A stretch of DNA of 64,000 bases from positions 372,001-436,000 of the forward strand of contig JBBELK010000822.1 of NCBI GenBank assembly GCA_037783545.1, written 5' to 3'. The notes below the pieces were generated by a model. The model saw only the letters and a list, made by a program, of their open reading frames with translations, was not told where the DNA came from and searched no databases. A program made the position numbers and the translations under genes. Below are positions 1-64,000 of this stretch, piece after piece. The stretch is from Henricia sp. BOLD:AAB3569. Lineage: Eukaryota > Echinodermata > Asteroidea > Spinulosida > Echinasteridae. Within the stretch, counting starts at the first letter, position 1. Every line of letters begins with the position of its first letter.

Positions 1-88
1 TTAGTATGAGTTAAATGACGTTAAAATATACTTTTTTTATTGTATTGATTGTCTAATTAAAGAACACTTTAGCTTAAAACTTATTCGT

Positions 89-240
89 CACTTCGTGAAA
101 AGGCAAAATGCCGACCCTGCGTGATTTGCCACATAATTCGTCCCCTGTCTGTATTTCACTGCGCGCGTATTATTTTCAATGTCGCCCTGCGCGTGGCATT
201 TTCACGAAGTGGCATATCGCGATACGCCACTTCGTGAAAA
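89..240. repeat. Inverted-repeat cluster with CACTTCGTGAAAA motif
   Basis: The block at 89-112 (CACTTCGTGAAAAGG...) is inverted at 195-212 and repeated directly at 226-240. The core TTTTCACGAA recurs near 37612 and 37829 just upstream of the first neurexin exon, so this is a dispersed repeat. The rest of 1-502 shows no coding or RNA signal. Confidence 0.5.
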
Positions 241-506
241 AGCAATTCATGCACGGTACCATCTTTTTCAATTAGGGTTAAAAAGAAAATTTGCATACCT
301 ATTAGTTACGTGGGTTTAGGCAACTTTTGTAATTAAACAAATAAAAGTTGTCAAGTCTCGTAACTTTGCATAAAGTCAAATTATACCAAAAACATAAATT
401 GCTAAAAAATTAGGTTTTTTAACCGATACATCACTTCATGTAGGTGCAGTAGACTGGAAATTGAATGCAAAATATTAACCGCCTTTTGTTGGGAGTTTAA
501 TGTTAA

Positions 507-1026
507 AGATAGTATACATGATTGGTAAACTGTTACAAATAGTTTTATCCCCCTGTGTGATTGAAGATATGCACGATTAAAACCAACCTGAGCAAAAACC
601 AGCTCTGTACCTTGTCAAACTTTTGAGAAAACGGTCAAAAAAATGGGTTGCACTAATGCAGTCATTTCGCCCCAAAACCACTTCGCCCTGAACCAATTCG
701 CCCTGAACCACGGTCTGTGCACGAAGTGGTTTTGGGGCGAAGTGGCATTTGGGCGATGTAGTGTTTGGACAAAGTAATTTGGGGCGAAATGGCACTCGGG
801 CGAAGTGGTTTGGGGCGAAATGGCACTTGGGCGAAATGGTTTTGGGGCGAATTGAATTCTCGTCTCATGAGACGAAAACTAATTGTTTTACTCATTTCTC
901 AAAGACTATAGCACTTCAGACAAAACTATTTCAGTTTTCTACGGTCATCATGTTTATATTGTTTAAGTTAGGCATAAATCTGTGAACATTTCTGATTTTC
1001 GAGATTACCAATGATGTATAATGCCT
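507..1026 (+). mobile_element. TTAA-flanked MITE, family T1
   Basis: Terminal inverted repeats (AGATAGTATACATGATTGG at the left, its inverse ending ...TAATGCCT at the right) are flanked by TTAA at 503-506 and 1027-1030. The interior holds irregular repeats of GGGCGAAGTGG. A near full copy lies at 43330-43973 and a one-ended inverted copy at 32444-32637. No transposase is encoded. The TTAA duplication and AGA/AGG ends suggest a Kolobok-like non-autonomous element; piggyBac is the alternative. Confidence 0.75.
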
Positions 1027-1030
1027 TTAA

Positions 1031-1736
1031 GGGGTTGTCTTAATTGGAGATGCATCATACTACGGTACAAGAATCAAACCAATTTCTATTGAAATGTGGT
1101 TTGAATTGCTGTTTAGCACTCTGAAGACAGTCTGCAATACTGCATTTTACCTTTAAGATGGAACAACCAGAGGGCAGGAGCGCATGTTTGTTCCGTGTAA
1201 TTACACGGGCAGTATGCGGGGGAAAAAAATCAATCCTCTGAGTCGTGCCCTCACTCCAGCCTTTCAATTTGTTGCGATTCATCACGGGAGACAGATTGAA
1301 CGTTTTTTCCTTAGTTGGTGTCCTGCACATTCTCTATGCCTACGATTATCAATTGGAGAGGAAACCAGCTGATTTCATTTAATTCAGGCTCATTTTCAAA
1401 ACACTTTTTTTTGTGCCCGAGTCTTTGCTTTCATTTTCCTGATTACAGACGAGATCAATCGTTCATCTCACGGACTGATTACTTTCTTTTTCTGAATGTT
1501 GGCGACATCTAACATGGCAATGAGAGACTCGGGGACAAAGTATTCCAATGAAAATGGACCCAACCGATAGAAAAATATTGTTTTCAATATTTCAAGGGAG
1601 GGGGCATGATGGGGGTCAAAGATGTTAATTTTCCCCCCCCCCCCCACCCCCACTTTTTTGCCTCCCATATATGCTGCAATTCATATTTTGTTGGCAAAAT
1701 CATGTTACTGTCGGTAAACATAAAAAAGTTAATAGT
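1031..1736. other. No gene seen; unique-looking sequence
   Basis: No exon-like frame with splice signals, RNA gene or repeat family match was found. A short C-rich tract lies around 1632-1655. Short open frames here have no recognisable motif. Confidence 0.4.
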
Positions 1737-1962
1737 GAGGTTTCGGTGTGCACGGTTAGTGATTACGACTACGATTAGCCAAACCTCAAAATCGTTACCT
1801 TTCGCTGTCCGTTTTTTACTAAGGTGTAGAGGCGTTGCTATCAGTGTAAACAACAAAACAACACTTGGGATATTTGTGTAAACGCCACAAGAACGCACAA
1901 ATCGATGACGTAAAATTCACTAATAGTCGTCGTTTTGCCTAACCGTATGCGACCGAAACCTC
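1737..1962. repeat. Small inverted-repeat element
   Basis: AGGTTTCGGTGTGCACGGTTAG at 1738-1759 is inverted at about 1938-1961, with partly matching inner sequence, giving a 225-bp foldback. No convincing target duplication and no second copy were noticed. Confidence 0.5.
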
Positions 1963-2157
1963 CCTAATGAAACAAATATACCGCTAATACTAACACCACA
2001 GCAGTGGCAATATTACATGTATACATCATAGAAGCTGTTGCATTATATCTAGAACAAAAAACTGTTTTACTTACAGTGTATTGGAATTTGCCATTGACTG
2101 CAGTACTTGGTTATAGGCTAGTATGTAATACAAAATGGCATATATATATATCTTTAA

Positions 2158-2647
2158 AGGTAGAGTACATGTACATGACTAGTAAACTGTTACCTAGGGC
2201 GTGTTTTCCACTCGTGATTAAAATTCCGTGTAAATAAAACTGCCGTGTAGAAATTTCAGCCACATAGAGGCATAATACTTCAGAAAACTTGAGAAATCCA
2301 TGCGTGTTTTTGTTGTTGAGTTGAATGGTAAAAAGTCTATTGCAAAATACTTTTTTAGAAAACCACCTTCACTTGTTAATTTCGCACACAAAATACTATT
2401 TTGGACAGAAATAAATTCATGTGGTGTTTGGTACCATTGTTATTAAAGGCAGAGGCGCGTCAGTAATGCATGCACGCCAAATTCGTGCCACGAAATACGC
2501 AGCTCCATAGCAAAGGCATTGAGCTTCGTATTTCATGGCACGAATTTGGCACGCATGCTTTGCTGATGAGCCTGTGCCTTTTTAACTCTTTTAGTAAGGT
2601 TTTTCTTGTCAACTCATTGGGGTCACTGCAAATGATGTACTCTACCT
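2158..2647 (+). mobile_element. TTAA-flanked element, family T2
   Basis: Ends AGGTAGAGTACATG and its inverse (...ATGTACTCTACCT) are flanked by TTAA at 2154-2157 and 2648-2651. The left part (AAACTGTTAC, then GTAGAAATTTCAGCCACATAG) is shared with partial copies at 5595-5812, 36362-37090 and 52195-52420. The right end resembles the right end of the 36489-36979 element. It contains a nested palindromic MITE at 2447-2581. Confidence 0.75.
2447..2581. mobile_element. Palindromic TTAA MITE, family T3 (nested)
   Basis: Almost fully palindromic element of about 135 bp with a GC-rich arm (GCACGAATTTGGCACGC) and a loop of about 15 bases. TTAA is at 2443-2446 and 2582-2585. It is inserted inside the T2 element. 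A closely similar copy is at 11565-11696 and a single arm at 29540-29577. Confidence 0.8.
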
Positions 2648-2906
2648 TTAAGCATTTTGGGTGCTATTTATTCAGTGCACAGGTGGTCCACCTATCCGCA
2701 GCTGGACCGGATGCCGCAACTCCAGGTTTTTCTATCAGGAGCTTGCCAAACCATTCGCCCTCAGTACTCCATCATGCGTAACTTCTTTCATTATTTTTTC
2801 AAAGTGCAGTAACACCCAGCCATCAAATCGGACGTGCACTCACGTCGTCAGAGGAACAGTAAGAATTGAGAATGGACTTGGCTCACTTATTCAGTGAGAG
2901 GCACAA

Positions 2907-2949
<43 letters not shown>
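2907..2949 (+). repeat. Poly(G) tract of 43 bases
   Basis: Uninterrupted G run, followed by G-rich sequence to about 3090. It has strong G-quadruplex potential; the exact length may be an assembly approximation. Confidence 0.95.
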
Positions 2950-2953
<4 letters not shown>

Positions 2954-3117
2954 CTTGAAGGGAGGATGCATTCGACAGAAATGTGAAAAGCAATTAAACA
3001 AAGAAATGAAACAAAAATGGGGTGTGGGGGCTGGGGGCCGAGAGGTGATGGGGGCGAGGGGTGATGGGGGCGAGGGGTGCGAAAGGGTGGAGAGAATTAG
3101 TGACTGTTGCTTTTTGG

Positions 3118-3340
3118 GTATTTAAAATTCCAGAAATTCAAACATACATACACAATTCACAGACTGTGAGGGTTTGTAATGCTTCACAAATTCGTTAAAC
3201 ACATGTTCTTCAAGCATCCTTGATGGAAGTGTACAATGTAATTCCTGAAATAAATACAGCATGGTAGTCAGTGTACATGTACTAGGGTCATTTTCCAGAA
3301 ATCTGTTGCAACATTCATCACTACATTTTCCCATGACACT
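3118..3340. repeat. Foldback family L, single arm
   Basis: Diverged copy of one arm of the hairpin at 25408-25806: the GCTTGTAATGCTTCACA and ACATGTTCTTCAAGCATCC blocks are shared. The opposite arm is missing. Confidence 0.6.
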
Positions 3341-3830
3341 TTAACCCGGCGATTAACCAAGCAACACAGGAATTTAACCCCGAGATTACCAAAGTTAAGC
3401 GCTTGTTTTCCGTGCAGCAAATCTCAGGGTTACAAATTGAAATTACTCATGTTAACTGGCTAAAAATGCCACGCTTAACCCAGTTAACTTCTAGCCCTGG
3501 TCGGGAGGTGGGTTAACCCACTAATCTCAGGGTTAACGGCGGCCTTCAAACAATTATCTAGGTTAGCGTTTGCCATGAGAAACTCCTACCCGCGTTAGCG
3601 TGTCCTTCAAGCAAAATGGGTTAAATGCTCATACACGCACTTGGCTTGCAGTTGGGAAATGTGTGAGGGCCACACCTTTTCAGCCAATGCTTATAAGCAG
3701 TGCTTTGAAATTAGGCCCAGGTGAACATCAAATATTTGGATGTTGCTTAAGCCTGCCGCACACAGAAGGCAAAAAACATGAAACGCGAAACAAATTTGTT
3801 TACCCCCCGTTTCGCGTTTCAGTGTATCCA
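3341..3830. repeat. GGTTAAC-rich repeat region and short hairpin
   Basis: Between 3341 and 3600 the words GGTTAAC/GTTAACC and ATCTCAGGGTTA occur repeatedly in both orientations. At 3779-3822 GAAACGCGAAAC is inverted as GTTTCGCGTTTC across a short spacer. I could not define element boundaries or a second copy. Confidence 0.35.
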
Positions 3831-5200
3831 TTCTGCAAACGGAAAACAGAAATGCCACACAACAAAACAAAAATGCCACCGAAACGGATACAGCGCCGCC
3901 AGCGGCGACAATAAATCAGTACAGTCGCATGATATCTTGATACCACGGAATACGATCGATGATTGGTCATTGCTAAGTCTTCGTTTCTCCAGTATTGAAA
4001 CAAGTACCGCAAATGGTAGACCGAAACATCTGTTTTGGGGTAACGCAGACGAATGTCAAAGTCACGAGAAAATTTTTTTTGTTCGTGTTTTTTTTTTTTG
4101 TGTATGCATACATATGCAGCCCTATAAACGTACATGTATACCATTCTCAGTGGTACTTGACGCCTGAGCCAAATTGACCAGGAAGGTTTGTCACAAGTAG
4201 AGCTCTGTCAGTTCAGACTGCTCACTGCTGGATTGACAAATCCAATTTAAATCAATTTACCTCCAAACGTGATCCATTTCTTTCATTGCGGGGTGCTGGA
4301 TGTTTCTAGTTCCTGAACGGCTGTGCTGGTATCGGCATTTTAAAGAAAGTTTTATTTGAAACAAATGAATCTTTTACATCAAAATAGGAACAAGCAACTT
4401 TAAATATCGGGTTTTGCAGGCTTTCAAAACACAATTGATATAAGTAATTTTCCACTTGCATGTACTTTGTCAAAAGTCACTTTATATGAAAATCCCAGGA
4501 AATTCCTTTAGTTTAAAATGCTGCCTGCACACAGATAACTCAAATGGGCACTGACCCCCCCCCCCCCCCCCCCCACCCCACCCCTATCTCCCCCCCCCCC
4601 CCCCCCCCACCCCCCGTCCCCCAAAAATAAAGAAATTATAAAATGAGCCTTGTTTTTTTTCCAGTCTTTCATTGGGCAAAAATTACTGTCTCTGAACTCA
4701 AAATGTATGTAAATTTAAATAGAGCTGTGCCAAATATTTGATTGATAATAAAATATTATAATATTCAAGGTGTGACGAATATTCGCAAAAGACAGTTGAT
4801 GAACAAATGCTGATACACTAGCCAGAAATAGCCCATAATCTGATTGACACGTACACTGTACGTAGGTATTGGTGTTGGATCAATAAATGCCGGAAAATAC
4901 TTGAACAGGATGGGCTTGGAGTCTTAAGTGCATTCCATCAATTCGAGGCACCGTCGCAAGGGCACATCACTTGAGCTACATGAGAAGCTGGGGTTAGTCA
5001 TGAGCATGTCCAATTGCCCTCATATTTGGCATATGATAAATTGTTCACCCTAATGTGAGCTGATCTTTGTAACATGTTGTGTGCCCAATCAGTCATATGG
5101 CATTTACATTTTTACTCATTAACCGTATACTTCCTGGGGTGTATGTAAAATTGTATTACTTTTGGAAGATTCCCCAAAACAGTTTTTGCTCAGATCGAAG
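3831..5200. other. No gene seen; poly(C) tracts and AT-rich repeat fragment
   Basis: Long C runs occur at 4555-4574 and 4591-4608. A fragment of the ATTCGAATATT repeat (family O) spans about 4720-4800. Nothing else is recognisable; open frames around 3778-4177 show no family motif. Confidence 0.4.
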
Positions 5201-5204
5201 CATC

Positions 5205-5445
5205 AAGGAGGCTGAGAGATGTTACTTATTTTATCGGTCAGTTCTACCTTTTGTGGCGAGGCTGACCACACCTGCCTCTCTGTAACAGCTACTGAGGCAG
5301 GGTGCGCCACTCTGGTTGAAATGCTACTCTGATCTCCTGCACTTCTATAGGGCTGTTTGGGAGATGTGTGGACGATGCAGTGGTCAGCTCATCCCATTCA
5401 AGTTCAATCAGGTTGGGTTTTCTGAGAGCCCTTAACTGAGCAATC
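5205..5445 (+). repeat. Dispersed repeat D, copy 1
   Basis: Shares blocks such as GGTCAGCTCATCCCAT, GAGGCAGGGTGCGCCACTCTG and TTTTCTGAGAGCCCTTA with 11320-11950 and 18785-19370 (both inverted) and 61618-62290. Its class is unknown. Confidence 0.7.
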
Positions 5446-5594
5446 GCCCAGAATTAGGAAATTCTGTTCTTTTCCAGAATTGATACATGTATTTTCAAAA
5501 AATTGCAATGCAGAAAATGGGTTTAAAACCCAATTGAGACAAATGTATTTCTCATTTTAATTGAAATAGAAATGCTTTTTTGAATGTCAATTAA

Positions 5595-5812
5595 AGACAG
5601 ATTACATAATTGGAAAACTTTTAAAAACAGGAACAGCATGATATAACTAAAGAATAATGTTGATAAACTGCCTTGTAGAAATTTCAGCCACATAGATGCA
5701 GTAATACTTCCGAAAACCTTAAAAATCCATGGTTGTTTTTTGTGTTGAATGAATGGTAAAAAAAGCACCTTCAGTTGGCAATTTCTCCCACAAAGGTACC
5801 AATTTACACGGG
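5595..5812 (+). mobile_element. T2-related element, partial
   Basis: Starts after TTAA (5591-5594) with AGACAGATTACATAATTGG and contains the shared GTAGAAATTTCAGCCACATAG block. This copy preserves the uninterrupted sequence CAGTAATACTTCCGAAAACC that is split by another insertion in the copy at 36362-37090. The right terminus was not found. Confidence 0.55.
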
Positions 5813-6407
5813 GTTTTCTTTTCAACCCGTGAAGTAAAATTTTTGAAATCTTGCTTGGTTTATTCCAAGTGTCTGCCCTTTTAATTGCCTTTTGCCATTT
5901 AGAAATTATTTAATACCATTCCCCAAAACCGGACATCCATATGCAGAATGGCGCCAGCCAAACAACTGCCCCAAACAGACGCACGTATAAAACACAAGAC
6001 CGCGAGATAGTGTCCCCCAAGCATGGAATGTTTATCGTCCATTTTGGCAATGAACAAGTGTTTATTCTTGTGTTTTCGTTCTGTCGGCTGACCAAGGGAC
6101 AGATATAAATCTGTTTTGCCCCAAGTACTACCCCTAGACCCATGGCATATATATTAACTCGAGACATCCCACGAGTCTCATTATCGTTTGCCTGTGTCTG
6201 TCTGCTGGCTGTAACTGCCAGTTCTAAACATTCGCGCAAGGGGAAACTGGGGAAATAATTGACATCTTTTTTTCTTTCTGGAATGAGCTGTGCCATATCT
6301 GAAAGCCTTGTTTGTGCATTTGGGGGGAGGGAAATTGTGTACTGTGTTGTTAAGGGTTTCTTGAAGATTGGCAATTACAGATACCAGTTCACACTGTGTT
6401 TATGTAG
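5813..6407. other. No supported gene
   Basis: A 154-codon minus-strand open frame (5910-6374) shows no recognisable domain, splice context or similarity within the window and is treated as chance. Confidence 0.4.
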
Positions 6408-6497
6408 GGATTAAAAGTAGTTTGGCCAGTCTTAAACATACGTTTAAAGCCAGCTAGGGTCCTCGGCGCTGATAATGGCCTGAGCCGCCAGGTTCGT
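6408..6497. repeat. Partial copy of foldback family Z
   Basis: TTTGGCCAGTCTTAAACATACG and AGCCAGCTAGGGTCCT match, inverted, one arm of the palindrome at 24727-24850. The distal terminus is missing. Confidence 0.6.
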
Positions 6498-7249
6498 GTA
6501 AATCGGTAAAACTCACTAAAATTAGTTTGTCGTTTGGCATTCAATTTCCTACACCGCGCCGCATTCGTACAACTACTAGCTGTACTTTTGTGCGTCAAGT
6601 TGTTTTTGTGCGTCAAGTGGTAAATTTGTGTGAAGCATTTAGCCAACCACACATTTTACAACCGTGCATTTTAGCTTCTATTCTGCAAGCGATCATCTCA
6701 AGTCCCGCATATAACAGGGGTTTCGGAAACCAGTACGGTAACGAATGCTGAAACTTGATCATCAATGTAAAATAAATTCAGGAGTGGATATACCGTATTC
6801 AATCGGACAAACTCCGCAGAAGGCAAATCAAGCATTGCATCTCCATCCTCACTCTGCAGCTGATCATCTGTTCACCTGTGGTCCTGCGAGACTTCCCAAA
6901 CAGTCACAGAAAACAAGGGCTTAACGGCTTATTGATTAGGACAGGTGCAATGCGTAGCTTGACGGAAGCCTAACTACGGTATGTATGCAAAGCGACAGGC
7001 TGTTCATTTAAGTATGCCAAATCAGCAGCGGTCTGGATTTTCCAAGGAAGGGTTTTAGCAGGAACGGTTTCGGGGTGTTTTGGACGGAAGTTGGGCTTCT
7101 GGTATTAATGTGCCGAAGTCCTGTACCATAGATGTTTATTTTGACACATTTGTACGTGAATTGTTGTTCGTATGGAAATTGTTTCTCTTTCCTGACTTAC
7201 ATTATCAGTACTGTGTGCTCAGTGGTTTTTCTGAGATACAAATTCATAG

Positions 7250-7330
7250 TGTCCTTGGGTGGGATTCGAACCCATGACCTACTGCATTCTGGAGCTGGTG
7301 TCTTAACCACTTGTCCACTGAGGGAGTGAT
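7250..7330 (-). repeat. tRNA-like SINE head fragment
   Basis: On the minus strand a B-box-like GGTTCGAATCCCACC precedes no paired acceptor stem. The arrangement resembles the tRNA-derived head of a SINE and not a functional tRNA gene. The flanks 6500-7249 and 7331-8130 show no gene or recognised repeat. Confidence 0.5.
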
Positions 7331-8134
7331 TGGTGAATTGCTGTATTTATTAAGTACGTCTGAAACTGAGTTTGTTAGTTTTGACATACCATGCTTACAG
7401 CCTCAGATTGTTTTATGTTTCCTGCTTAATTCCTTGCAAAAATAAGTCCAGAAACTACATACAACATCAACCATGAATTTTTGATCAAATTTGCCTTTCT
7501 TTCTCTTATTTTTACCAAAACTTTACAACAGCAGGCTGATTATGAACGTTTTCTCCCAGTTTTTATAAAGTGGTTTACATCATGTACCATGCCTAGGGCA
7601 ATAACTCTTGTTTAATGTGCGACTGTGTCAACATCTTAAATACGAATAAAATGTCATTAAAAACAGTATAGACATTTATAAACCTTCATGTTATCAAACC
7701 TTCATGTTGTGGATATTGCAAGAATTTTGTTCAATGTGTTATAGACTCGGGACATACATGTCTAATACTTAAGACAGTTATATTGCAATCCACCCCTGGT
7801 TTACAGGCCTCCATTTGACTACATTTCATTACAACATCTACAAACTTTATGACGTCCATGGATGTTAATCCTCATCAATTGCACTGTCAAAGAATCCATC
7901 AAGATTTGAAATCTTGATTAATTCCTGGAAGTGGGCTATAGCGACCCCTAATGAAGTCTTGTGTGATGAAAACAATTGATAGGCGCATTACAGATGAAGC
8001 AAAAAATTAGCAAAACGGGTATCTGTTTTTATACTACATGCATGTACAGTGTGTATGGGTATAGAGGCCGATAACCAATTTCAACTTGTATGAACGAACA
8101 ATATCTGGTATGGTTCCTAATCACCATTGAAATG

Positions 8135-8232
8135 AAACAATCAAACTTGAGATGAGAGAAAAATTGTAAGGCCTTATCAGGATTCGAACCCGAGACCATC
8201 TGACTCACCGGGCAGAATGCTCCATAGGGGAA
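8135..8232 (-). mobile_element. tRNA-derived SINE family A, copy 1
   Basis: On the minus strand, a B-box-like GGGTTCGAATCCTGATAAGG is followed by the family body (TTTTTCTCTCATCTCAAG, then TTGATTGTTTC). It lies head to head with a plus-strand copy at 8262-8356. Confidence 0.75.
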
Positions 8233-8261
8233 AAACCTGAGGGAGTATACCGACTGTGCCT

Positions 8262-8356
8262 TATAGCTCGGCTGGTAGAGCGTCGGCCTAGTGAGTCGTC
8301 AGAGGTCTTGGGTTCGAATCCCGATACGGCCCTTTTAATTTTTCTCTCTTCCCAAG
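8262..8356 (+). mobile_element. tRNA-derived SINE family A, copy 2
   Basis: A-box-like TAGCTCGGCTGGTAGAGC and B-box-like GGGTTCGAATCCCG are followed by the shared AATTTTTCTCTC body. The acceptor-stem halves pair at about six of seven positions, but there are extra bases in the anticodon arm and a family of relatives in the window, so I call it a SINE and not a tRNA gene. Confidence 0.75.
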
Positions 8357-8713
8357 TTAACTTGTATGAAAACGTGTGTATAATGGATGGTTACACATCA
8401 CAAGATGTGCAAAAAGTGATGACAAATCTGTATCTTTAGTTGAATATTAAAAAACAAATTTACTGTTTAATTCAGATTTATTTGTTAAGGTGAAGTCTGT
8501 CTTTGAGAATGTGTCAGTTGGATAAAAGGAGGTAATTGGATGAATGTGTGCAAGTACGTGTACTTGGAGGCAGATTAAAAGCAAAATACATGTGGAATAT
8601 GCTTGGTGAAAACATCAACAAACGCAATGTATATCCTACAAATGTGTGCCGATTTGAAGTCGAATTCTGTGTATATGCTTCAAATTATTTGAAGAACACA
8701 ACAGCCCATGTAC

Positions 8714-9392
8714 TAGTCTTGGCCCAAGACTACTCTAGTCGATATTGGTTTGTGTACGCGTTGGTCATATAGTGCGCCCTCTTGCAGCACTAACGGACCA
8801 GTCTTTGCTCACTAGAGTGGTCTTGGGAACTTCTCCCGGAAGGTTTAACTTTTTCTTTGTTTTTGCCTAGGCTTTCCTAGGGAACCAATCAGCGAGTGAC
8901 CCAAATACAGCAGAACGTGGGAATGCAGCGAGCGACCCAAATACAGCGCGTCGACCGCAGAGCGTGACCCAAATACACCGCGTCACGCGCTTCGAATGGT
9001 TTGAAAAATATAAGGCGGCTTACAAGAATCATCGAACATGACCGTTTTATCGTTGCTAATATTTTCGGTGGCATAAGTTTCTTGGCAAATGTTTGCAAAT
9101 ATATTTACAAAAATGTTTGCAAAGGCGTATGACATCGCAAAATACATTTGTTTATGAAGATAATTGCGACATTGCAAATATTTGCAAAGATATCTGTGAT
9201 ATGCCATGTCCCTTGTGTGCCATCATAAAACCCTCTGCAGCTATTTACATAAAACGGTACCGCCCCAATGCTGAACTTCCGGGAGAAATTCCCAAGACTA
9301 CTCTAGTGAGCAAAGACTGGTCCGTTAGTGCTGCAAGAGGGCCAACGCGTACACAAACCAATATCGACTAGAGTAGTCTTGGGCCAAGACTA
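8714..9392. mobile_element. MULE-like element with 9-bp target duplication
   Basis: Terminal inverted repeats of about 130 bp begin TAGTCTTGGCCCAAGACTA at both ends and match closely except for a small indel. The element is flanked by an exact 9-bp direct repeat CCCATGTAC at 8705-8713 and 9393-9401. Long TIRs plus 9-bp duplications are typical of Mutator-like elements. The interior carries three copies of GACCCAAATACA (8898-8980) and repeated TTTGCAAA-type words (9060-9200). No transposase is present, so it is non-autonomous. Confidence 0.85.
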
Positions 9393-9401
9393 CCCATGTA
9401 C

Positions 9402-10319
9402 ATGTTTGCTTACACAAAGCGTTCCCAAAAAGTTTACTATTAATAATTGATGAAGGAAAAATTGTTCGGAGAGTGAGAAGTGCCTGAAATTAAACTTTTT
9501 GTTTATAACATGTAGGTGTAAATGTAGTTGTGCATGGAGTTTATTTTCACTGTCTTATGCATTTGGTTGTGTAAATAGTAGGCCTATGCATGATTGCACG
9601 TTTAAACAATATGTAAAATGCATCAAGGATTTGATTTAATTTTGTAGTTTTAATTTTGTATTTTTGTGAAATAGCATGGTTGCTGATTTGCACAAGAATT
9701 ATCGGAAAAGTAGTGTGTATTGTTAAATGCACTTTAACAGCATGTAAACAATTTTGCAAATGTTTATGTTTTTACTGTTCGGGATATGATAGCGCTGGTG
9801 TTGATATTTTAAGATTTGTAGGGTAAACAACGCTGAAATTGTCAGATTGTCCGATGTTGCATATAAATGGAAAGTATACAGTTGTTTCACGTTCACAGCA
9901 CACATTAATTCTGCACGATTTGAATGTGGAATTGCGAATTGCATGTGTATTGCAAAACAAATTGCAACGTGCAAGTAACACATGCATGTGACGCTGATGA
10001 TATTGTTATTGTTTTTAAAGTGCACTTCTTGTCGTTTGCATGCGCACGTACGTTTGTGTAAAGCTGCCATGCAGATTTATGCACGTATAGCCTATTGTAA
10101 AGCAGAATGTTTAATAAAGTTATTTTTGAATTTAAATGGCTTTTTAAAATCCCCCTTATCATGAACATACTAATAGGTGGTATTTATTGAGTATGAAAGT
10201 TGTCTACTGTACATCTACATGTAATAAACATTTCTGCATTTAATATCACTTTTTTGCTTGGGTTCATATCATATCAATTAGACTTTTGCGTGTATCATTT
10301 GCATAATGTCTGTGCCCAA
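9402..10319. other. No gene seen
   Basis: AT-rich sequence with several short open frames on the minus strand and no recognisable domain, repeat match or RNA signal. Confidence 0.4.
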
Positions 10320-10820
10320 AATTCTACACTTTCAAATGGAGGTGCAGTTTACAAAGTCACATACTACGCCAGTGTTCTCCACTACCGGTTTTGTCCGGGC
10401 GCGCCGCCCGGACAAAATCATCAGAGGTACCGTTAGCGCCCGGACAAAAATTTGCCGCCCGGACAAAACATTGTGCCGCCCGGAAAAAAATAAAATAATT
10501 TCTCCTCCAAAACACTATGAAAGTACAGCCGAGTCATTCCAAAATGCGGTGTATATTCACCTAACGTGATTCGGTAGTCACTGGTGTCATTATCGGTCAT
10601 TTACCACGCAAATCTATCGGATCGGCGACCCAAATTCGCATCGATAACGGCCATGACAGTATGCATTTGTTGAACAGCTCCCTCAAGAGCCGTTTTTTTT
10701 TTAACTCTTGAGGGCACTGCATGCCAACCACTCTGTCGCGACGTACATCCGGGTGCGTTCGTGGTTGTGTGTTTGGGTGAGTACGTGCTGTAGTGCTGCC
10801 GCTGTCGCCGTCGCCATCGC

Positions 10821-10863
<43 letters not shown>

Positions 10864-11125
10864 CCCGGACAAAATTTGGACCAGTGGAGATCACTGTACG
10901 CTGTTGTTGCTACGTGATGCACGCCATTTCCTAGCAACAAACATTCTGGTTGCTTTATGCCATTCTCTCCTACGGTGAACATGGTATTGATTCTGTACTT
11001 CACACCAGCTGTATGCACCACATAGCAACAAAAATTTAGTCTGGTCACTAAGTGTGCATGTGAGAGGAAGTACGACGCACACCAGACGCTATTCATGTGA
11101 AACACGCAACTAGCTAATTGTACAT
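10320..11125 (+). repeat. Dispersed repeat U, copy 1 (interrupted)
   Basis: The flanks of a nested element (10320-10369 and 10897-11125) match 62335-62465 and 63138-63262, for example TGGAGGTGCAGTTT, TGGTTGCTTTATGCCATTCT and TGCACCACATAGCAACA. Both copies are interrupted, but at different positions. Confidence 0.75.
10370..10896. mobile_element. CAGTG-ended element with 5-bp target duplication
   Basis: Inverted ends CAGTGTTCTCCACT and (inverse) CAGTGATCTCCACTGG continue into TTTTGTCCGGGCG. Flanking direct repeats TACGC are at 10365-10369 and 10897-10901, and the uninterrupted target is visible in the U copy at 62370. Inside, GCCGCCCGGACAAA recurs at least four times and there is a 40-base poly(C) tract at 10823-10862. 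The ends look hAT-like, but the duplication is 5 bp and not 8 bp. Confidence 0.75.
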
Positions 11126-11319
11126 ACACGTAAGCCAGTAGCATCGTTTTCAGAAGTCTTCCTCTATTTTTTCATTGCCTTTTTGCCTCGTTAGAACATA
11201 CGCCTGCACCACAATCACAGTCAGATGAAGGTAGGTTGTCATGCTTCATGACCCCTGACATGAGGTCAAATGTCATAACCATCATGCCATCATAATCTTC
11301 CGCTTGTTCTAACCATTAA

Positions 11320-11950
11320 CTCTACCCAAAAAAGAAACGCAATTTTATTGAAATACGATTTCTTGATCAAAACAGAGGTTTGCTGAATACAGTGAACTTG
11401 TGGATAACAAGGCACTGATCGACCAGTCCCTTTGGAATCGTTTCCAAGACTGTTCCGTTTCAGTGATTTCATCCAGGTCCAAGTGGACCTGTTGGAACAA
11501 GGTGATTCAAACTGCAGTGAAATTTAAAATTTCCTGTTTCTGAGAGAATCCTGTACGTAGTTAAAGGCAAGGCTCGTCAGCAATGCGCGCGCGTCAAATT
11601 CATGCCATGAAATACGCAGCTTCATAGCAAAGACATGGAGCTGCGTATTTCGTGGCACGAATTTGGCACGCGCGCATTGCTGACGAGCCTGTGCCTTTAA
11701 GGTCTCTCAGATAACCCATTTTGTTGGGTTTAAACCTGATTAAACCTGCATGGGATGAGCTGACCTCTGGATCCGCACATCTCCCAAAATGCCCTACAAG
11801 TGCAGGAGCTCAGTGAGGCACTTAAGGCACGGTGGCGCACCTGCCTCGGTGGCTCTTACAGAGGCTGGTTCAGTCAGCCTTGTTACAACAGTTGTTCATA
11901 CACATGAACTGTCCGATAAAATGTTGCATCTCTCAACTTCTTTTGGTCAG
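11320..11950 (-). repeat. Dispersed repeat D, copy 2, with nested MITE
   Basis: Parallel to 18785-19370 block by block (CAGTGAACTTGTGGATAACA, CCAGGTCCAA, GGACCTGTT, GGATGAGCTGACCTCT). The T3 MITE at 11565-11696 splits it at a TTAA; the other copy shows the matching undisturbed site at about 19105-19130. Confidence 0.75.
11565..11696. mobile_element. Palindromic TTAA MITE, family T3, copy 2
   Basis: A 132-bp near-perfect palindrome with arms of about 58 bp (starting AGGCAAGGCTCGTCAGC) and a loop of about 15 bp. TTAA is at 11561-11564 and 11697-11700. Its GC content is clearly above that of the flanks. Confidence 0.85.
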
Positions 11951-12267
11951 AGTATGTAATTTGCGTTTCTTTTTCAACCATATAGCTCCTTTTTTTTTTT
12001 TTAACTGTTTGCCATCTTTTTCAAAAGTAACCCTTTTCAAATCCTAATTCTTATTTTTGTTTACCCTTAATCATGCTGTCAAAACATTTACCCAAGCTTT
12101 TATTATTTTGTTTTACTTTTAGTTGTCTTAATTTAACTATAATCTTTTTAGAAAATATATAACCCATTTTCATTTTGCAACTTTTAATACATACATGTAC
12201 GTGTACGTGTAATAATTATAAGTTTCCTTCTGTGCTCTATTAACTTTATCTGGTATGCCGGTGTTAA

Positions 12268-12670
12268 GGTTGCACTGTCCGATTTTAGGCCGATTTGAGC
12301 GTTAAATTGCTATTTTTCTAGAATAGAAAAGGTTATCGGCTTTCATTTGGTACCAAGAACGTAAAAATCCGTCGAGGATTAATGCCAGTCGATTAAAAAC
12401 AAGGAATAATAAAAGACCGCCGTCTTTTATTCGACAGGGTTATGACATAAATGTACATGTGCGCGTACATTGTACACATACTATGTACACATGAGCGTAC
12501 GCGCACATGTACAACATGTGAAGCCCGTTTAAATAAAAAGGCTTGTATCCGACGTCAGAAATTTAAGTTTTTTATATTGTTCGTTACAGAGACGGGTAGG
12601 CTTTCTAAATTTGTTCGCTTGTGTAAATTAATTTTAAAAATCTTTTCACCCAAACACGGACAGTGCAACT
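12268..12670. mobile_element. TTAA-flanked MITE, family T5
   Basis: TIRs GGTTGCACTGTCCG and CGGACAGTGCAACT are flanked by TTAA at 12264-12267 and 12671-12674. The interior has an internal hairpin (AAAGACCGCCGTCTTTT) and a cluster of ACATGTAC/GTACGCGC words at 12450-12515. No transposase. Confidence 0.75.
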
Positions 12671-13014
12671 TTAACTACGTTTGATTTAAAACAGTTGTTT
12701 AATTTAGTTTTGATTTTCTTTCTATTTCTGCTGTTATTTATTTCCTTTTTTGACTGGACATTTCTGTTTTATAGAAGGGTCAAGTGTATATAAACCAGTG
12801 TACAATCTAAAAGAGCTGAATTATTTTGTATTGGGTAAATAAGTTGGAATTAGTTGGGAAATTTGTCTGGAAATTTGTTAAAAAGTCAGTTGGGAATTTA
12901 GTTGAGAATTCAGTTAGTTGAGAAATTACATTGAGGAATTTCACTTGTACTTGAACTATTTTTATTTATTTAATTTATGTATTTTTTTATTTTTATTTAA
13001 TGGGTTTAATGAAC
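12671..13014. other. No gene seen; T-rich low complexity
   Basis: Imperfect repeats of GTTGGGAATTT-like words occur around 12845-12915 and a TTTATTT-rich run at 12958-13000. Confidence 0.4.
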
Positions 13015-13370
13015 TTCAATTCGCAGCCCGTAGCTGATTTGCATGAAACTTACGAGTGTCTTCCACCTACACATTGAGATACATAGGTGGGTGGCGCCAT
13101 TGGCAGCCGACGGCCAGAGACACCGGGGAATCCTCTAACCCTTCATGAAAGAATGCTCTGGGATCTTTTAAGTGCATTACACAACACACTGGACCAACGG
13201 CTTTACATGTACATCCCTTTCGAAGGAATGGAGCAAGTGTGTTTAAGTGCCTTGCTCAAGGGCACAGGTACCCCAGCCGGGTATCGAACCCACAACCCCA
13301 AGTTTTCACCCGAGTATTGCGAGTCAGTATTTCCTAAACCACTCGGCCACAGTACCCCACAAATTAGAGG
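13015..13370 (-). mobile_element. tRNA-derived SINE, minus strand
   Basis: On the minus strand a B-box-like GGGTTCGATACCCGGC is followed by TGTGCCCTTGAGCAAGGCAC, a block typical of invertebrate SINEs. A fragment of the distal part (CTTCCACCTA and GAGATACATAGGTG) recurs at 34525-34566. Confidence 0.65.
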
Positions 13371-13559
13371 AGAAACAATTGAAAGTTGCTGTAACAAACA
13401 CTACTACCGGTATAACAAACGTACTGCTAACTCCCAAATTTTAAATTTACTATAATATTATTTATTACTAATTCTTTCTGTAGCTCATAAGCCTGAAGAA
13501 ACCTGTGAGGAGAATTACAATAAAGAAATGCTCAGTTGTAGAGGTGGGAGAAAAAAACT

Positions 13560-13712
13560 CCTACAAAATTCTATATATACACGTAGGGGAAACCCACGGA
13601 ATTGCAAGCAGGAACTGAAAACTCAATGCACATACTGACCCGGTTGGGATTCGAACCAGGGCCACAGTGGAAGGCGAGGAAAGTACTGTACCACTACGCC
13701 AATATATAAAAT
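13560..13712 (-). mobile_element. tRNA-derived SINE fragment
   Basis: The minus strand carries a GTAGTGGTACAGTAC... A-box-like segment and GGTTCGAATCCCAACC. There is no matching acceptor stem. A different SINE family from copy A. Confidence 0.55.
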
Positions 13713-13791
13713 TTCTTTGTTCACTATAATAAACAATCAATGATATTTATAACAACTGTGGATCCCGAGATGTTACCGGGGTATACATGTA

Positions 13792-13952
13792 ATTGAGTCT
13801 TTCCACAGTAAATTTAAAGGGGGTATTTTGGCAACACAGACCATATTTTTGAGGACGGACACTTGTGTTACATTTTAGGCCAGACAAAGGTATTTTCTGG
13901 AAAATATGGTCTGTGTTGCCAAAATGCCTCCTTTATCGTGGAAAGACTCAAT
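13792..13952. mobile_element. MITE family F, short copy
   Basis: Ends ATTGAGTCTTTCCAC and its inverse; inner shared block TTTTGGCAACACAGACCATA in both arms. Relatives at 28886-29513, 31603-31895 and 52966-53392; this copy is internally deleted. Confidence 0.8.
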
Positions 13953-13960
13953 ATGCATGT

Positions 13961-14398
13961 GGGTCATTCCCAAAATTAGGGGTCCAAAATTGGTGTCCCA
14001 GTTACGTATGACACTCTCTGCTTCAAAAATCACCCCTCCTGATCACAAATTCTCAGTAATGGACTGTGGACTGTGATCATAGGGGGCAGCATCATTTTCT
14101 TCAATATTTTGTTCTCGGATTCCTGAAAAATATTTAAAACAAAAGACCATCAAAGCTTATAATTTGTTCCATGGTATTGAATAGGAGTTTGGTGTCCCTG
14201 GTTACGCCAATGAAAATTGGCTGTAGAATGAGTTTGCATTAACCTTGGTGCCATATTTACACACAAACATTAAATTTAAGTGGCATTTGTTGAAATAAAA
14301 ATAATTATCTACTGGGAAACCACTTTCAATCACTAAAAACACTCGGAAATCTTAAAAAGCAATTCACACTTTTGGACCCCTAATTTTGGGAATGACCC
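13961..14398. mobile_element. MITE family I with 4-bp ATGT duplication
   Basis: About 32-bp TIRs begin GGGTCATTCCCAAAATTAGG and are nearly perfect. Flanking direct repeats ATGT are at 13957-13960 and 14399-14402. The relative at 20175-20431 also has a 4-bp duplication (ATAT). Confidence 0.8.
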
Positions 14399-14806
14399 AT
14401 GTAAAAAGTCACATGGACCTCATGTCAACATGTAGTCTTTTTTTAATGCACCTATTTGGACATACATGTAGTATCTCAATACTGGAGGGATGGTCCTACA
14501 TGTATGTGTTTTACATGACACATTGAAAAGAGGTTATCATAGGCACCAACCAATTTGCAATCAGTGATCCCAGTATGTCTAGATTGACACAGTGGTCTAG
14601 ACAGTAACTGTCATCTGATTTCAGCTCATGCCCAGTCCTCAGCATCCTTCCTGCCTTCTATTAAACTGGATATATAATGTATACATGTAGTCTCTCACCA
14701 ACCTCCCTGTATCTTCAGCAAAGAATTCGCAAAATGATCAATCATTTTATACGTTTTTCTTTGAGGTTATTTCATGAACATGGGACACAGTGCACCCCTA
14801 AAGTGG

Positions 14807-15220
14807 TGTTCCCATTGGACTAATTTTGGTAAAACTCCCGTGATTGTGCGGGAGAGTAACAAAATTTAGTCCAATGGGGACGCACGGAGAATTAGCGTCC
14901 CTGTAAAGCTACCGCGACCACGATGTAAAACTTACAGGGTAAAAGAGGCCGCGGAAACTTTCCGCTCAGCTGTGGGAGTTTTACAGGGCCATCAAAAAGT
15001 CCAATGGAAAAAGTTTCGCCCTGTATTAAAAATGAACACGACCCTGCAGTAAACTATGGGCCTGCACGGCAAAAGTTTACTGCAAGGTCGCGGTAGCTTT
15101 CCGCATGGGCACTGAAAACAATTGCAAATGGGAACGCATGGGAAGATTACACCATGGAATGTTACCGAAGGTCGCGGTAACTTCCCGCGAGGCAGCGGAA
15201 AAGAAAGTCCAATGGGAACA
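14807..15220. mobile_element. MITE family K (TCCCATTGGACT ends)
   Basis: Inverted ends GTTCCCATTGGACT and AGTCCAATGGGAAC, with further internal GTCCAATGG copies and CGCGGTAGCTTTCCGC-like segments in both orientations. It resembles family J (20823-21194) in end sequence and organisation. 14403-14806 and 15221-15456 show nothing recognisable. Confidence 0.65.
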
Positions 15221-15456
15221 TGCCTTTAGATGTACATGTTTGTCGTGACACTTCTGCAGTTGAATTTTTATAAATATCGGGATTCAACGAGTGATTACCC
15301 TCTATCAGTATGTAAATAGTGTATAGGCCTCGTGAGTTATTCTTACTAAAACGTGATGAATGATTCAGTAAACTTGAGCAATCTTCTATATATGCAAGTG
15401 TGACATTTTAAAAACTTTTGAAGATTGAAACTTTGCTCATAATGCAATTTGAATTT

Positions 15457-15892
15457 GGGTCTGTCCACAGTATATGGGGTACATTTCTGTATTATTCAAG
15501 ATCTTAGGTCCCAGTTCAGATCAAATGTCTTAATTTTATCTTTAAATTATCAAGCTAAACTGAGCAAATAACTTTTTCACCAAGGAGTAAGAAAAATAGT
15601 CCTACAACATACATTTGTGAAAACCCTGTGCTCAAATTGTCCTATTACGCATGTAACAAAGATGGAAAAAAAGTCACGAAATTGTCTGTCCACGTTACAT
15701 ACGTAATGGGAAAATTTGTACACAAGCTTTTCAAAAATTTATGTTGTGGCAGCAATTTCTTACCTTTTTGGGCAAAAGTTATTTCATGAGAACAAAACAA
15801 GGACATTTCTTTAATTCTGAGATAAACTAAAGACATCTGAAAGGAATTATTGACTTATTTTTCAAATGTACCCCATTACTGTGGAAAGACCC
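15457..15892. mobile_element. MITE family H, copy 1
   Basis: Ends GGGTCTGTCCACAGTA and (inverse) GGGTCTTTCCACAGTAATGG enclose about 435 bp. A parallel copy with the same interior (ATTCAAGATCTTAGGTCCCAG) lies at 33057-33501. The end motif is close to family F. Confidence 0.75.
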
Positions 15893-17514
15893 ATAAAAGT
15901 ATACAGACTTATAGACCAATATATCCGGTAACTGAGGTCACCTTCGATCCCTGATTATCTGCCATAGCTGGGAGGCGTCCACTGCATGGATTGTGCGTTT
16001 TGTGTTGCTGTTGGAAAAAGTAAAATCACTCATCTATTTAATGTAAGTGATGTGCCCCCTTTGCGTGCACGCGACGCACGCCCTTCGCGTACACGCGACG
16101 CGCCCTCCTGGCATACACAATCCTACAAAGACGCGCAACTTGTTCGAAGTAAACAAATGCAATTTCAGCAACAGCAAAAAACATACAGTTCGTTCAGTAG
16201 AAGCTCCCCAGCTATGGCGGATATAAAGAAAAGGAGTCCTTGGCTCTCGGATTGGTGTACAGGTAAAACCAGCAGCTACATACATGTACATGTATGGAAC
16301 ATGTACCTTTTCCAAAAAGGAAATGTTTAAAAAAAAAAAAATGTATACATCATAAGAGTTATGAAAAAAATGCTGCAGTATATCCACCATTGTGTCGTTA
16401 AAATGTATTTTAAAGATTTTTATTATTAGTAGTATGTGAGCCAGCTGGAGAGGAGAACCTCTCGACAGGAACTTTGGTTTCTTTTAGGTAATCCTTCGGG
16501 CTCTGACTGGTTTCATTTTTTTTTTTTAATATTATGAATTTTTTACTTTCCCGAGAAAAAAAAAAAAATAATAATAATAATAAAAAATAGTTTTAAATGT
16601 TGATTTTTACAAATTGCACAGGATTTTTTTCTTTCAAAATGGTAACTTGGAAAAGCCATTATTACAAATTGCATCAAAATGTCACACTTACGCTTCTGTT
16701 TTTATAGAAAGATATGCAAGAATCCTATGAAACGGCAAATTTATTCAACTGTAGCCCCAACCAGTAGATATGTGGTAATATTCTATGAGAAAAATATATG
16801 CCACCTTTTGTCCCCGCAGCTGTTAGCAACAGAACTTGGCAATATCTGTTCGTTCCCACACAGCAGCAACTGCTAGGATTCTAATCAAATTTACACACTG
16901 GCCATATGTTTTTAGGAGAAAGCCATACAGTTTAAATTCTTACGTTTTTGTGTTTTGACAATTGACTTCTTTATTGAATTTTGAGCGGGAGCGTTTCTAT
17001 CTGTTGACTTTAGGCTTGAAACTGAAAGTGCACTAGAGCCCGGAGAAGGCCTCTCGGCTGCTTTTTTTAGTGTGATTTTGAGAAACTAATGGCACATAAT
17101 TTTCTCGAAATCGGTGATGATTAGGCCACAAAAAAAAGAACTATGTTTAGCATAAGTTGAAGTCTTCCAAAAGGACGTGGTGACGTGGCTTTATTTTTTG
17201 GGGTTTTTTTTTTTTAGAGGTGGATTCCAAGCAATAAAATCAAGTTGACATGAAGTAATCGAAACACTCAAAACAAACATAAAAACCTTTGACGCGCAGG
17301 GTGTGTGTTATTTTTTTGTTGGCCTTACATGTACCTTATTATTGTCCAACCTTAGTTTTTATCAGGTAAACTCAAATTGCACCAAGTGTTTTAATCCAAA
17401 CAAAAAATTTACACTGTTCAACACAAGTGGACACCAAAATCTACATTGAACAATTGATGTATATTTCTGATAAGGCCAAGAAAAGACACCTGTATTTCCT
17501 ATTACATAAGGCCT
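15893..17514. other. No gene seen; simple repeats only
   Basis: A 22-bp tandem dimer containing ACGCGACGC lies at about 16063-16107 and an A-rich/(AAT)n run at 16555-16590. Open frames around 15986-16390 are in both strands over the same bases and have no family signature. Confidence 0.4.
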
Positions 17515-17665
17515 TTTTCCGCTAGAAGTCAAACCCCGGGGCGAACTCGCCCCGGGGCCACCCCGGGGTGACTCACCCTCATGACCCCCGAGTTCAACCC
17601 CGAGTCGATTGACACTTGTTGTTCTGAATCTCGCCCTGGGGCGATCTCACCCCAGAGATCAGCAC
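17515..17665. repeat. GC-rich CCCCGGGG block
   Basis: CCCCGGGGCGAACTCGCC-like words repeat within about 150 bp in an otherwise AT-rich region. Probably the inner part of a MITE, but its limits and family are not clear. 17666-18784 is AT-rich and shows no gene. Confidence 0.35.
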
Positions 17666-18784
17666 CTCATCCCTCACTTAAACAAGTGAGAACTCGCAAG
17701 TGAGAACTCGCCCCTGCCCTTTTCCCACTACACTTATTGGATTGGATTTAATACGATAACTGTTGAATTTTAATGCTTTATATAAAGAGTAAGCACTCAT
17801 CGCATGTTTTAATTGTACTAACAATGGATTTTTAAGTGCGTGTGTGTAAATTATTTTAGCCAAAATTGTTATGGTGAGATGATGGTCAATATTTGTTATC
17901 CCCTTGCACATTATAACAATTAACATATTAATACCACATTCTAGCACTGCTGAAATTAAAAAGCAGGTGACCATGATTGTGGATACTAATAAACAAGAGT
18001 GAGCCACTTTTTCAAGCTTTCAGGATGTAAAAACCGATAATTTACACAAATTGGGTTTGTGATATGAACAATATTGTTTATTTTTTTTGAATAAAAACAT
18101 TTTGCATAGTTTTCTAGGTTTGGGCGGGTAACCCCAACTAATGCGGGTATACACATCTATTTTTTGGCCTAAAAAAATGCTGTTAATTATAACGGAAATT
18201 AAATAACACAGTTTTAAACCAAGTATGCACTAACATTTCTATAACTTAACAATTTAACACTTTCAAAGCACAAATTGTAAGATGTCTCGGACACTAAACA
18301 TTTTAGACTCCTAATTTTAGGAAAGAATCATGTGCTGAATTCATTATTGGCATAGAATTTCAAACTCCTTTTTTTCTGTATGTGTTTTGGGGTAGTCAAA
18401 TTTCTATTTGGTTATTTTAAAATCTTTAAATAGTTAAATTATTTGTATTCAGTTAGGCTATTTGTTTTCAGATTAAATTATATATAAAAACAATGTGATC
18501 AAAAGTTTCATCAGTTGAATTCTTTCATTTTGATTACTTTATCTTTCCAAATTTCAGCTAAAAATCAACTTTGTATTTGCATGTTGCATGATTTTTATCA
18601 CCCCACCAGTGACAAAAACCTTCCAGAATTAACCTGGTAACACCTCCCTATTAATGTGCAGTATGTGGATACATGTACCTGTTTGTGTCTGATTTGTTTG
18701 TCTGTCTGCTGTATCCTGTTCCAATAATCTGGACTTAATCATAGGCCTACCTGTGTTTTAATAAGGGAAGCATATTGGAAAGTG

Positions 18785-19370
18785 TAATATACCCTCCCCA
18801 AAAAGAAATGCAATTTTCTTGAAATGTCAATTCTTGATCTAGAACAACCAAACTTGGGATGACAGAAAAATCATAAGGGCCTTATCGGGATTTGAACCCA
18901 AAACCTGAGTTCGTTGATCAGAACAGACGATTGTTGAATACAGTGAACTTGTGGATAACATGGCACTGATTGACCAATCACTTTGGAATCACTTTTAAGA
19001 CTGTTCCGCTTTAGTGATTTCCTCCAGGTCCAAAAGGACCTGTTTAAACAAAGTGATTCCAGTAACGATGAAATGACATTTTCTGTTTCTGGGATCCTGT
19101 ACATGCATTTAAGCGCTCCCAGAAAACCAATTTTGTTTGGTTTTCTCCCGATTACACTAGTGTTGGATGAGCTGACCTCTTGAGTCGCATGTCTCAAGAA
19201 CAGCCCCAGATATTGTCGGTTCTTAGAGAGCACTTGCACTTCAGGCAGAGTGGCACACCCTGCCTCAGTGGCTCTTATGAAGGCTGGTGCAGTCGGCCTT
19301 GCCACAAGAGGTGTTCATACTAACTAACCAGTAAAATATGGTACATCTATCAGCCTTATCGATCTTTTGG
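18785..19370 (-). repeat. Dispersed repeat D, copy 3
   Basis: The most complete copy of the D repeat, inverted relative to copy 1. It contains a partial SINE A at 18838-18912. It preserves the uninterrupted site CATTTAAGCGCTCCCAG that corresponds to the T3 insertion point in copy 2. Confidence 0.7.
18838..18912 (-). mobile_element. SINE family A fragment
   Basis: The minus strand shows GGGTTCAAATCCCGATAAGG followed by CCTTATGATTTTTCTGTC, the SINE A body; the A-box half is absent. Confidence 0.6.
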
Positions 19371-20174
19371 TCAGAATACGATTTGGTGTTTTTGTTTTGT
19401 TTGTTTGTTTTTGTGTTTTTTTAACTGTATACATGTACATGCAGACAGAACACAGAACTGTATGTGTATGTATTAGTGTATTTTGCCAAAAGTGCAGTAC
19501 ACCCTATAAATCATTTACATAAAGATGTGTAACTGTACCCATTCCTGTAATCCATTTGTATTCCCATATACCGGTATGTTTGTTTGTGATGGTCGTTAAG
19601 TTTTATATGTGTCGTATTCAAACTTTATGAACCAGATAATGAAAAGTGTATGATGGTTTTAGGATCAACTGCAAAAATTAGGAGACATTTTATGGAAAGA
19701 CCCATGGCTTTGAGGAAAGACTCATCCATTTGAAAGGACTTGCAGGGCCCTGTGACATCTTTGACAACAACACTGGTTATTTTATAATAAGTTGATAGAT
19801 TTCTTGTCCACCCTCTTAACATTTTCACTGCCTGACGCTTCACGCCATTGCCATAGAACACCAGCTCTTAATTCACCAAAAATCACCACTTGCACATCAC
19901 ATGTAGTCTCGCTGTCCACTGTGAAATTGATCATTTCCAAATTGTCCTTGATATATATTAACTGTATTTGATTTTTATTTTCTCTTTCACATATTGCTAT
20001 GGCAACAGTTCTTGGAGAACGAGGTTGGTTGCAGTCACTTTTTGCATCATTGAATGTGCTTTTAGAGCATACAGTATATGATAGAATTGTTTGTTGCCTC
20101 ATCAGTTATGTTTCATTTCAGTTTTTTACTTTTGTTTAATTCATTAGTTGTTGCATTTTTTAAAATGTACATAT
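19371..20174. other. No gene seen
   Basis: No exon-like frame or repeat match recognised; T-rich tract at 19385-19430. Confidence 0.4.
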
Positions 20175-20431
20175 GGGTCATTCTATAAATTTGGGGTCCA
20201 ACGTGTGACATTTTCCTGTCCCTGTTACACCTGACATACTGCCATTTGCCGTACAAGTATTATTAAAAATGCCTTCAAAACACATTTTTATGCATTGTAC
20301 TTTATGTAATCACTCTTTGAAATAGAAGGCATTTAAAGAATATGTCCTGAATTTACAAACTACAACATTTTACAAGATGTCAGACGTAACAGGGGACAGA
20401 AAAACTGGACCCCAAATTTAAAGAATGACCC
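20175..20431. mobile_element. MITE family I, copy 2, 4-bp ATAT duplication
   Basis: Ends GGGTCATTCTATAAATTTGG and its inverse (...AAAGAATGACCC), flanked by ATAT at 20171-20174 and 20432-20435. Confidence 0.8.
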
Positions 20432-20595
20432 ATATTCGTATGTTTTGCACAGTGTTTTATTTTCTTTCTTTTTTAAAGTAGCCTTCGTCATTTTTTATTT
20501 CCTGCAGTTCATAATTGTTCACATCCATTTAAAAAACATCCAATATGGACCAACGCAATAATTCCCTTACTTCATGTAATTACAGTCGCCCACTG

Positions 20596-20690
20596 TAGGA
20601 CCATCAAACCTGCCATTCGCCATCAGCATGGTATGTAGGAGGTTGTGGGTTCGAGTCCCACCCAAGCACGCTATGAGATTTTAGCATGTT
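20596..20690 (+). mobile_element. tRNA-like SINE head fragment
   Basis: TGGTATGTAGGAGG followed by GTGGGTTCGAGTCCCACCC resembles a tRNA-derived head. A related segment is at 44484-44530. Confidence 0.5.
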
Positions 20691-20822
20691 CTTGGGAAAT
20701 GCACTTCGGGAAATGTACATGTATATAGTGCATATATTGCGTTGTGTATGAGCAAATTACATTCATGTAACATCGGATGGACTGACGCAATCATTCCTTT
20801 TACTTTTTCAACACGTGTAAAG

Positions 20823-21194
20823 GCCTGTCCGCATTGGACTTTTTTTGGGAAAACTTACCGAGACGATGGGTACTTTTCCCATTTTAAGTCCAATGCGGAC
20901 AGCCTAGGACATTTTCCTCTCAGTAATTTTTCCGAGTCCGACGGTTACTTTTCCTGGCCAACTGCTGCCCAGGAAAATTTACCAGGGAACTTTTCCCAAG
21001 ACGATAAGTCCAGTGCGGACACAGCGAGTCGGTAAAAGCGCTCTGGAAGCGTACATCTGGGCCGTGAAGGTCATACTGCGAAGGGACACTGTGCATGCTC
21101 TCCCACAGTCTCGGTAAAATTTCCTTTGCCATTTTTCATTTTACCATCGTCTCGATAAAACATCCCGAAAAACACGTCCAATGCAGACACGGCT
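20823..21194. mobile_element. MITE family J (TGTCCGCATTGGACT ends)
   Basis: Ends GCCTGTCCGCATTGGACTTT and inverse (...GTCCAATGCAGACACGGC). An internal AAGTCCAATGCGGACAG makes the left half itself palindromic. Related partial copies at 56205-56632 and 59752-59889. Confidence 0.7.
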
Positions 21195-22264
21195 AAAGAG
21201 ACCAATCCTGTGAGCCTGTCAAATGTAAAAATGCATTTCTACAGAGCAAAAAAAATAAATTGATTTTTAATCAAAATTTAATCAAAATTTGAAAATTTCT
21301 TTTGTAATTATGTTCACATAGCAGCTTCGTTATGCATGAATACATAAAGCTTCTGTGTGCTGAAAATGTTCACTCTCAGATTGACTGCTTTTTTGGGGAA
21401 AAGTGGACAAAATTTCTGCATTTTTGTTGATTGCTCGATATACATGTGTTGTTTGGGTCACCAAAGACTACGTGGATCACCATTGTCCTTCAAAATGATT
21501 GGTTGGTGGATTTCACAGGGCAGGGTGTATAATTCTTCTGGATTAGTGGTTACTTTTTTGCACGTAATGTGAATGTTTTTGTAAATTTTTGTTCTGTTTT
21601 AATTTGGTTTTGCACAGAGCAGAGGATTTAATGAGCTTTTTGAAGTATGGCAGATATATGGAAGGGCACATAACCTTGATTTGGGCATGAATTTGAAATA
21701 GATGCAAAATAACCGCATTTTTTCGCTTATTTACACTTATTTGTATGTCATATATAATTTTGTTTCTGTAAACAGGTAAATCGGGTTTTTAAGAACGAAA
21801 TACATTTTTACAAAAACAATAATACCTAAATAAAATTGTGTCCTTCTAAATTTGTTCCGCCATACATGTACTTCAGGAAGGTTAATTGAACACACATGTA
21901 GGGGCTGTCAAAAATTTTCAATATTTTTTTTCTGGACTTCAATTGGTTTCGGTGGCGGCAGCGGATCCATAATTTTAAAGAAATGGTCATCACGCAGACA
22001 TGTCAATATGATGTCGTAATTGTAGATGGGAAAATTATCATCGCACTTCATGTATAAAATTTGAAATCCCACAAAATCTCCATCTTTTTTTCTGTCTGCA
22101 CATAAAGAATTTCTATTGAATGTTTACTTTTTCAGTTGTGTTTCCTTGGGGGAAGGATTCGATCCAGTCACATAAACATGTTTTACATGGTCGTCACCCC
22201 TGCATACACATTCTCATGTAAACACATTGCAGCATGTAGGCCCCAGTGATGTTATTAGTGACCA
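21195..22264. other. No gene seen
   Basis: AT-rich sequence without recognisable repeat family or exon. Confidence 0.4.
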
Positions 22265-22707
22265 CTATCTAAAAAAGAAAAAAATATGGAGATTTTCAGA
22301 CGGAGATAGAGAGGCGTCACAAACGTAAGCCTTTGAAAAATTCATGGGCCTCTCAGCCGCGGCGGAAAGGGTTTGTTCTGGCACGTTCCCACTCTGCCCA
22401 AGCATGCGATAAAAGATTTCATATTGATCATCGCTAGATCCGACCGTGGGAGATGCGTTGATGGGCAAGGCAGGTCGAGAAATATGTCTCTGGGCTTGGA
22501 CACGAACGAAGCTCGCTGCGTCTGTTGTCGGTCGAAAGTATTTGATTAAATGATTAATTGCAGTTTGGATGAGGAGATTTTTGCCACTGATGGGAATTTC
22601 AGCTTGAAATCTCCGCAGAAGAAACGATGAAAGCTTTTTAAGACAGTTCTCATCTCGGATGTTATTTATCTTATTTGCAGTGTTTGAATAGTTTTTTTCT
22701 TGGAAAG
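22265..22707 (-). CDS. Unassigned minus-strand open frame, possible exon or transposon ORF remnant
   Basis: A stop-to-stop minus-strand frame of about 148 codons that lacks an early ATG. I do not recognise the family. The translation looks protein-like: a charged leucine-rich part (with RDENCLKKLSSFLLRRF and LLIQTAINHLIKYFRP) followed by a Ser/Ala/Pro-rich part (SPTVGSSDDQYEIFYRMLG) and then a T-rich end before the stop. Local GC (22290-22550) is above the flanks. No clear acceptor, donor or polyadenylation signal defines it. It could be an exon of a gene nested in the neurexin intron, a decayed transposon ORF, or chance; similar-length frames without meaning occur elsewhere in the window (5910-6374). 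Confidence 0.25.
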
Positions 22708-23785
22708 TTTATTTGTGACAGGCTTAACCAATGTACATTTCGTATACAGGATTTGCAATATCCCAACATTTTATTTAACCATTTTACCAGAAAAAAAAAG
22801 CCTTATTCAAATGGAAGATAGAAGTGGTTACAACTGTCCGATGAAATGATTTCACCCAAGATGATATCTCAATTGATTTAAAACGATAATTGATAAATAT
22901 TGATAAAAAAATGGATAAAAGATACATTTATATAAATGTGTGTGCATACGCATATATTTATAACGACACTCTCATATGTGTGTGAAACTAGGCCCCGGAC
23001 TTCTGTTGCTTTGATTTCTGTGCAGTATAGCCAGGAAACCATGCAGTCTAAATAGGATAGAGGCTTTGCCCAAATTCTTAAAAGCATGGACACAGTTTTT
23101 AATTTTTTTCTTGGAATGTAGATGAGGTACTGAGCTAACTTATATACACAGGTTGGTTTTTATCATACACATCCTCAATTACACATGGAGATAATGTTGT
23201 TTGTAACAGTTTTTTTGTCCCGTAATCTTTATAAAATTAACCAGTGAAAATTTGATTAAACCAGGCTAAGACCTGTACCTCAACCAATTAGCCGTTTAAC
23301 CTTGCGTGTTTGACTAAGGCTACTTTCTTAAATTACATTTTTCTGAAGTAATTTTTGGTAAAATTATGTACAAAAATGTGCAAAAGGATCTGTGCAATTG
23401 AAAGGCTACACTATTTTTTTCATCTTTGTTTACCGCAATGAAAAAAAATTGGGACTCATATTTTAATTTCCTGTGAAATTTCTGGAGAAACAAGATATTT
23501 TCCTGTCTTCTTAACGGCTTGTCCGACAGTCTCTGTCAAATGGACCAATCAAAATTTCTGGACAAGACGTGCTGTGCCTCATGTCAGTTTTAGCTCTGGC
23601 AGCACAAACAAATCTCAAAATTGAGCCAAAATAAGGGAAGTACCGTACAATATGTTTATTTTCCTAATAAATTAAATTTAAGAACATCTTACAAGCGTTT
23701 ATCTTTGCCACATTATGCATGTACTAAAAATGATTTCTTTCAATAGCCGTAGGGGCAGTGCTGACACCCCTGATTTTGAAAACTA
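22708..23785. other. No gene seen
   Basis: AT-rich DNA, no recognised repeat or RNA signal. Confidence 0.4.
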
Positions 23786-23790
23786 ACGAT

Positions 23791-24105
23791 CAGGCCCGTA
23801 ACCAGGGGAAGGGGGCGATCTCGTGGATCGGACGATCCCCCCGCAGAACAGGGAGTTCCGCTCTACAAAATAAAAATTCAATAATTCGAATAATTAAATT
23901 TTTCGTCGCACAATAAAACCAGTTGTTATTGTATTATTTTGTTGTATATCACACAGTGATCATATCTGAAAGGGGGTCATCTACTTATCCATGCATTCTT
24001 CGTTATGTATGCAATGTTATGTATAGCCAGCATTTTACTGTTTCAAAACTTGTGCCTGACGGCACTATTCGATCCCCCCCGCAAAACTCGCTGGTTACGG
24101 GCCTG
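23791..24105. mobile_element. CAGGCCCGTAACCAG element, 5-bp duplication
   Basis: Perfect 15-bp TIR (CAGGCCCGTAACCAG and CTGGTTACGGGCCTG) with flanking direct repeats ACGAT at 23786-23790 and 24106-24110. Both subterminal regions contain CGATCCCCCC(C)GC. No ORF of note; non-autonomous, hAT-like by end sequence. Confidence 0.85.
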
Positions 24106-24110
24106 ACGAT

Positions 24111-24726
24111 GGAAGTTGGGCTTATTCTGAATTCATGTTGGTGCAAACAAAAACATGGCGATACTTATTTAATATGCATTAGGCATAATTAGGCGAGTCA
24201 AAATAATTTGCAAAGAAATTTTCCCAAAATAAACATGTCAGAATAACAATTCATTCCTTTCTATACTGCATTGCAGTTTATAGAAAAATAAATTTCATTT
24301 TGGATTTCATTTTGAATTTCATTTTCATAAATACCTTAGACAGTTTATGCATCCCTATTGCCTGAAAGCACATCACGTGGGCAGTTTTAAACAGACGATA
24401 AAGGCCCAGTCAGTCTTAAACACTTTTAAGCCTGGCTCACAGCCACACCCGCCACCTGGTCAGCACGTATGGAACACGCACATGCTCACAGAAACTGCAC
24501 GCTCCCGAAAGCAAAGTGTGCACTGTGACAAGTACCTGGTCATGTGCGTGCGCGTACAACATGCTTGCATTACGTGTAACACGCGCAATCGAACAAAAAC
24601 AACTCGACGCACAGCTATAGCAGTTTATACGAACGCGGTAGGAAAGTGAATGCAAAACATTGCAAAACGACAAGCTAATTTTTGGTTGAGTTTTACCAAT
24701 TTACACAAAAAGGTATTTATGAATGG
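24111..24726. other. No gene seen
   Basis: Contains AGTCAGTCTTAAACAC at about 24409-24424, a possible end of family Z, but no full element. No exon or RNA gene. Confidence 0.35.
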
Positions 24727-24850
24727 GATTAAATGTAGGTTTTGCCAGTCTTAAACAATCCGCCTGGCGGCTCGGGCCATTATCAACGCACAGGACCCTA
24801 GCCGGTTTTTAAACGTATGTTTAGGACTGGCAAAACCTACTTTTAATACC
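24727..24850. repeat. Foldback family Z
   Basis: GTAGGTTTTGCCAGTCTTAAAC at 24735 is inverted at the right end (...TAGGACTGGCAAAACCTAC), the palindrome extending into ATTAAA/TTTAAT. A partial copy lies at 6408-6497. Confidence 0.7.
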
Positions 24851-25407
24851 TAATTGTGATTCAGTCAGTCTAAAAAAAATAGCGGTATTTACCAGATTAT
24901 ATTTCACGGCTCTAATCATTTTTAAGTGAAATCAGTTACCATTCAAAACGGATGTAAAAGTGCAGGTCTCTGATCAAATATTTAAGAACTGTCCATATAC
25001 ATTTATCTGTTTAATTTTCCCTACAGCCGCACACACTACCGACCAGCGCTGTAAATTCACCATGCCTAATTACATTTACCAGAGGTAAATGCCCACAACT
25101 CGCGCTGATTACTGGTGACATTCCACCAGGGAAAAATATCGCCCTTAAATTAATCACTGAGTGGACAGGCTTATCAGTGGGGAATGCTTGAACTGTGCGA
25201 GGATTTTCCCGCATCGTGTCGTCCGCAAATGAGATGCAGTTGATTTGTGCATTTGGCAGTGTAGTGCAAAGAGACTTTTGGATTGACAAATTTCATATCG
25301 GCACTGCAGCTTCGTTTGTCAAGAGCCTTTTCATTTGCAAATTTTATCACAAAAGAAAGCACTGGGACCCTCGTTTTCGATGACAATTTGAAATTCTTTT
25401 AGGTTTC

Positions 25408-25806
25408 TGGGCAATTCCATAAATTCAGATTTACATTTCAGAGACTTTGAGGGCTTGTAATGCTTCACATATTCAAGTTGTTTGATTTTAAACACATGTT
25501 CTTCAAGCATCATTGATGGAAGTGTAATTCCTGAAAAACTGATTGTAATGCCATTCTCAATAAGCGAGGTACGTTTAAAAAACCTCAGTTTCGGATGTAC
25601 TCAATGAGTACGTCCGAAACCGATGTTTTTTTTTGGACCTATTATAATGCTTGTTGAAAATGGGATCACAATGGGATTTTCAGGAATTACACTTCCATCA
25701 AGGATGCTTGAAGAACATGTGTTTAAAATCAAACAACTTGAATACGTGAAGCATTACAAGCCCTCAAAGTCTCTGAAATGTGAATATGAATTTATGGAAT
25801 TGCCCT
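25408..25806. repeat. Foldback family L, full hairpin
   Basis: Left arm 25408-25550 and right arm about 25660-25806 are inverted copies (GGGCAATTCCATAAATTCA at the outer ends). The centre contains a further small hairpin (TTTCGGATGTACTC and GAGTACGTCCGAAA). Both arms read openly in one frame, but this follows from shared DNA and is not taken as coding. Single-arm relatives at 3118-3340 and 32219-32440. Confidence 0.75.
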
Positions 25807-26189
25807 TCTATGAAATTATACATGTACTGCAGTGCAGTGATGAGCTTAAAGAGATTGGTTTTTTGCATGATGCTGAAAATCCTCTTCACCAACCACACTG
25901 TTTTTTTAGCATTGAACGTAGTGTATGTGTATACATAATTGATTTTTCAGAGATGGATGCATCTGTATGGTGTATGTTTGTATGACATAAAATTACTGAC
26001 ATTTTTATGGGTTTGCATTCATGGATCATCATCATAGGGGAAAAATGATGTCACATTCAGAAATTGATTTAGCTTGCGTTGTTTTCCCGACATTGTTACT
26101 CTTTTGGGATGCAAGTTATCTCCTTGGAAAAGCCTAGGTTTATTTTATAATTAGTCATTTTTGAAGTCTACAATACAAATGTGGACCAA

Positions 26190-26381
26190 TTTCCATGAGT
26201 TTAGGAAATTTTTATGCAGTGAAAATCAACTTGGCTCCACCGGGATTCGAACCGCGGACTTTCTGCTTAAAACGTGTAGATGCCCTGCCATTTGAGCTAT
26301 GAAGCCAACTGGTGGTCTCGATTCTCGAATCTCGGTATTGCAGTTGTTCCTCACTGATTGGGATTGGCCATCACGTGAGGT
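26190..26381 (-). mobile_element. tRNA-derived SINE family C, copy 1
   Basis: Minus strand: GGCTTCATAGCTCAAATGGC (A-box-like) and CGCGGTTCGAATCCCGG (B-box), with outer parts pairing (TGGCTTC / GGTGGAGCC). The body extends to GATTGGGATTGGCCATCACG. Relatives at 45270-45379, 52425-52500, 54350-54545 and 55952-56100. It is cut by the TTAA element at 26386. Confidence 0.75.
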
Positions 26382-26385
26382 TTAA

Positions 26386-26968
26386 AGGGCCCCTGAAATG
26401 CTCAATAACTTTATGCACAGTTTTTGCTGCATATACATTGTATGAAGGATTACTTGTGTAGAAAGACAATACTACTGTTCATTTTGATGCTACATGAATA
26501 AAAAGTGGCATTTTTCCACTTTGAAAATTTCTTCACATAAACTCACAGACAGAGGGCGCTGTTTGGGGCATGTCACTTTAGGAACACACAGCAGAAAAAC
26601 AAAGAAAAAACATAAGACTTCAAACTGGAATTGTGGAAAAATGCTGCAGTTTCCAGCCTTAGTTTTTTCATGGTTTACACACAGGCAACATGTAAAACAA
26701 ACCTAAACCGTCATGGGTTACAAAAGTTTAAGCAAGTTCGAGAAAAGTGTGTAAACTTTTGTGCACAGTTGAATGAGAATTTCCTGTGTTTTCCTAAAGT
26801 GACATCACCACTTTGCTCATGCATATGTAAATTTTAATTAGCATAAAAATCAAAAACCTTGATTTTAATCCCCCAAACAACTTCCAAGTAGGGTTTTTAT
26901 GATTGTAAATTAATGGACTAGTTCCATAGCACAGATTTCATTGATAAAAACACCATTTCAGGGGCCCT
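26386..26968. mobile_element. TTAA-flanked MITE, AGGGCCCCTGAAATG ends
   Basis: Perfect 15-bp TIRs AGGGCCCCTGAAATG, TTAA at 26382-26385 and 26969-26972, 583 bp. The interior is non-coding. The flanks carry GGGATTGGCCATCACGTGAG (26359) and its inverse (27017-27040), so it sits in the loop of an inverted SINE C pair. Confidence 0.85.
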
Positions 26969-27323
26969 TTAACTGATCTCTGGGATGGGTGGTTATCTCT
27001 CTGTAGGGCTTGCCAAGCTCACGTGATGGCCAATCCCAAAACATCAGTGGTTTTTTACGATATTCCTGAAAATATATGGTTTGAGAATGAGAAATTTCAG
27101 AATGGTAAAGAAAAAAATATGGTTTCAAAATCTCAACACCCATGGGAAAAGTGGGGGGTCAAAAATGTGATCTGGACACGCTCCTTTAAAGGCTCATAAC
27201 ATTGAGAAACTGGCAAATACATCAATATTCCATTCAAATCTACATGTATTTGTTGAGGTGAAACTGCCCTCAACAGAGATAATATAAATGTATCTTTAAT
27301 GAAAAATAATATACCGCATTTAA

Positions 27324-27688
27324 AGGAGTGTGACCAGATCACTTTTTTTTACCCATAACTCCCCGGGACTTACTTTATGGGTCATGAGATTTTTATATCA
27401 TAACATCCGTTATATTTTTCTGATTACGAAACTGAAACTCCCGCGCTTCTACTTCTAGGCCGTATATTTCCAAGGATATCGTCGAAAATCCACCGATTAT
27501 TTGTAAACTAATTTTTCAGTATCAACGTTTATCCGCTGAAAGCATACTCGATAGTTTTGTTAAATTTTTTACAGGAAATTGCGAATGTTTTCGGGTTTTT
27601 GGGACATGGGAGGTGTGTATGGGAGTTACTTAATAATATTGGTAAGTTACATCGAAAACTATTTTCCAGAAACTCTGGTCACGCTCCT
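27324..27688. mobile_element. TTAA-flanked MITE, AGGAGTGTGACCAG ends
   Basis: TIRs AGGAGTGTGACCAGATC and TCTGGTCACGCTCCT, TTAA at 27320-27323 and 27689-27692. A second, oppositely oriented end (GATCTGGACACGCTCCTTTAA) lies at 27163-27184, indicating a neighbouring fragment of the same family. Confidence 0.8.
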
Positions 27689-27692
27689 TTAA

Positions 27693-28040
27693 TCAAAAAA
27701 CATTTTGCCGCCTTCTAACATTTCCATCTTTAAAATCTTGAGGCAGTTTTTGCTTCACTAAACAAAATTGCTTGGAACCAACATGTGCGTACCGGTAGGC
27801 TTAGATCCGGTATACCTTTTGCGCATGAAAATGAATGATTCATCCGAGCTGAAATCAATATGCATGCGGGCAGATTGATACTGAAAGAAAAACAATCCGA
27901 TATGGCAAACGAGGCAGGGGCTCTTGCACAAAATGAAAAACCTCTGTTTATTGATTAGAAAACTGTCGCCTCATTCCATGATTTTAAAATTGTCTGCTGG
28001 ATTTTTAAAGTGTCTTATCAGTGTAATATAATTTTGTAGA
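27693..28040. other. No gene seen
   Basis: Short unique spacer between two TTAA elements. Confidence 0.4.
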
Positions 28041-28044
28041 TTAA

Positions 28045-28605
28045 AGGGACACACCGGCTTACTGTTTACATAATGTAGCGATCTAGCATCCTTGACAATA
28101 ATATTTCGATGGTCGTTGTGAAAAATAATTATCAAAATGTCACGTAATTAACTAGAAATGTTTAAAATTTTCAAAACGACAAATGTTGGGCTATACGCTT
28201 TACCATATTATTTATCGCCGCGAACGCGAAGCAAAGACACGAAAATCTCGTCCATATCAAGACCCAGAAACCCTTCTTATGAATTCTTATTGGAAAATAC
28301 GGTATGTATACATAGTGTTCGTAGGACATTATTTTCCAACAAGAACAGAAACTAACCGCGAATGACAAAAGCAACTAGCACTTCGCGCTTGTTTCTACGG
28401 CTGGAAATACAACTAACTCACAAGACCACGTGACTTTTCGGAACCAGATTCTGGTTCCGAAAAGTCACGTGACCTTGAATTTTTGAAAAATGCTCAAACT
28501 GCAAAATTTGACGGCGTCTTTTCAGGATATATTTAATTTACTCTGGAAAGCGCTTCAGAATACTGTATGGGTCTATTTCGAGCCCAACAAAGCCGGTGTG
28601 TCCCT
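28045..28605. mobile_element. TTAA-flanked MITE T8 (AGGGACACACCGGCTT ends)
   Basis: TIRs AGGGACACACCGGCTT and AAGCCGGTGTGTCCCT enclose 561 bp, flanked by TTAA at 28041-28044 and 28606-28609. The inner ACCACGTGACTTTTCGG / CCGAAAAGTCACGTGAC forms a hairpin at about 28424-28472. A related, interrupted copy is at 39186-40426. Confidence 0.85.
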
Positions 28606-28885
28606 TTAACACTTCAGAAACGTTTGAAGAAAAAAAATTAGCAGTTCAAAGATGCAGTGAACTACGTCATAGATACATGTTCCCCCAAAGTGTTAGAGTC
28701 TTGATGGGTAAGGACTTATTGGGTGATAAAAACTCAAAGATTCGTGCAAAGCTGCACACAAGTTCAGTGCAAAAATACATATTACATGTACTCCATTTTA
28801 TTTCAGTACTTTCATTGCCTGCCATGTGGCAATTCACACTGCTAAATCTCCACTCGGCCATACATGAAGCACATACTTTACACAT

Positions 28886-29513
28886 GGGTCTTTCCACAGT
28901 AAAGGGGGGCATTTTGGCAACACAGACCATATTTTCGAGAAAATACTTTTGTGTCAAATTAATAATAATAATGATTAGATTTGTATAGCGCACATATCCA
29001 CCCTGCAGGGTGCTCAAGGCGCTGTTACCATTATTACCGCTGCCATCAGGGAATCACCAGAACCATTTCGCTTCAACTAGGTGGCTGCTGGTCAGGCGCA
29101 CAACCCTATCAGCAGTTAGATTGTGGCATTCCCCTTAACAGCTTCCCATATATCGCTTGGGTTGACGAGGCAACTGGGATTAAGTGCCTTGCCCAGGGAC
29201 ACAGACACGTTGGTCGAAGTGGGGCTCGAAACCCCCAACCTCTGATTGGGAGTCCCGCTTCATACCCACTAGACCACACGCGCTCACAAATTTCATAGCC
29301 GGGACGCCTAAAATGGAACACAAGTGTCCGTCCCAGTTACGAGCGTATATTGGAAATTTGTACACTGGTTTTTTAGAAAGGCATGTTGTCACACTATTTG
29401 TAAACCTTTTTTAGAACAATATAAACTTATTTCTTTTCTTTTGAGACCAGACGAAGGTATTCTCTAAAAAATATGGTCTGTGTTGCCAAAATGCCCCCTT
29501 TACCGTGGAAAAA
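28886..29513. mobile_element. MITE family F, copy 2, split by a SINE
   Basis: Ends GGGTCTTTCCACAGTAAAGG and inverse at 29513 with the ACACAGACCATATTTT block in both arms. A SINE is inserted at 28960-29293. Confidence 0.75.
28960..29293 (-). mobile_element. SINE with tRNA head and LINE-like (ATT)n tail
   Basis: Minus strand: tRNA-like head GTGGTCTAGTGGGTATGAAG ... TTTCGAGCCCCAC, then CCTGGGCAAGGCAC, ending TGCGCTATACAAATCTAATC and (ATT)n. The tail matches the CR1/L2-type LINE end at 62790-62830 (GGCGCTATATAAGATTGC). A CAAATT direct repeat flanks it. It is inserted in MITE F copy 2. Confidence 0.8.
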
Positions 29514-29539
29514 CTTGCATACTTTGCGCATATTTTGCA

Positions 29540-29577
29540 CACATTTGGTGCGCGCACATTGCTGTCGAGCCTTGCCT
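29540..29577. repeat. T3 MITE, single arm
   Basis: GCGCGCACATTGCTGTCGAGCC followed by TTGCCT and TTAA (29578-29581) matches one arm of the T3 palindrome. Confidence 0.55.
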
Positions 29578-29581
29578 TTAA

Positions 29582-30393
29582 GAAAAATGCTACCTTTTAT
29601 TTTGCATCAAAATGAAGAGTAGGACTTTGGTCTTAAAATCAGTCTGCTGAGGGCTCAGATGTAAGTGTAGGCTTGACTCGGACTTACGAACTCAGAAATT
29701 GAGCGTGTGGGCTCAACTACATGTATATAGCAATGACTAATAATTAGCCATGCACTACCGTTTCGCTAACAATAATAATATTCTTAAGGGATGTTGCTTA
29801 CTGTACATTGAGTACTAAAAGATTAAATTGACTACAAAAGAAACAATAAAACTGACGCATGTATACTGTTCACGAAATGCGGCAGAAACTCCCTAAAGAA
29901 AAGACATTTTTGTTCTTGGCGGCACTACATTAGTGGATGGTGAATTAGACAAATGCTTGATCGTCCCGCATTTTGCCTCTACAAATCCCATGGGGAAAAC
30001 AAAAATTGCAAGAATTGGCAAGATAATATATGTTGCCACAATGACTTTGCACTTAATTTTGCACTTAAAAATTTTGTTTATTTTTATTCACCCTGGCTCA
30101 AAAATAATAAATGTAATGTTTGTATTGAAAATGATTATTCTTCATCACATAAAATATTTTTAAAAGAAACGAAATATTCACCAGATACACAATTAACATA
30201 AATATCTTTAAATATAAATACAAAGTTTAGAAACATTAAACACAAACAAATGGGAAGAATATTGACCAACCGTAGAAAAAGCCTGTTCTCTCAGAACCTG
30301 AGCTACAAAATAAATATTAAAAAATAAATTTAAAAAAAAAGAGAATTCTCTCAATGTTACTGCTTATTAATTTATAAGAAGCAATATTTAAAG
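29582..30393. other. No gene seen
   Basis: AT-rich, no recognised repeat family; the short open frames around 29933-30201 have no motif. Confidence 0.4.
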
Positions 30394-30692
30394 AACGCTG
30401 AATGCCGCAATGGGGCGACATTTCGGCAAGACTCTCACCGGAGACCACCGAAATTTCGGCAAGAGTCACTCAAAATGACACCTTATTTTTTTACCCAAAG
30501 CTTCCAAAAATGGTTGCAGACCGAAGAGAAACAGCTCCAGTCCCTATAAAAATGGTTCTCGACCTAAAAAAAATGGTTTTTGACCTAAAAAAATTAATTT
30601 TAAACTCAAAAATATTAGGGCGACACCAAAATGTCGCCCTATTGAGCAGGTCGCCCTAATATACCTTTTTTACACACGATTTGTCGCCCTAT
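30394..30692 (+). mobile_element. Repeat G (GGGCGACA element), copy 1
   Basis: AACGCTGAATGCCGCAATGG ... TTGTCGCCCTAT. The GGGCGACA/TGTCGCCC words occur five times in both orientations, and ACCGAAATTTCGG is an internal palindrome. Inverted copy at 39839-40137, diverged copy at 62843-63100. The two other copies sit inside other transposons. Confidence 0.75.
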
Positions 30693-30772
30693 TCTAGCAT
30701 TGATAGTAATTCATTTTCTTAGTGAAAATGTGATGATACTAATGGAGAGAAAAAAACAACTGAAATACTGCA

Positions 30773-31016
30773 CACATGAAGTCAGAAGTATAAATACAAC
30801 TGTATGCAACCAAGTGTTAAAACTGGTGTGCTTACACCATTTTTGTAACAGTCTTTACTACATTCTTGATTTTGTGGAATTCCTCACGTGCATGCAGTAC
30901 ATACAATACACTTGAAACATAGATTGTACACCTTGCAATGGTTCGGGTAGTCATGTTTACCATTTTGGGTGATGATGGTAGTGGTGTACATGTATTTATA
31001 CTTCTGACTTCAACTG
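30773..31016. mobile_element. Tc1-like MITE, copy 1
   Basis: TIR GAAGTCAGAAGTATAAATACA with the right terminus ...CTTCTGACTTCAACTG followed by TA. The end strongly resembles Tc1-family inverted repeats (CAGTTGAAGTC-type). An inverted copy lies at 61250-61485. No transposase. Confidence 0.75.
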
Positions 31017-31602
31017 TATATGCAGTATTTGAGATATCACATATGTGAACATACATGTCATTTTATTAAATTGATCCAGTGAAATATGTCAAACACACAA
31101 TCCAATAGATCGCAGATTGTGCCTACAATAATACAAATTTGACATGGCTGTGGATTTATATTATTCAAAAACCAATGGCAGATGCCAAGATTACTTTCTC
31201 ATAGATTCGCATGTAATTTCACAAGCCCTATATAACCATGTAATTTGTATGCAGTCTTAAAAAAAACCTACAGTGGCTATTTTGCGAATAAAATAATTAT
31301 TAGTTTCAACTGACAATTTAATAATAACTGTTTTACTAATTAAGGAATCTATAAAATTTGTATGTAAACATTTAGTAAATTGCTTTCAATTAATTCTACA
31401 ATGCAGTATGGTTCCGTTCAGTCTAGATATTACTTTTATAACAAAAGCGGTTGCCAAGGTCAAAGTTATACATGTTAAATTATTCAGAATCTGGCTGTGC
31501 GGCGTACGTGCGTTATGAGAAATTAATTTCATCAACCCCTTTTTATTTTAATTTGTCATAGTCGGCAGTTTTATATTGATAAAAATGCAATGTCATGCAT
31601 AT
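31017..31602. other. No gene seen
   Basis: AT-rich spacer without recognised features. Confidence 0.4.
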
Positions 31603-31895
31603 GACTCTTTCCACGTTAAAGGGGGTATTTTGGCAACACAGACCATAATCGGGACAGCCTAAATTGTATCACAAGTGTCCGTCCAGGTTACGAGGGTATT
31701 GGAAATTTGTACACAGGGTTTTTAGAAAGGCATGCTGCCACACTATTTGTAACCCTTTTTGGGCCTAATTAAAAAAAATTAAGTTATCTCTTCAGAACAA
31801 CTGAAACTTAATTCTTTTATTTTGAGACCATACAAAGGTATTTCCTCGAAAATATGGTATGTGTTGCCAAAATACACCCTTTACTGTGTAAAGAC
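31603..31895. mobile_element. MITE family F, copy 3
   Basis: GACTCTTTCCACGTTAAAGG ... CAACACAGACCATA at the left and the inverted counterpart near 31850-31895; the left arm is internally shortened. Confidence 0.7.
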
Positions 31896-32218
31896 ACATA
31901 TATGCATTCTGAAAATAAAATAAGAAATCTGTCATATTTGCATGCTTAACATGAACATTTGAATTTATGCTCTGTAACAGGCTGCTCAGCAGTACAAGAA
32001 TTTCAAATTGTCATCACTAACGAGGGTCTCATTGCTTTCATTTGTGATGAAATTAACAAGTGACTAGAAGTGTAACCTGTGGCCGACTTTCAAGGTGTAT
32101 GTTTTTCGTCCGCTGTGCGTGCGTTGTGTCCCTGCTGCGCTCGTCCGTCTGTATCGGTCTATATGGAGCGATTTAGACAATGCATCACATGCACAAACTG
32201 GAAGAAAAACGTACATGG

Positions 32219-32440
32219 GCAATTCCATAAATTCAGATTTGCATTTCAGAGACTTTGAGGGCTTGTAATGCTTCACGTATTCAAGTTGTGTGATTTTAAA
32301 CATGTTCTTCAAGCATCCTTCATGGAAGAGTAATTCCTGAAAATCCCATTGTGATCCCGTTCTCAACAAGCATAATAGGTCCAAAAACCCTCGGTTTCCG
32401 AGGTTTTTTAAAGTACCTGGCTTATTGAGAATGGCATTAC
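32219..32440. repeat. Foldback family L, partial copy
   Basis: GGGCAATTCCATAAATTCAG through ATGTTCTTCAAGCATCC match the arms at 25408-25806. The preceding 31990-32050 segment also matches (inverted) 25330-25395, so the repeat unit is longer than the hairpin. Confidence 0.6.
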
Positions 32441-32443
32441 ACT

Positions 32444-32637
32444 TCGTGCACAGGTTGTGGTTCAGGGCGAAGTGGTTTTGGGGCGAAGTGACTGTAAACC
32501 TTTTTTTGACTGTTTTCTCAAAAGTTAGACAAAGTACGAAGCTGGTTTTTGCTCAGGTTGGTTTTAATCATGCATATCTTCAATCACACAGGGGGATAAA
32601 ACTATTTGTAACAGTTTACCAATCATGTATACTATCT
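32444..32637 (-). mobile_element. T1 element, one-ended inverted copy
   Basis: Matches the left end of T1 in reverse, terminating ...CCAATCATGTATACTATCT and TTAA (32638-32641). The other end is missing. Confidence 0.7.
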
Positions 32638-32641
32638 TTAA

Positions 32642-33056
32642 GCAAAGTACAGTGTAGCATTTTGACAGATACACAAATATACCCTGGGGGAGGAGGGAGT
32701 TTTTTGAACAGGTAAAATACTGTAAGTCTATAGGAGATAATGCTTTGAGTTTGTGGGGGCGGGTATATTCATTAATGGACATTAGGAAACTGCTCAAGTC
32801 TCGTTAACCAGCTGTATAATAGTTCGTTGGCGTCATTATATTTTATTGTCAAGATAAATGCCACAATATTACAAGGTTGCTTAGTGCTTACTGCTGTAAT
32901 TAATTCAGGTAGACGTAGCTTGTGGAAGAATTGTTTCCAGAATGCAGCAGTGTGCAAAGTCCAGAACAGGTTTTCTTTTCTTTTCCTTTTTTTTTAAATA
33001 AAAAAAAAAGTCCATTCAAAGTACATCCCATCTTTGATTGATTGATTATTACATAT
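32642..33056. other. No gene seen
   Basis: Contains an A/T low-complexity stretch at 32975-33010; no exon or repeat match. Confidence 0.4.
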
Positions 33057-33501
33057 GGGTCTTGCCACAGTAATGGTGTACATTTCTGTAACATTCAAGA
33101 TCTTGGGTCCCAGTTCACTTCAAATGTCTTAATTTTATCTTTAAATTATCCAGCTAAACTGAGGAAATTACTTTTTCACCATGGAGTACGAAAAATAGTC
33201 CTACAACATACATTTGTGAAAACCCCGTGCACAAATTTTCCTATTACGCATGAAACAAAGACAGAAACAAATGTCACAACATTGTCTGTCCACGTTACCT
33301 ACGTAATAGGAAAATTTGTACACATGTAAGCTTTTCAAAAATGTATGTTGTGGCAGTAATTTCTTACCTTTTTCGGCAAAAGTTATCTCCTGAGAACAAA
33401 ACAAGGACATTTCTTTAATTCTGAGATAAACAGACAAAAACTTTGTCCTTGAAGGATAATGACTTATTTTTTAAATGTACCCCATTACTGTGGACAGATC
33501 C
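33057..33501. mobile_element. MITE family H, copy 2
   Basis: Ends GGGTCTTGCCACAGTAATGG and the inverse at 33501; interior parallel to 15457-15892. Confidence 0.75.
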
Positions 33502-33838
33502 ACTTCTAACTGAGCTGGTAAGGTTACTGCTAAGGAACGGGATGCAGACAGTTCTTTAAGAAAATAAATAGAGAATTTTATTGCCAAAAATACTTAATTA
33601 CAATTTTACAATTATTGCAACAGTGGGGCCAGGGTAGCCATTGCAAATATTTCGGTATTTCAATTTACAATACATGTACTTCTGGATTCAATGTAAACTG
33701 TACAAAGGTCTACGTGCTATCAAGACCAATGAGAAATATGTTACCGAAAATATTGGAAAGGACTGCCCAATATTAACAAATGTGTAGCCCATAAGTACAA
33801 GTTCAAAAAATTGACTTAAATTCCCTCAAAATAGGTAT

Positions 33839-33996
33839 CAAATTCCAGAAACGATTCAAATTGTTCCCCAAAAGAGGCACATGTATATCAGTCTCCAGAA
33901 ACAATTCAAATTTTCTCTAAAACAGGGAACTGCATCAGTCTCCAGAAACAATTCAAATTGCCCCAAAACAGGGAATATAAATGTGTATCAGTTCCT
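33839..33996 (+). repeat. About 50-bp tandem repeat, three units
   Basis: Successive units share CCAGAAACAATTCAAATT and CCAAAACAGGGAA with small length differences. The surrounding 33502-34524 shows no gene. Confidence 0.7.
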
Positions 33997-34524
33997 AGAA
34001 GTTGGATCTAATTTGAGGAAACAATAACAAAATATAAGTTACGAAATAGTAAGCACATGCTCTAGATGCAATGACAATGAATGTTGTTTGCACAGTAATT
34101 CTATGCTATCAAATAGCATCTCAGTTACATTTTGAAATGTTAATTCGCAAGTCATTTGTAAGACGCTTCGCAATTAATATTTTATAAAGTGCTTTCTAAT
34201 CAAACTAGATAATACCGTACAACAATATACAATTCTTATTGCACCTTTATACCATAATTGCACCATGAGTTTAAATATTATAAAACATACCCAAACGGCG
34301 TCTGCTCAAAAGAGCAAAGTTGCAGCGAATGCCACGAGCAACTGCACTATACAGTCTAAAGTAAGCTGTAATAAATAACAAGGTTAATCTTTTTGCTAAA
34401 ATCTCAAAAAAAACCATGGCAATATGCTTGGCAATATGTTTGGCAAAACATTTTGTGTAAGATTGTATCCCACATGTATAATAATGCATGTATAATATGA
34501 TCATGTTCACATGCGCTGTACATT

Positions 34525-34745
34525 ATTATGAGTATCTTCCACCTAAACATCGAGATACATAGGTGATCTTGATGACAGACATTATTTTCACAGGATGAAC
34601 TATCAAGTTCATACTATCAAGTTCATGGGGAAACCTGATGGCTCAGCTGGTAGAGTATCCGCCCGTTTCCCATATGTCTCGGGTTTGAATCCTGATGAGG
34701 ACAACACATGTGTATGATTTTTCTCTCATTCCATAGTTAGTTACA
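34525..34745 (+). mobile_element. SINE fragments, including family A copy
   Basis: 34525-34566 matches the distal part of the SINE at 13015-13370. From 34618, TGGCTCAGCTGGTAGAG and CGGGTTTGAATCCTGATGAGG followed by GATTTTTCTCTCATTCC form a SINE A copy. Confidence 0.65.
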
Positions 34746-36357
34746 AATTTCTGAAGTTGAAATGTATTTGGAATTACTAAATGCACAAAGATATTGGTGA
34801 AAACCTGGAAATTTAAGGAAAGTTACAAAGGCCTAATAAATACATTTTTATGAAATTTAGGAGTTTACCCCATTAGTATTCCGTGCCCAGCATTATGATG
34901 TATTGCAGTATAACAGTGGCCCCTGATCAATAGTGTGCACACGGGAGAACATTTTCTGCTTCCGTTTGTCAACTCAAGGCTCCAACATGTCCGACTTGTT
35001 CCATACTAATCGTTGGAGCGGTAATATCTCCAGATGCGTACTTCGTAAAATAAAAAAAATCTGTCCATGATAAATTGTTGCAAATGGATTGAGAAAATTT
35101 CACCAGGAATGCTTGTCACTCTCAAGTCTCACGATGGCACTTTTGTAAGATTTTTCCAAGCATGAGAAAATATCTCAAACCTTGCGAGGTTCTTGCCTCG
35201 TGTGAAAAGGGCTATTTAATTACACAAAAATTGCTCTGAAGTGATCTTTTGGATTAACCTTGTAATTTGCGGAAAATGTTGTTAGCCTGCTATTGAAAAG
35301 AGATGCAAATGCAATTCCCAAAAGTGCCACACCCAAACAGTTCAACAAAAGGAGGTCATCACAAAAAAGAAAAAAAAATGAGAAAAAAAATGTAATATTC
35401 ATTACATTCTTAAGATCAACTCTCGGTCCCAAATGACAGTAAGGAATTAAGATGTCACATGTAATATCCATTTCATTTCTGAGCTCTGCGCATAATGGCT
35501 TTCAGACAGGGGAAAAACTAAAAATTATCAAAATTGTATTGGATGCGAAGCATGACAAAATTCTGGGATTTAGATTATCATAATCATCAAGTTTATTTGC
35601 AGAAGATGTTTCTGTCCTTGCCCTGGGCACTGCCGCAACCCCTCCTCTCTTAAAGAGGATGTAGTATATCCTGAACTCAAGGCCATTAGTCTCCAGAATA
35701 TACGAAGAAATAAAGGACAAGAAATGACTGCGCTGCGCAAAAACAGGTGCAAGAGATTATGAATGCCGCATGTACGCAGTTTCCCTGGAGGACAACCCAC
35801 AAGGGTAAACATGTCAAATGCATTGATGATATAGGATTGTTCTTGTAGATTCCGGCCATTTTTGAAACTTTTGCAGATGGTTTCTTCCCCGTGAGCTTTG
35901 ATATCGTTGCTGTGATTTCTTTTTAAATTGCATACATTCTTAGGACCTGCTTCAAAAATGACGTTTTGATAAGTAGAATGTGGTTTTTTATGAAATCAAT
36001 CAAAAACGTTTGTTGTGCATATACTGACCAAGCGCAAGAAATAAAAGATAATGAGGGCTATTCTCTCGTTACATGTGTTGCTTTTTGAACTGTATTATGT
36101 TAAATATTTTTTCTGTTGCTGAATACTTTTGCATTAATATAGCATGGTAGTCATCTACAGGAGTCATAATAGTACAGCATTTGTCTCAAACTTATTTGAA
36201 CATTTCTTTTTACAGGGAAAAAATGTCTGTAACGTGTGTCACATTTCTGACGTCACACGCACGTAACAGACATATTTTCCCTAAGGAAATTTGACAAACA
36301 ATGTCACGCACGTAATGGGAGAATGGCCCATGAGCTAAAATAAGTGCAGACCATACT
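34746..36357. other. No gene seen
   Basis: No exon-like frame. The 35502-35812 minus-strand frames overlap each other in different frames and show no family signature. Confidence 0.4.
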
Positions 36358-36361
36358 TTAA

Positions 36362-37090
36362 AGGCCACATAATGTGCAGATGAAACTTGCCAATTCCAGC
36401 AACAGCATTACATAACTAAAGAAACATTTTGATAAACTGCATGCCTTGTATACATTTCAGCCACATAGATGCATGCAGTAATACTTAAAGGCCCTGTAGA
36501 TGATCTGTTTTTGAGCGATTCTGCGAAGAAATTTCAGCTTTGTCAAATGTACCACGTTTAAAAAAACCATGAAAATTCATATGCGTTTTCCTGGTCTTGG
36601 CGGGGTGTTTCAAATATTCGTTCTCAGTTGATTGGGTAGGCTACTACATGTATGTGGCTTGCGTCATGCACTCTGTTGCGCAAATTATATATTGCTTGTG
36701 CACGCGATCCATAAAAATGCATCGCGTTGGAACACGCACACGCAGTACACAGCACCCATGCATTTTGGACCACGTAGATGCGAACCAAAAATAAGTAAAT
36801 CGTTTGCAAACGATCTGAATAATTTCATCTTTACGGATTATTTTCTGGTAAAATTATATCATTTTGAGCGGAAACCTTTCATTGGGTAGTTGTTATTATT
36901 TCAATCTTTACTTTCAGAACTTTTTCCTGTAAACTCGTCGATTACTTTTTGGGGTCATTGCAAATGATACACTGGGCCTTTAAGAAAACCTTTTTTTTTA
37001 AATGCATGGTTTTTGTGCTAAATAAATGGTACATGTAAAAAAAAAAATTTGCAAATGATTTTGTTAAATAACCACCTTCAGTTATCCTAA
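36362..37090 (+). mobile_element. T2-related element interrupted by another TTAA element
   Basis: Starts after TTAA (36358-36361) and contains TTTCAGCCACATAGATGC. The sequence CAGTAATAC-TTAA is interrupted and resumes after 36983 as GAAAACC, matching the intact CAGTAATACTTCCGAAAACC at 5700. Confidence 0.65.
36489..36979 (+). mobile_element. TTAA-flanked element T9, copy 1
   Basis: Ends AGGCCCTGTAGATGATC and (inverse) AGGCCCAGTGTATCATTTG; TTAA at 36485-36488 and 36980-36983. Interior includes ATCGTTTGCAAACGAT, a perfect 16-bp palindrome. Inverted copy at 45384-45906, partial copy at 47395-47732, one end at 42901. Confidence 0.85.
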
Positions 37091-37149
37091 CTCAAATTAT
37101 GAATATTGATTGTATATGAACTTGAAACAAGCAGCATTTTGAAGCTTAG

Positions 37150-37300
37150 AAATTGTTCTTATAGCTCAGCTGGTAGAACATCTGCCCGGTGAGTCGGAGG
37201 TCTCAAGTTCTAATCCCAATCAGGCCCTTTTGATTTTTCTCTCCTCCCAAGTTTGGTTGTTTCATTTACGGTAAATGGTAATTAGACACCATGACAGATA
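37150..37300 (+). mobile_element. SINE family A, copy
   Basis: ATAGCTCAGCTGGTAGAAC, CCGGTGAGTCGGAGGTCTC and TTCTAATCCCAATC (degraded B-box), then TTTGATTTTTCTCTCCTCCC and TTTGGTTGTTTC. Confidence 0.75.
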
Positions 37301-37384
37301 TTGTGTTCGTTACTTTGCTCAGATGCCTTCCCATGCAACACCAAGAGAAAAATGGGGTTCATTGGGAAAACCAGAGGGAGTATA

Positions 37385-37530
37385 CTATACCACTGTGCTT
37401 TATAGCTCAGCTGGTAGAGCATCTGCCTGGTGAGTCAAAGGTCTCGGGTTCGAATCCCGATAAGATTTTTTTCTCATCCCAAGTTTGGTTGTTATTTAAA
37501 TGGTATTTAGGCGCCATGTGTTTGTTCAGT
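37385..37530 (+). mobile_element. SINE family A, best-preserved copy
   Basis: TATAGCTCAGCTGGTAGAGC and CTCGGGTTCGAATCCCGATAA form clear A- and B-box-like segments, followed by TTTTTTCTCATCCCAAG. It is tandem to the copy at 37150-37300. It lies about 450 bp upstream of the first neurexin exon. Confidence 0.8.
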
Positions 37531-37539
37531 TCGTTGTTG

Positions 37540-37865
37540 TTGCCACGAACTGACACGCAGTGGCACTTCAGTGCTCGTCTCGGAAACAAAATGACGTCAG
37601 CACGTAAATTGTGTTTTCACGAAGTGATACCTATTGTAAATTAACAAATTAGGGAGTATTTTGGTCATACTTTTACTATATTCAGTGGATGATATGGATG
37701 ATATTCGTTTTCAAAGTTTTTTCTGAATAATTTCGCCGTTTTCTTGAGTCCAGTGCGCTGAGTGCGCGCGCACACTTGGGTATCAGTTCGTAAAAACTTG
37801 TGTCCCCCACTGTGCGGTTTTCACGAACTGTAACGGAAGTGCACTTGGGTGTCACTTCGAGGTGA
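37540..37865. repeat. GTTCGTGAAAAC/CACGAACTG repeat cluster
   Basis: Variants of TTTTCACGAAGTG and CACGAACTG in both orientations (37552, 37612, 37785, 37829, 37850), related to the cluster at 89-240. Probably a MITE immediately upstream of the exon. Confidence 0.45.
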
Positions 37866-37975
37866 CAGCGTCGAATTGTTTGTGAAACTGTACAGCCTGT
37901 TTGTTGTAGATGGTCACATTTGCGCACCAGACCTCAAGACTAGTAACACTCCATGCTTCCATTTCTTACCCACAG

Positions 37976-38283
37976 AAGAGACCGTGATCACGGCAACCTT
38001 TGACGGAGAATCCTACATCAGCTACAGCCTACAAATGGAAGAGATCGACTCGGAGCAAGACAACATCATCTTTGACTTCAAGACGCAACGCCCAAACGGC
38101 CTTCTCATGTACGTGGGCCACGAATCAGACTACATCTGTGTCGCATTGATCAACAGCCTTTTGGAAGTGGCCGTAAATCTCGGGTCTGGGGAATATCGGG
38201 AAAAGATACAACCACGGCGGGAGATGGACGTCTTCACCGACAACAACTGGCACAATGTTTATATTACGAGACTTAGAGGAGAT
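37976..38283 (+). CDS. NRXN: Alpha-neurexin exon: first part of LNS2
   Basis: This exon codes for the N-terminal two thirds of a laminin-G (LNS) domain of a presynaptic neurexin, a type I membrane adhesion receptor that organises synapses by binding partners such as neuroligins. The acceptor is TTTCTTACCCACAG and the donor GAT|GTAAGT. The first codon is completed by one base from the previous exon (phase 1); the exit is phase 0. The 103-codon translation shows the family pattern: ATFDGESYISYSL at the start, FDFKTQRPNGLLMY, the SDY calcium-site region, VNLGSG, and NNWHNVYITR. The order of the following exons identifies it as LNS2 and not LNS4 or LNS6. It has one cysteine (38137) with no obvious partner. 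Confidence 0.93.
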
Positions 38284-38746
38284 GTAAGTACGGAGCCCGT
38301 AAGGAGACTTAATTCCCAAAACATTTTTTAAAAATTTTATTCTCAAGAAATACTTTTCGTTCCCTGGAAATATTATTTTGTTCACTTCACTGGAAATATG
38401 ATTTCGTTCCTAAACGTAATTAACAGCACTTCAATAAGACTTCAAATCATCCACTCCCACAAATGCTTACACCATGTAACACCAACTTACATGTACTCCA
38501 GAGCGTTCTTTTTACCATCACGTGATACACGTGTCTGCCCCTGCCCCGGTGGCTGACACCACTACCCGAGCTCGTGGCAGGGTCTCTGGTGAAAGGCTCA
38601 GTGTAATGACGTCACCTAGTAACCGTGCGGAAGATGCGAGTTGTAAAACATGACAGAAAATTTGTAATCGTGACGTGTGTATGAAAATAGTGCACAGATT
38701 TATGACCAAAATAGGAGGGAATGTGGGTGTATATGCATTTTCCTTG

Positions 38747-39140
38747 GGGGCTGCATTCAAGCGTACAGTTCGTTACTCCGGAGTAATGCGTTCGCACTGC
38801 ACTTGGGTCGCATTATGCAAATGACAAGTCTGCAGTTCGCATGCGTGAATGGCCATCAGTCAAAATGGCTGTTTCTTGCCATTACTATACCGTCTAGAAC
38901 AAACCTTGGTGAGTTGTTGCTTGAGTTATCGGGTTGACACGTTGAGCAAATTTACCCAAATTTCACCCATTTTTCGCCATCTTCGTACAAATCACATGAC
39001 ACTCGTCAAGAATAAGAGCACACTCCCCATTTGTCGGGGAGTAGCGAGAGCATACTCTCACTGACCCAAGTGTCGTTAATCTTGCCGTTCATGCGCGCAG
39101 AAGTATACGCATGTTAACATGAGTACACGCTCGAACGCAG
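38747..39140. mobile_element. Nested element with CTGCATTCAAGCG ends
   Basis: Inverted ends CTGCATTCAAGCGTAC and GTACACGCTCGAACGCAG, with CCTTG on both sides (38742-38746 and 39141-39145) as a possible 5-bp duplication. It lies inside element B copy 1. Confidence 0.6.
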
Positions 39141-39185
39141 CCTTGATGCCTGTGGGCATTGATTTTTCGCTTGCCGCCAGCTTAA

Positions 39186-40426
39186 AGGAACACACCGGCT
39201 CACTGTTTACATAATTTAGTGATGTAGCATCATTGACAATAATTTGTTGATGGTCCTTGTGAAAAAAGATCATCAAAATGTCCCGTAATTAACTTTAAAA
39301 AATAACAAAAACGGTCAGTTGTCGGGTTATACGCTTTATCAGCCGCTCACTATCGCGCGAGCCTCACGACTTTGTCGCAAACGATTCGCTCTTCTCTTGG
39401 CAGCTTTTGCCTTTGGATATATCTCATTTTCTGCGGATGATTTCACTGGGCAGCCCGGACCACCGAATTGGTTTTTCCGTTTTCTAAGGAGGAGCTAACA
39501 TTTATGGTTTGTCTTCCCGAACGTACAACTGCAGCAACCGGCTGTTGTGACAGTTCCGCGTGGAGCTAAGAGTAGGCGTACAGACTAAAACACCTAATGA
39601 CAATACGCACCCGGCGGTCTAGCTCCCTGCCCATTTTACATGTTCAATGCCATGCCAGCTGCACGAACCACATCACCGTATACGGTACCAGTCGCAGTGT
39701 GTGTACTGCCACGGGGCTGTACGTCTCGTTCGCTGGTACACTGTCCACACTCGCACTCTCTGAGTCAAAATTTTATGTTCGATTTTTCATAGTTATGTTG
39801 AACTTTGTTTCCTAACCTGAATTACTATGAATTGTAGGATAGGGCGACAAATCGTGTTTAAAAAAGCTATATTAGGGCGACCTGCTCAATAGGGCGACAT
39901 TTTGGTGTCGCCCTAATATTTTTGAGTTTAAAATTAATTATTTTAGGTCAAAAACCTTTTTTTTTAGGTCGAGAACCATTTTTATGGGGACTGGAGTCGT
40001 TTCTCTTCGGTCTGTGACCATCTCCGGAAGCTTTGGGTAAAAAAATAAGGTGTCATTTTGAGTGACTCTTGCCGAAATTTCGGTGGTCTCCGGCGAGAGT
40101 CTTGCCGAAGTGTCGCCCTATTGCGGCATCCAGCGTTGTTTAAATAAGTAGTCTCTTTTGTCAAATAATCATAAATATTTTGAAAAAATCAGAACTGAAT
40201 TTGGTGCAGTACTGCAGTAATAAATTTAATACGGCTGGAAACAAAACTAACTCCAAGAACAGGTGATTTATCCGATAAATCACGTGACCTTGATCTTTTG
40301 AAAAATGCTTAAAAACGGCCAAATTTAGGTTTCTTTTCAAGTTCTCCTCAGTCTATTTCGGAAAGAGTTTCAGAATCATGTATCTATTTCGAGTCCAAAA
40401 TAGCCCAACAAAGCTGGTGTGTTCCT
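39186..40426. mobile_element. TTAA element T8, copy 2, interrupted
   Basis: Ends AGGAACACACCGGCTC and inverse (...AGCTGGTGTGTTCCT), TTAA at 39182-39185 and 40427-40430. Interior similar to 28045-28605, but enlarged by repeat G at 39839-40137. Confidence 0.8.
39839..40137 (-). mobile_element. Repeat G, copy 2, nested
   Basis: Reverse-orientation match to 30394-30692 along the whole length, including ATAGGGCGACAAATCG and TATTGCGGCATCCAGCGTT. Third or fourth layer of the transposon nest. Confidence 0.8.
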
Positions 40427-40616
40427 TTAAATTGACTCAAGTCAAACAGTAACAGTGTTTATAAAAGCCCCTCTGGAAACAACCTTTGACTTATGTTCAC
40501 AGAATTCGAAGCAAAACATCGTACCATTCGTTTTGCATGTTCTGGAAGCGTCCTTCGGCATAAACTCAGTGTAAGCTATTCGAAGGCCACTAATATGAGG
40601 GTCTTTCATAGTTTAA

Positions 40617-41564
40617 ACAGCTAGAATCCCCCGTCCACATTTTTTAAAGTTTTTCTGTTTATCATGGAGGTGTATGAGTCTACAACACCATCACAACTTG
40701 TTTTTCCCAAAAAATCGACGAGCTTTTGCTTAAAACGTAAAGCAGTTCCGACCCTCTTCACCCAAAATTCTGAAACGCTCGAGGTCACTTGCTTTGTTCA
40801 TCAACAAGGTTTTGACGTCATTCTGAGAAACATACAAAACGGCCTGTGCAGTATTGAATGGAAAATACACGAAGTGAATGTTTATCATGCCTGTTTTGTC
40901 CTTGTAATTCAAAATACAAACGTGAAAAACACTTCATGTAATATGACAACAATCTACTATTACCTGTTTTGTGAAAAAACAGTGAAATTGTGGCTCACAA
41001 CGAAGCTCTTTTGAAGTAAATACTGGTACATTGCGACGGGTGGTTTTGTCACGGAACGAACGGCATTTACAGCGGTCTGTGTACAGCATGGGACGGTTCA
41101 CTGCGGGTACAAGTTAGAATGAGCGACTCATTTTTCTCTCTCTTGGTAATAGAAAATACAATCTTTCTGCTCTTTTTTTTCATAGTGTCTGGTATTAAAA
41201 AAACATACAACTACGCAGCTACTGGGCATATCTCTGGCTTTTTGGACCAACAAAATTCTTCAAAAAACACCATCTAACAGAGACGGTTTTCCAAGTTTTT
41301 TGCATGTAAACGTATGGAGCTAACAATCGTGTTGACTTCTCTTTCTCAGGATTGCGTCACGAGGTCACGCGCATATCATGAATACCTAATGAGCGTTTCA
41401 GAAATGGCGAAAATCTCATTTTCGAAAAGTGCACTTTTGCTTGCAATTTATCCACTTAAAACCGACAATTAAAAAATAATAAAAATCCACGTCGGCAAGA
41501 GGGATGTTTGGACTATCGAAAAAAGCCTAAATGCCGAATTTTCGTCACGGGGGATTCTTCCTCT
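40617..41564 (+). mobile_element. TTAA element with THAP-like ORF remnant
   Basis: Ends ACAGCTAGAATCCCCCGT and inverse (...ACGGGGGATTCTTCCTCT), flanked by TTAA at 40613-40616 and 41565-41568. A 116-codon frame starts at 40664 with MEVYESTTPSQL and contains LKRKAVPTLF, which resembles the AVPTLF-type end of a THAP DNA-binding domain. The zinc-coordinating N-terminal part is not present, so the ORF is a remnant or later exon. THAP domains occur in P and, as I recall, Kolobok transposases; Kolobok elements duplicate TTAA. A chance match to this short motif cannot be excluded. Confidence 0.55.
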
Positions 41565-41973
41565 TTAAGTACAAAATGGAAAAGGGGAGGGGGGAAGTAA
41601 CAAGAATAATGACTCCACACAAAAGCCTGGATTATTCGGCTGTTTATTTTAGCCAAACCCAGCACTTAAGCAAGCAACTAATGCCATCCGCTGACTCCAT
41701 GCGATGGAGTGGAGCTCTTGGCATATGATATGGATCAATCAAGAAACCGGACTATTTGCTGGGGGATGTTTTTGTACCGGCCGACAATTTGGAACCTAAA
41801 GAGACCTATGTAGAGACGAGTTAAAGCAGTTTTAAAATTTGGCATTATGGAGGAAAAAGCACTTACCAAGCACTTAATTTCGGAGCGCCGCGGCTAATAC
41901 ACCGGGCGGCTTATATTCCAAAAATTACGGTATTATGTTTAGTACCATGCATACATTTTATGTGTTCATTATA

Positions 41974-42491
41974 GGGGCGTTCGAGATGCTTACACTGGGT
42001 AACAGGGGGTTTACATCGGGGGAAGCCCCCAGAAGATGCAAAACGAACGACGCAGGGTCTCGCTTTGAATTCTGGGAACACGTGGTCAAAGGTTGTTGCC
42101 GCGGGTGGGGCTTTATAAACGCTGTAATCGTTTGACTGAAGCCGACGCCACGCAAAAATAGTTGCCCTAAAGTACGGCAATAAACTTTGTCAATGCCCAC
42201 AGACATCTACTGATACAGCAAATGTATTTACAGTCCTATTCCCTCCTATTTTGTGTCATAAATATGTGTTTTTCTTCGTACTCGCGTCACGAATCCAAAC
42301 GGTCCGCCATGTTTTACTACTCGCGGTTACTAGGTGACGTCATTCACCTTGCTTTACACCACAGACCCGCCCGCGAGCTCGGGTAGTGGTGGCTGCCACC
42401 GGGGCAGACTTGTGTAACACGTGATGGCTAAAAGAACGCTCCGGTGTACATGTAAGTTGGTGTTACCCGGTGTAAGCATCTCGAACGCCCC
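41974..42491 (+). mobile_element. Element B, copy 2, complete, TTATA duplication
   Basis: Inverted ends GGGGCGTTCGAGATGCTTAC and its inverse enclose 518 bp, flanked by direct repeats TTATA at 41969-41973 and 42492-42496. It contains GC-rich segments (CGCGAGCTCGGGTAGTGG). It is the intact reference for the interrupted copy at 38456-40588. Confidence 0.85.
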
Positions 42492-42541
42492 TTATATGTT
42501 TGTGACTATGGTACAATGTACATTATTGACTGTACATGTAC

Positions 42542-42713
42542 TGTGAAACTTGTATAGTGGCCATGTTCACCCCCGGCACCGCAAAATACTGGCCACTATA
42601 AACAGGTGGCCTCTTTATCGAGGTTGCTTAAGCATTATACACATGGCATTTGGGACCAAAGACGGGTGGCAACTATACTATAAGCAGGTGGCCTCTTTAT
42701 CAAGGTTTCACTT
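42542..42713. repeat. Short repeat with AGGTGGCCTCTTTATC words
   Basis: GTGAAACTTG at the left and CAAGGTTTCAC at the right form short inverted ends. AAGCAGGTGGCCTCTTTATC occurs at 42681 with a near copy at 42600. Confidence 0.5.
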
Positions 42714-42900
42714 TATACGTACTGCTCCAGAAGTTTAAGAGAGGATTTCTTTAAAAAAATGTAATTCTTGGGATTAAACTTGAGAGGATTAGTTGGAACA
42801 TTGATCTGGTTATTTACTATTTAGGTTAAAATGTTCAAGAATGGTCTTGATGCATATCTGTTACAAATTATAGTAAAAATTTATCCGAGACTTGCTTTAA

Positions 42901-43325
42901 AGGTGCAATGTATCATTTGAGATGACCCAAAATCCTACTAAACAGATTGTTATAAAAACCCTTTCTCAAAGTGATTAGAATAATAATGGTAACAAATACC
43001 CTATAAATGTATTCCACATGAAGTGGTATCGTTTTGAAGAAAATGGTAATTGAACATGATTTTTAAAAGTTGTCAACATATTCACAGTTCTATAGATAGG
43101 AGTATTTTTCAAGACCCCCTCCCCTTTGAAATTCTATTTATCAACATTTTTCTGTCAGTACCATGAAATGTAAAGTCCTACGTGGCCCTTGACCGCACGC
43201 CACGCACCCGCTTCGTAATCTTTGTAGAATCGTGAAAATATTTACAAATTTAGATGGCCCATTATACCGATGCTACATGCATGGACGCCGCTCTATTTTG
43301 TGCCCCGACTTGGAGTGACCCGTCT
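42901..43325. other. Single T9 end, otherwise nothing recognised
   Basis: AGGTGCAATGTATCATTTG after TTAA (42897-42900) matches the right end of T9. The rest to 43325 has no recognisable content. Confidence 0.45.
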
Positions 43326-43329
43326 TTAA

Positions 43330-43973
43330 AGATAGTATACATGATTGGTAAACTGTTACAAATGGTCTTATCCCCCTGTGTGATTGAAGATATGCATGAT
43401 TAAAACCAATCTGAGCAAAAACCAGCTCCGTACTTCGTCTGACTTTTGAGAAAACAGTCAAAAACAATACCATTTCGCCCTGAACCATTTCACGAAGTGG
43501 TTTTGGGGCGAAGTAGCATTTGGGCGATGTAGTATTTGGACGAAGTGATTTGGGGCGAAATGGCACTCGGACCAAGTGTTTTGGGGGCGAAATGGCACTT
43601 GCGAGAAATGGTTTTTGGGCGAATTGAATTTTCGTCTCATGAGACGAAAACTAATAGACAGCCGAAGTGTGACGTGCGTTGCCATGGCAATTGGATCTAA
43701 ACTATCATGGCCGTCGGGAAAAGTACCATTGGAAAAGCACTGGGACACGGTTGAGTGGTTTTTAGTTTAGATCCAATTGCCTAGGCAACCAACAAAAGGT
43801 GACGTATTCACTTCGGCAGTCTATTGTTTTACTCATTTCTCTCAGACTATAGCACTTCAGACAAAACCATTTCAGGGGAAGTTTTCTACAGTCATCATGT
43901 TTATATTGTGTAATTTGGGACGTAAATCTGTGAACATTTTTGATTTTCGAGATACCAATCATGTATACTGCCT
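43330..43973 (+). mobile_element. TTAA-flanked MITE T1, copy 2
   Basis: Same ends and GGGCGAAGTGG-rich interior as 507-1026, TTAA at 43326-43329 and 43974-43977. It carries an extra block at about 43650-43815 (TTGGATCTAAACTATCATGG and its inverse near 43768), likely a small nested inverted-repeat insertion. It ends only 47 bases before the next neurexin exon. Confidence 0.8.
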
Positions 43974-44024
43974 TTAAATACGAAACCACTCTATAAAATG
44001 AATTTTCTTTTGATCATGTGACAG

Positions 44025-44186
44025 GTCAAAGTTCGTGTTGATGGGAGTCTCTTGGCCTCCGGATCCACTGACGGCAATTTTGGACGACTAACCGTCGGCA
44101 CCGAGTTTTTCGTCGGAGGGAGTCCTAAACCCAGTGCTCTCAGAGGCTCTAGCGTGGCTGAAAGTTTCGGAGGGAACATTCGCAAT
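44025..44186 (+). CDS. NRXN: Alpha-neurexin exon: second part of LNS2
   Basis: A 54-codon, phase 0-0 exon (CATGTGACAG acceptor, CGCAAT|GTAAGT donor) completing most of the LNS2 fold. The translation reads VKVRVDGSLLASGSTDG, then a strand with EFFVGGSPKPSALRGS, then SFGGNIRN. The VDG, FFVGG and SP elements are standard in neurexin LNS2. At the position where LNS domains normally have Gly-Cys, this exon has Gly-Asn (AAC at 44175-44177). Spliced to 52678 it continues LVYTGNRDLRL, exactly as expected for the domain, so the missing cysteine is not an exon-boundary artefact. The protein is extracellular, in the alpha-specific part of the ectodomain. Confidence 0.9.
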
Positions 44187-44217
44187 GTAAGTATCGATTT
44201 ATGATTAATACCGCTCC

Positions 44218-44814
44218 CAGTAGTACTGTGCCAATTCGAATATTTGAATATTGAATTTATAACAAAATATTCAAATAATTATTTTTCGTATTCGAATATT
44301 CGAAAAGGTTGATGAGTAATATGAGTTGAGATAAATGCGATTGGGCTTGTGTCGGGAGGAATGAATATTAATTAGGGCTTGTTTTGCCTTGCCCTACGTA
44401 ACTTGATTACCTATGTATACTCATTGCTTCCCCGAGACACTATAGAAAAACTTCATAGTGTGCTGGGGTGGGACTCTAATCCACGACCTCCTTCAGTAAG
44501 TCGTGGGTTCGAGTCCCACCCGACCTCGCTACGAGTAATGAGTTGATCAGTAAATTGGGAGAGAAATGAAATGTGTTTTTTTTTTACAAAAGTGGTATAA
44601 AGTTGCTATAACAGTGGTGCTCCAAATGTATGCAGTGGACTTTAATCATTGTTGCATTTCTAGATTGATCGTACTGCATTAAAATACTCTACGGTATACA
44701 TGTGCATACAGCTAATTTGGGAATTTATACCTAATAAATCGTGACTAAATTGGGTTAAAACAAATGTTTGAATATTCAAATTGTAAATCATTCGAATTGA
44801 CCCATGCAGCTCTA
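44218..44814. repeat. Repeat O (ATTCGAATATTC), with tRNA-like segment inside
   Basis: TGTGCCAATTCGAATATTTG at the left and ATTCGAATTGACCCATGCAGC at the right are inverted ends. At 44461-44530 a small inverted repeat (GGTGGGACTCTAATCCACGA / TCGTGGGTTCGAGTCCCACC) resembles a duplicated tRNA-like SINE arm. Fragments of O lie at 4720-4800 and 60424-60510. Confidence 0.5.
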
Positions 44815-45269
44815 GTTTCCAGATGCACTAAGTTTGTAGCAGTCATAGTAACCAGTTCTTTAAGTTTTGTTTTCTACAAATATTAATGTCCTGTGTTTCT
44901 AAACCTGATTTCTGTTCCAAAACGACACTTTTAGAAGCCGCCAGTAAGAATAACGACGATAGCGTCGCGTATCTCGGTTTTCAAGTTAAACCATTGCGCC
45001 ATCAAACGATCCGTCTTGACTAAGGGCAGCTTCATTGTGTTTCTTGCTGAAGTGCAATCCAGGGTCTTTAATGACGCCGCTACGGGAGGCAAATGATTCC
45101 TTGATAAGTCTTTAAGGCTTAGCACATTTCCTTCGCTCGACTCTTGAGGAGTTGAAGTGTGTATGTTCATGCTTAAGAAAACATACTGCTGGCGTTGCTC
45201 CTGCATGTGTTTATATTAGGTAATACAGCCCAGCTGTGTTCAGCAAAATATGTTGAACATTGATCCCAT

Positions 45270-45379
45270 CTGATGTGATAGAAATGTGGACAAATGTCCA
45301 GGCATTTTGGAAATCTGGATGCAGTGAAAAACAACTTTGCTCCAACGGGACAACTTGGCTCGAACCGCGGACCTTCTGC
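45270..45379 (-). mobile_element. SINE family C fragment
   Basis: ATGTGGACAAATGTCC, TGGATGCAGTGAAAAACAAC and CTCGAACCGCGGACC match the 54350-54545 copy. It stops at the TTAA of the T9 element; the other half is not on the far side. Confidence 0.6.
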
Positions 45380-45383
45380 TTAA

Positions 45384-45906
45384 AGGCCCAGTGGATCATT
45401 TGCAATGACCCCAAAAATTAATCGACGAGTTTACAGGGAAAAAGTTCTGAAAGTAAAGATTGAATTAATAGCAACTATCCATTGAAAGGTTTCCGCTCAA
45501 AATGATATAATTTTACCAGAAAATAATCCGTAAAGATGAAATTATTTAGATCGTTTGCAAACGATTTACTTATTTTTGGTTCGCATCTACGCGGTCCAAA
45601 ATGCATGGGCGCTGTGTACTCCGCGTGCGTGTTCCAACGCGATGCATTTTTATGGATCGCGCGCACACGCAGTATGTGCGCCACAGAGTGCATGACGCAA
45701 GCCACATAGTACCCGATCAACTGAGAACGAATATTTGAAACACCCCGCCAAGACCAGGAAAATGCATATGGATTTTCATGGTTTTTTTAAACGCGGTACA
45801 TTTGACAAAGCTGAAATTTCTTCGGATGAGTTTGTTGATGTCTTTCTTTTGATTTATAATAGTTTTATTCGCAGAATCGCTCAAAAACAGATCATCTACA
45901 GGGCCT
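45384..45906 (-). mobile_element. TTAA element T9, copy 2 (inverted)
   Basis: AGGCCCAGTGGATCATTTGC ... GATCATCTACAGGGCCT with TTAA at 45380-45383 and 45907-45910. Matches 36489-36979 in reverse, including ATCGTTTGCAAACGAT and GCGTGTTCCAACGCGATGC. Confidence 0.85.
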
Positions 45907-47394
45907 TTAACTCTTTCAGTGCCAGCGTTTTTTCAACATTTAAGTCTAAAGTGCCAGACTTTTCGCATTTTTGGTAATTCTTTGAAATTCTGTAAAGAAA
46001 GAAATAAATACGTTCTACTAACCAAACTTGTTGTATATTGTTCTTTTATAGATTCGAGAATCAATGGTATTGTTTTATTGAGTGATAAATACCAAAGTTT
46101 TTCACTATCCGAATCCGAAATATACTCAAAAAACTTCCTCTGCGGAGAAGCGAGTGCATTTTACTATGGGCGCCGCCATCTTGGCTGCTCAGAACTGCTC
46201 AGACTTTGCGACCTCTCGAGGAACTCCGACGTCGTACCTCGATGATATTGCATATTATGATAGATCAATGCGCCCTATAGCGATATTTTAGGTCGTACAT
46301 GTACGGCGGTTGGCGTTTTTGAAGAAAACAATTGTTAAAAACGAGATTGTACTATTTGTACAGTACATACAATAGATCGTACTTACAGTGGCGTACTGAG
46401 AAATGTTGCCTTCCATACCAGTGCCAATCGCCGCAGTCACTTTGTCTGGGGGGTTGGGGGGAGGGGGTGTGCCTGGTGACCTTCTTCCCCTCTTGTCCTG
46501 CACTTGGTTCTTGGTTATTACTATGAAGTACTGCGTACGGGCGCGGGGCCGACCGATGGGGCGTGTGGGGTAATCACAGTGCATTTGATGAACAGTACAT
46601 GAAATGAACAGTAATTCGTGCAATTTTGTATGCCAAATCCCCCCACCCCCCACCCCCCCGATCTATCCATGGTTAAGTACAAATGTGAATATCCCACTGC
46701 AATTTTGTGGAAGTATGCCGACCGCATACACGTGCGCTCATCAATTACTCTAAAAAACGATGCATGAAACATGTCTTCAGCTGCCCAGATGCTTCCGCCA
46801 TTGATTCCCACAATCTATAACGAATGCTCAACGTAAAAAAAATACGCACCGAAGGTTTGTCATTCCACGTTTACAAATTCCACACGTGGGGTTCCTGATG
46901 TCGTTCAGCATTGCAGATTCATTGGCTGTGTGATCTTATTTATGACAGTTCAATATTTCTGGGGAATTCTCCAAAGAGCGTGGGCAAACGGTATTCATGA
47001 CTATGCATAAGCAATATTTTCACAAGTGGTGCAAATGACGTTTTTTTTGTATTACAGTTTTTCACCGTGTGCTTTAAAGGTAGCCTACTTGTTTGGTAAT
47101 TGCCCTTCAAAAAAAATCTTAATTATCATCTAAAAGCTTACTTGTTATCAAGATGGTAATGGTAGTAATCATCCTGTGAAATTATTTCGTCTGAATTGCC
47201 CCCAAAATGACAAAACTATTCGAATGTAGGTGATCTTTGGAGCCATTCATTAATATACAAAACCGTGATTGGATTTTTTTGCAAGTTTTCTGAAGTATTA
47301 CTGCATCTATGTGGCGTTTTGCCGCTCTTGACGAAGAGTTTCAAAATGACTTATTATAAATTCGTCTCTTTGTTTCCAGTCGGTCGCGTACGTA

Positions 47395-47732
47395 TATTCA
47401 CTCTGTGGCTCGCTTCATACTGGTCGTGTGCGCGACCAGTCCGGTGCACATGCACAGCCTAACTGCCTACGGAAAGTGTGCAAAGCTGAATCGTGCAGCC
47501 TGTACACAGCGCCCATTTGGGACCGCCCAGATGCGAACCAACTAAGTAAATCGTTTGCAAACGATCTAAATAATTTCATCTTCATGGATTGTTTTCTGGT
47601 AAAATTATATCATCTCGGGCGGAAACATTTTATTAGATAGTTGCTACCAATTCAGTCTTTACTTTGAGGAAGGTTTTCCTAGTCAACCCGTTCATTAACT
47701 TTTTGGGTCATTGCAAATGATACAGTGGGCCT
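47395..47732 (+). mobile_element. T9 element, partial copy
   Basis: CTCTGTGGCTCGCTTCAT to ATGATACAGTGGGCCT then TTAA (47733-47736). The left terminus is replaced by other sequence. Confidence 0.7.
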
Positions 47733-48616
47733 TTAACTTGTGTCGGGGAAAATGAATGTTAATTAGGGTTTGTTTTGCCCTTAACCGACATAACTTGATT
47801 AGATTACGTGAAGCAATGTTAACGTAGGTTGCAGAAACATTGCGCAAAGTAGCAGAAGAGAAAGTCCAATGACATTGCGGCTCCTGTCACAAACACATCA
47901 CTGAAATGTATACAGTATACGGTCATGTTTAGTTTCAATCTCGTGCAAATCTACCTCATGCATTGATTCCTTCCCTTCATTATGCAGTATCATTGGGAAT
48001 CATGAACCTAATCCCTCCCATTTGCAATTTACATGTTCCTGACATCCAATTTTCATCAGTCTAGGGAAGAAACAGAAGCTGACTTTTTGAAGGGGTTGTT
48101 AACCCCTTGCGGATAGGTTTATCTTGCTGGAAGTTGGTCCAACACCCGATATTCTGTAGGCAAGTTCAAGTGCAAGGTAGCGGCTATAGCCATCATCCTG
48201 GCTCCGTCATCCATTTCTGAATGGTACATTTGCCCATGACTGGGTGATTTCAATGATGTGCCCCGAAATGTGCACAGTTAAATGTTTACAGTGGCATCAC
48301 GTGTCAGAACTTTCTCTTTTGGAGAAGTTGGCTCTGAGATTGGGTCATATTTATAAAAACTAGTATTTGCTTTAACTACCAATTTTTAAGCATTTACTCA
48401 TGTTTGTATGAAAAGCAAATGCTTTTAGTGGAAGGCATTTGCTAAATACTGAAAGTATTTACTTTTCACTTGCTAAGCCGATAGTATTTGCTTCATTTTG
48501 TGTGAATAAAAGGAAGTGCTAGCAATTTCAACTGTGCACTAGGCAACCACAAGTATTGAGCATTCAATTGCTGGGCACATTTGAAAATCAGTGTTTCACT
48601 AAAAGGCTTCCACAGG

Positions 48617-48670
48617 GTAAATAAGAAATAAATGAATAAATAAATAAATTAAATAAATAAATAAATAAGA
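48617..48670 (+). repeat. (AAAT)n microsatellite
   Basis: Imperfect AAATAAAT run of about 50 bp just upstream of the AGAGTG hairpin. Confidence 0.85.
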
Positions 48671-48723
48671 AGAGCCAGTTAAACGCCTAACTTAATGTTG
48701 TATTGACCATGGTGCATTCACCA

Positions 48724-49083
48724 CTCTCTAAATGCAAAAGAGTGAAGAACTCACTCTTTAAAAGAGTGACTCCCTCATAAAACCACTCTGTAACAGTGAA
48801 AATCACTCTAAAAGGAGTGAAATTCAGTAAAAAGAGTGGCAATTACTCCAAAAAGAGTGGGAAAAACCACTCCACAAAGGAGACATATAAAGGACAGCTC
48901 GAAAAAGAGCTGTCCTCCATATGGCTCCTCCTTTGAGTGGTTTTTTCCACTCTTTTTGGAGTGATTGCCACTCTTTTTACAGAATTTCACTCTTTTTAGA
49001 GTGATTTCCACTGTTTCCGAGTGGTTTTATAAGGGAGTCACTCTTTTGAAGAGTGAGTTTTTCAACCTTTTCCATTTAGAGAG
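48724..49083. repeat. 360-bp hairpin built of AGAGTG units
   Basis: The outer ends CTCTCTAAATG and CATTTAGAGAG begin two arms of about 175 bp. Each arm is a chain of AAAGAGTG/CACTCTTT words spaced 10-25 bp, matching the other arm in order; the centre is ACAGCTCGAAAAAGAGCTGT. No target duplication identified. Confidence 0.85.
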
Positions 49084-49524
49084 CACGCCAGCCTTTAAAC
49101 CCTACTTTAAATTGAAGTTTTGTAAAATATAATGTCCTCGATAGGATTCTGTCAGACTATTTATATATAGATAACTTGTCGCATTTACGCGCAAAAACCT
49201 TAACGTGAACCCACTACACTATACATTTCACATAACTGATTCGGGAGACACATTTGAAAAAGGCTTCTCCCATAAAGACGGTCTGTGCTAATTTTTTCAT
49301 TTTTAAGAAACACAAAACGGGGCTAAAGTCGGGGTTCAAAAATAGTCAACCAGGAAGATTTCAACCCACGCTTTTGTGTATGAAAACGGCCTCAGTTAAT
49401 GTTCACTTGCTAAATGCTGTAATACGCATGTGTACAACATATACATCCGATTAAACTTGTTTTCATTTTCGTAATATTTAGCAATTATGGTTATGTGACC
49501 TGTCTATTTTTTGTAGTAAATGAA

Positions 49525-49850
49525 TCGTGAATGATAATGATGATATAGATTTATACCGCACACTTATCCGGGGAAACCCTGATCATATGGCTCCATTAAA
49601 TCACTCCGTATACCATCTCGGCTCCCTGGGGAGTATACAGCCCCGGCTGCCTATTAGGCGCTCAATGGCTAATCAAACACATCAACATTCGCTACCCTAC
49701 CCATTTTTAGCTAGGTAGAGATCAGCAATGTGTGGAAGAGTACCTTGCCAAAGGGTACACGTACCACGGATGGACCGGACCAGGATTCGAACCCACTACC
49801 CGTAGAACTAACCAATGTTTTGAATACGGACCGCCCTGCGACAGCAACCC
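49525..49850 (-). mobile_element. tRNA-derived SINE, minus strand
   Basis: Minus strand: GGGTTCGAATCCTGGTCC near 49780-49800, then CCTTTGGCAAGGTACTC, ending in GCGGTATAAATCTATATC with ATCATTATC (a LINE-type tail). Organised like the SINE at 28960-29293 but a different family. Confidence 0.65.
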
Positions 49851-50489
49851 ACACCCACATGAACATTATTTGGCCTTTATAATCCATTAATTTGTTTTTG
49901 TCACAAACACTACCCTCCATGTAGGCCTACATATAGCCTACCTACTGGCTAGAAAAGAGCTGCAGATATGCATTCGTCAAATTGAATTCAGGTATCACTC
50001 CCATGTCACTCTGTTTTAATTCATGACGCATCTTATAGACTCGGCTCATTTATCACTTGCAAATCTCGTAAAAAGAAACCTTCCCTTTTATCAGACTTGG
50101 ACAACCCTTAACAGTAAGCACTGATCTTATTACAAGCCATGACATTGAGGTGTACACCTCCCCCATGACATGTTTCTTGGCTGCCTGGTTTTTAAGACCA
50201 TTAGGAAAAAACAGGATGTCCTAGGGGAGTGTTATCTCCTGTAACCGGAGGCTTTTTAAATTCCTAAATGGGTCCCACATCCCCTTCAATAAGATTTGCA
50301 GCCTATATGCAGCATCTCGAAGCAGATAAATTTATTGCAACTTGCATCCATGGACAAGATTGTGAATACCGCAACCAAATAAATAGAGGTATGTGATGAA
50401 ACCACAAATGGACGGGGAAACTTTAGTTGGGAGTGATTCGAAAATAAACAAGGAAGATTAGTGTACATTTACTTTCCACTTTGAAGAGA

Positions 50490-51317
50490 CAATTTGTCGC
50501 ATTTTTCGCATAGTGGCGAATAAGCGATTTTTCCGAAATTGAGATTTTGTCATATTTTGGGTTCTAAAGATGCCAATTTTCATTTGTGAAGGTTTAAAAT
50601 CAAAAATTTGAGTGGTTTTTGAGTTATTAAAAAATGCAGAATGGCGAATAGGCTCATGATTGGCCCAGCGTTTTTTGCGTAGTGACGAATACCGACATTA
50701 CGCTGGTGACCGATGGCGCCTTGCGCATTACAAGGCAAAGCCTCCTGCCGGGAACCAACAGACATTGCGTGAACCAAACACTCCTAACTTGGGGAAAAAT
50801 CAAACACACTGTGGAATTTGCAGCGTTTAAGAAGGAATTAATTGATAAATCAAATGCTAAAATAACCACGTGTCCATCTGTGTAAGTACCGGCCTTGTCT
50901 GAAATCCAGATGGGATAATATCAATGACGAAACTGAAGGCGACAGTTCAGATTTTCACAAACACATGCAAAAGAATAGGCGCGGCGAATACGTAGCACAG
51001 CCGGCTTGCATTTTTTGCATAGTGACGAATCGTGAAAAAGTCCATAGCGTTACGAGCGGTGAATAAGACGCACGTAGTGTTTTCTTTTCGCGTAGTTCGT
51101 GGCACCAATATCCCTCCGAGATTACCCTTACTCATGCCAAAAACCCAACATAATTTTAGTAAAACTCTTCGCTAATAACATTAGTCCAACAAAAATTGAA
51201 TTTTGTTACGAAAAGAAAACGAAATCCAAGAACCAGAATATGCATTACTAAAAAGCCTTATTACTCGAAAGTGGAATTTTGCTGATTCGCCACTATGCGA
51301 AAAATGCGACGAATTTA
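50490..51317. mobile_element. Inverted-repeat element with GCATAGTGACGAAT repeats
   Basis: Ends TTGTCGCATTTTTCGCATAG and inverse (...CTATGCGAAAAATGCGACGAA). Inside, TTTTTTGCGTAGTGACGAAT (50672) and TTTTTTGCATAGTGACGAAT (51010) repeat the terminal motif. Several minus-strand short frames have no recognisable domain. Confidence 0.7.
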
Positions 51318-52194
51318 GACTACTGTATGCTGTTTACTCAAATTGAAATGGTGTGGGTGGGTGTAATCTAGGCATGGCAAGGTCAATTTCAGATCTGGTT
51401 TGTGTTTAATAAAATGTACATCAAAAATGTCCGTTTTGAAGGCCTGGTCACACATAGGCCTACACGTGAAACGCCAAGCGTCGAGCGTCAACTATGGCAT
51501 GGAAAAGTTACATTTTTGGACATGTCAATTAAGTTAACTTTCTAGCCCAAAATAAATATATTTGATTTTTAAATATTTGTATTAGAAAACTTCTCTCATT
51601 TTGTGCACAATGTCCAGTTATATTAACTCTCTTGCAATTAATAGAATATTTCTGGAAAGCAACATTTAAAAATAAGTTGAACATGTAGTGGCAATTATCA
51701 AAGGGTAGGCACTACTGTAACGTTTTGAGAGAAAACCTGCAAGACGTTTTGGTTTCAAAGACAAACCAAAACACGTTTTCCAACGTAGATGCTGAATATT
51801 ATTTTGTGAACAAAAGTTCACCAACAAAAATGATTTTGTTTTTTAAATTGCAGATGTCTGTAATTCAGCAAAGAAATATTGGCATTTTATTTCAGGAGGA
51901 TCTAAATTAATGCTCTAGGATTGATGCTATGGTTGAAGGTGTAAACTTGGAACTTGGCAAATGTCTTGGTTCACTCTTTATGACAAACACTTCTTTTGGA
52001 AATATTTGCATTTTTTGCAACTCCATTTCAGCGAAAAAGTCACCACCAGACCAAAAGTCTAATGACCCAAATGATTAAATATATCATTTGCATTTACCCA
52101 AAATTTTGCTTCATGAGTCGACAAGAAAAACTAGACTAAAAGTGTTGATAGCAAGGGGAACAAGCTCCACATGATTTTTTCCCCTGTAAAATGG

Positions 52195-52500
52195 TACCTT
52201 TGTGGGAGAAATTGCCAACTGAAGGTGGTTTTTGTTTTTTTTAAAAACAGTTTTGCCATTCATTCACACATAAAAAACATGCATGGAATCTTCAGGTTTT
52301 CTGCAGTATTGCAGCATCTATAGGTGAAATTTCTACAAGGCAGTTTTATCAACATATGCTTTTAGTCATGAAAAGAACGCTGTTTTGAACAGTTTACCAA
52401 TCATGTACCGGTACTATATTTAATGTGCAGATGCCTCACCAATTAAGCTATTAAGCCCATTGCAGTTAGTCACTGATTGGGATTGGCTATCACGTCAGCA
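52195..52500 (-). mobile_element. T2-related element end plus SINE C fragment
   Basis: 52195-52420 matches 5595-5812 in reverse and terminates ...AACAGTTTACCAATCATGTACC...TTAA (52421-52424). 52430-52500 carries CACTGATTGGGATTGGCTATC of SINE C. Confidence 0.6.
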
Positions 52501-52677
52501 TCTAGATTTTCCAAACTCATGAACATTTGTCCGCATTTCTACCGAAGCCGAATAAAAATTTTCAAATTCATATTTGGCCATTTTTGCAACATGCCAATCA
52601 GGGTTCTAATTTTGACGGAAACTTTGCTTTAATAGCATTATGGATGCCAATATCAAATCCTGTACTGTTTGTTGTAG

Positions 52678-52851
52678 TTGGTTTACACCGGCAACCGCGA
52701 CCTTCGTCTCCTGGAGAAGGCCTTCAAGAGGGACCCTTGGATCTACTTCCAGGGTGAGGTGTTGTTTAAGGAGGAGACGGTGCAAGGCATTGATCCCATT
52801 ACCTTCCTGACCGAGGAGGCTCTGCTCAGATTGCCCAGGTGGAATGCCGAG
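52678..52851 (+). CDS. NRXN: Alpha-neurexin exon: end of LNS2, start of LNS3
   Basis: A 58-codon, phase 0-0 exon (TTTGTTGTAG acceptor, GCCGAG|GTATGT donor) with clearly raised GC. It reads LVYTGNRDLRLLEKAFKRDP, closes LNS2 with GEVLFKEE, and enters LNS3 with DPITFLTEEALLRLPRW, which is the neurexin DPI(T/S)F...LP(K/R)W junction. LNS domains normally have Cys after the Phe-Lys of the FK position; here it is Glu (GAG at 52771-52773). Together with the Asn at 44175 this removes both halves of the LNS2 disulfide, with normal spacing (34 residues between the two positions). Confidence 0.92.
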
Positions 52852-52965
52852 GTATGTATCACTGCATTTACATTAGGGTGTTTCAAAGTGAAATGAAATT
52901 TCAAGTTCATGCCCTTGTAACCACTAATCTGAAAATTTGCTGGGTTCAATCCGCCTTTCCAACTG

Positions 52966-53392
52966 ACTCTTTCCACGGTAAAAGGGGCATTTTGGCAACA
53001 CAGACCATATTTTCCAGAAAATACCTTTGTCTGGTCTCAAAATAAAAGAAATAAGTTTCAGTTATTCTGAAGAGGTAACTTAGTGTGACAACAAATAGCG
53101 TGACAACATGCCTTTCTGAAAACCCTGTGTTCAAATTTCCAATATACGCTCGTATTCAGGACGGCCTAAAATGTAACACAAGTGTCCGTCCCGGTTGCGA
53201 GCGTATATTGGAAATTTGTACGCATGGTTTTTAGAAACGCATGTTATCACACTATTTGTAACCTTTTTTGGGCCTAAGTTATCTCTTCAGAACAACTTAA
53301 ACATATTTCATTTATTTTGAGACCAAACAAAGGTATTTACTTGAATATATGGTATGTGTTGCCAAAATGCCCCCTTTACTGTGGAAAGACCC
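52966..53392. mobile_element. MITE family F, full-length hairpin
   Basis: Both arms of about 205 bp are inverted copies (ACTCTTTCCACGG at the left; GTGGAAAGACCC at the right; CCAATATACGCTCG near the centre on both sides). It is the longest copy of family F in the window and occupies over a third of this intron. Confidence 0.85.
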
Positions 53393-53420
53393 AACTGGAT
53401 TCATCAATTAAATCTAGCAC

Positions 53421-53466
53421 ACTGCACCATCACACTGCACCATCACACTGCACCATCACACTGCAC
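53421..53466 (+). repeat. 13-bp tandem repeat (CACACTGCACCAT)
   Basis: About 3.5 units of CACACTGCACCAT, perfect. Confidence 0.9.
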
Positions 53467-53844
53467 AAGCTCTGCCCCAAGGATGCTGAAATTGTCAAAT
53501 CTGAATTCAGGACAATGGCCCTGTCTTGAATGGACATGCATGACATTTTCTTAAGTTAAACTGCTTATTGCAGTCACGGTGCACGAACACCACAAGATAC
53601 TGAGGACCAAAACTGTACTTGTCATGTGTGAAAAGAATTAGGGAATTGTTGACTGCATTTTGCAATTTTTGGGAAGTGTCAATTTTACCTTTAAATGTTG
53701 CTCATTCATGCATGACATAAGGTATGGACCCACCGCTTGAAATGCACGTTCCATGCATTGCACTAATCATTCACACCAAGTTTCGTGTAATTCCGAAATT
53801 TATTTTGGGAGATATAATCAATTATTTAGAGGGGAACTTACTTT

Positions 53845-53965
53845 TGTTGAGGTGTTTAGCTCAGCTTGTGGAGCATCTGCCCAGTGAGTCAGAGGTCTCG
53901 GGTTAGAGTCCTGATGCATGTAAGACCCTTACAATTTTTCTCTCATCTCAAGCTTGGTTCTTAGA
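53845..53965 (+). mobile_element. SINE family A next to exon acceptor
   Basis: TTTAGCTCAGCTTGTGGAGC, AGGTCTCGGGTTAGAGTCC and ACAATTTTTCTCTCATCTC; the body ends within about 40 bases of the acceptor at 54000. Confidence 0.75.
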
Positions 53966-54000
53966 GAGTGTGATTCCATTTTGTGTCATTCTTTCTGCAG

Positions 54001-54240
54001 TCCAAAGGCTCCCTATCTTATGACTTCCGCACCAACGAGCCCAACGTAGTCATCATGTACAGCAGCGGCTCGGAAGAAATGTCCGATTTCCTAGCCTTTG
54101 AGCTCTTAGATGGCTACCTGAATCTCATCCTGGATCTGGGATCAGGACCAGTACGGGAAAAGCCTTACACCTTCACACTGAATGATGGCGAATGGCATCA
54201 TGTAGTCTTTGAAAGGGAGCTCACGCTTGGAACAATCAAA
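54001..54240 (+). CDS. NRXN: Alpha-neurexin exon: core of LNS3
   Basis: An 80-codon, phase 0-0 exon (TTCTTTCTGCAG acceptor, ATCAAA|GTAAGT donor). It follows RW-NAE directly and reads SKGSLSYDFRTNEPN, then DFLAFELLDGYLNLILDLG, SG, and LNDGEWHHVVFERE, ending LGTIK. These are the laminin-G strands of neurexin LNS3, including the FRTNEPNG-type turn (with a Val in place of the usual Gly-Leu start), LLDG and the DLGSG segment. The loop between VIMYSSG and DFLAFELLDG is short and has no intron. In vertebrate neurexins this loop hosts alternative splice site 3, so this gene appears fixed in the insert-free form there. Confidence 0.93.
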
Positions 54241-54349
54241 GTAAGTGTCCATATGGAAGGTATTTTTCTTTTTTTTCTTCTAAATAGGTCATTTCCTTTT
54301 TTATGGATAATGACCCAGGTGCCACCGGGTTAAATTATTTCAATAGAAA

Positions 54350-54545
54350 TGTGGACAAATGTCCCTAATTTCTGGATGCAGTAAAAAACAGCTTCACCCC
54401 TCCGGGATTCAAACTGCAGACCTTCTGCTTTTAATACGTGCAGACGCTTTATCAATTGAGCTACATGTATGAAGCCAACAGGTGGTTTCGAAACACGGTA
54501 TTGCAGTTGTTCCTCACTGATTGGGATTAGCTATCTCACAAGTTT
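54350..54545 (-). mobile_element. SINE family C, copy
   Basis: ATGTGGACAAATGTCC, TCCGGGATTCAAACTGCAG, TCAATTGAGCTACATG and CACTGATTGGGATTAGC in the order of the 26190-26381 copy. The minus-strand tRNA-like part spans about 54400-54478. Confidence 0.7.
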
Positions 54546-54609
54546 AACAAGTCCTACAGAGGGATAAACCCATTCAGATAAGATAACATCCATTCCAAAG
54601 TTCACTTAA

Positions 54610-55946
54610 AGGTGTTATGCCGTGGAGAGAGGAATTATAATTATTTTTGCATGTTTCTATTCTTTGATATATTAGTTATCGATTTTATATCTCGTTTTAC
54701 ATTTTATATTAATAAAAAAAGTGAAAATTTAGGCTTAATTCCAACCCATGATTTTCCTCTTTTCTGGAAACTGTCGAAATCCCGCCGCTGCGGGCAGCAA
54801 ACAGATTTGGCCAAATTCGTGATGTCATTTTACGGAGACGTTTTTAGCCAAGAAAGGCTCGCGCACGATATCACTCCGCGCCAATACAATAGTCTGGTGC
54901 CGCACACATTGTGTAAGAAGAAACCTGTGTTTGGTCTTGATCCCACCGCTATGGTCGGTATGCTCGCCCGCGTGCGTGCGTGATCAAGTGCTTTGTGAAG
55001 TACACGCCGAACGAACGGCCCGCCAGCCGGTATGGTTTCAGCGAGTGCGCGCTGAACATTCTCGTAAACTTGTTACATTGCATTCTTGACACAGTCACAT
55101 CACAAGACGCCCCCAAAACACTGCTGGATAAATGTTCTAGTGTTGGGATTAAATTTAACATACACAAGTATCAAATGAAGAGGAAAGAACAGGTCTCAGT
55201 TTTTACATCAAACGGATATTTTAGGGTTTGGTTTTCGTCTCAACAACGTACGTTCATGGTAAGTTTTACGATGAATATAAATTCCACATTTACATGGTCT
55301 AAAAATTTAGGCAATCGGCTCAAACAAACATGGTACATTTACCATAAAAACTTCCAGGGACAAAATAATTATTGACGAAAAAGGGTTGAGAAAAAGTTGA
55401 GAAAGAAAGAGAAAGCCGAGGCAGTAACGTTCCAGTTTCCTGTTGTCGACTTTGGTCGTCGATTCGAACACCGGACTCGCGTTGTTCTCGGATTTATTCC
55501 TTGGTTAATTCTGGCTTAAACTGATACGGTTCAACCGTAGGAAATTCACTGGATGATTCTTCATCGCTGTCGTCATGAAATGAATGCGATGAGCAAGAAA
55601 AAACATCGCTATCTCCATCGGAAAAAACGTCAACACTGGAGTCAATTGTCAACATGTTGTTCCAAAACGCCACGTTGTGGAATAACAAGAAACAGCCGTC
55701 GGCCGGACGCGTCCGTAAAATGACGTCACGATTCCGTTGATTTTCCAATGTCAAACTTTTAGGCCCGACGGCTGTTGTTCAGATTTTGCTTCGAGTTTGG
55801 GCTGAAAAGTGGGCTAAAAACTGCTATTGTAAAAAAACATTCGCACAGCCAAATTTTTTTCTGAACAGTTTTCCTGGCATAATTAGATGTATTTAATAGT
55901 TTAATGTGTAATTTTGGTAAATTCCTCTCTCCACGGCATAACATCT
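54610..55946. mobile_element. 1.34-kb TTAA element with ORF fragments
   Basis: TIRs AGGTGTTATGCCGTGGAGAG and AGATGTTATGCCGTGGAGAG (inverse) with TTAA at 54606-54609 and 55947-55950. The interior has higher GC than typical MITEs here and several 80-130-codon frames. The minus-strand frame 55754-55494 is Ser/Asp/Glu-rich (HDDSDEESSSEFPTVEPY) and ends in YQFKPELTKE. That resembles the start of proteins annotated P2X7-like in many invertebrates, a weak resemblance only. No transposase core is recognisable. Confidence 0.7.
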
Positions 55947-55951
55947 TTAAG

Positions 55952-56100
55952 GTATGGATGCAGTGAAAAACAACTTAGTTCCACCGCAAACTGCAATACC
56001 GTGTTTCAAGACCACCAGTTGGCTTCATAGCGCAATTGGTAAGGTGTCGGCATGTTAATAAGAATGTCTGCAGTTCGAATACTTAAAATAATTACAGGTA
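55952..56100 (-). mobile_element. SINE family C fragment
   Basis: TGGATGCAGTGAAAAACAAC directly after the TTAA element, then TTGGCTTCATAGCGCAATTGG, TCTGCAGTTCGAATAC in rearranged order; apparently two partial copies in opposite orientations. Confidence 0.5.
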
Positions 56101-56204
56101 CTTTATATTCATAATTGACAATTGGAGCAAGCTGTGCATGGGTTTGGATCGTAAAGTTTCCTGCAACCAAATTTCCCAAACCTATTCTACAGCCATTTCC
56201 TGCA

Positions 56205-56632
56205 CTTTTTTGGAAGGTTTTACCGAGATGATGGTAAAATGGAAAATGGTCAAGTTTGACCACTGTCCGCATTTAGACTCTTTTGATACGGGAAAATTCT
56301 ACCGGGACTGCGGGAGAGGTAACCGTGCTGTCAATATAACGCTTTTTGAAGTAAGACATGATGTTATCTGGGAATTTGCATTGGTAGCCCCAATCAAACT
56401 TCTCACTGTATCAAATATGTATTATAAAATATGTCATAATTGATTACCAAAAAGAACAACAACTCACTGGAAACTTGTCACATTACATGTATGCACCGCA
56501 CCGCAAACATACTTGATGTACATGTACTGGCGCCCGGATTTGTATATAGCACACATTCCCGAGGTGCTTTTACCGACTCACTGTGTCTGCATTGGACCTA
56601 TTATCTCAGAAAAATTTCCTGAGGTCGATTTC
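56205..56632. mobile_element. MITE family J, diverged copy
   Basis: TTTTACCGAGATGATGG, CACTGTCCGCATTTAGACTC and TGTGTCTGCATTGGACC correspond to blocks of 20823-21194 in altered order. Confidence 0.5.
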
Positions 56633-56975
56633 TTAAAACTCCTCTCGGCCTCGATTCATTTCGAAAAGGGCACAGCGATTTTCCCTTAGGCCAAACAAAT
56701 AAATAGTTCCGAAATTGATGTGGCGACGTGTTTTTTGTATTTTTCCTCCCTCTTCCCCAAGCTTGGATTGTACAGACCAGGTGTTTTTTACTATTTTGCT
56801 TTTAAGTAAACTTACAGAGCCGTCACATGACACAACACTGAAAGGTCTGAGAGTTTTCAATAAGTGGCATATTTCAGTATTCAGCTCAGCTCAGACACGC
56901 TCTAATTCACAATCACTATTCCTTCATTGTCCTTGTTGTGTGGCATGGGAACTAGCCGCCATTGAGCAAGTTCGA

Positions 56976-57071
56976 TCAAGCGACTATAGTCGACTAGAGT
57001 CCCTCGAACAATGGAAATGACCCGTTGTTTAAGGGACTATCTCCGTTGTTCGAGGGACTCTAGTCGCTTGA
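56976..57071. repeat. Short hairpin CTAGAGTCCCTCGAACAA
   Basis: Left arm 56991-57010 and right arm 57046-57065 are perfect inverses, with CAAGCGAC/GTCGCTTG outside and an 8-base bulge (ATAGTCGA) on the left arm. Confidence 0.75.
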
Positions 57072-57847
57072 TTGAAGTTGTTGATCAGCTGATTAAACAA
57101 CCTCATACTCGCTATCATTCGTTCTCATTCGATATCAGCATCGTCCGAATCTATTGCCCTGAGTATGAGGTTGAGCTGCCCGGGAAAATACATAGACTTG
57201 TTCCCATTCCCTACTTAGTCTTCAGGATTGACGATCAGTCTCGAAAATGTGAGGCTGTGCGGCAATAGAGGGTGCTGTTTTAGCTGCCGCAGGAAGAAAA
57301 AAGGATTGACGCGAATGCTTCAAATCGGCGCGCGCGCAGACCAAAACCGAACATATATTTTTTTTGGGCCTTAATTAATAAAGGGCACCTGAATGAAGAA
57401 ATGGAACATTTATGTTAGAACTTTTTAAGGGCAACACGACAAAAGCATAGGGCACCGATGGCAATTTGCCGTGGGTTATTTCGAGGCCTGTCCTCTTATC
57501 TTAGGATCGATCCTGGGATTTAAGAAGAGTTCGAGCTCTAAGATCAATCTTGGCTAAGACGCGTGTTATGATCGATTTCACAAAACGCGTCTTTTACAAG
57601 ACAAGTCGCAACTGCTTATAATTAATTTATCAACGGCTGTACCATGTTTGCAGTACCGAATACAACAGCCGTCTGGAAAATGGCACACAATACAAATCTA
57701 AATGGCTGACTTTGTATAGTGTCGTGTGCTTGACGTATTGACGCATTTTGTCAGCAGTTATGAAAGGTAAATAACGTGAAGAAATGCAAGTGTACATGGA
57801 GGCCTATCGTCTGGCTGTACAAATGGCACACTCACCCCTATGTGGAA

Positions 57848-58131
57848 ACACCGCCAATCGTGGACGTCCCAATGATCCTTGAGAACCTTTGGCAGAATTT
57901 CTTTAATGACACCTAACTTAATTTTACCTAAAGCTACAGAGCTGAAATTTGAAACGTAAATGGTTTGTGCCCTAACCTATAATGGTTTCATAAGCTATTA
58001 TAGGTTAGGGCACAAACCATTTACGTTTCAAATTTCAGCTCTGCTTTAGGTAAAATTAAGCTAGGTGTCATTAAAGAAATTCTTCCAAAGGTATTCAAAG
58101 GATCAATGAGATGTCCACGATTGCCGGTGTA
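57848..58131. repeat. 284-bp near-perfect palindrome
   Basis: Arms of about 138 bp, outer part GCCAATCGTGGACGTCCC, inner part ACCTATAATGG/CTATTATAGGT with almost no spacer. The outermost motif is repeated directly just downstream at 58160. Confidence 0.9.
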
Positions 58132-58156
58132 TACACGTATGCATGCGTTTATACAC

Positions 58157-58315
58157 AGCCAATCGTGGACGTCCCATTGCTCCTCTTTTCTCTGGACTTA
58201 GTTTTTCTGCGATAGCCTCCATGGGATTTGCACGGGGTTGGGAATCGTGGACCTGGAGTGAATCGTGGACTTATTCTCCCTCTTTTGTTCTCTCCTCCTC
58301 CCGTCCACGATTTGA
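58157..58315. repeat. Cluster of AATCGTGGAC motifs
   Basis: AATCGTGGAC occurs at about 58161, 58246, and 58261, and inverted (GTCCACGATT) at about 58303, in addition to the copies at the ends of the preceding palindrome (57854, 58117). Open frames here show no domain. 58316-58571 shows nothing further. Confidence 0.65.
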
Positions 58316-58571
58316 TGGTGTTTACAAATGCACATTTATGTGCACAGCAGTATGCTTGACAGGAAAACAATTAAATGTGTATTTATCTAATTGACATAAA
58401 TGTATCTTTTCGGGAGCATCATGCGTGCATCACAAGTAACTTTCAAGCTGTGCTTTCAACACAGTACAAAGTGTACATACTAGTATTTCATTGTTTATAT
58501 TTTTTGCCAAAATCATGCTTTACGTGTGTAAACGTCGAGAAACCTACATGTAGGGCTACATACAAGTTGTT

Positions 58572-59340
58572 GGTCATTCCGTGTCAATTCACGGATTGAA
58601 ATGAAATTTGGTGTGCTGATTGGACTCATTGAGAAACCACGAGAACTGAAATTTTATGTAATTCGGTCAATTAATTTTTGAGATACGGGTCAACGAACTT
58701 TGGACTAATTAGCATGACCTGCTATGTTTGGACAATTATATCTCTAAAAGTAATAGACCTACAGAGATAAACTTTACATCATTTTAAAGGTCTTGAAATG
58801 GCCTTCATTTTATAAAATAACATCAAAATTGTATCTCGTACCACAAAAAAGTGAATTTATAACCTTACATGTTATTTAATGTCTAAATTATCGTAACTCA
58901 AAAACTGTAAGAGTGCCCATCCCAAATCTTTCTGGAAATGTTCCTTACATCTTAAGCTAACAAATTTTTAAAAATTACGCATTTTGACAAATACGCATTT
59001 TTGCAAATCAAGGTCAAAGGTTATAAATTCACATAACTTTGTTGTGGTACGAGATACAATTTTGATGTTATTTTATAAAATGAAGGCCATTTCAAGAGCT
59101 TTAAAATGATGTAAAGTTTATCTCTGTAGGTCCATTACTTTTAGAGATATAATTGTCCAAACATAGCAGGTCATGCTAATTAGTCCAAAGTTCGTTGACC
59201 CGTATATCATAAATTAATTGACCGAATTACATAAAATTTCAGTTCTCGAGGTTTCTCAATGAGTCCAATCAGCACACCAAATTTCATTTCAATCGGTGAT
59301 GGTCAGGTCCAAAAGCTTGTTGAATTGACACGGAATGACC
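58572..59340. mobile_element. 770-bp foldback with about 300-bp arms (family I-like ends)
   Basis: GGTCATTCCGTGTCAATTCA at the left is inverted at 59340. The arms match almost base for base over about 300 bp (for example AGGTCATGCTAATTAGTCC and TTGTATCTCGTACCACAA), around a spacer of about 150 bp. Ends share GGTCATTCC with family I, but no clear duplication is seen. Confidence 0.85.
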
Positions 59341-59751
59341 CTAATGTCTTCAGGTTGATAGACATAAAAATGCCTATAACCTGTGCATTAAAGTGCATTT
59401 CTGCGATTTAAATTACGCCCCATTTTCAAAAGAATTTCGTCTATCACGGCAAAGGAAAATCCCGCCTGTATGGAACGCGCCTGCCTGCTGCCATATGCTG
59501 GGCTAGCTTCGCGATCGGCAAGCAGAAGATAAGCGGCCTTCGGTGACTGCATTTACTCCATGCATTCGTACAGATAAGACGACCCAAACATCAATCTTAA
59601 GTTAAGAAGAGTTGGGCCGTGTTGCTATGGGAATTAGGACGAATTGAACGCATTTTAACTTTTGTGAAATTCGGTCCTAGGATTGGTTCCAAGATAAGAC
59701 GAGTAGTGCTTCCTAGGACAATTCCTAGCGCAAATCGGCCCCTGGTCAATT

Positions 59752-59889
59752 TTCCTGGGCAGCAGTAGAAAAAAAGTAACCACTGGACTCAGGAAAAGTT
59801 ACCTAGAGGAAAACGTTCTTGGCTGTCCGCATTGGACTTAAAATCGTCTCGGTAAGTTTTCTAAATAAAAGTCCAATGCAGACGGGCTA
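59752..59889 (-). mobile_element. MITE family J, half copy
   Basis: TCAATTTTCCTGGGCAGCAG, GGCTGTCCGCATTGGACTTA and AAGTCCAATGCAGACGGGCT match the left half of 20823-21194 in reverse. Confidence 0.7.
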
Positions 59890-61249
59890 AAGTAAGATAG
59901 ATTAGCTGTTAAATCAAATTTTTCAAATGCTTCTAAAAAAAACGGCAAAAGCCAATTTTGTTATGATTAAAGTTGTTTGGTGAGTCTAACTCCCCTTTCC
60001 CTACCCCAAAAGCACAAGATTAACAGAATGTTTCGCACATATGAGCAAAATTTTAATGAACAAAAAAATCAGTTTCTAGCAAAATCATACATAAAGCTGC
60101 ATGACTTGAGTGTGACAGGTGCATCCCCCTGGAAATAAGTAAGACGAATTGATGTGAAGGTAGATATCCATGTAGTTTGCTTGAAGGCTGCTTATTCAAG
60201 TTATGTTTTGCATTCATCATGGCTTCAACAACCTAAGTGCATATATGACCCCGAGCTATAGGCTTTATAAATATAATCCTATTAGAGGTTTTGGACATGC
60301 CATTTTTTTAGGGGAAGGGGCATTGGTGGTATATAAAAATACATGTACATATATATTGATTTCTTTCAGCAGCAAAAATGAATGTGTATTTAGTTATTTA
60401 TTCTGCACACATGAACTATAAGTAGGCCTGTGCAATTTCGAATAATTTACTATTTGAAAAATCGGTTTTAATTTCAAACGAATATTCGATATTCGATGCG
60501 TAATTTTGTTCTAAAATTTTTACAAAAAAGTTTGCCGTGAAATTAATTGATTTTGGCACATCTGAACTCACAGCTCACAGGAAGTTGCATTAGCCTTTTT
60601 ATTGATGAATTTGCCGCATCAAAAAATAGTCGGCCTTTGTACACTGGACTCGTGCAAATATGACATCAAAGCGACCGTTTTGGCAAAGGAAAAACGGTTT
60701 TCACTTATTCCTAGCTGAAATACATGTTTTGTTTGGAGTGGAAAATGCACATACCGAATATTCAAGATCAATTTTTGTGAGCAATTTCAGTTTTTCTTTT
60801 GAAAAAAAATGGTTGAAAAATGCATGTAACTTTTTTCCATCCAATGTTTTATCACAAAAATGTCAAAATAACCTGTAAATATGTACATGCTACCTACAGG
60901 GGTAGCACTTTTTTTATTTTTTTAGCACTAGACATGCATGTTCTATTTGGTTTTCAACAACGTCCCAAGACCAATATAATAGGGAGGATTATGCACTTAA
61001 AACGCAAACGTGAACGTGAAATGGCTTGAGCACTGGGCTTAGCTTTATGAGGTCCCATCAGAACCCTGGTTGGAATTTTGGTTACGGCAAAAAAGTTATC
61101 TTGCCACGAAAGTGACATTTGTGGATTTTTGTTATCATTTGTTCTAGAATTTTCTCAAAGCAATGACCATTTTGTAATCGCGTTCGCATTTTACGTGCAT
61201 CTAAACCTCCCTATTATATTTGTCTTTGGACGTTGTTGGAAAAGACATA

Positions 61250-61485
61250 CAGTTGAATTCAGAAGTATAAATACATGTACACCACTACCATCATCACCCA
61301 ATATGGTAAACAGGACTACCCGAACCATTGCAAGGTGTACAAGCTATGTTTTTTTAAAGTACTGCATGCACGTGAGGAATTTCACAAAATCAAGACTTTA
61401 GTAAAGACTGTTACAAAAATGGTGTAAGCACACCAGTTTTAACACTTGGTTGCATACAGTTGCATTTATACTTCTGACTTCAACT
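61250..61485. mobile_element. Tc1-like MITE, copy 2
   Basis: CAGTTGAATTCAGAAGTATA preceded by TA, with the right end ...TATACTTCTGACTTCAACTT followed by TA. Inverted match to 30773-31016 throughout. Confidence 0.8.
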
Positions 61486-61617
61486 TTACACATGTAAAGC
61501 AAATTTACAACAGTGCACACAATTATATTAGGTTCACAAACTATGCGCTTGAAAAAAACCCAGAAATGCAAATTATACTGTGATGGAAAGAGACAGAGGG
61601 ATAAAACATATTTTATC

Positions 61618-62290
61618 GGTGCGCCACTCTGCCTGAAGTACTTCCCTGAGCTCTTGCACTTCCAGAGCTATATGGGAAATGAGTTGATGCATTGGTCAGC
61701 TCATCCCACGCAGGTCAATCAGGTTGATAACCCAGCATAATTGGTTTTCTGACAGCCTGTTTACACTTGATCCCGAACACCGAGCTCGGAATCGACTCCG
61801 GATCACAAACTGAGTGTAAACACTCTCGGAACCAAAATTGGCCCCGGATCAGACCTGAAGATTTGGTCTCGCGTCGGCGGAGGGTCGAACCCCGAGCTCG
61901 GAATCAGTTTGCGGTTAGATAAGCAATGAATACCGCATCCGCTCCACAGCCGTTGCGAGGGAAAAGCGCGCGAAAATCAAGGGTCTTGCACACTGTACAT
62001 GCACACATTGGTCTGTACATGCACACACAGAGCATGACCCTTGACTGCAACTTCTGGCGCCGCGCTCGAGATCAACTATGTAAACGCGGAACTCCAAATC
62101 ATTGCGGTTATTACACATTCTTATCAGGGGATCCATATTGATCCCAAGCTCGGGACCAGTGTAAACACGGTGTGAGAGCCCTTAACTGCAGGAGTCTCCC
62201 AGAAAGAGAAAAGTCACATCTCAATGCTGTGGGAATCACAGACCTGTAGGAATTCACTGAAGTGGAACAGTTATGAAAGCAATTAGTCTT
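61618..62290 (+). repeat. Dispersed repeat D, copy 4, interrupted
   Basis: GTGCGCCACTCTGCCTGAAG, TGGTCAGCTCATCCCA and TTGGTTTTCTGACAGCC are followed, after the nested element, by GAGAGCCCTTAACTG. A further D segment (GTCAAGCAGTGCCTTGTTAC) is at 63281-63340. Confidence 0.7.
61759..62168. mobile_element. MITE with TGTTTACAC ends inside repeat D
   Basis: Ends TGTTTACACTTGATCCCGA and inverse (...CTCGGGACCAGTGTAAACA). CGAGCTCGGAATC occurs twice, and CATGCACACATTGGTCTGTA/TACATGCACACA in the middle. It is inserted in D copy 4 between TCTGACAGCC and GAGAGCCC. Confidence 0.7.
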
Positions 62291-62468
62291 TTGAGTGTAA
62301 CATTTGCAGAATGGCTGGCGCCTCAAAATCTTCACTTTCAAATGGAGGTGCAGTTTAGAAAGTCACACACTATGTTGTTGTTGCTATGTGGTGCACGCCA
62401 TTGCCTATAAATCAACAGTCTGGTTGCTTTATGCCATTCTGTCCTACAGTGAATAGTTGATTCTGTTG

Positions 62469-62842
62469 TATACCCCATCTAGGTCTCTAAGATCATCATC
62501 GGACTGTCAATTAAGGGTATACCTGCTCGCTCATCAACAAAATTCTATGGCGATAGATCATTTGTTTTTTCAGCGGCACACCTCTGGAATGGTCTTCCTA
62601 ACAGCATGCGTCAAATTCATTCCATCAGTAATTTCAAGTCCCAGCTTAAGACACATCTTTTTGTTCAGTATTACCAGACTTGAAAGTCTTGATGCTCTTG
62701 ATGATGCTCTTTGGTTTTAACGTTAATCTTTTTTTATCTATGTACATGTATATGTATGTTATCGCTTTGGTTTATACTGTAAAGCACCTAGAGGCCCTGG
62801 CATTTGGCGCTATATAAGATTGCTATTATTTCTCTATTTTAT
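62469..62842 (+). mobile_element. CR1/L2-type LINE, 3' end only
   Basis: Encodes the conserved C-terminal end of a non-LTR reverse transcriptase ORF: YTPSRSLRSSSD, then after a one-base frameshift near 62515, FYGDRSFVFSAAHLWNGLP, MRQIHSISNFKSQLKTHLF and a stop at 62681. The 3' UTR ends GGCGCTATATAAGATTGC then ATTATT, typical of CR1/L2-like LINEs. The element is 5'-truncated and dead. Its (ATT)n tail is split by repeat G and resumes at 63109-63137. Confidence 0.85.
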
Positions 62843-63137
62843 CCAATGGGGCGACACTTTGTGTGTAGAGAGCCCTATTAGGGTGACCCACTCTATTAGG
62901 GCTACAATTTGGTGTAGCCCCAATATTTTGGAAGTCAAAATCCATCTTTTTCAAATCGAGAAGCATTTTTATTAGGTGTGGAAACATCTTTGGAACCTCC
63001 GGTTTACATAAATTTGGTGTCCAATCGATGTCTTTTAGCCGAAATTTCGGTGGTAGTCTGGCAAAGTCTTGCCGGCGGGTCTCCCCTTTGCAGCATTAAG
63101 TGATATTAATATTATTATTATTATTATTATTATTATT
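62843..63137 (-). mobile_element. Repeat G copy 3 plus (ATT)n LINE tail
   Basis: ATGGGGCGACACTTTG, GCCCTATTAGGGTGACCC and GCCGAAATTTCGGTGG follow the order of 39839-40137. From 63109 to 63137 a perfect ATT repeat is probably the end of the LINE tail. Confidence 0.7.
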
Positions 63138-63669
63138 TCACACCTGCCGCATGCACCACATAGCAACAACAATTTAGTCTGAACAAGTCGATACTTAAAG
63201 TGGGCATGTGAAAGGATATACCTCAGTACACCAGATGCTATTCATGCGAAACACGCAAAAGGCCAATTCTAAAGTTATTGGTCAAGCAGTGCCTTGTTAC
63301 CCACAATTTCACTGTATTCAACAAATGAAAATTGCATTTGAGTATTTATGCAAAACATCGATGTATACTGACCATCAAAGGAAACTTTCAAGATATCTAT
63401 GTTATAAAACATTTATGACAACTATTTCTAAATGTCAATTTCGGTAACCCAAAATTGAGCATGACATGCCTGAGTGCCTTTCTTGTTGTGAACTGGCCAA
63501 TTGGACCTTTCTGCTGAAAATAGAAAAACTATTTTGACTTTCTTTTCACTTTTAGTATATATCAATTTAGCTAGAAAGTTGCTCCGGATTAAGCAGGTGC
63601 TTAAAATGCACCGGCTAAACTTAGCCATGTACTGGTTTTTCAAAGTAAAATGTTTCTATTTGCACCAAG

Positions 63670-64000
63670 GTGGATTCGTTATCCTGGACGTTTAAGGTTC
63701 CCGGATCCAGCCAGAGCTTGAACCTAGAAATGGACCTCATCGTGGGCGGTATTGACCCGGCCCAACCGCTACCCTTGGAGCAATTCTCCGGGGCCTTTCG
63801 GCACGGCTACGTTGGCTGCGTGCGCAACCTGGCCATGAATGGCGAGACATTGGACCTGCCGCAATACGTTGAGCAACAATCGGAAGATGGGAACATCGTA
63901 CGGTTCTGTCGCGAGGAGGAACCACTGTGCGTCAGTAGTCCCTGTAGGAACGGCGGAGAATGCCGCGAAGGCTGGAACCGGTATATCTGTGATTGTCGAC
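63670..64000 (+). CDS. NRXN: Alpha-neurexin exon: end of LNS3 and EGF2 start (runs off window)
   Basis: Joined to the 54240 donor in phase 0, it reads GTIK-VDSLSWTFKVPG, then LNLEMDLIVGG, GYVGCVRNLAMNG and VRFCREEE, completing LNS3 with both disulfide cysteines present (63817 and 63907). Then follows an EGF-like domain: CVSSPCRNGG, ECREGWNRYICDC, with cysteines at 63928, 63943, 63961, 63988 and 63994. The sixth lies beyond the window. REGWNRYICDC is characteristic of neurexin EGF domains between LNS3 and LNS4. The acceptor CACCAAG at 63669 is chosen over one at 63696 because it restores the full strand length expected after LGTIK. Confidence 0.92.
   Translation, partial: MDSLSWTFKVPGSSQSLNLEMDLIVGGIDPAQPLPLEQFSGAFRHGYVGCVRNLAMNGETLDLPQYVEQQSEDGNIVRFCREEEPLCVSSPCRNGGECREGWNRYICDCR

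Follow-up and report, generated by a model that had tools for sequence, protein, structure and literature searches.

Cysteine pairs in described neurexins

The closest described counterpart of the domain considered here is LNS2 of vertebrate neurexin-1-alpha, in which a disulfide joins Cys444 and Cys480. A cysteine at the first of these two places, which ends an FxGC motif, is present in three of the six LNS domains of neurexin-1-alpha in the Protein Data Bank (PDB), namely LNS2, LNS3, and LNS5. The other three domains have Trp (LNS1, FKGWI), His (LNS4, FIGHL), and Gln (LNS6, FQGQL) at this place. Disulfide cysteine pairs tend to come and go together. The Ca2+ site of vertebrate LNS2 consists of the Asp329 side chain and of residues 346 and 414, which reportedly act via their carbonyls (2H0B).

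Trp1065 of EGF3 fits into a cave that the Cys1015–Cys1043 disulfide of LNS5 and the linker form, according to PMC3084293, which notes that EGF2 has this Trp as well. For vertebrate LNS2, PMC4183798 names Cys-293 as the only free cysteine. Among the titles and abstract openings returned by literature searches on neurexin LNS2 cysteines in echinoderms and other invertebrates, we found nothing on echinoderm LNS2 cysteines.

An alpha-neurexin gene in a starfish

The window that we analyzed, 64,000 nucleotides of starfish (Henricia sp.) DNA, comes from contig C822 of an assembly that totals 740.7 Mb. Within it, three exons with GT/AG borders encode LNS2 of an alpha-neurexin, and these are followed by parts of LNS3. 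Positions are those of the window, and residues follow mouse Nrxn1 numbering, anchored on Cys293.

37976..38283, + strand: LNS2 exon A; 3' end ...YITRLRGD, then gtaagt
38137..38139, + strand: lone Cys codon (TGT), at the place of mouse Asn332
44025..44186, + strand: LNS2 exon B; VKVRVDG...ESFGGNIRN
44175..44177, + strand: AAC, Asn at the Cys444 place (direct reading and alignment; same in haplotype C682)
52678..52851, + strand: LNS2 exon C; LVYTGNRD...LPRWNAE
52771..52773, + strand: GAG, Glu at the Cys480 place (direct reading and alignment; same in haplotype C682)
54007..54246, + strand: first exon of LNS3, matched part only, without Cys (profile match and tblastn)
63670..63999, + strand: C-terminal part of LNS3 and start of EGF2, with a Cys pair at 63817 and 63907; the exon extends past the window

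Exon A supplies the lone Cys together with the Ca2+-site residues Asp and Leu, and it meets exon B at the position that corresponds to splice site 2 in vertebrates. Pieces of LNS1–LNS6 and EGF1–EGF3 were found by tblastn in order on C822, with EGFs following LNS1, LNS3, and LNS5. The pieces fetched from contig C682, a second haplotype, carry the same set in the same order, minus the last LNS6 exon. Judged from its sequence, the gene is a maintained alpha-neurexin. The last LNS6 exon (C822, L011:5611-5814) lacks a match in L017 (C682:252601-260000), where one was expected, and this may be a gap, divergence, or a haplotype difference. Within intron 1 of LNS2, a stretch at about 41862-42179 has no match in the C682 piece spanning the same intron (L013), which marks an insertion or deletion between the haplotypes. 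A tRNA-like repeat (TAGCTCAGCTGGTAGA...), perhaps a tRNA-derived SINE, occurs three times around the LNS2 exons, at 37159-37223 and 37400-37464 before them and at 53854-53918 after them.

The cysteine pair is missing from LNS2

The spliced translation matched PDB neurexin-1-alpha (3qcw) with an E value of 6.7e-65 over the whole chain and 3.5e-41 for the LNS2 stretch alone, and 85 of 205 aligned residues were identical to vertebrate neurexin-1-alpha LNS2. The best seven PDB matches were all neurexin-1 chains, aligned at LNS2. The starfish domain resembles vertebrate neurexin-1-alpha LNS2 (3qcw, 3r05, 2h0b, 6pnp) in its Ca2+-site residues Asp329 and Leu346, in the place of the splice site 2 junction, and in its location between EGF1 and LNS3. 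It differs in having Asn for Cys444, Glu for Cys480, Ser for Cys293, Cys for Asn332, Thr for Gly416, and Ser for Ile401.

Direct reading bore out the codons reported in the initial annotation, which was made from the window sequence alone. Exon B ends in ...GAA AGT TTC GGA GGG AAC ATT CGC AAT, then gtaagt, which places Asn (AAC, 44175-44177) after FGG, and exon C contains ...GAG GTG TTG TTT AAG GAG GAG..., which places Glu (GAG, 52771-52773) after LFK. In the alignment to 3qcw, the Asn falls on the Cys of FMGC and the Glu on the Cys of AFKCENV. The annotation had also described normal spacing within well-aligned contexts, and indeed fixed anchors flank both sites and the alignment is ungapped from FK to DPITF. 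Cysteines at shifted positions, which it had named as evidence that would speak against its reading, were sought in the LNS2 alignment, and the 10 residues to either side of each mapped site contain none. The Cys444–Cys480 disulfide of vertebrate LNS2 is absent here, with Asn and Glu on both haplotypes. This bond was not used as a criterion for LNS2 membership, as sister LNS domains are without it.

The TGT codon at 38137 in the first LNS2 exon, already singled out as a lone cysteine, encodes the only Cys across the 214 residues of the three exons. A lone Cys in LNS2 is unremarkable because vertebrate LNS2 likewise has one free Cys, according to PMC4183798. We also considered a new glycosylation site created by the Asn and rejected it, as there is no N-X-S/T sequon at this place or anywhere in the three exons.

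LNS2 is under strong purifying selection. Over the LNS2 exons (214 codons), C682 and the window differ at 18 bases, of which 15 are synonymous and 3 nonsynonymous (pS 0.104, pN 0.006, pN/pS 0.058).

Cysteines across neurexin and other LG domains

At the first Cys place, LNS1 through LNS6 of the starfish gene have His, Asn, Cys, His, Cys, and Ile, so that two of the six domains carry Cys (LNS6 was read from C822 only). The motifs without this Cys are MRGHI in LNS1, FQGHM in LNS4, and FKGII in LNS6, and those with it are GYVGC in LNS3 and GYQGC in LNS5. The retention of both cysteines in LNS3 (63817 and 63907, hand-counted from the tblastn row) agrees with what had been reported. LNS3 and LNS5 belong to the same LG fold family as LNS2, but they have kept the Cys pair and are followed by an EGF. 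Vertebrate LNS1, LNS4, and LNS6 resemble starfish LNS2 in having no Cys at the FxGC place, but they are different domains. The FxGC place of starfish LNS4 (L010:9756-9983, L016:6605-6832) is His, as in vertebrates; vertebrate LNS4 has two further cysteines eight residues apart (DLCKNGDIDYC), whereas the starfish domain (DLAREESPEFI) is without them.

A search of the genome with the PF02210 profile gave 62 matches. The tally outside neurexin covered 17 matches that reached profile position 116 or beyond, at 14 loci (L045 and L046 were left out), and likely haplotype pairs were merged; L032, L033, and L040 were unreadable at the FxGX place, probably because an exon ends there. Of the readable non-neurexin LG domains, 10 of 11 had Cys and one had Asp. 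The domain with Asp (SFVGDIQKV) is found at G000:C216:641999-642307 and C204:1625976-1626281 (L042, L043). A search for relatives in viral contigs gave 21 pattern matches, with no relative among them.

On this sequence comparison, Cys is usual at the FxGC place in the wider LG family, and neurexin LNS domains often depart from it. The premise of the initial annotation that Cys is standard in LNS domains is too broad, as it holds for only three of the six domains of solved neurexin-1-alpha. Its interpretation survives in part: both cysteines are absent from a constrained LNS2, but a break with a family rule is not supported. Starfish LNS2 joins LNS1, LNS4, and LNS6 in a variation that is real but modest, and ordinary in kind.

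Why the disulfide may be dispensable in LNS2

Starfish alpha-neurexin LNS2 probably folds without a C-terminal disulfide at the Cys444–Cys480 place. The LG beta-sandwich would be stable without this bond, judging from LNS1, LNS4, and LNS6. The bond would be needed most where it shapes the socket into which the next EGF docks, in LNS3 before EGF2 and in LNS5 before EGF3. LNS2 directly precedes LNS3, with no EGF after it, and the need for the bond could be relaxed for this reason, which we consider the simplest reading. One Cys may have been lost first, leaving its unpaired partner free to change, so that the two positions would have been released as a pair. The absence of both cysteines, rather than one, fits the tendency of such pairs to come and go together.

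In the starfish gene, the Cys pair persists in LNS3 and LNS5, the domains that precede EGF2 and EGF3. EGF2 retains the Trp, and EGF3 has Phe at the Trp place. The argument from the EGF socket draws on a single vertebrate structure and within it on LNS5, and the Phe in starfish EGF3 counts against it. Nor is an EGF rule general, as LNS1 precedes EGF1 yet is without Cys in both the vertebrate and the starfish protein. Vertebrate LNS2 has the bond though no EGF comes next, so the bond has some use there, and the explanation is incomplete. Relaxed need nevertheless suggests a simple and testable idea, that the C-terminal LG disulfide of neurexins is kept where it serves to dock EGF2 or EGF3 and may be dispensable elsewhere. 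It would add little to our understanding of the synapse ahead of studies on ligand binding and on neurexins from other echinoderms.

Ca2+ site and ligand-related residues

In the Ca2+ site of starfish LNS2, Asp329 and Leu346 are kept and Met414 is replaced by Arg. Among residues related to dystroglycan binding, Asp329 and Gly347 are kept in the alignment, Tyr412 is Phe, and Gly416 is Thr. In PMC4183798, a Y412F mutant was read as showing that the hydroxyl is unnecessary for dystroglycan binding, and a G416A mutant had diminished binding. Dystroglycan binding by starfish LNS2 therefore seems doubtful even with the disulfide set aside.

Ile401, which is needed for neurexophilin 1 (Nxph1), is Ser in starfish LNS2, so this neurexophilin-receptor residue has no match, and neurexophilins are absent from invertebrates according to PMC6856630. 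The PF06312 profile had 18 matches in the genome, the best of which is followed downstream on the same strand by a PC-esterase-like open frame, as judged by eye. We found no support for a true neurexophilin as a ligand of LNS2 in the one match examined, the best of the 18, which is NXPE-like, and the PF06312 matches may be NXPE proteins. Several of the matches cluster at G000:C219:3141864-3297388 (L018, L020, L023-L025, of which L018 was the one examined), perhaps as a tandem NXPE-like family.

Alternative explanations

That both codons arose from errors in sequencing or assembly has a negligible probability. We found no supporting evidence for it; AAC is at least two base changes from a Cys codon and GAG is three, in line with the initial annotation, which had counted at least two for each in calling simple errors unlikely. 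The second haplotype (C682; L013, L014) carries the identical Asn and Glu, and agreement at both codons between haplotypes that differ elsewhere makes base-calling error very unlikely. Neurexins are alternatively spliced and the junction of exons A and B is at splice site 2, so a mutually exclusive version of exon B or C might carry the cysteines, or the true exons might have been missed. We consider this highly unlikely as well. Starfish and vertebrate peptides of exons B and C, used as tblastn queries against 36000-63999 with E up to 10, recovered the known exons at 1e-8 or better and beyond them only matches at 0.79 or worse. A scan of 36000-63000 for a GG...FxGC motif gave a single unrelated match on the minus strand. 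Weak matches at 42012, 46879, and 39477, each with a GGSP or FxxC-like piece, were rejected as exons, as they are short frames with no exon resemblance and have no donor of GTRAG form within 150 bases. The stretch from 36000 to 63999 thus appears to hold no credible Cys-bearing alternative exon. Exons B and C are themselves maintained, as the low pN/pS shows.

Two further readings accept the absence of the pair and differ in what it would mean. The disulfide could be a gain of vertebrates or chordates, in which case the absence would be older and the starfish lineage would never have had the pair. Starfish LNS2 is the sole invertebrate sequence in our comparison. According to PMC6856630, whose Fig. 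EV2 shows an LNS2 alignment that includes sea slug, ant, and fly, the LNS2 site for Nxph1 is conserved within vertebrates but not beyond them, which indicates that LNS2 changed in vertebrates. However, the first Cys is usual in LG domains, both in the 10 of 11 readable ones outside neurexin in this genome and in the sister domains LNS3 and LNS5, and regaining both cysteines at their canonical places would seem less likely than a single loss. A gain is thus unlikely, and what we call a loss is polarized only by vertebrate LNS2 and those 10 of 11 domains, with its direction and age inferred. Alternatively, LNS2 may have been repurposed, with the lone Cys332 forming an inter-chain or inter-domain bond or with the rim binding a different ligand. 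The change of Asn332 to Cys, three residues after the Ca2+-binding Asp, would fit such a role, as would Thr at Gly416, where G416A had diminished dystroglycan binding (PMC4183798), Arg at Met414, and Ser at Ile401, an Nxph1 contact. Against this, vertebrate LNS2 also has one free Cys (PMC4183798), an Nxph1 site is not expected beyond vertebrates (PMC6856630), and there is no sign that Cys332 is exposed. Repurposing therefore seems quite improbable. It is similarly improbable that in starfish, and perhaps in all echinoderms, LNS2 has turned into an adhesion module that lacks the disulfide, has an altered rim with Thr at Gly416 and Arg at Met414 and a new Cys by the Ca2+ site, and binds a set of ligands unlike that of its vertebrate counterpart, with dystroglycan binding lost or altered.

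Mitochondrial sequences in the assembly

The assembly includes a mitochondrial contig of 16,221 bases. Its COX1 is best read with the echinoderm code (TGA as Trp, AAA as Asn, ATA as Ile, and AGR as Ser), a judgment based on conserved COX1 motifs. The tRNAs are clustered and the large ribosomal RNA is on the opposite strand to the small one; the order seen is the starfish order, tRNA by tRNA. The sequence is very likely that of a starfish. At G000:C955:7592-41374, three copies of COX1 lie in tandem, 16,221 bases apart, and this is probably a concatenated mitochondrial genome that arose as an assembly artifact.
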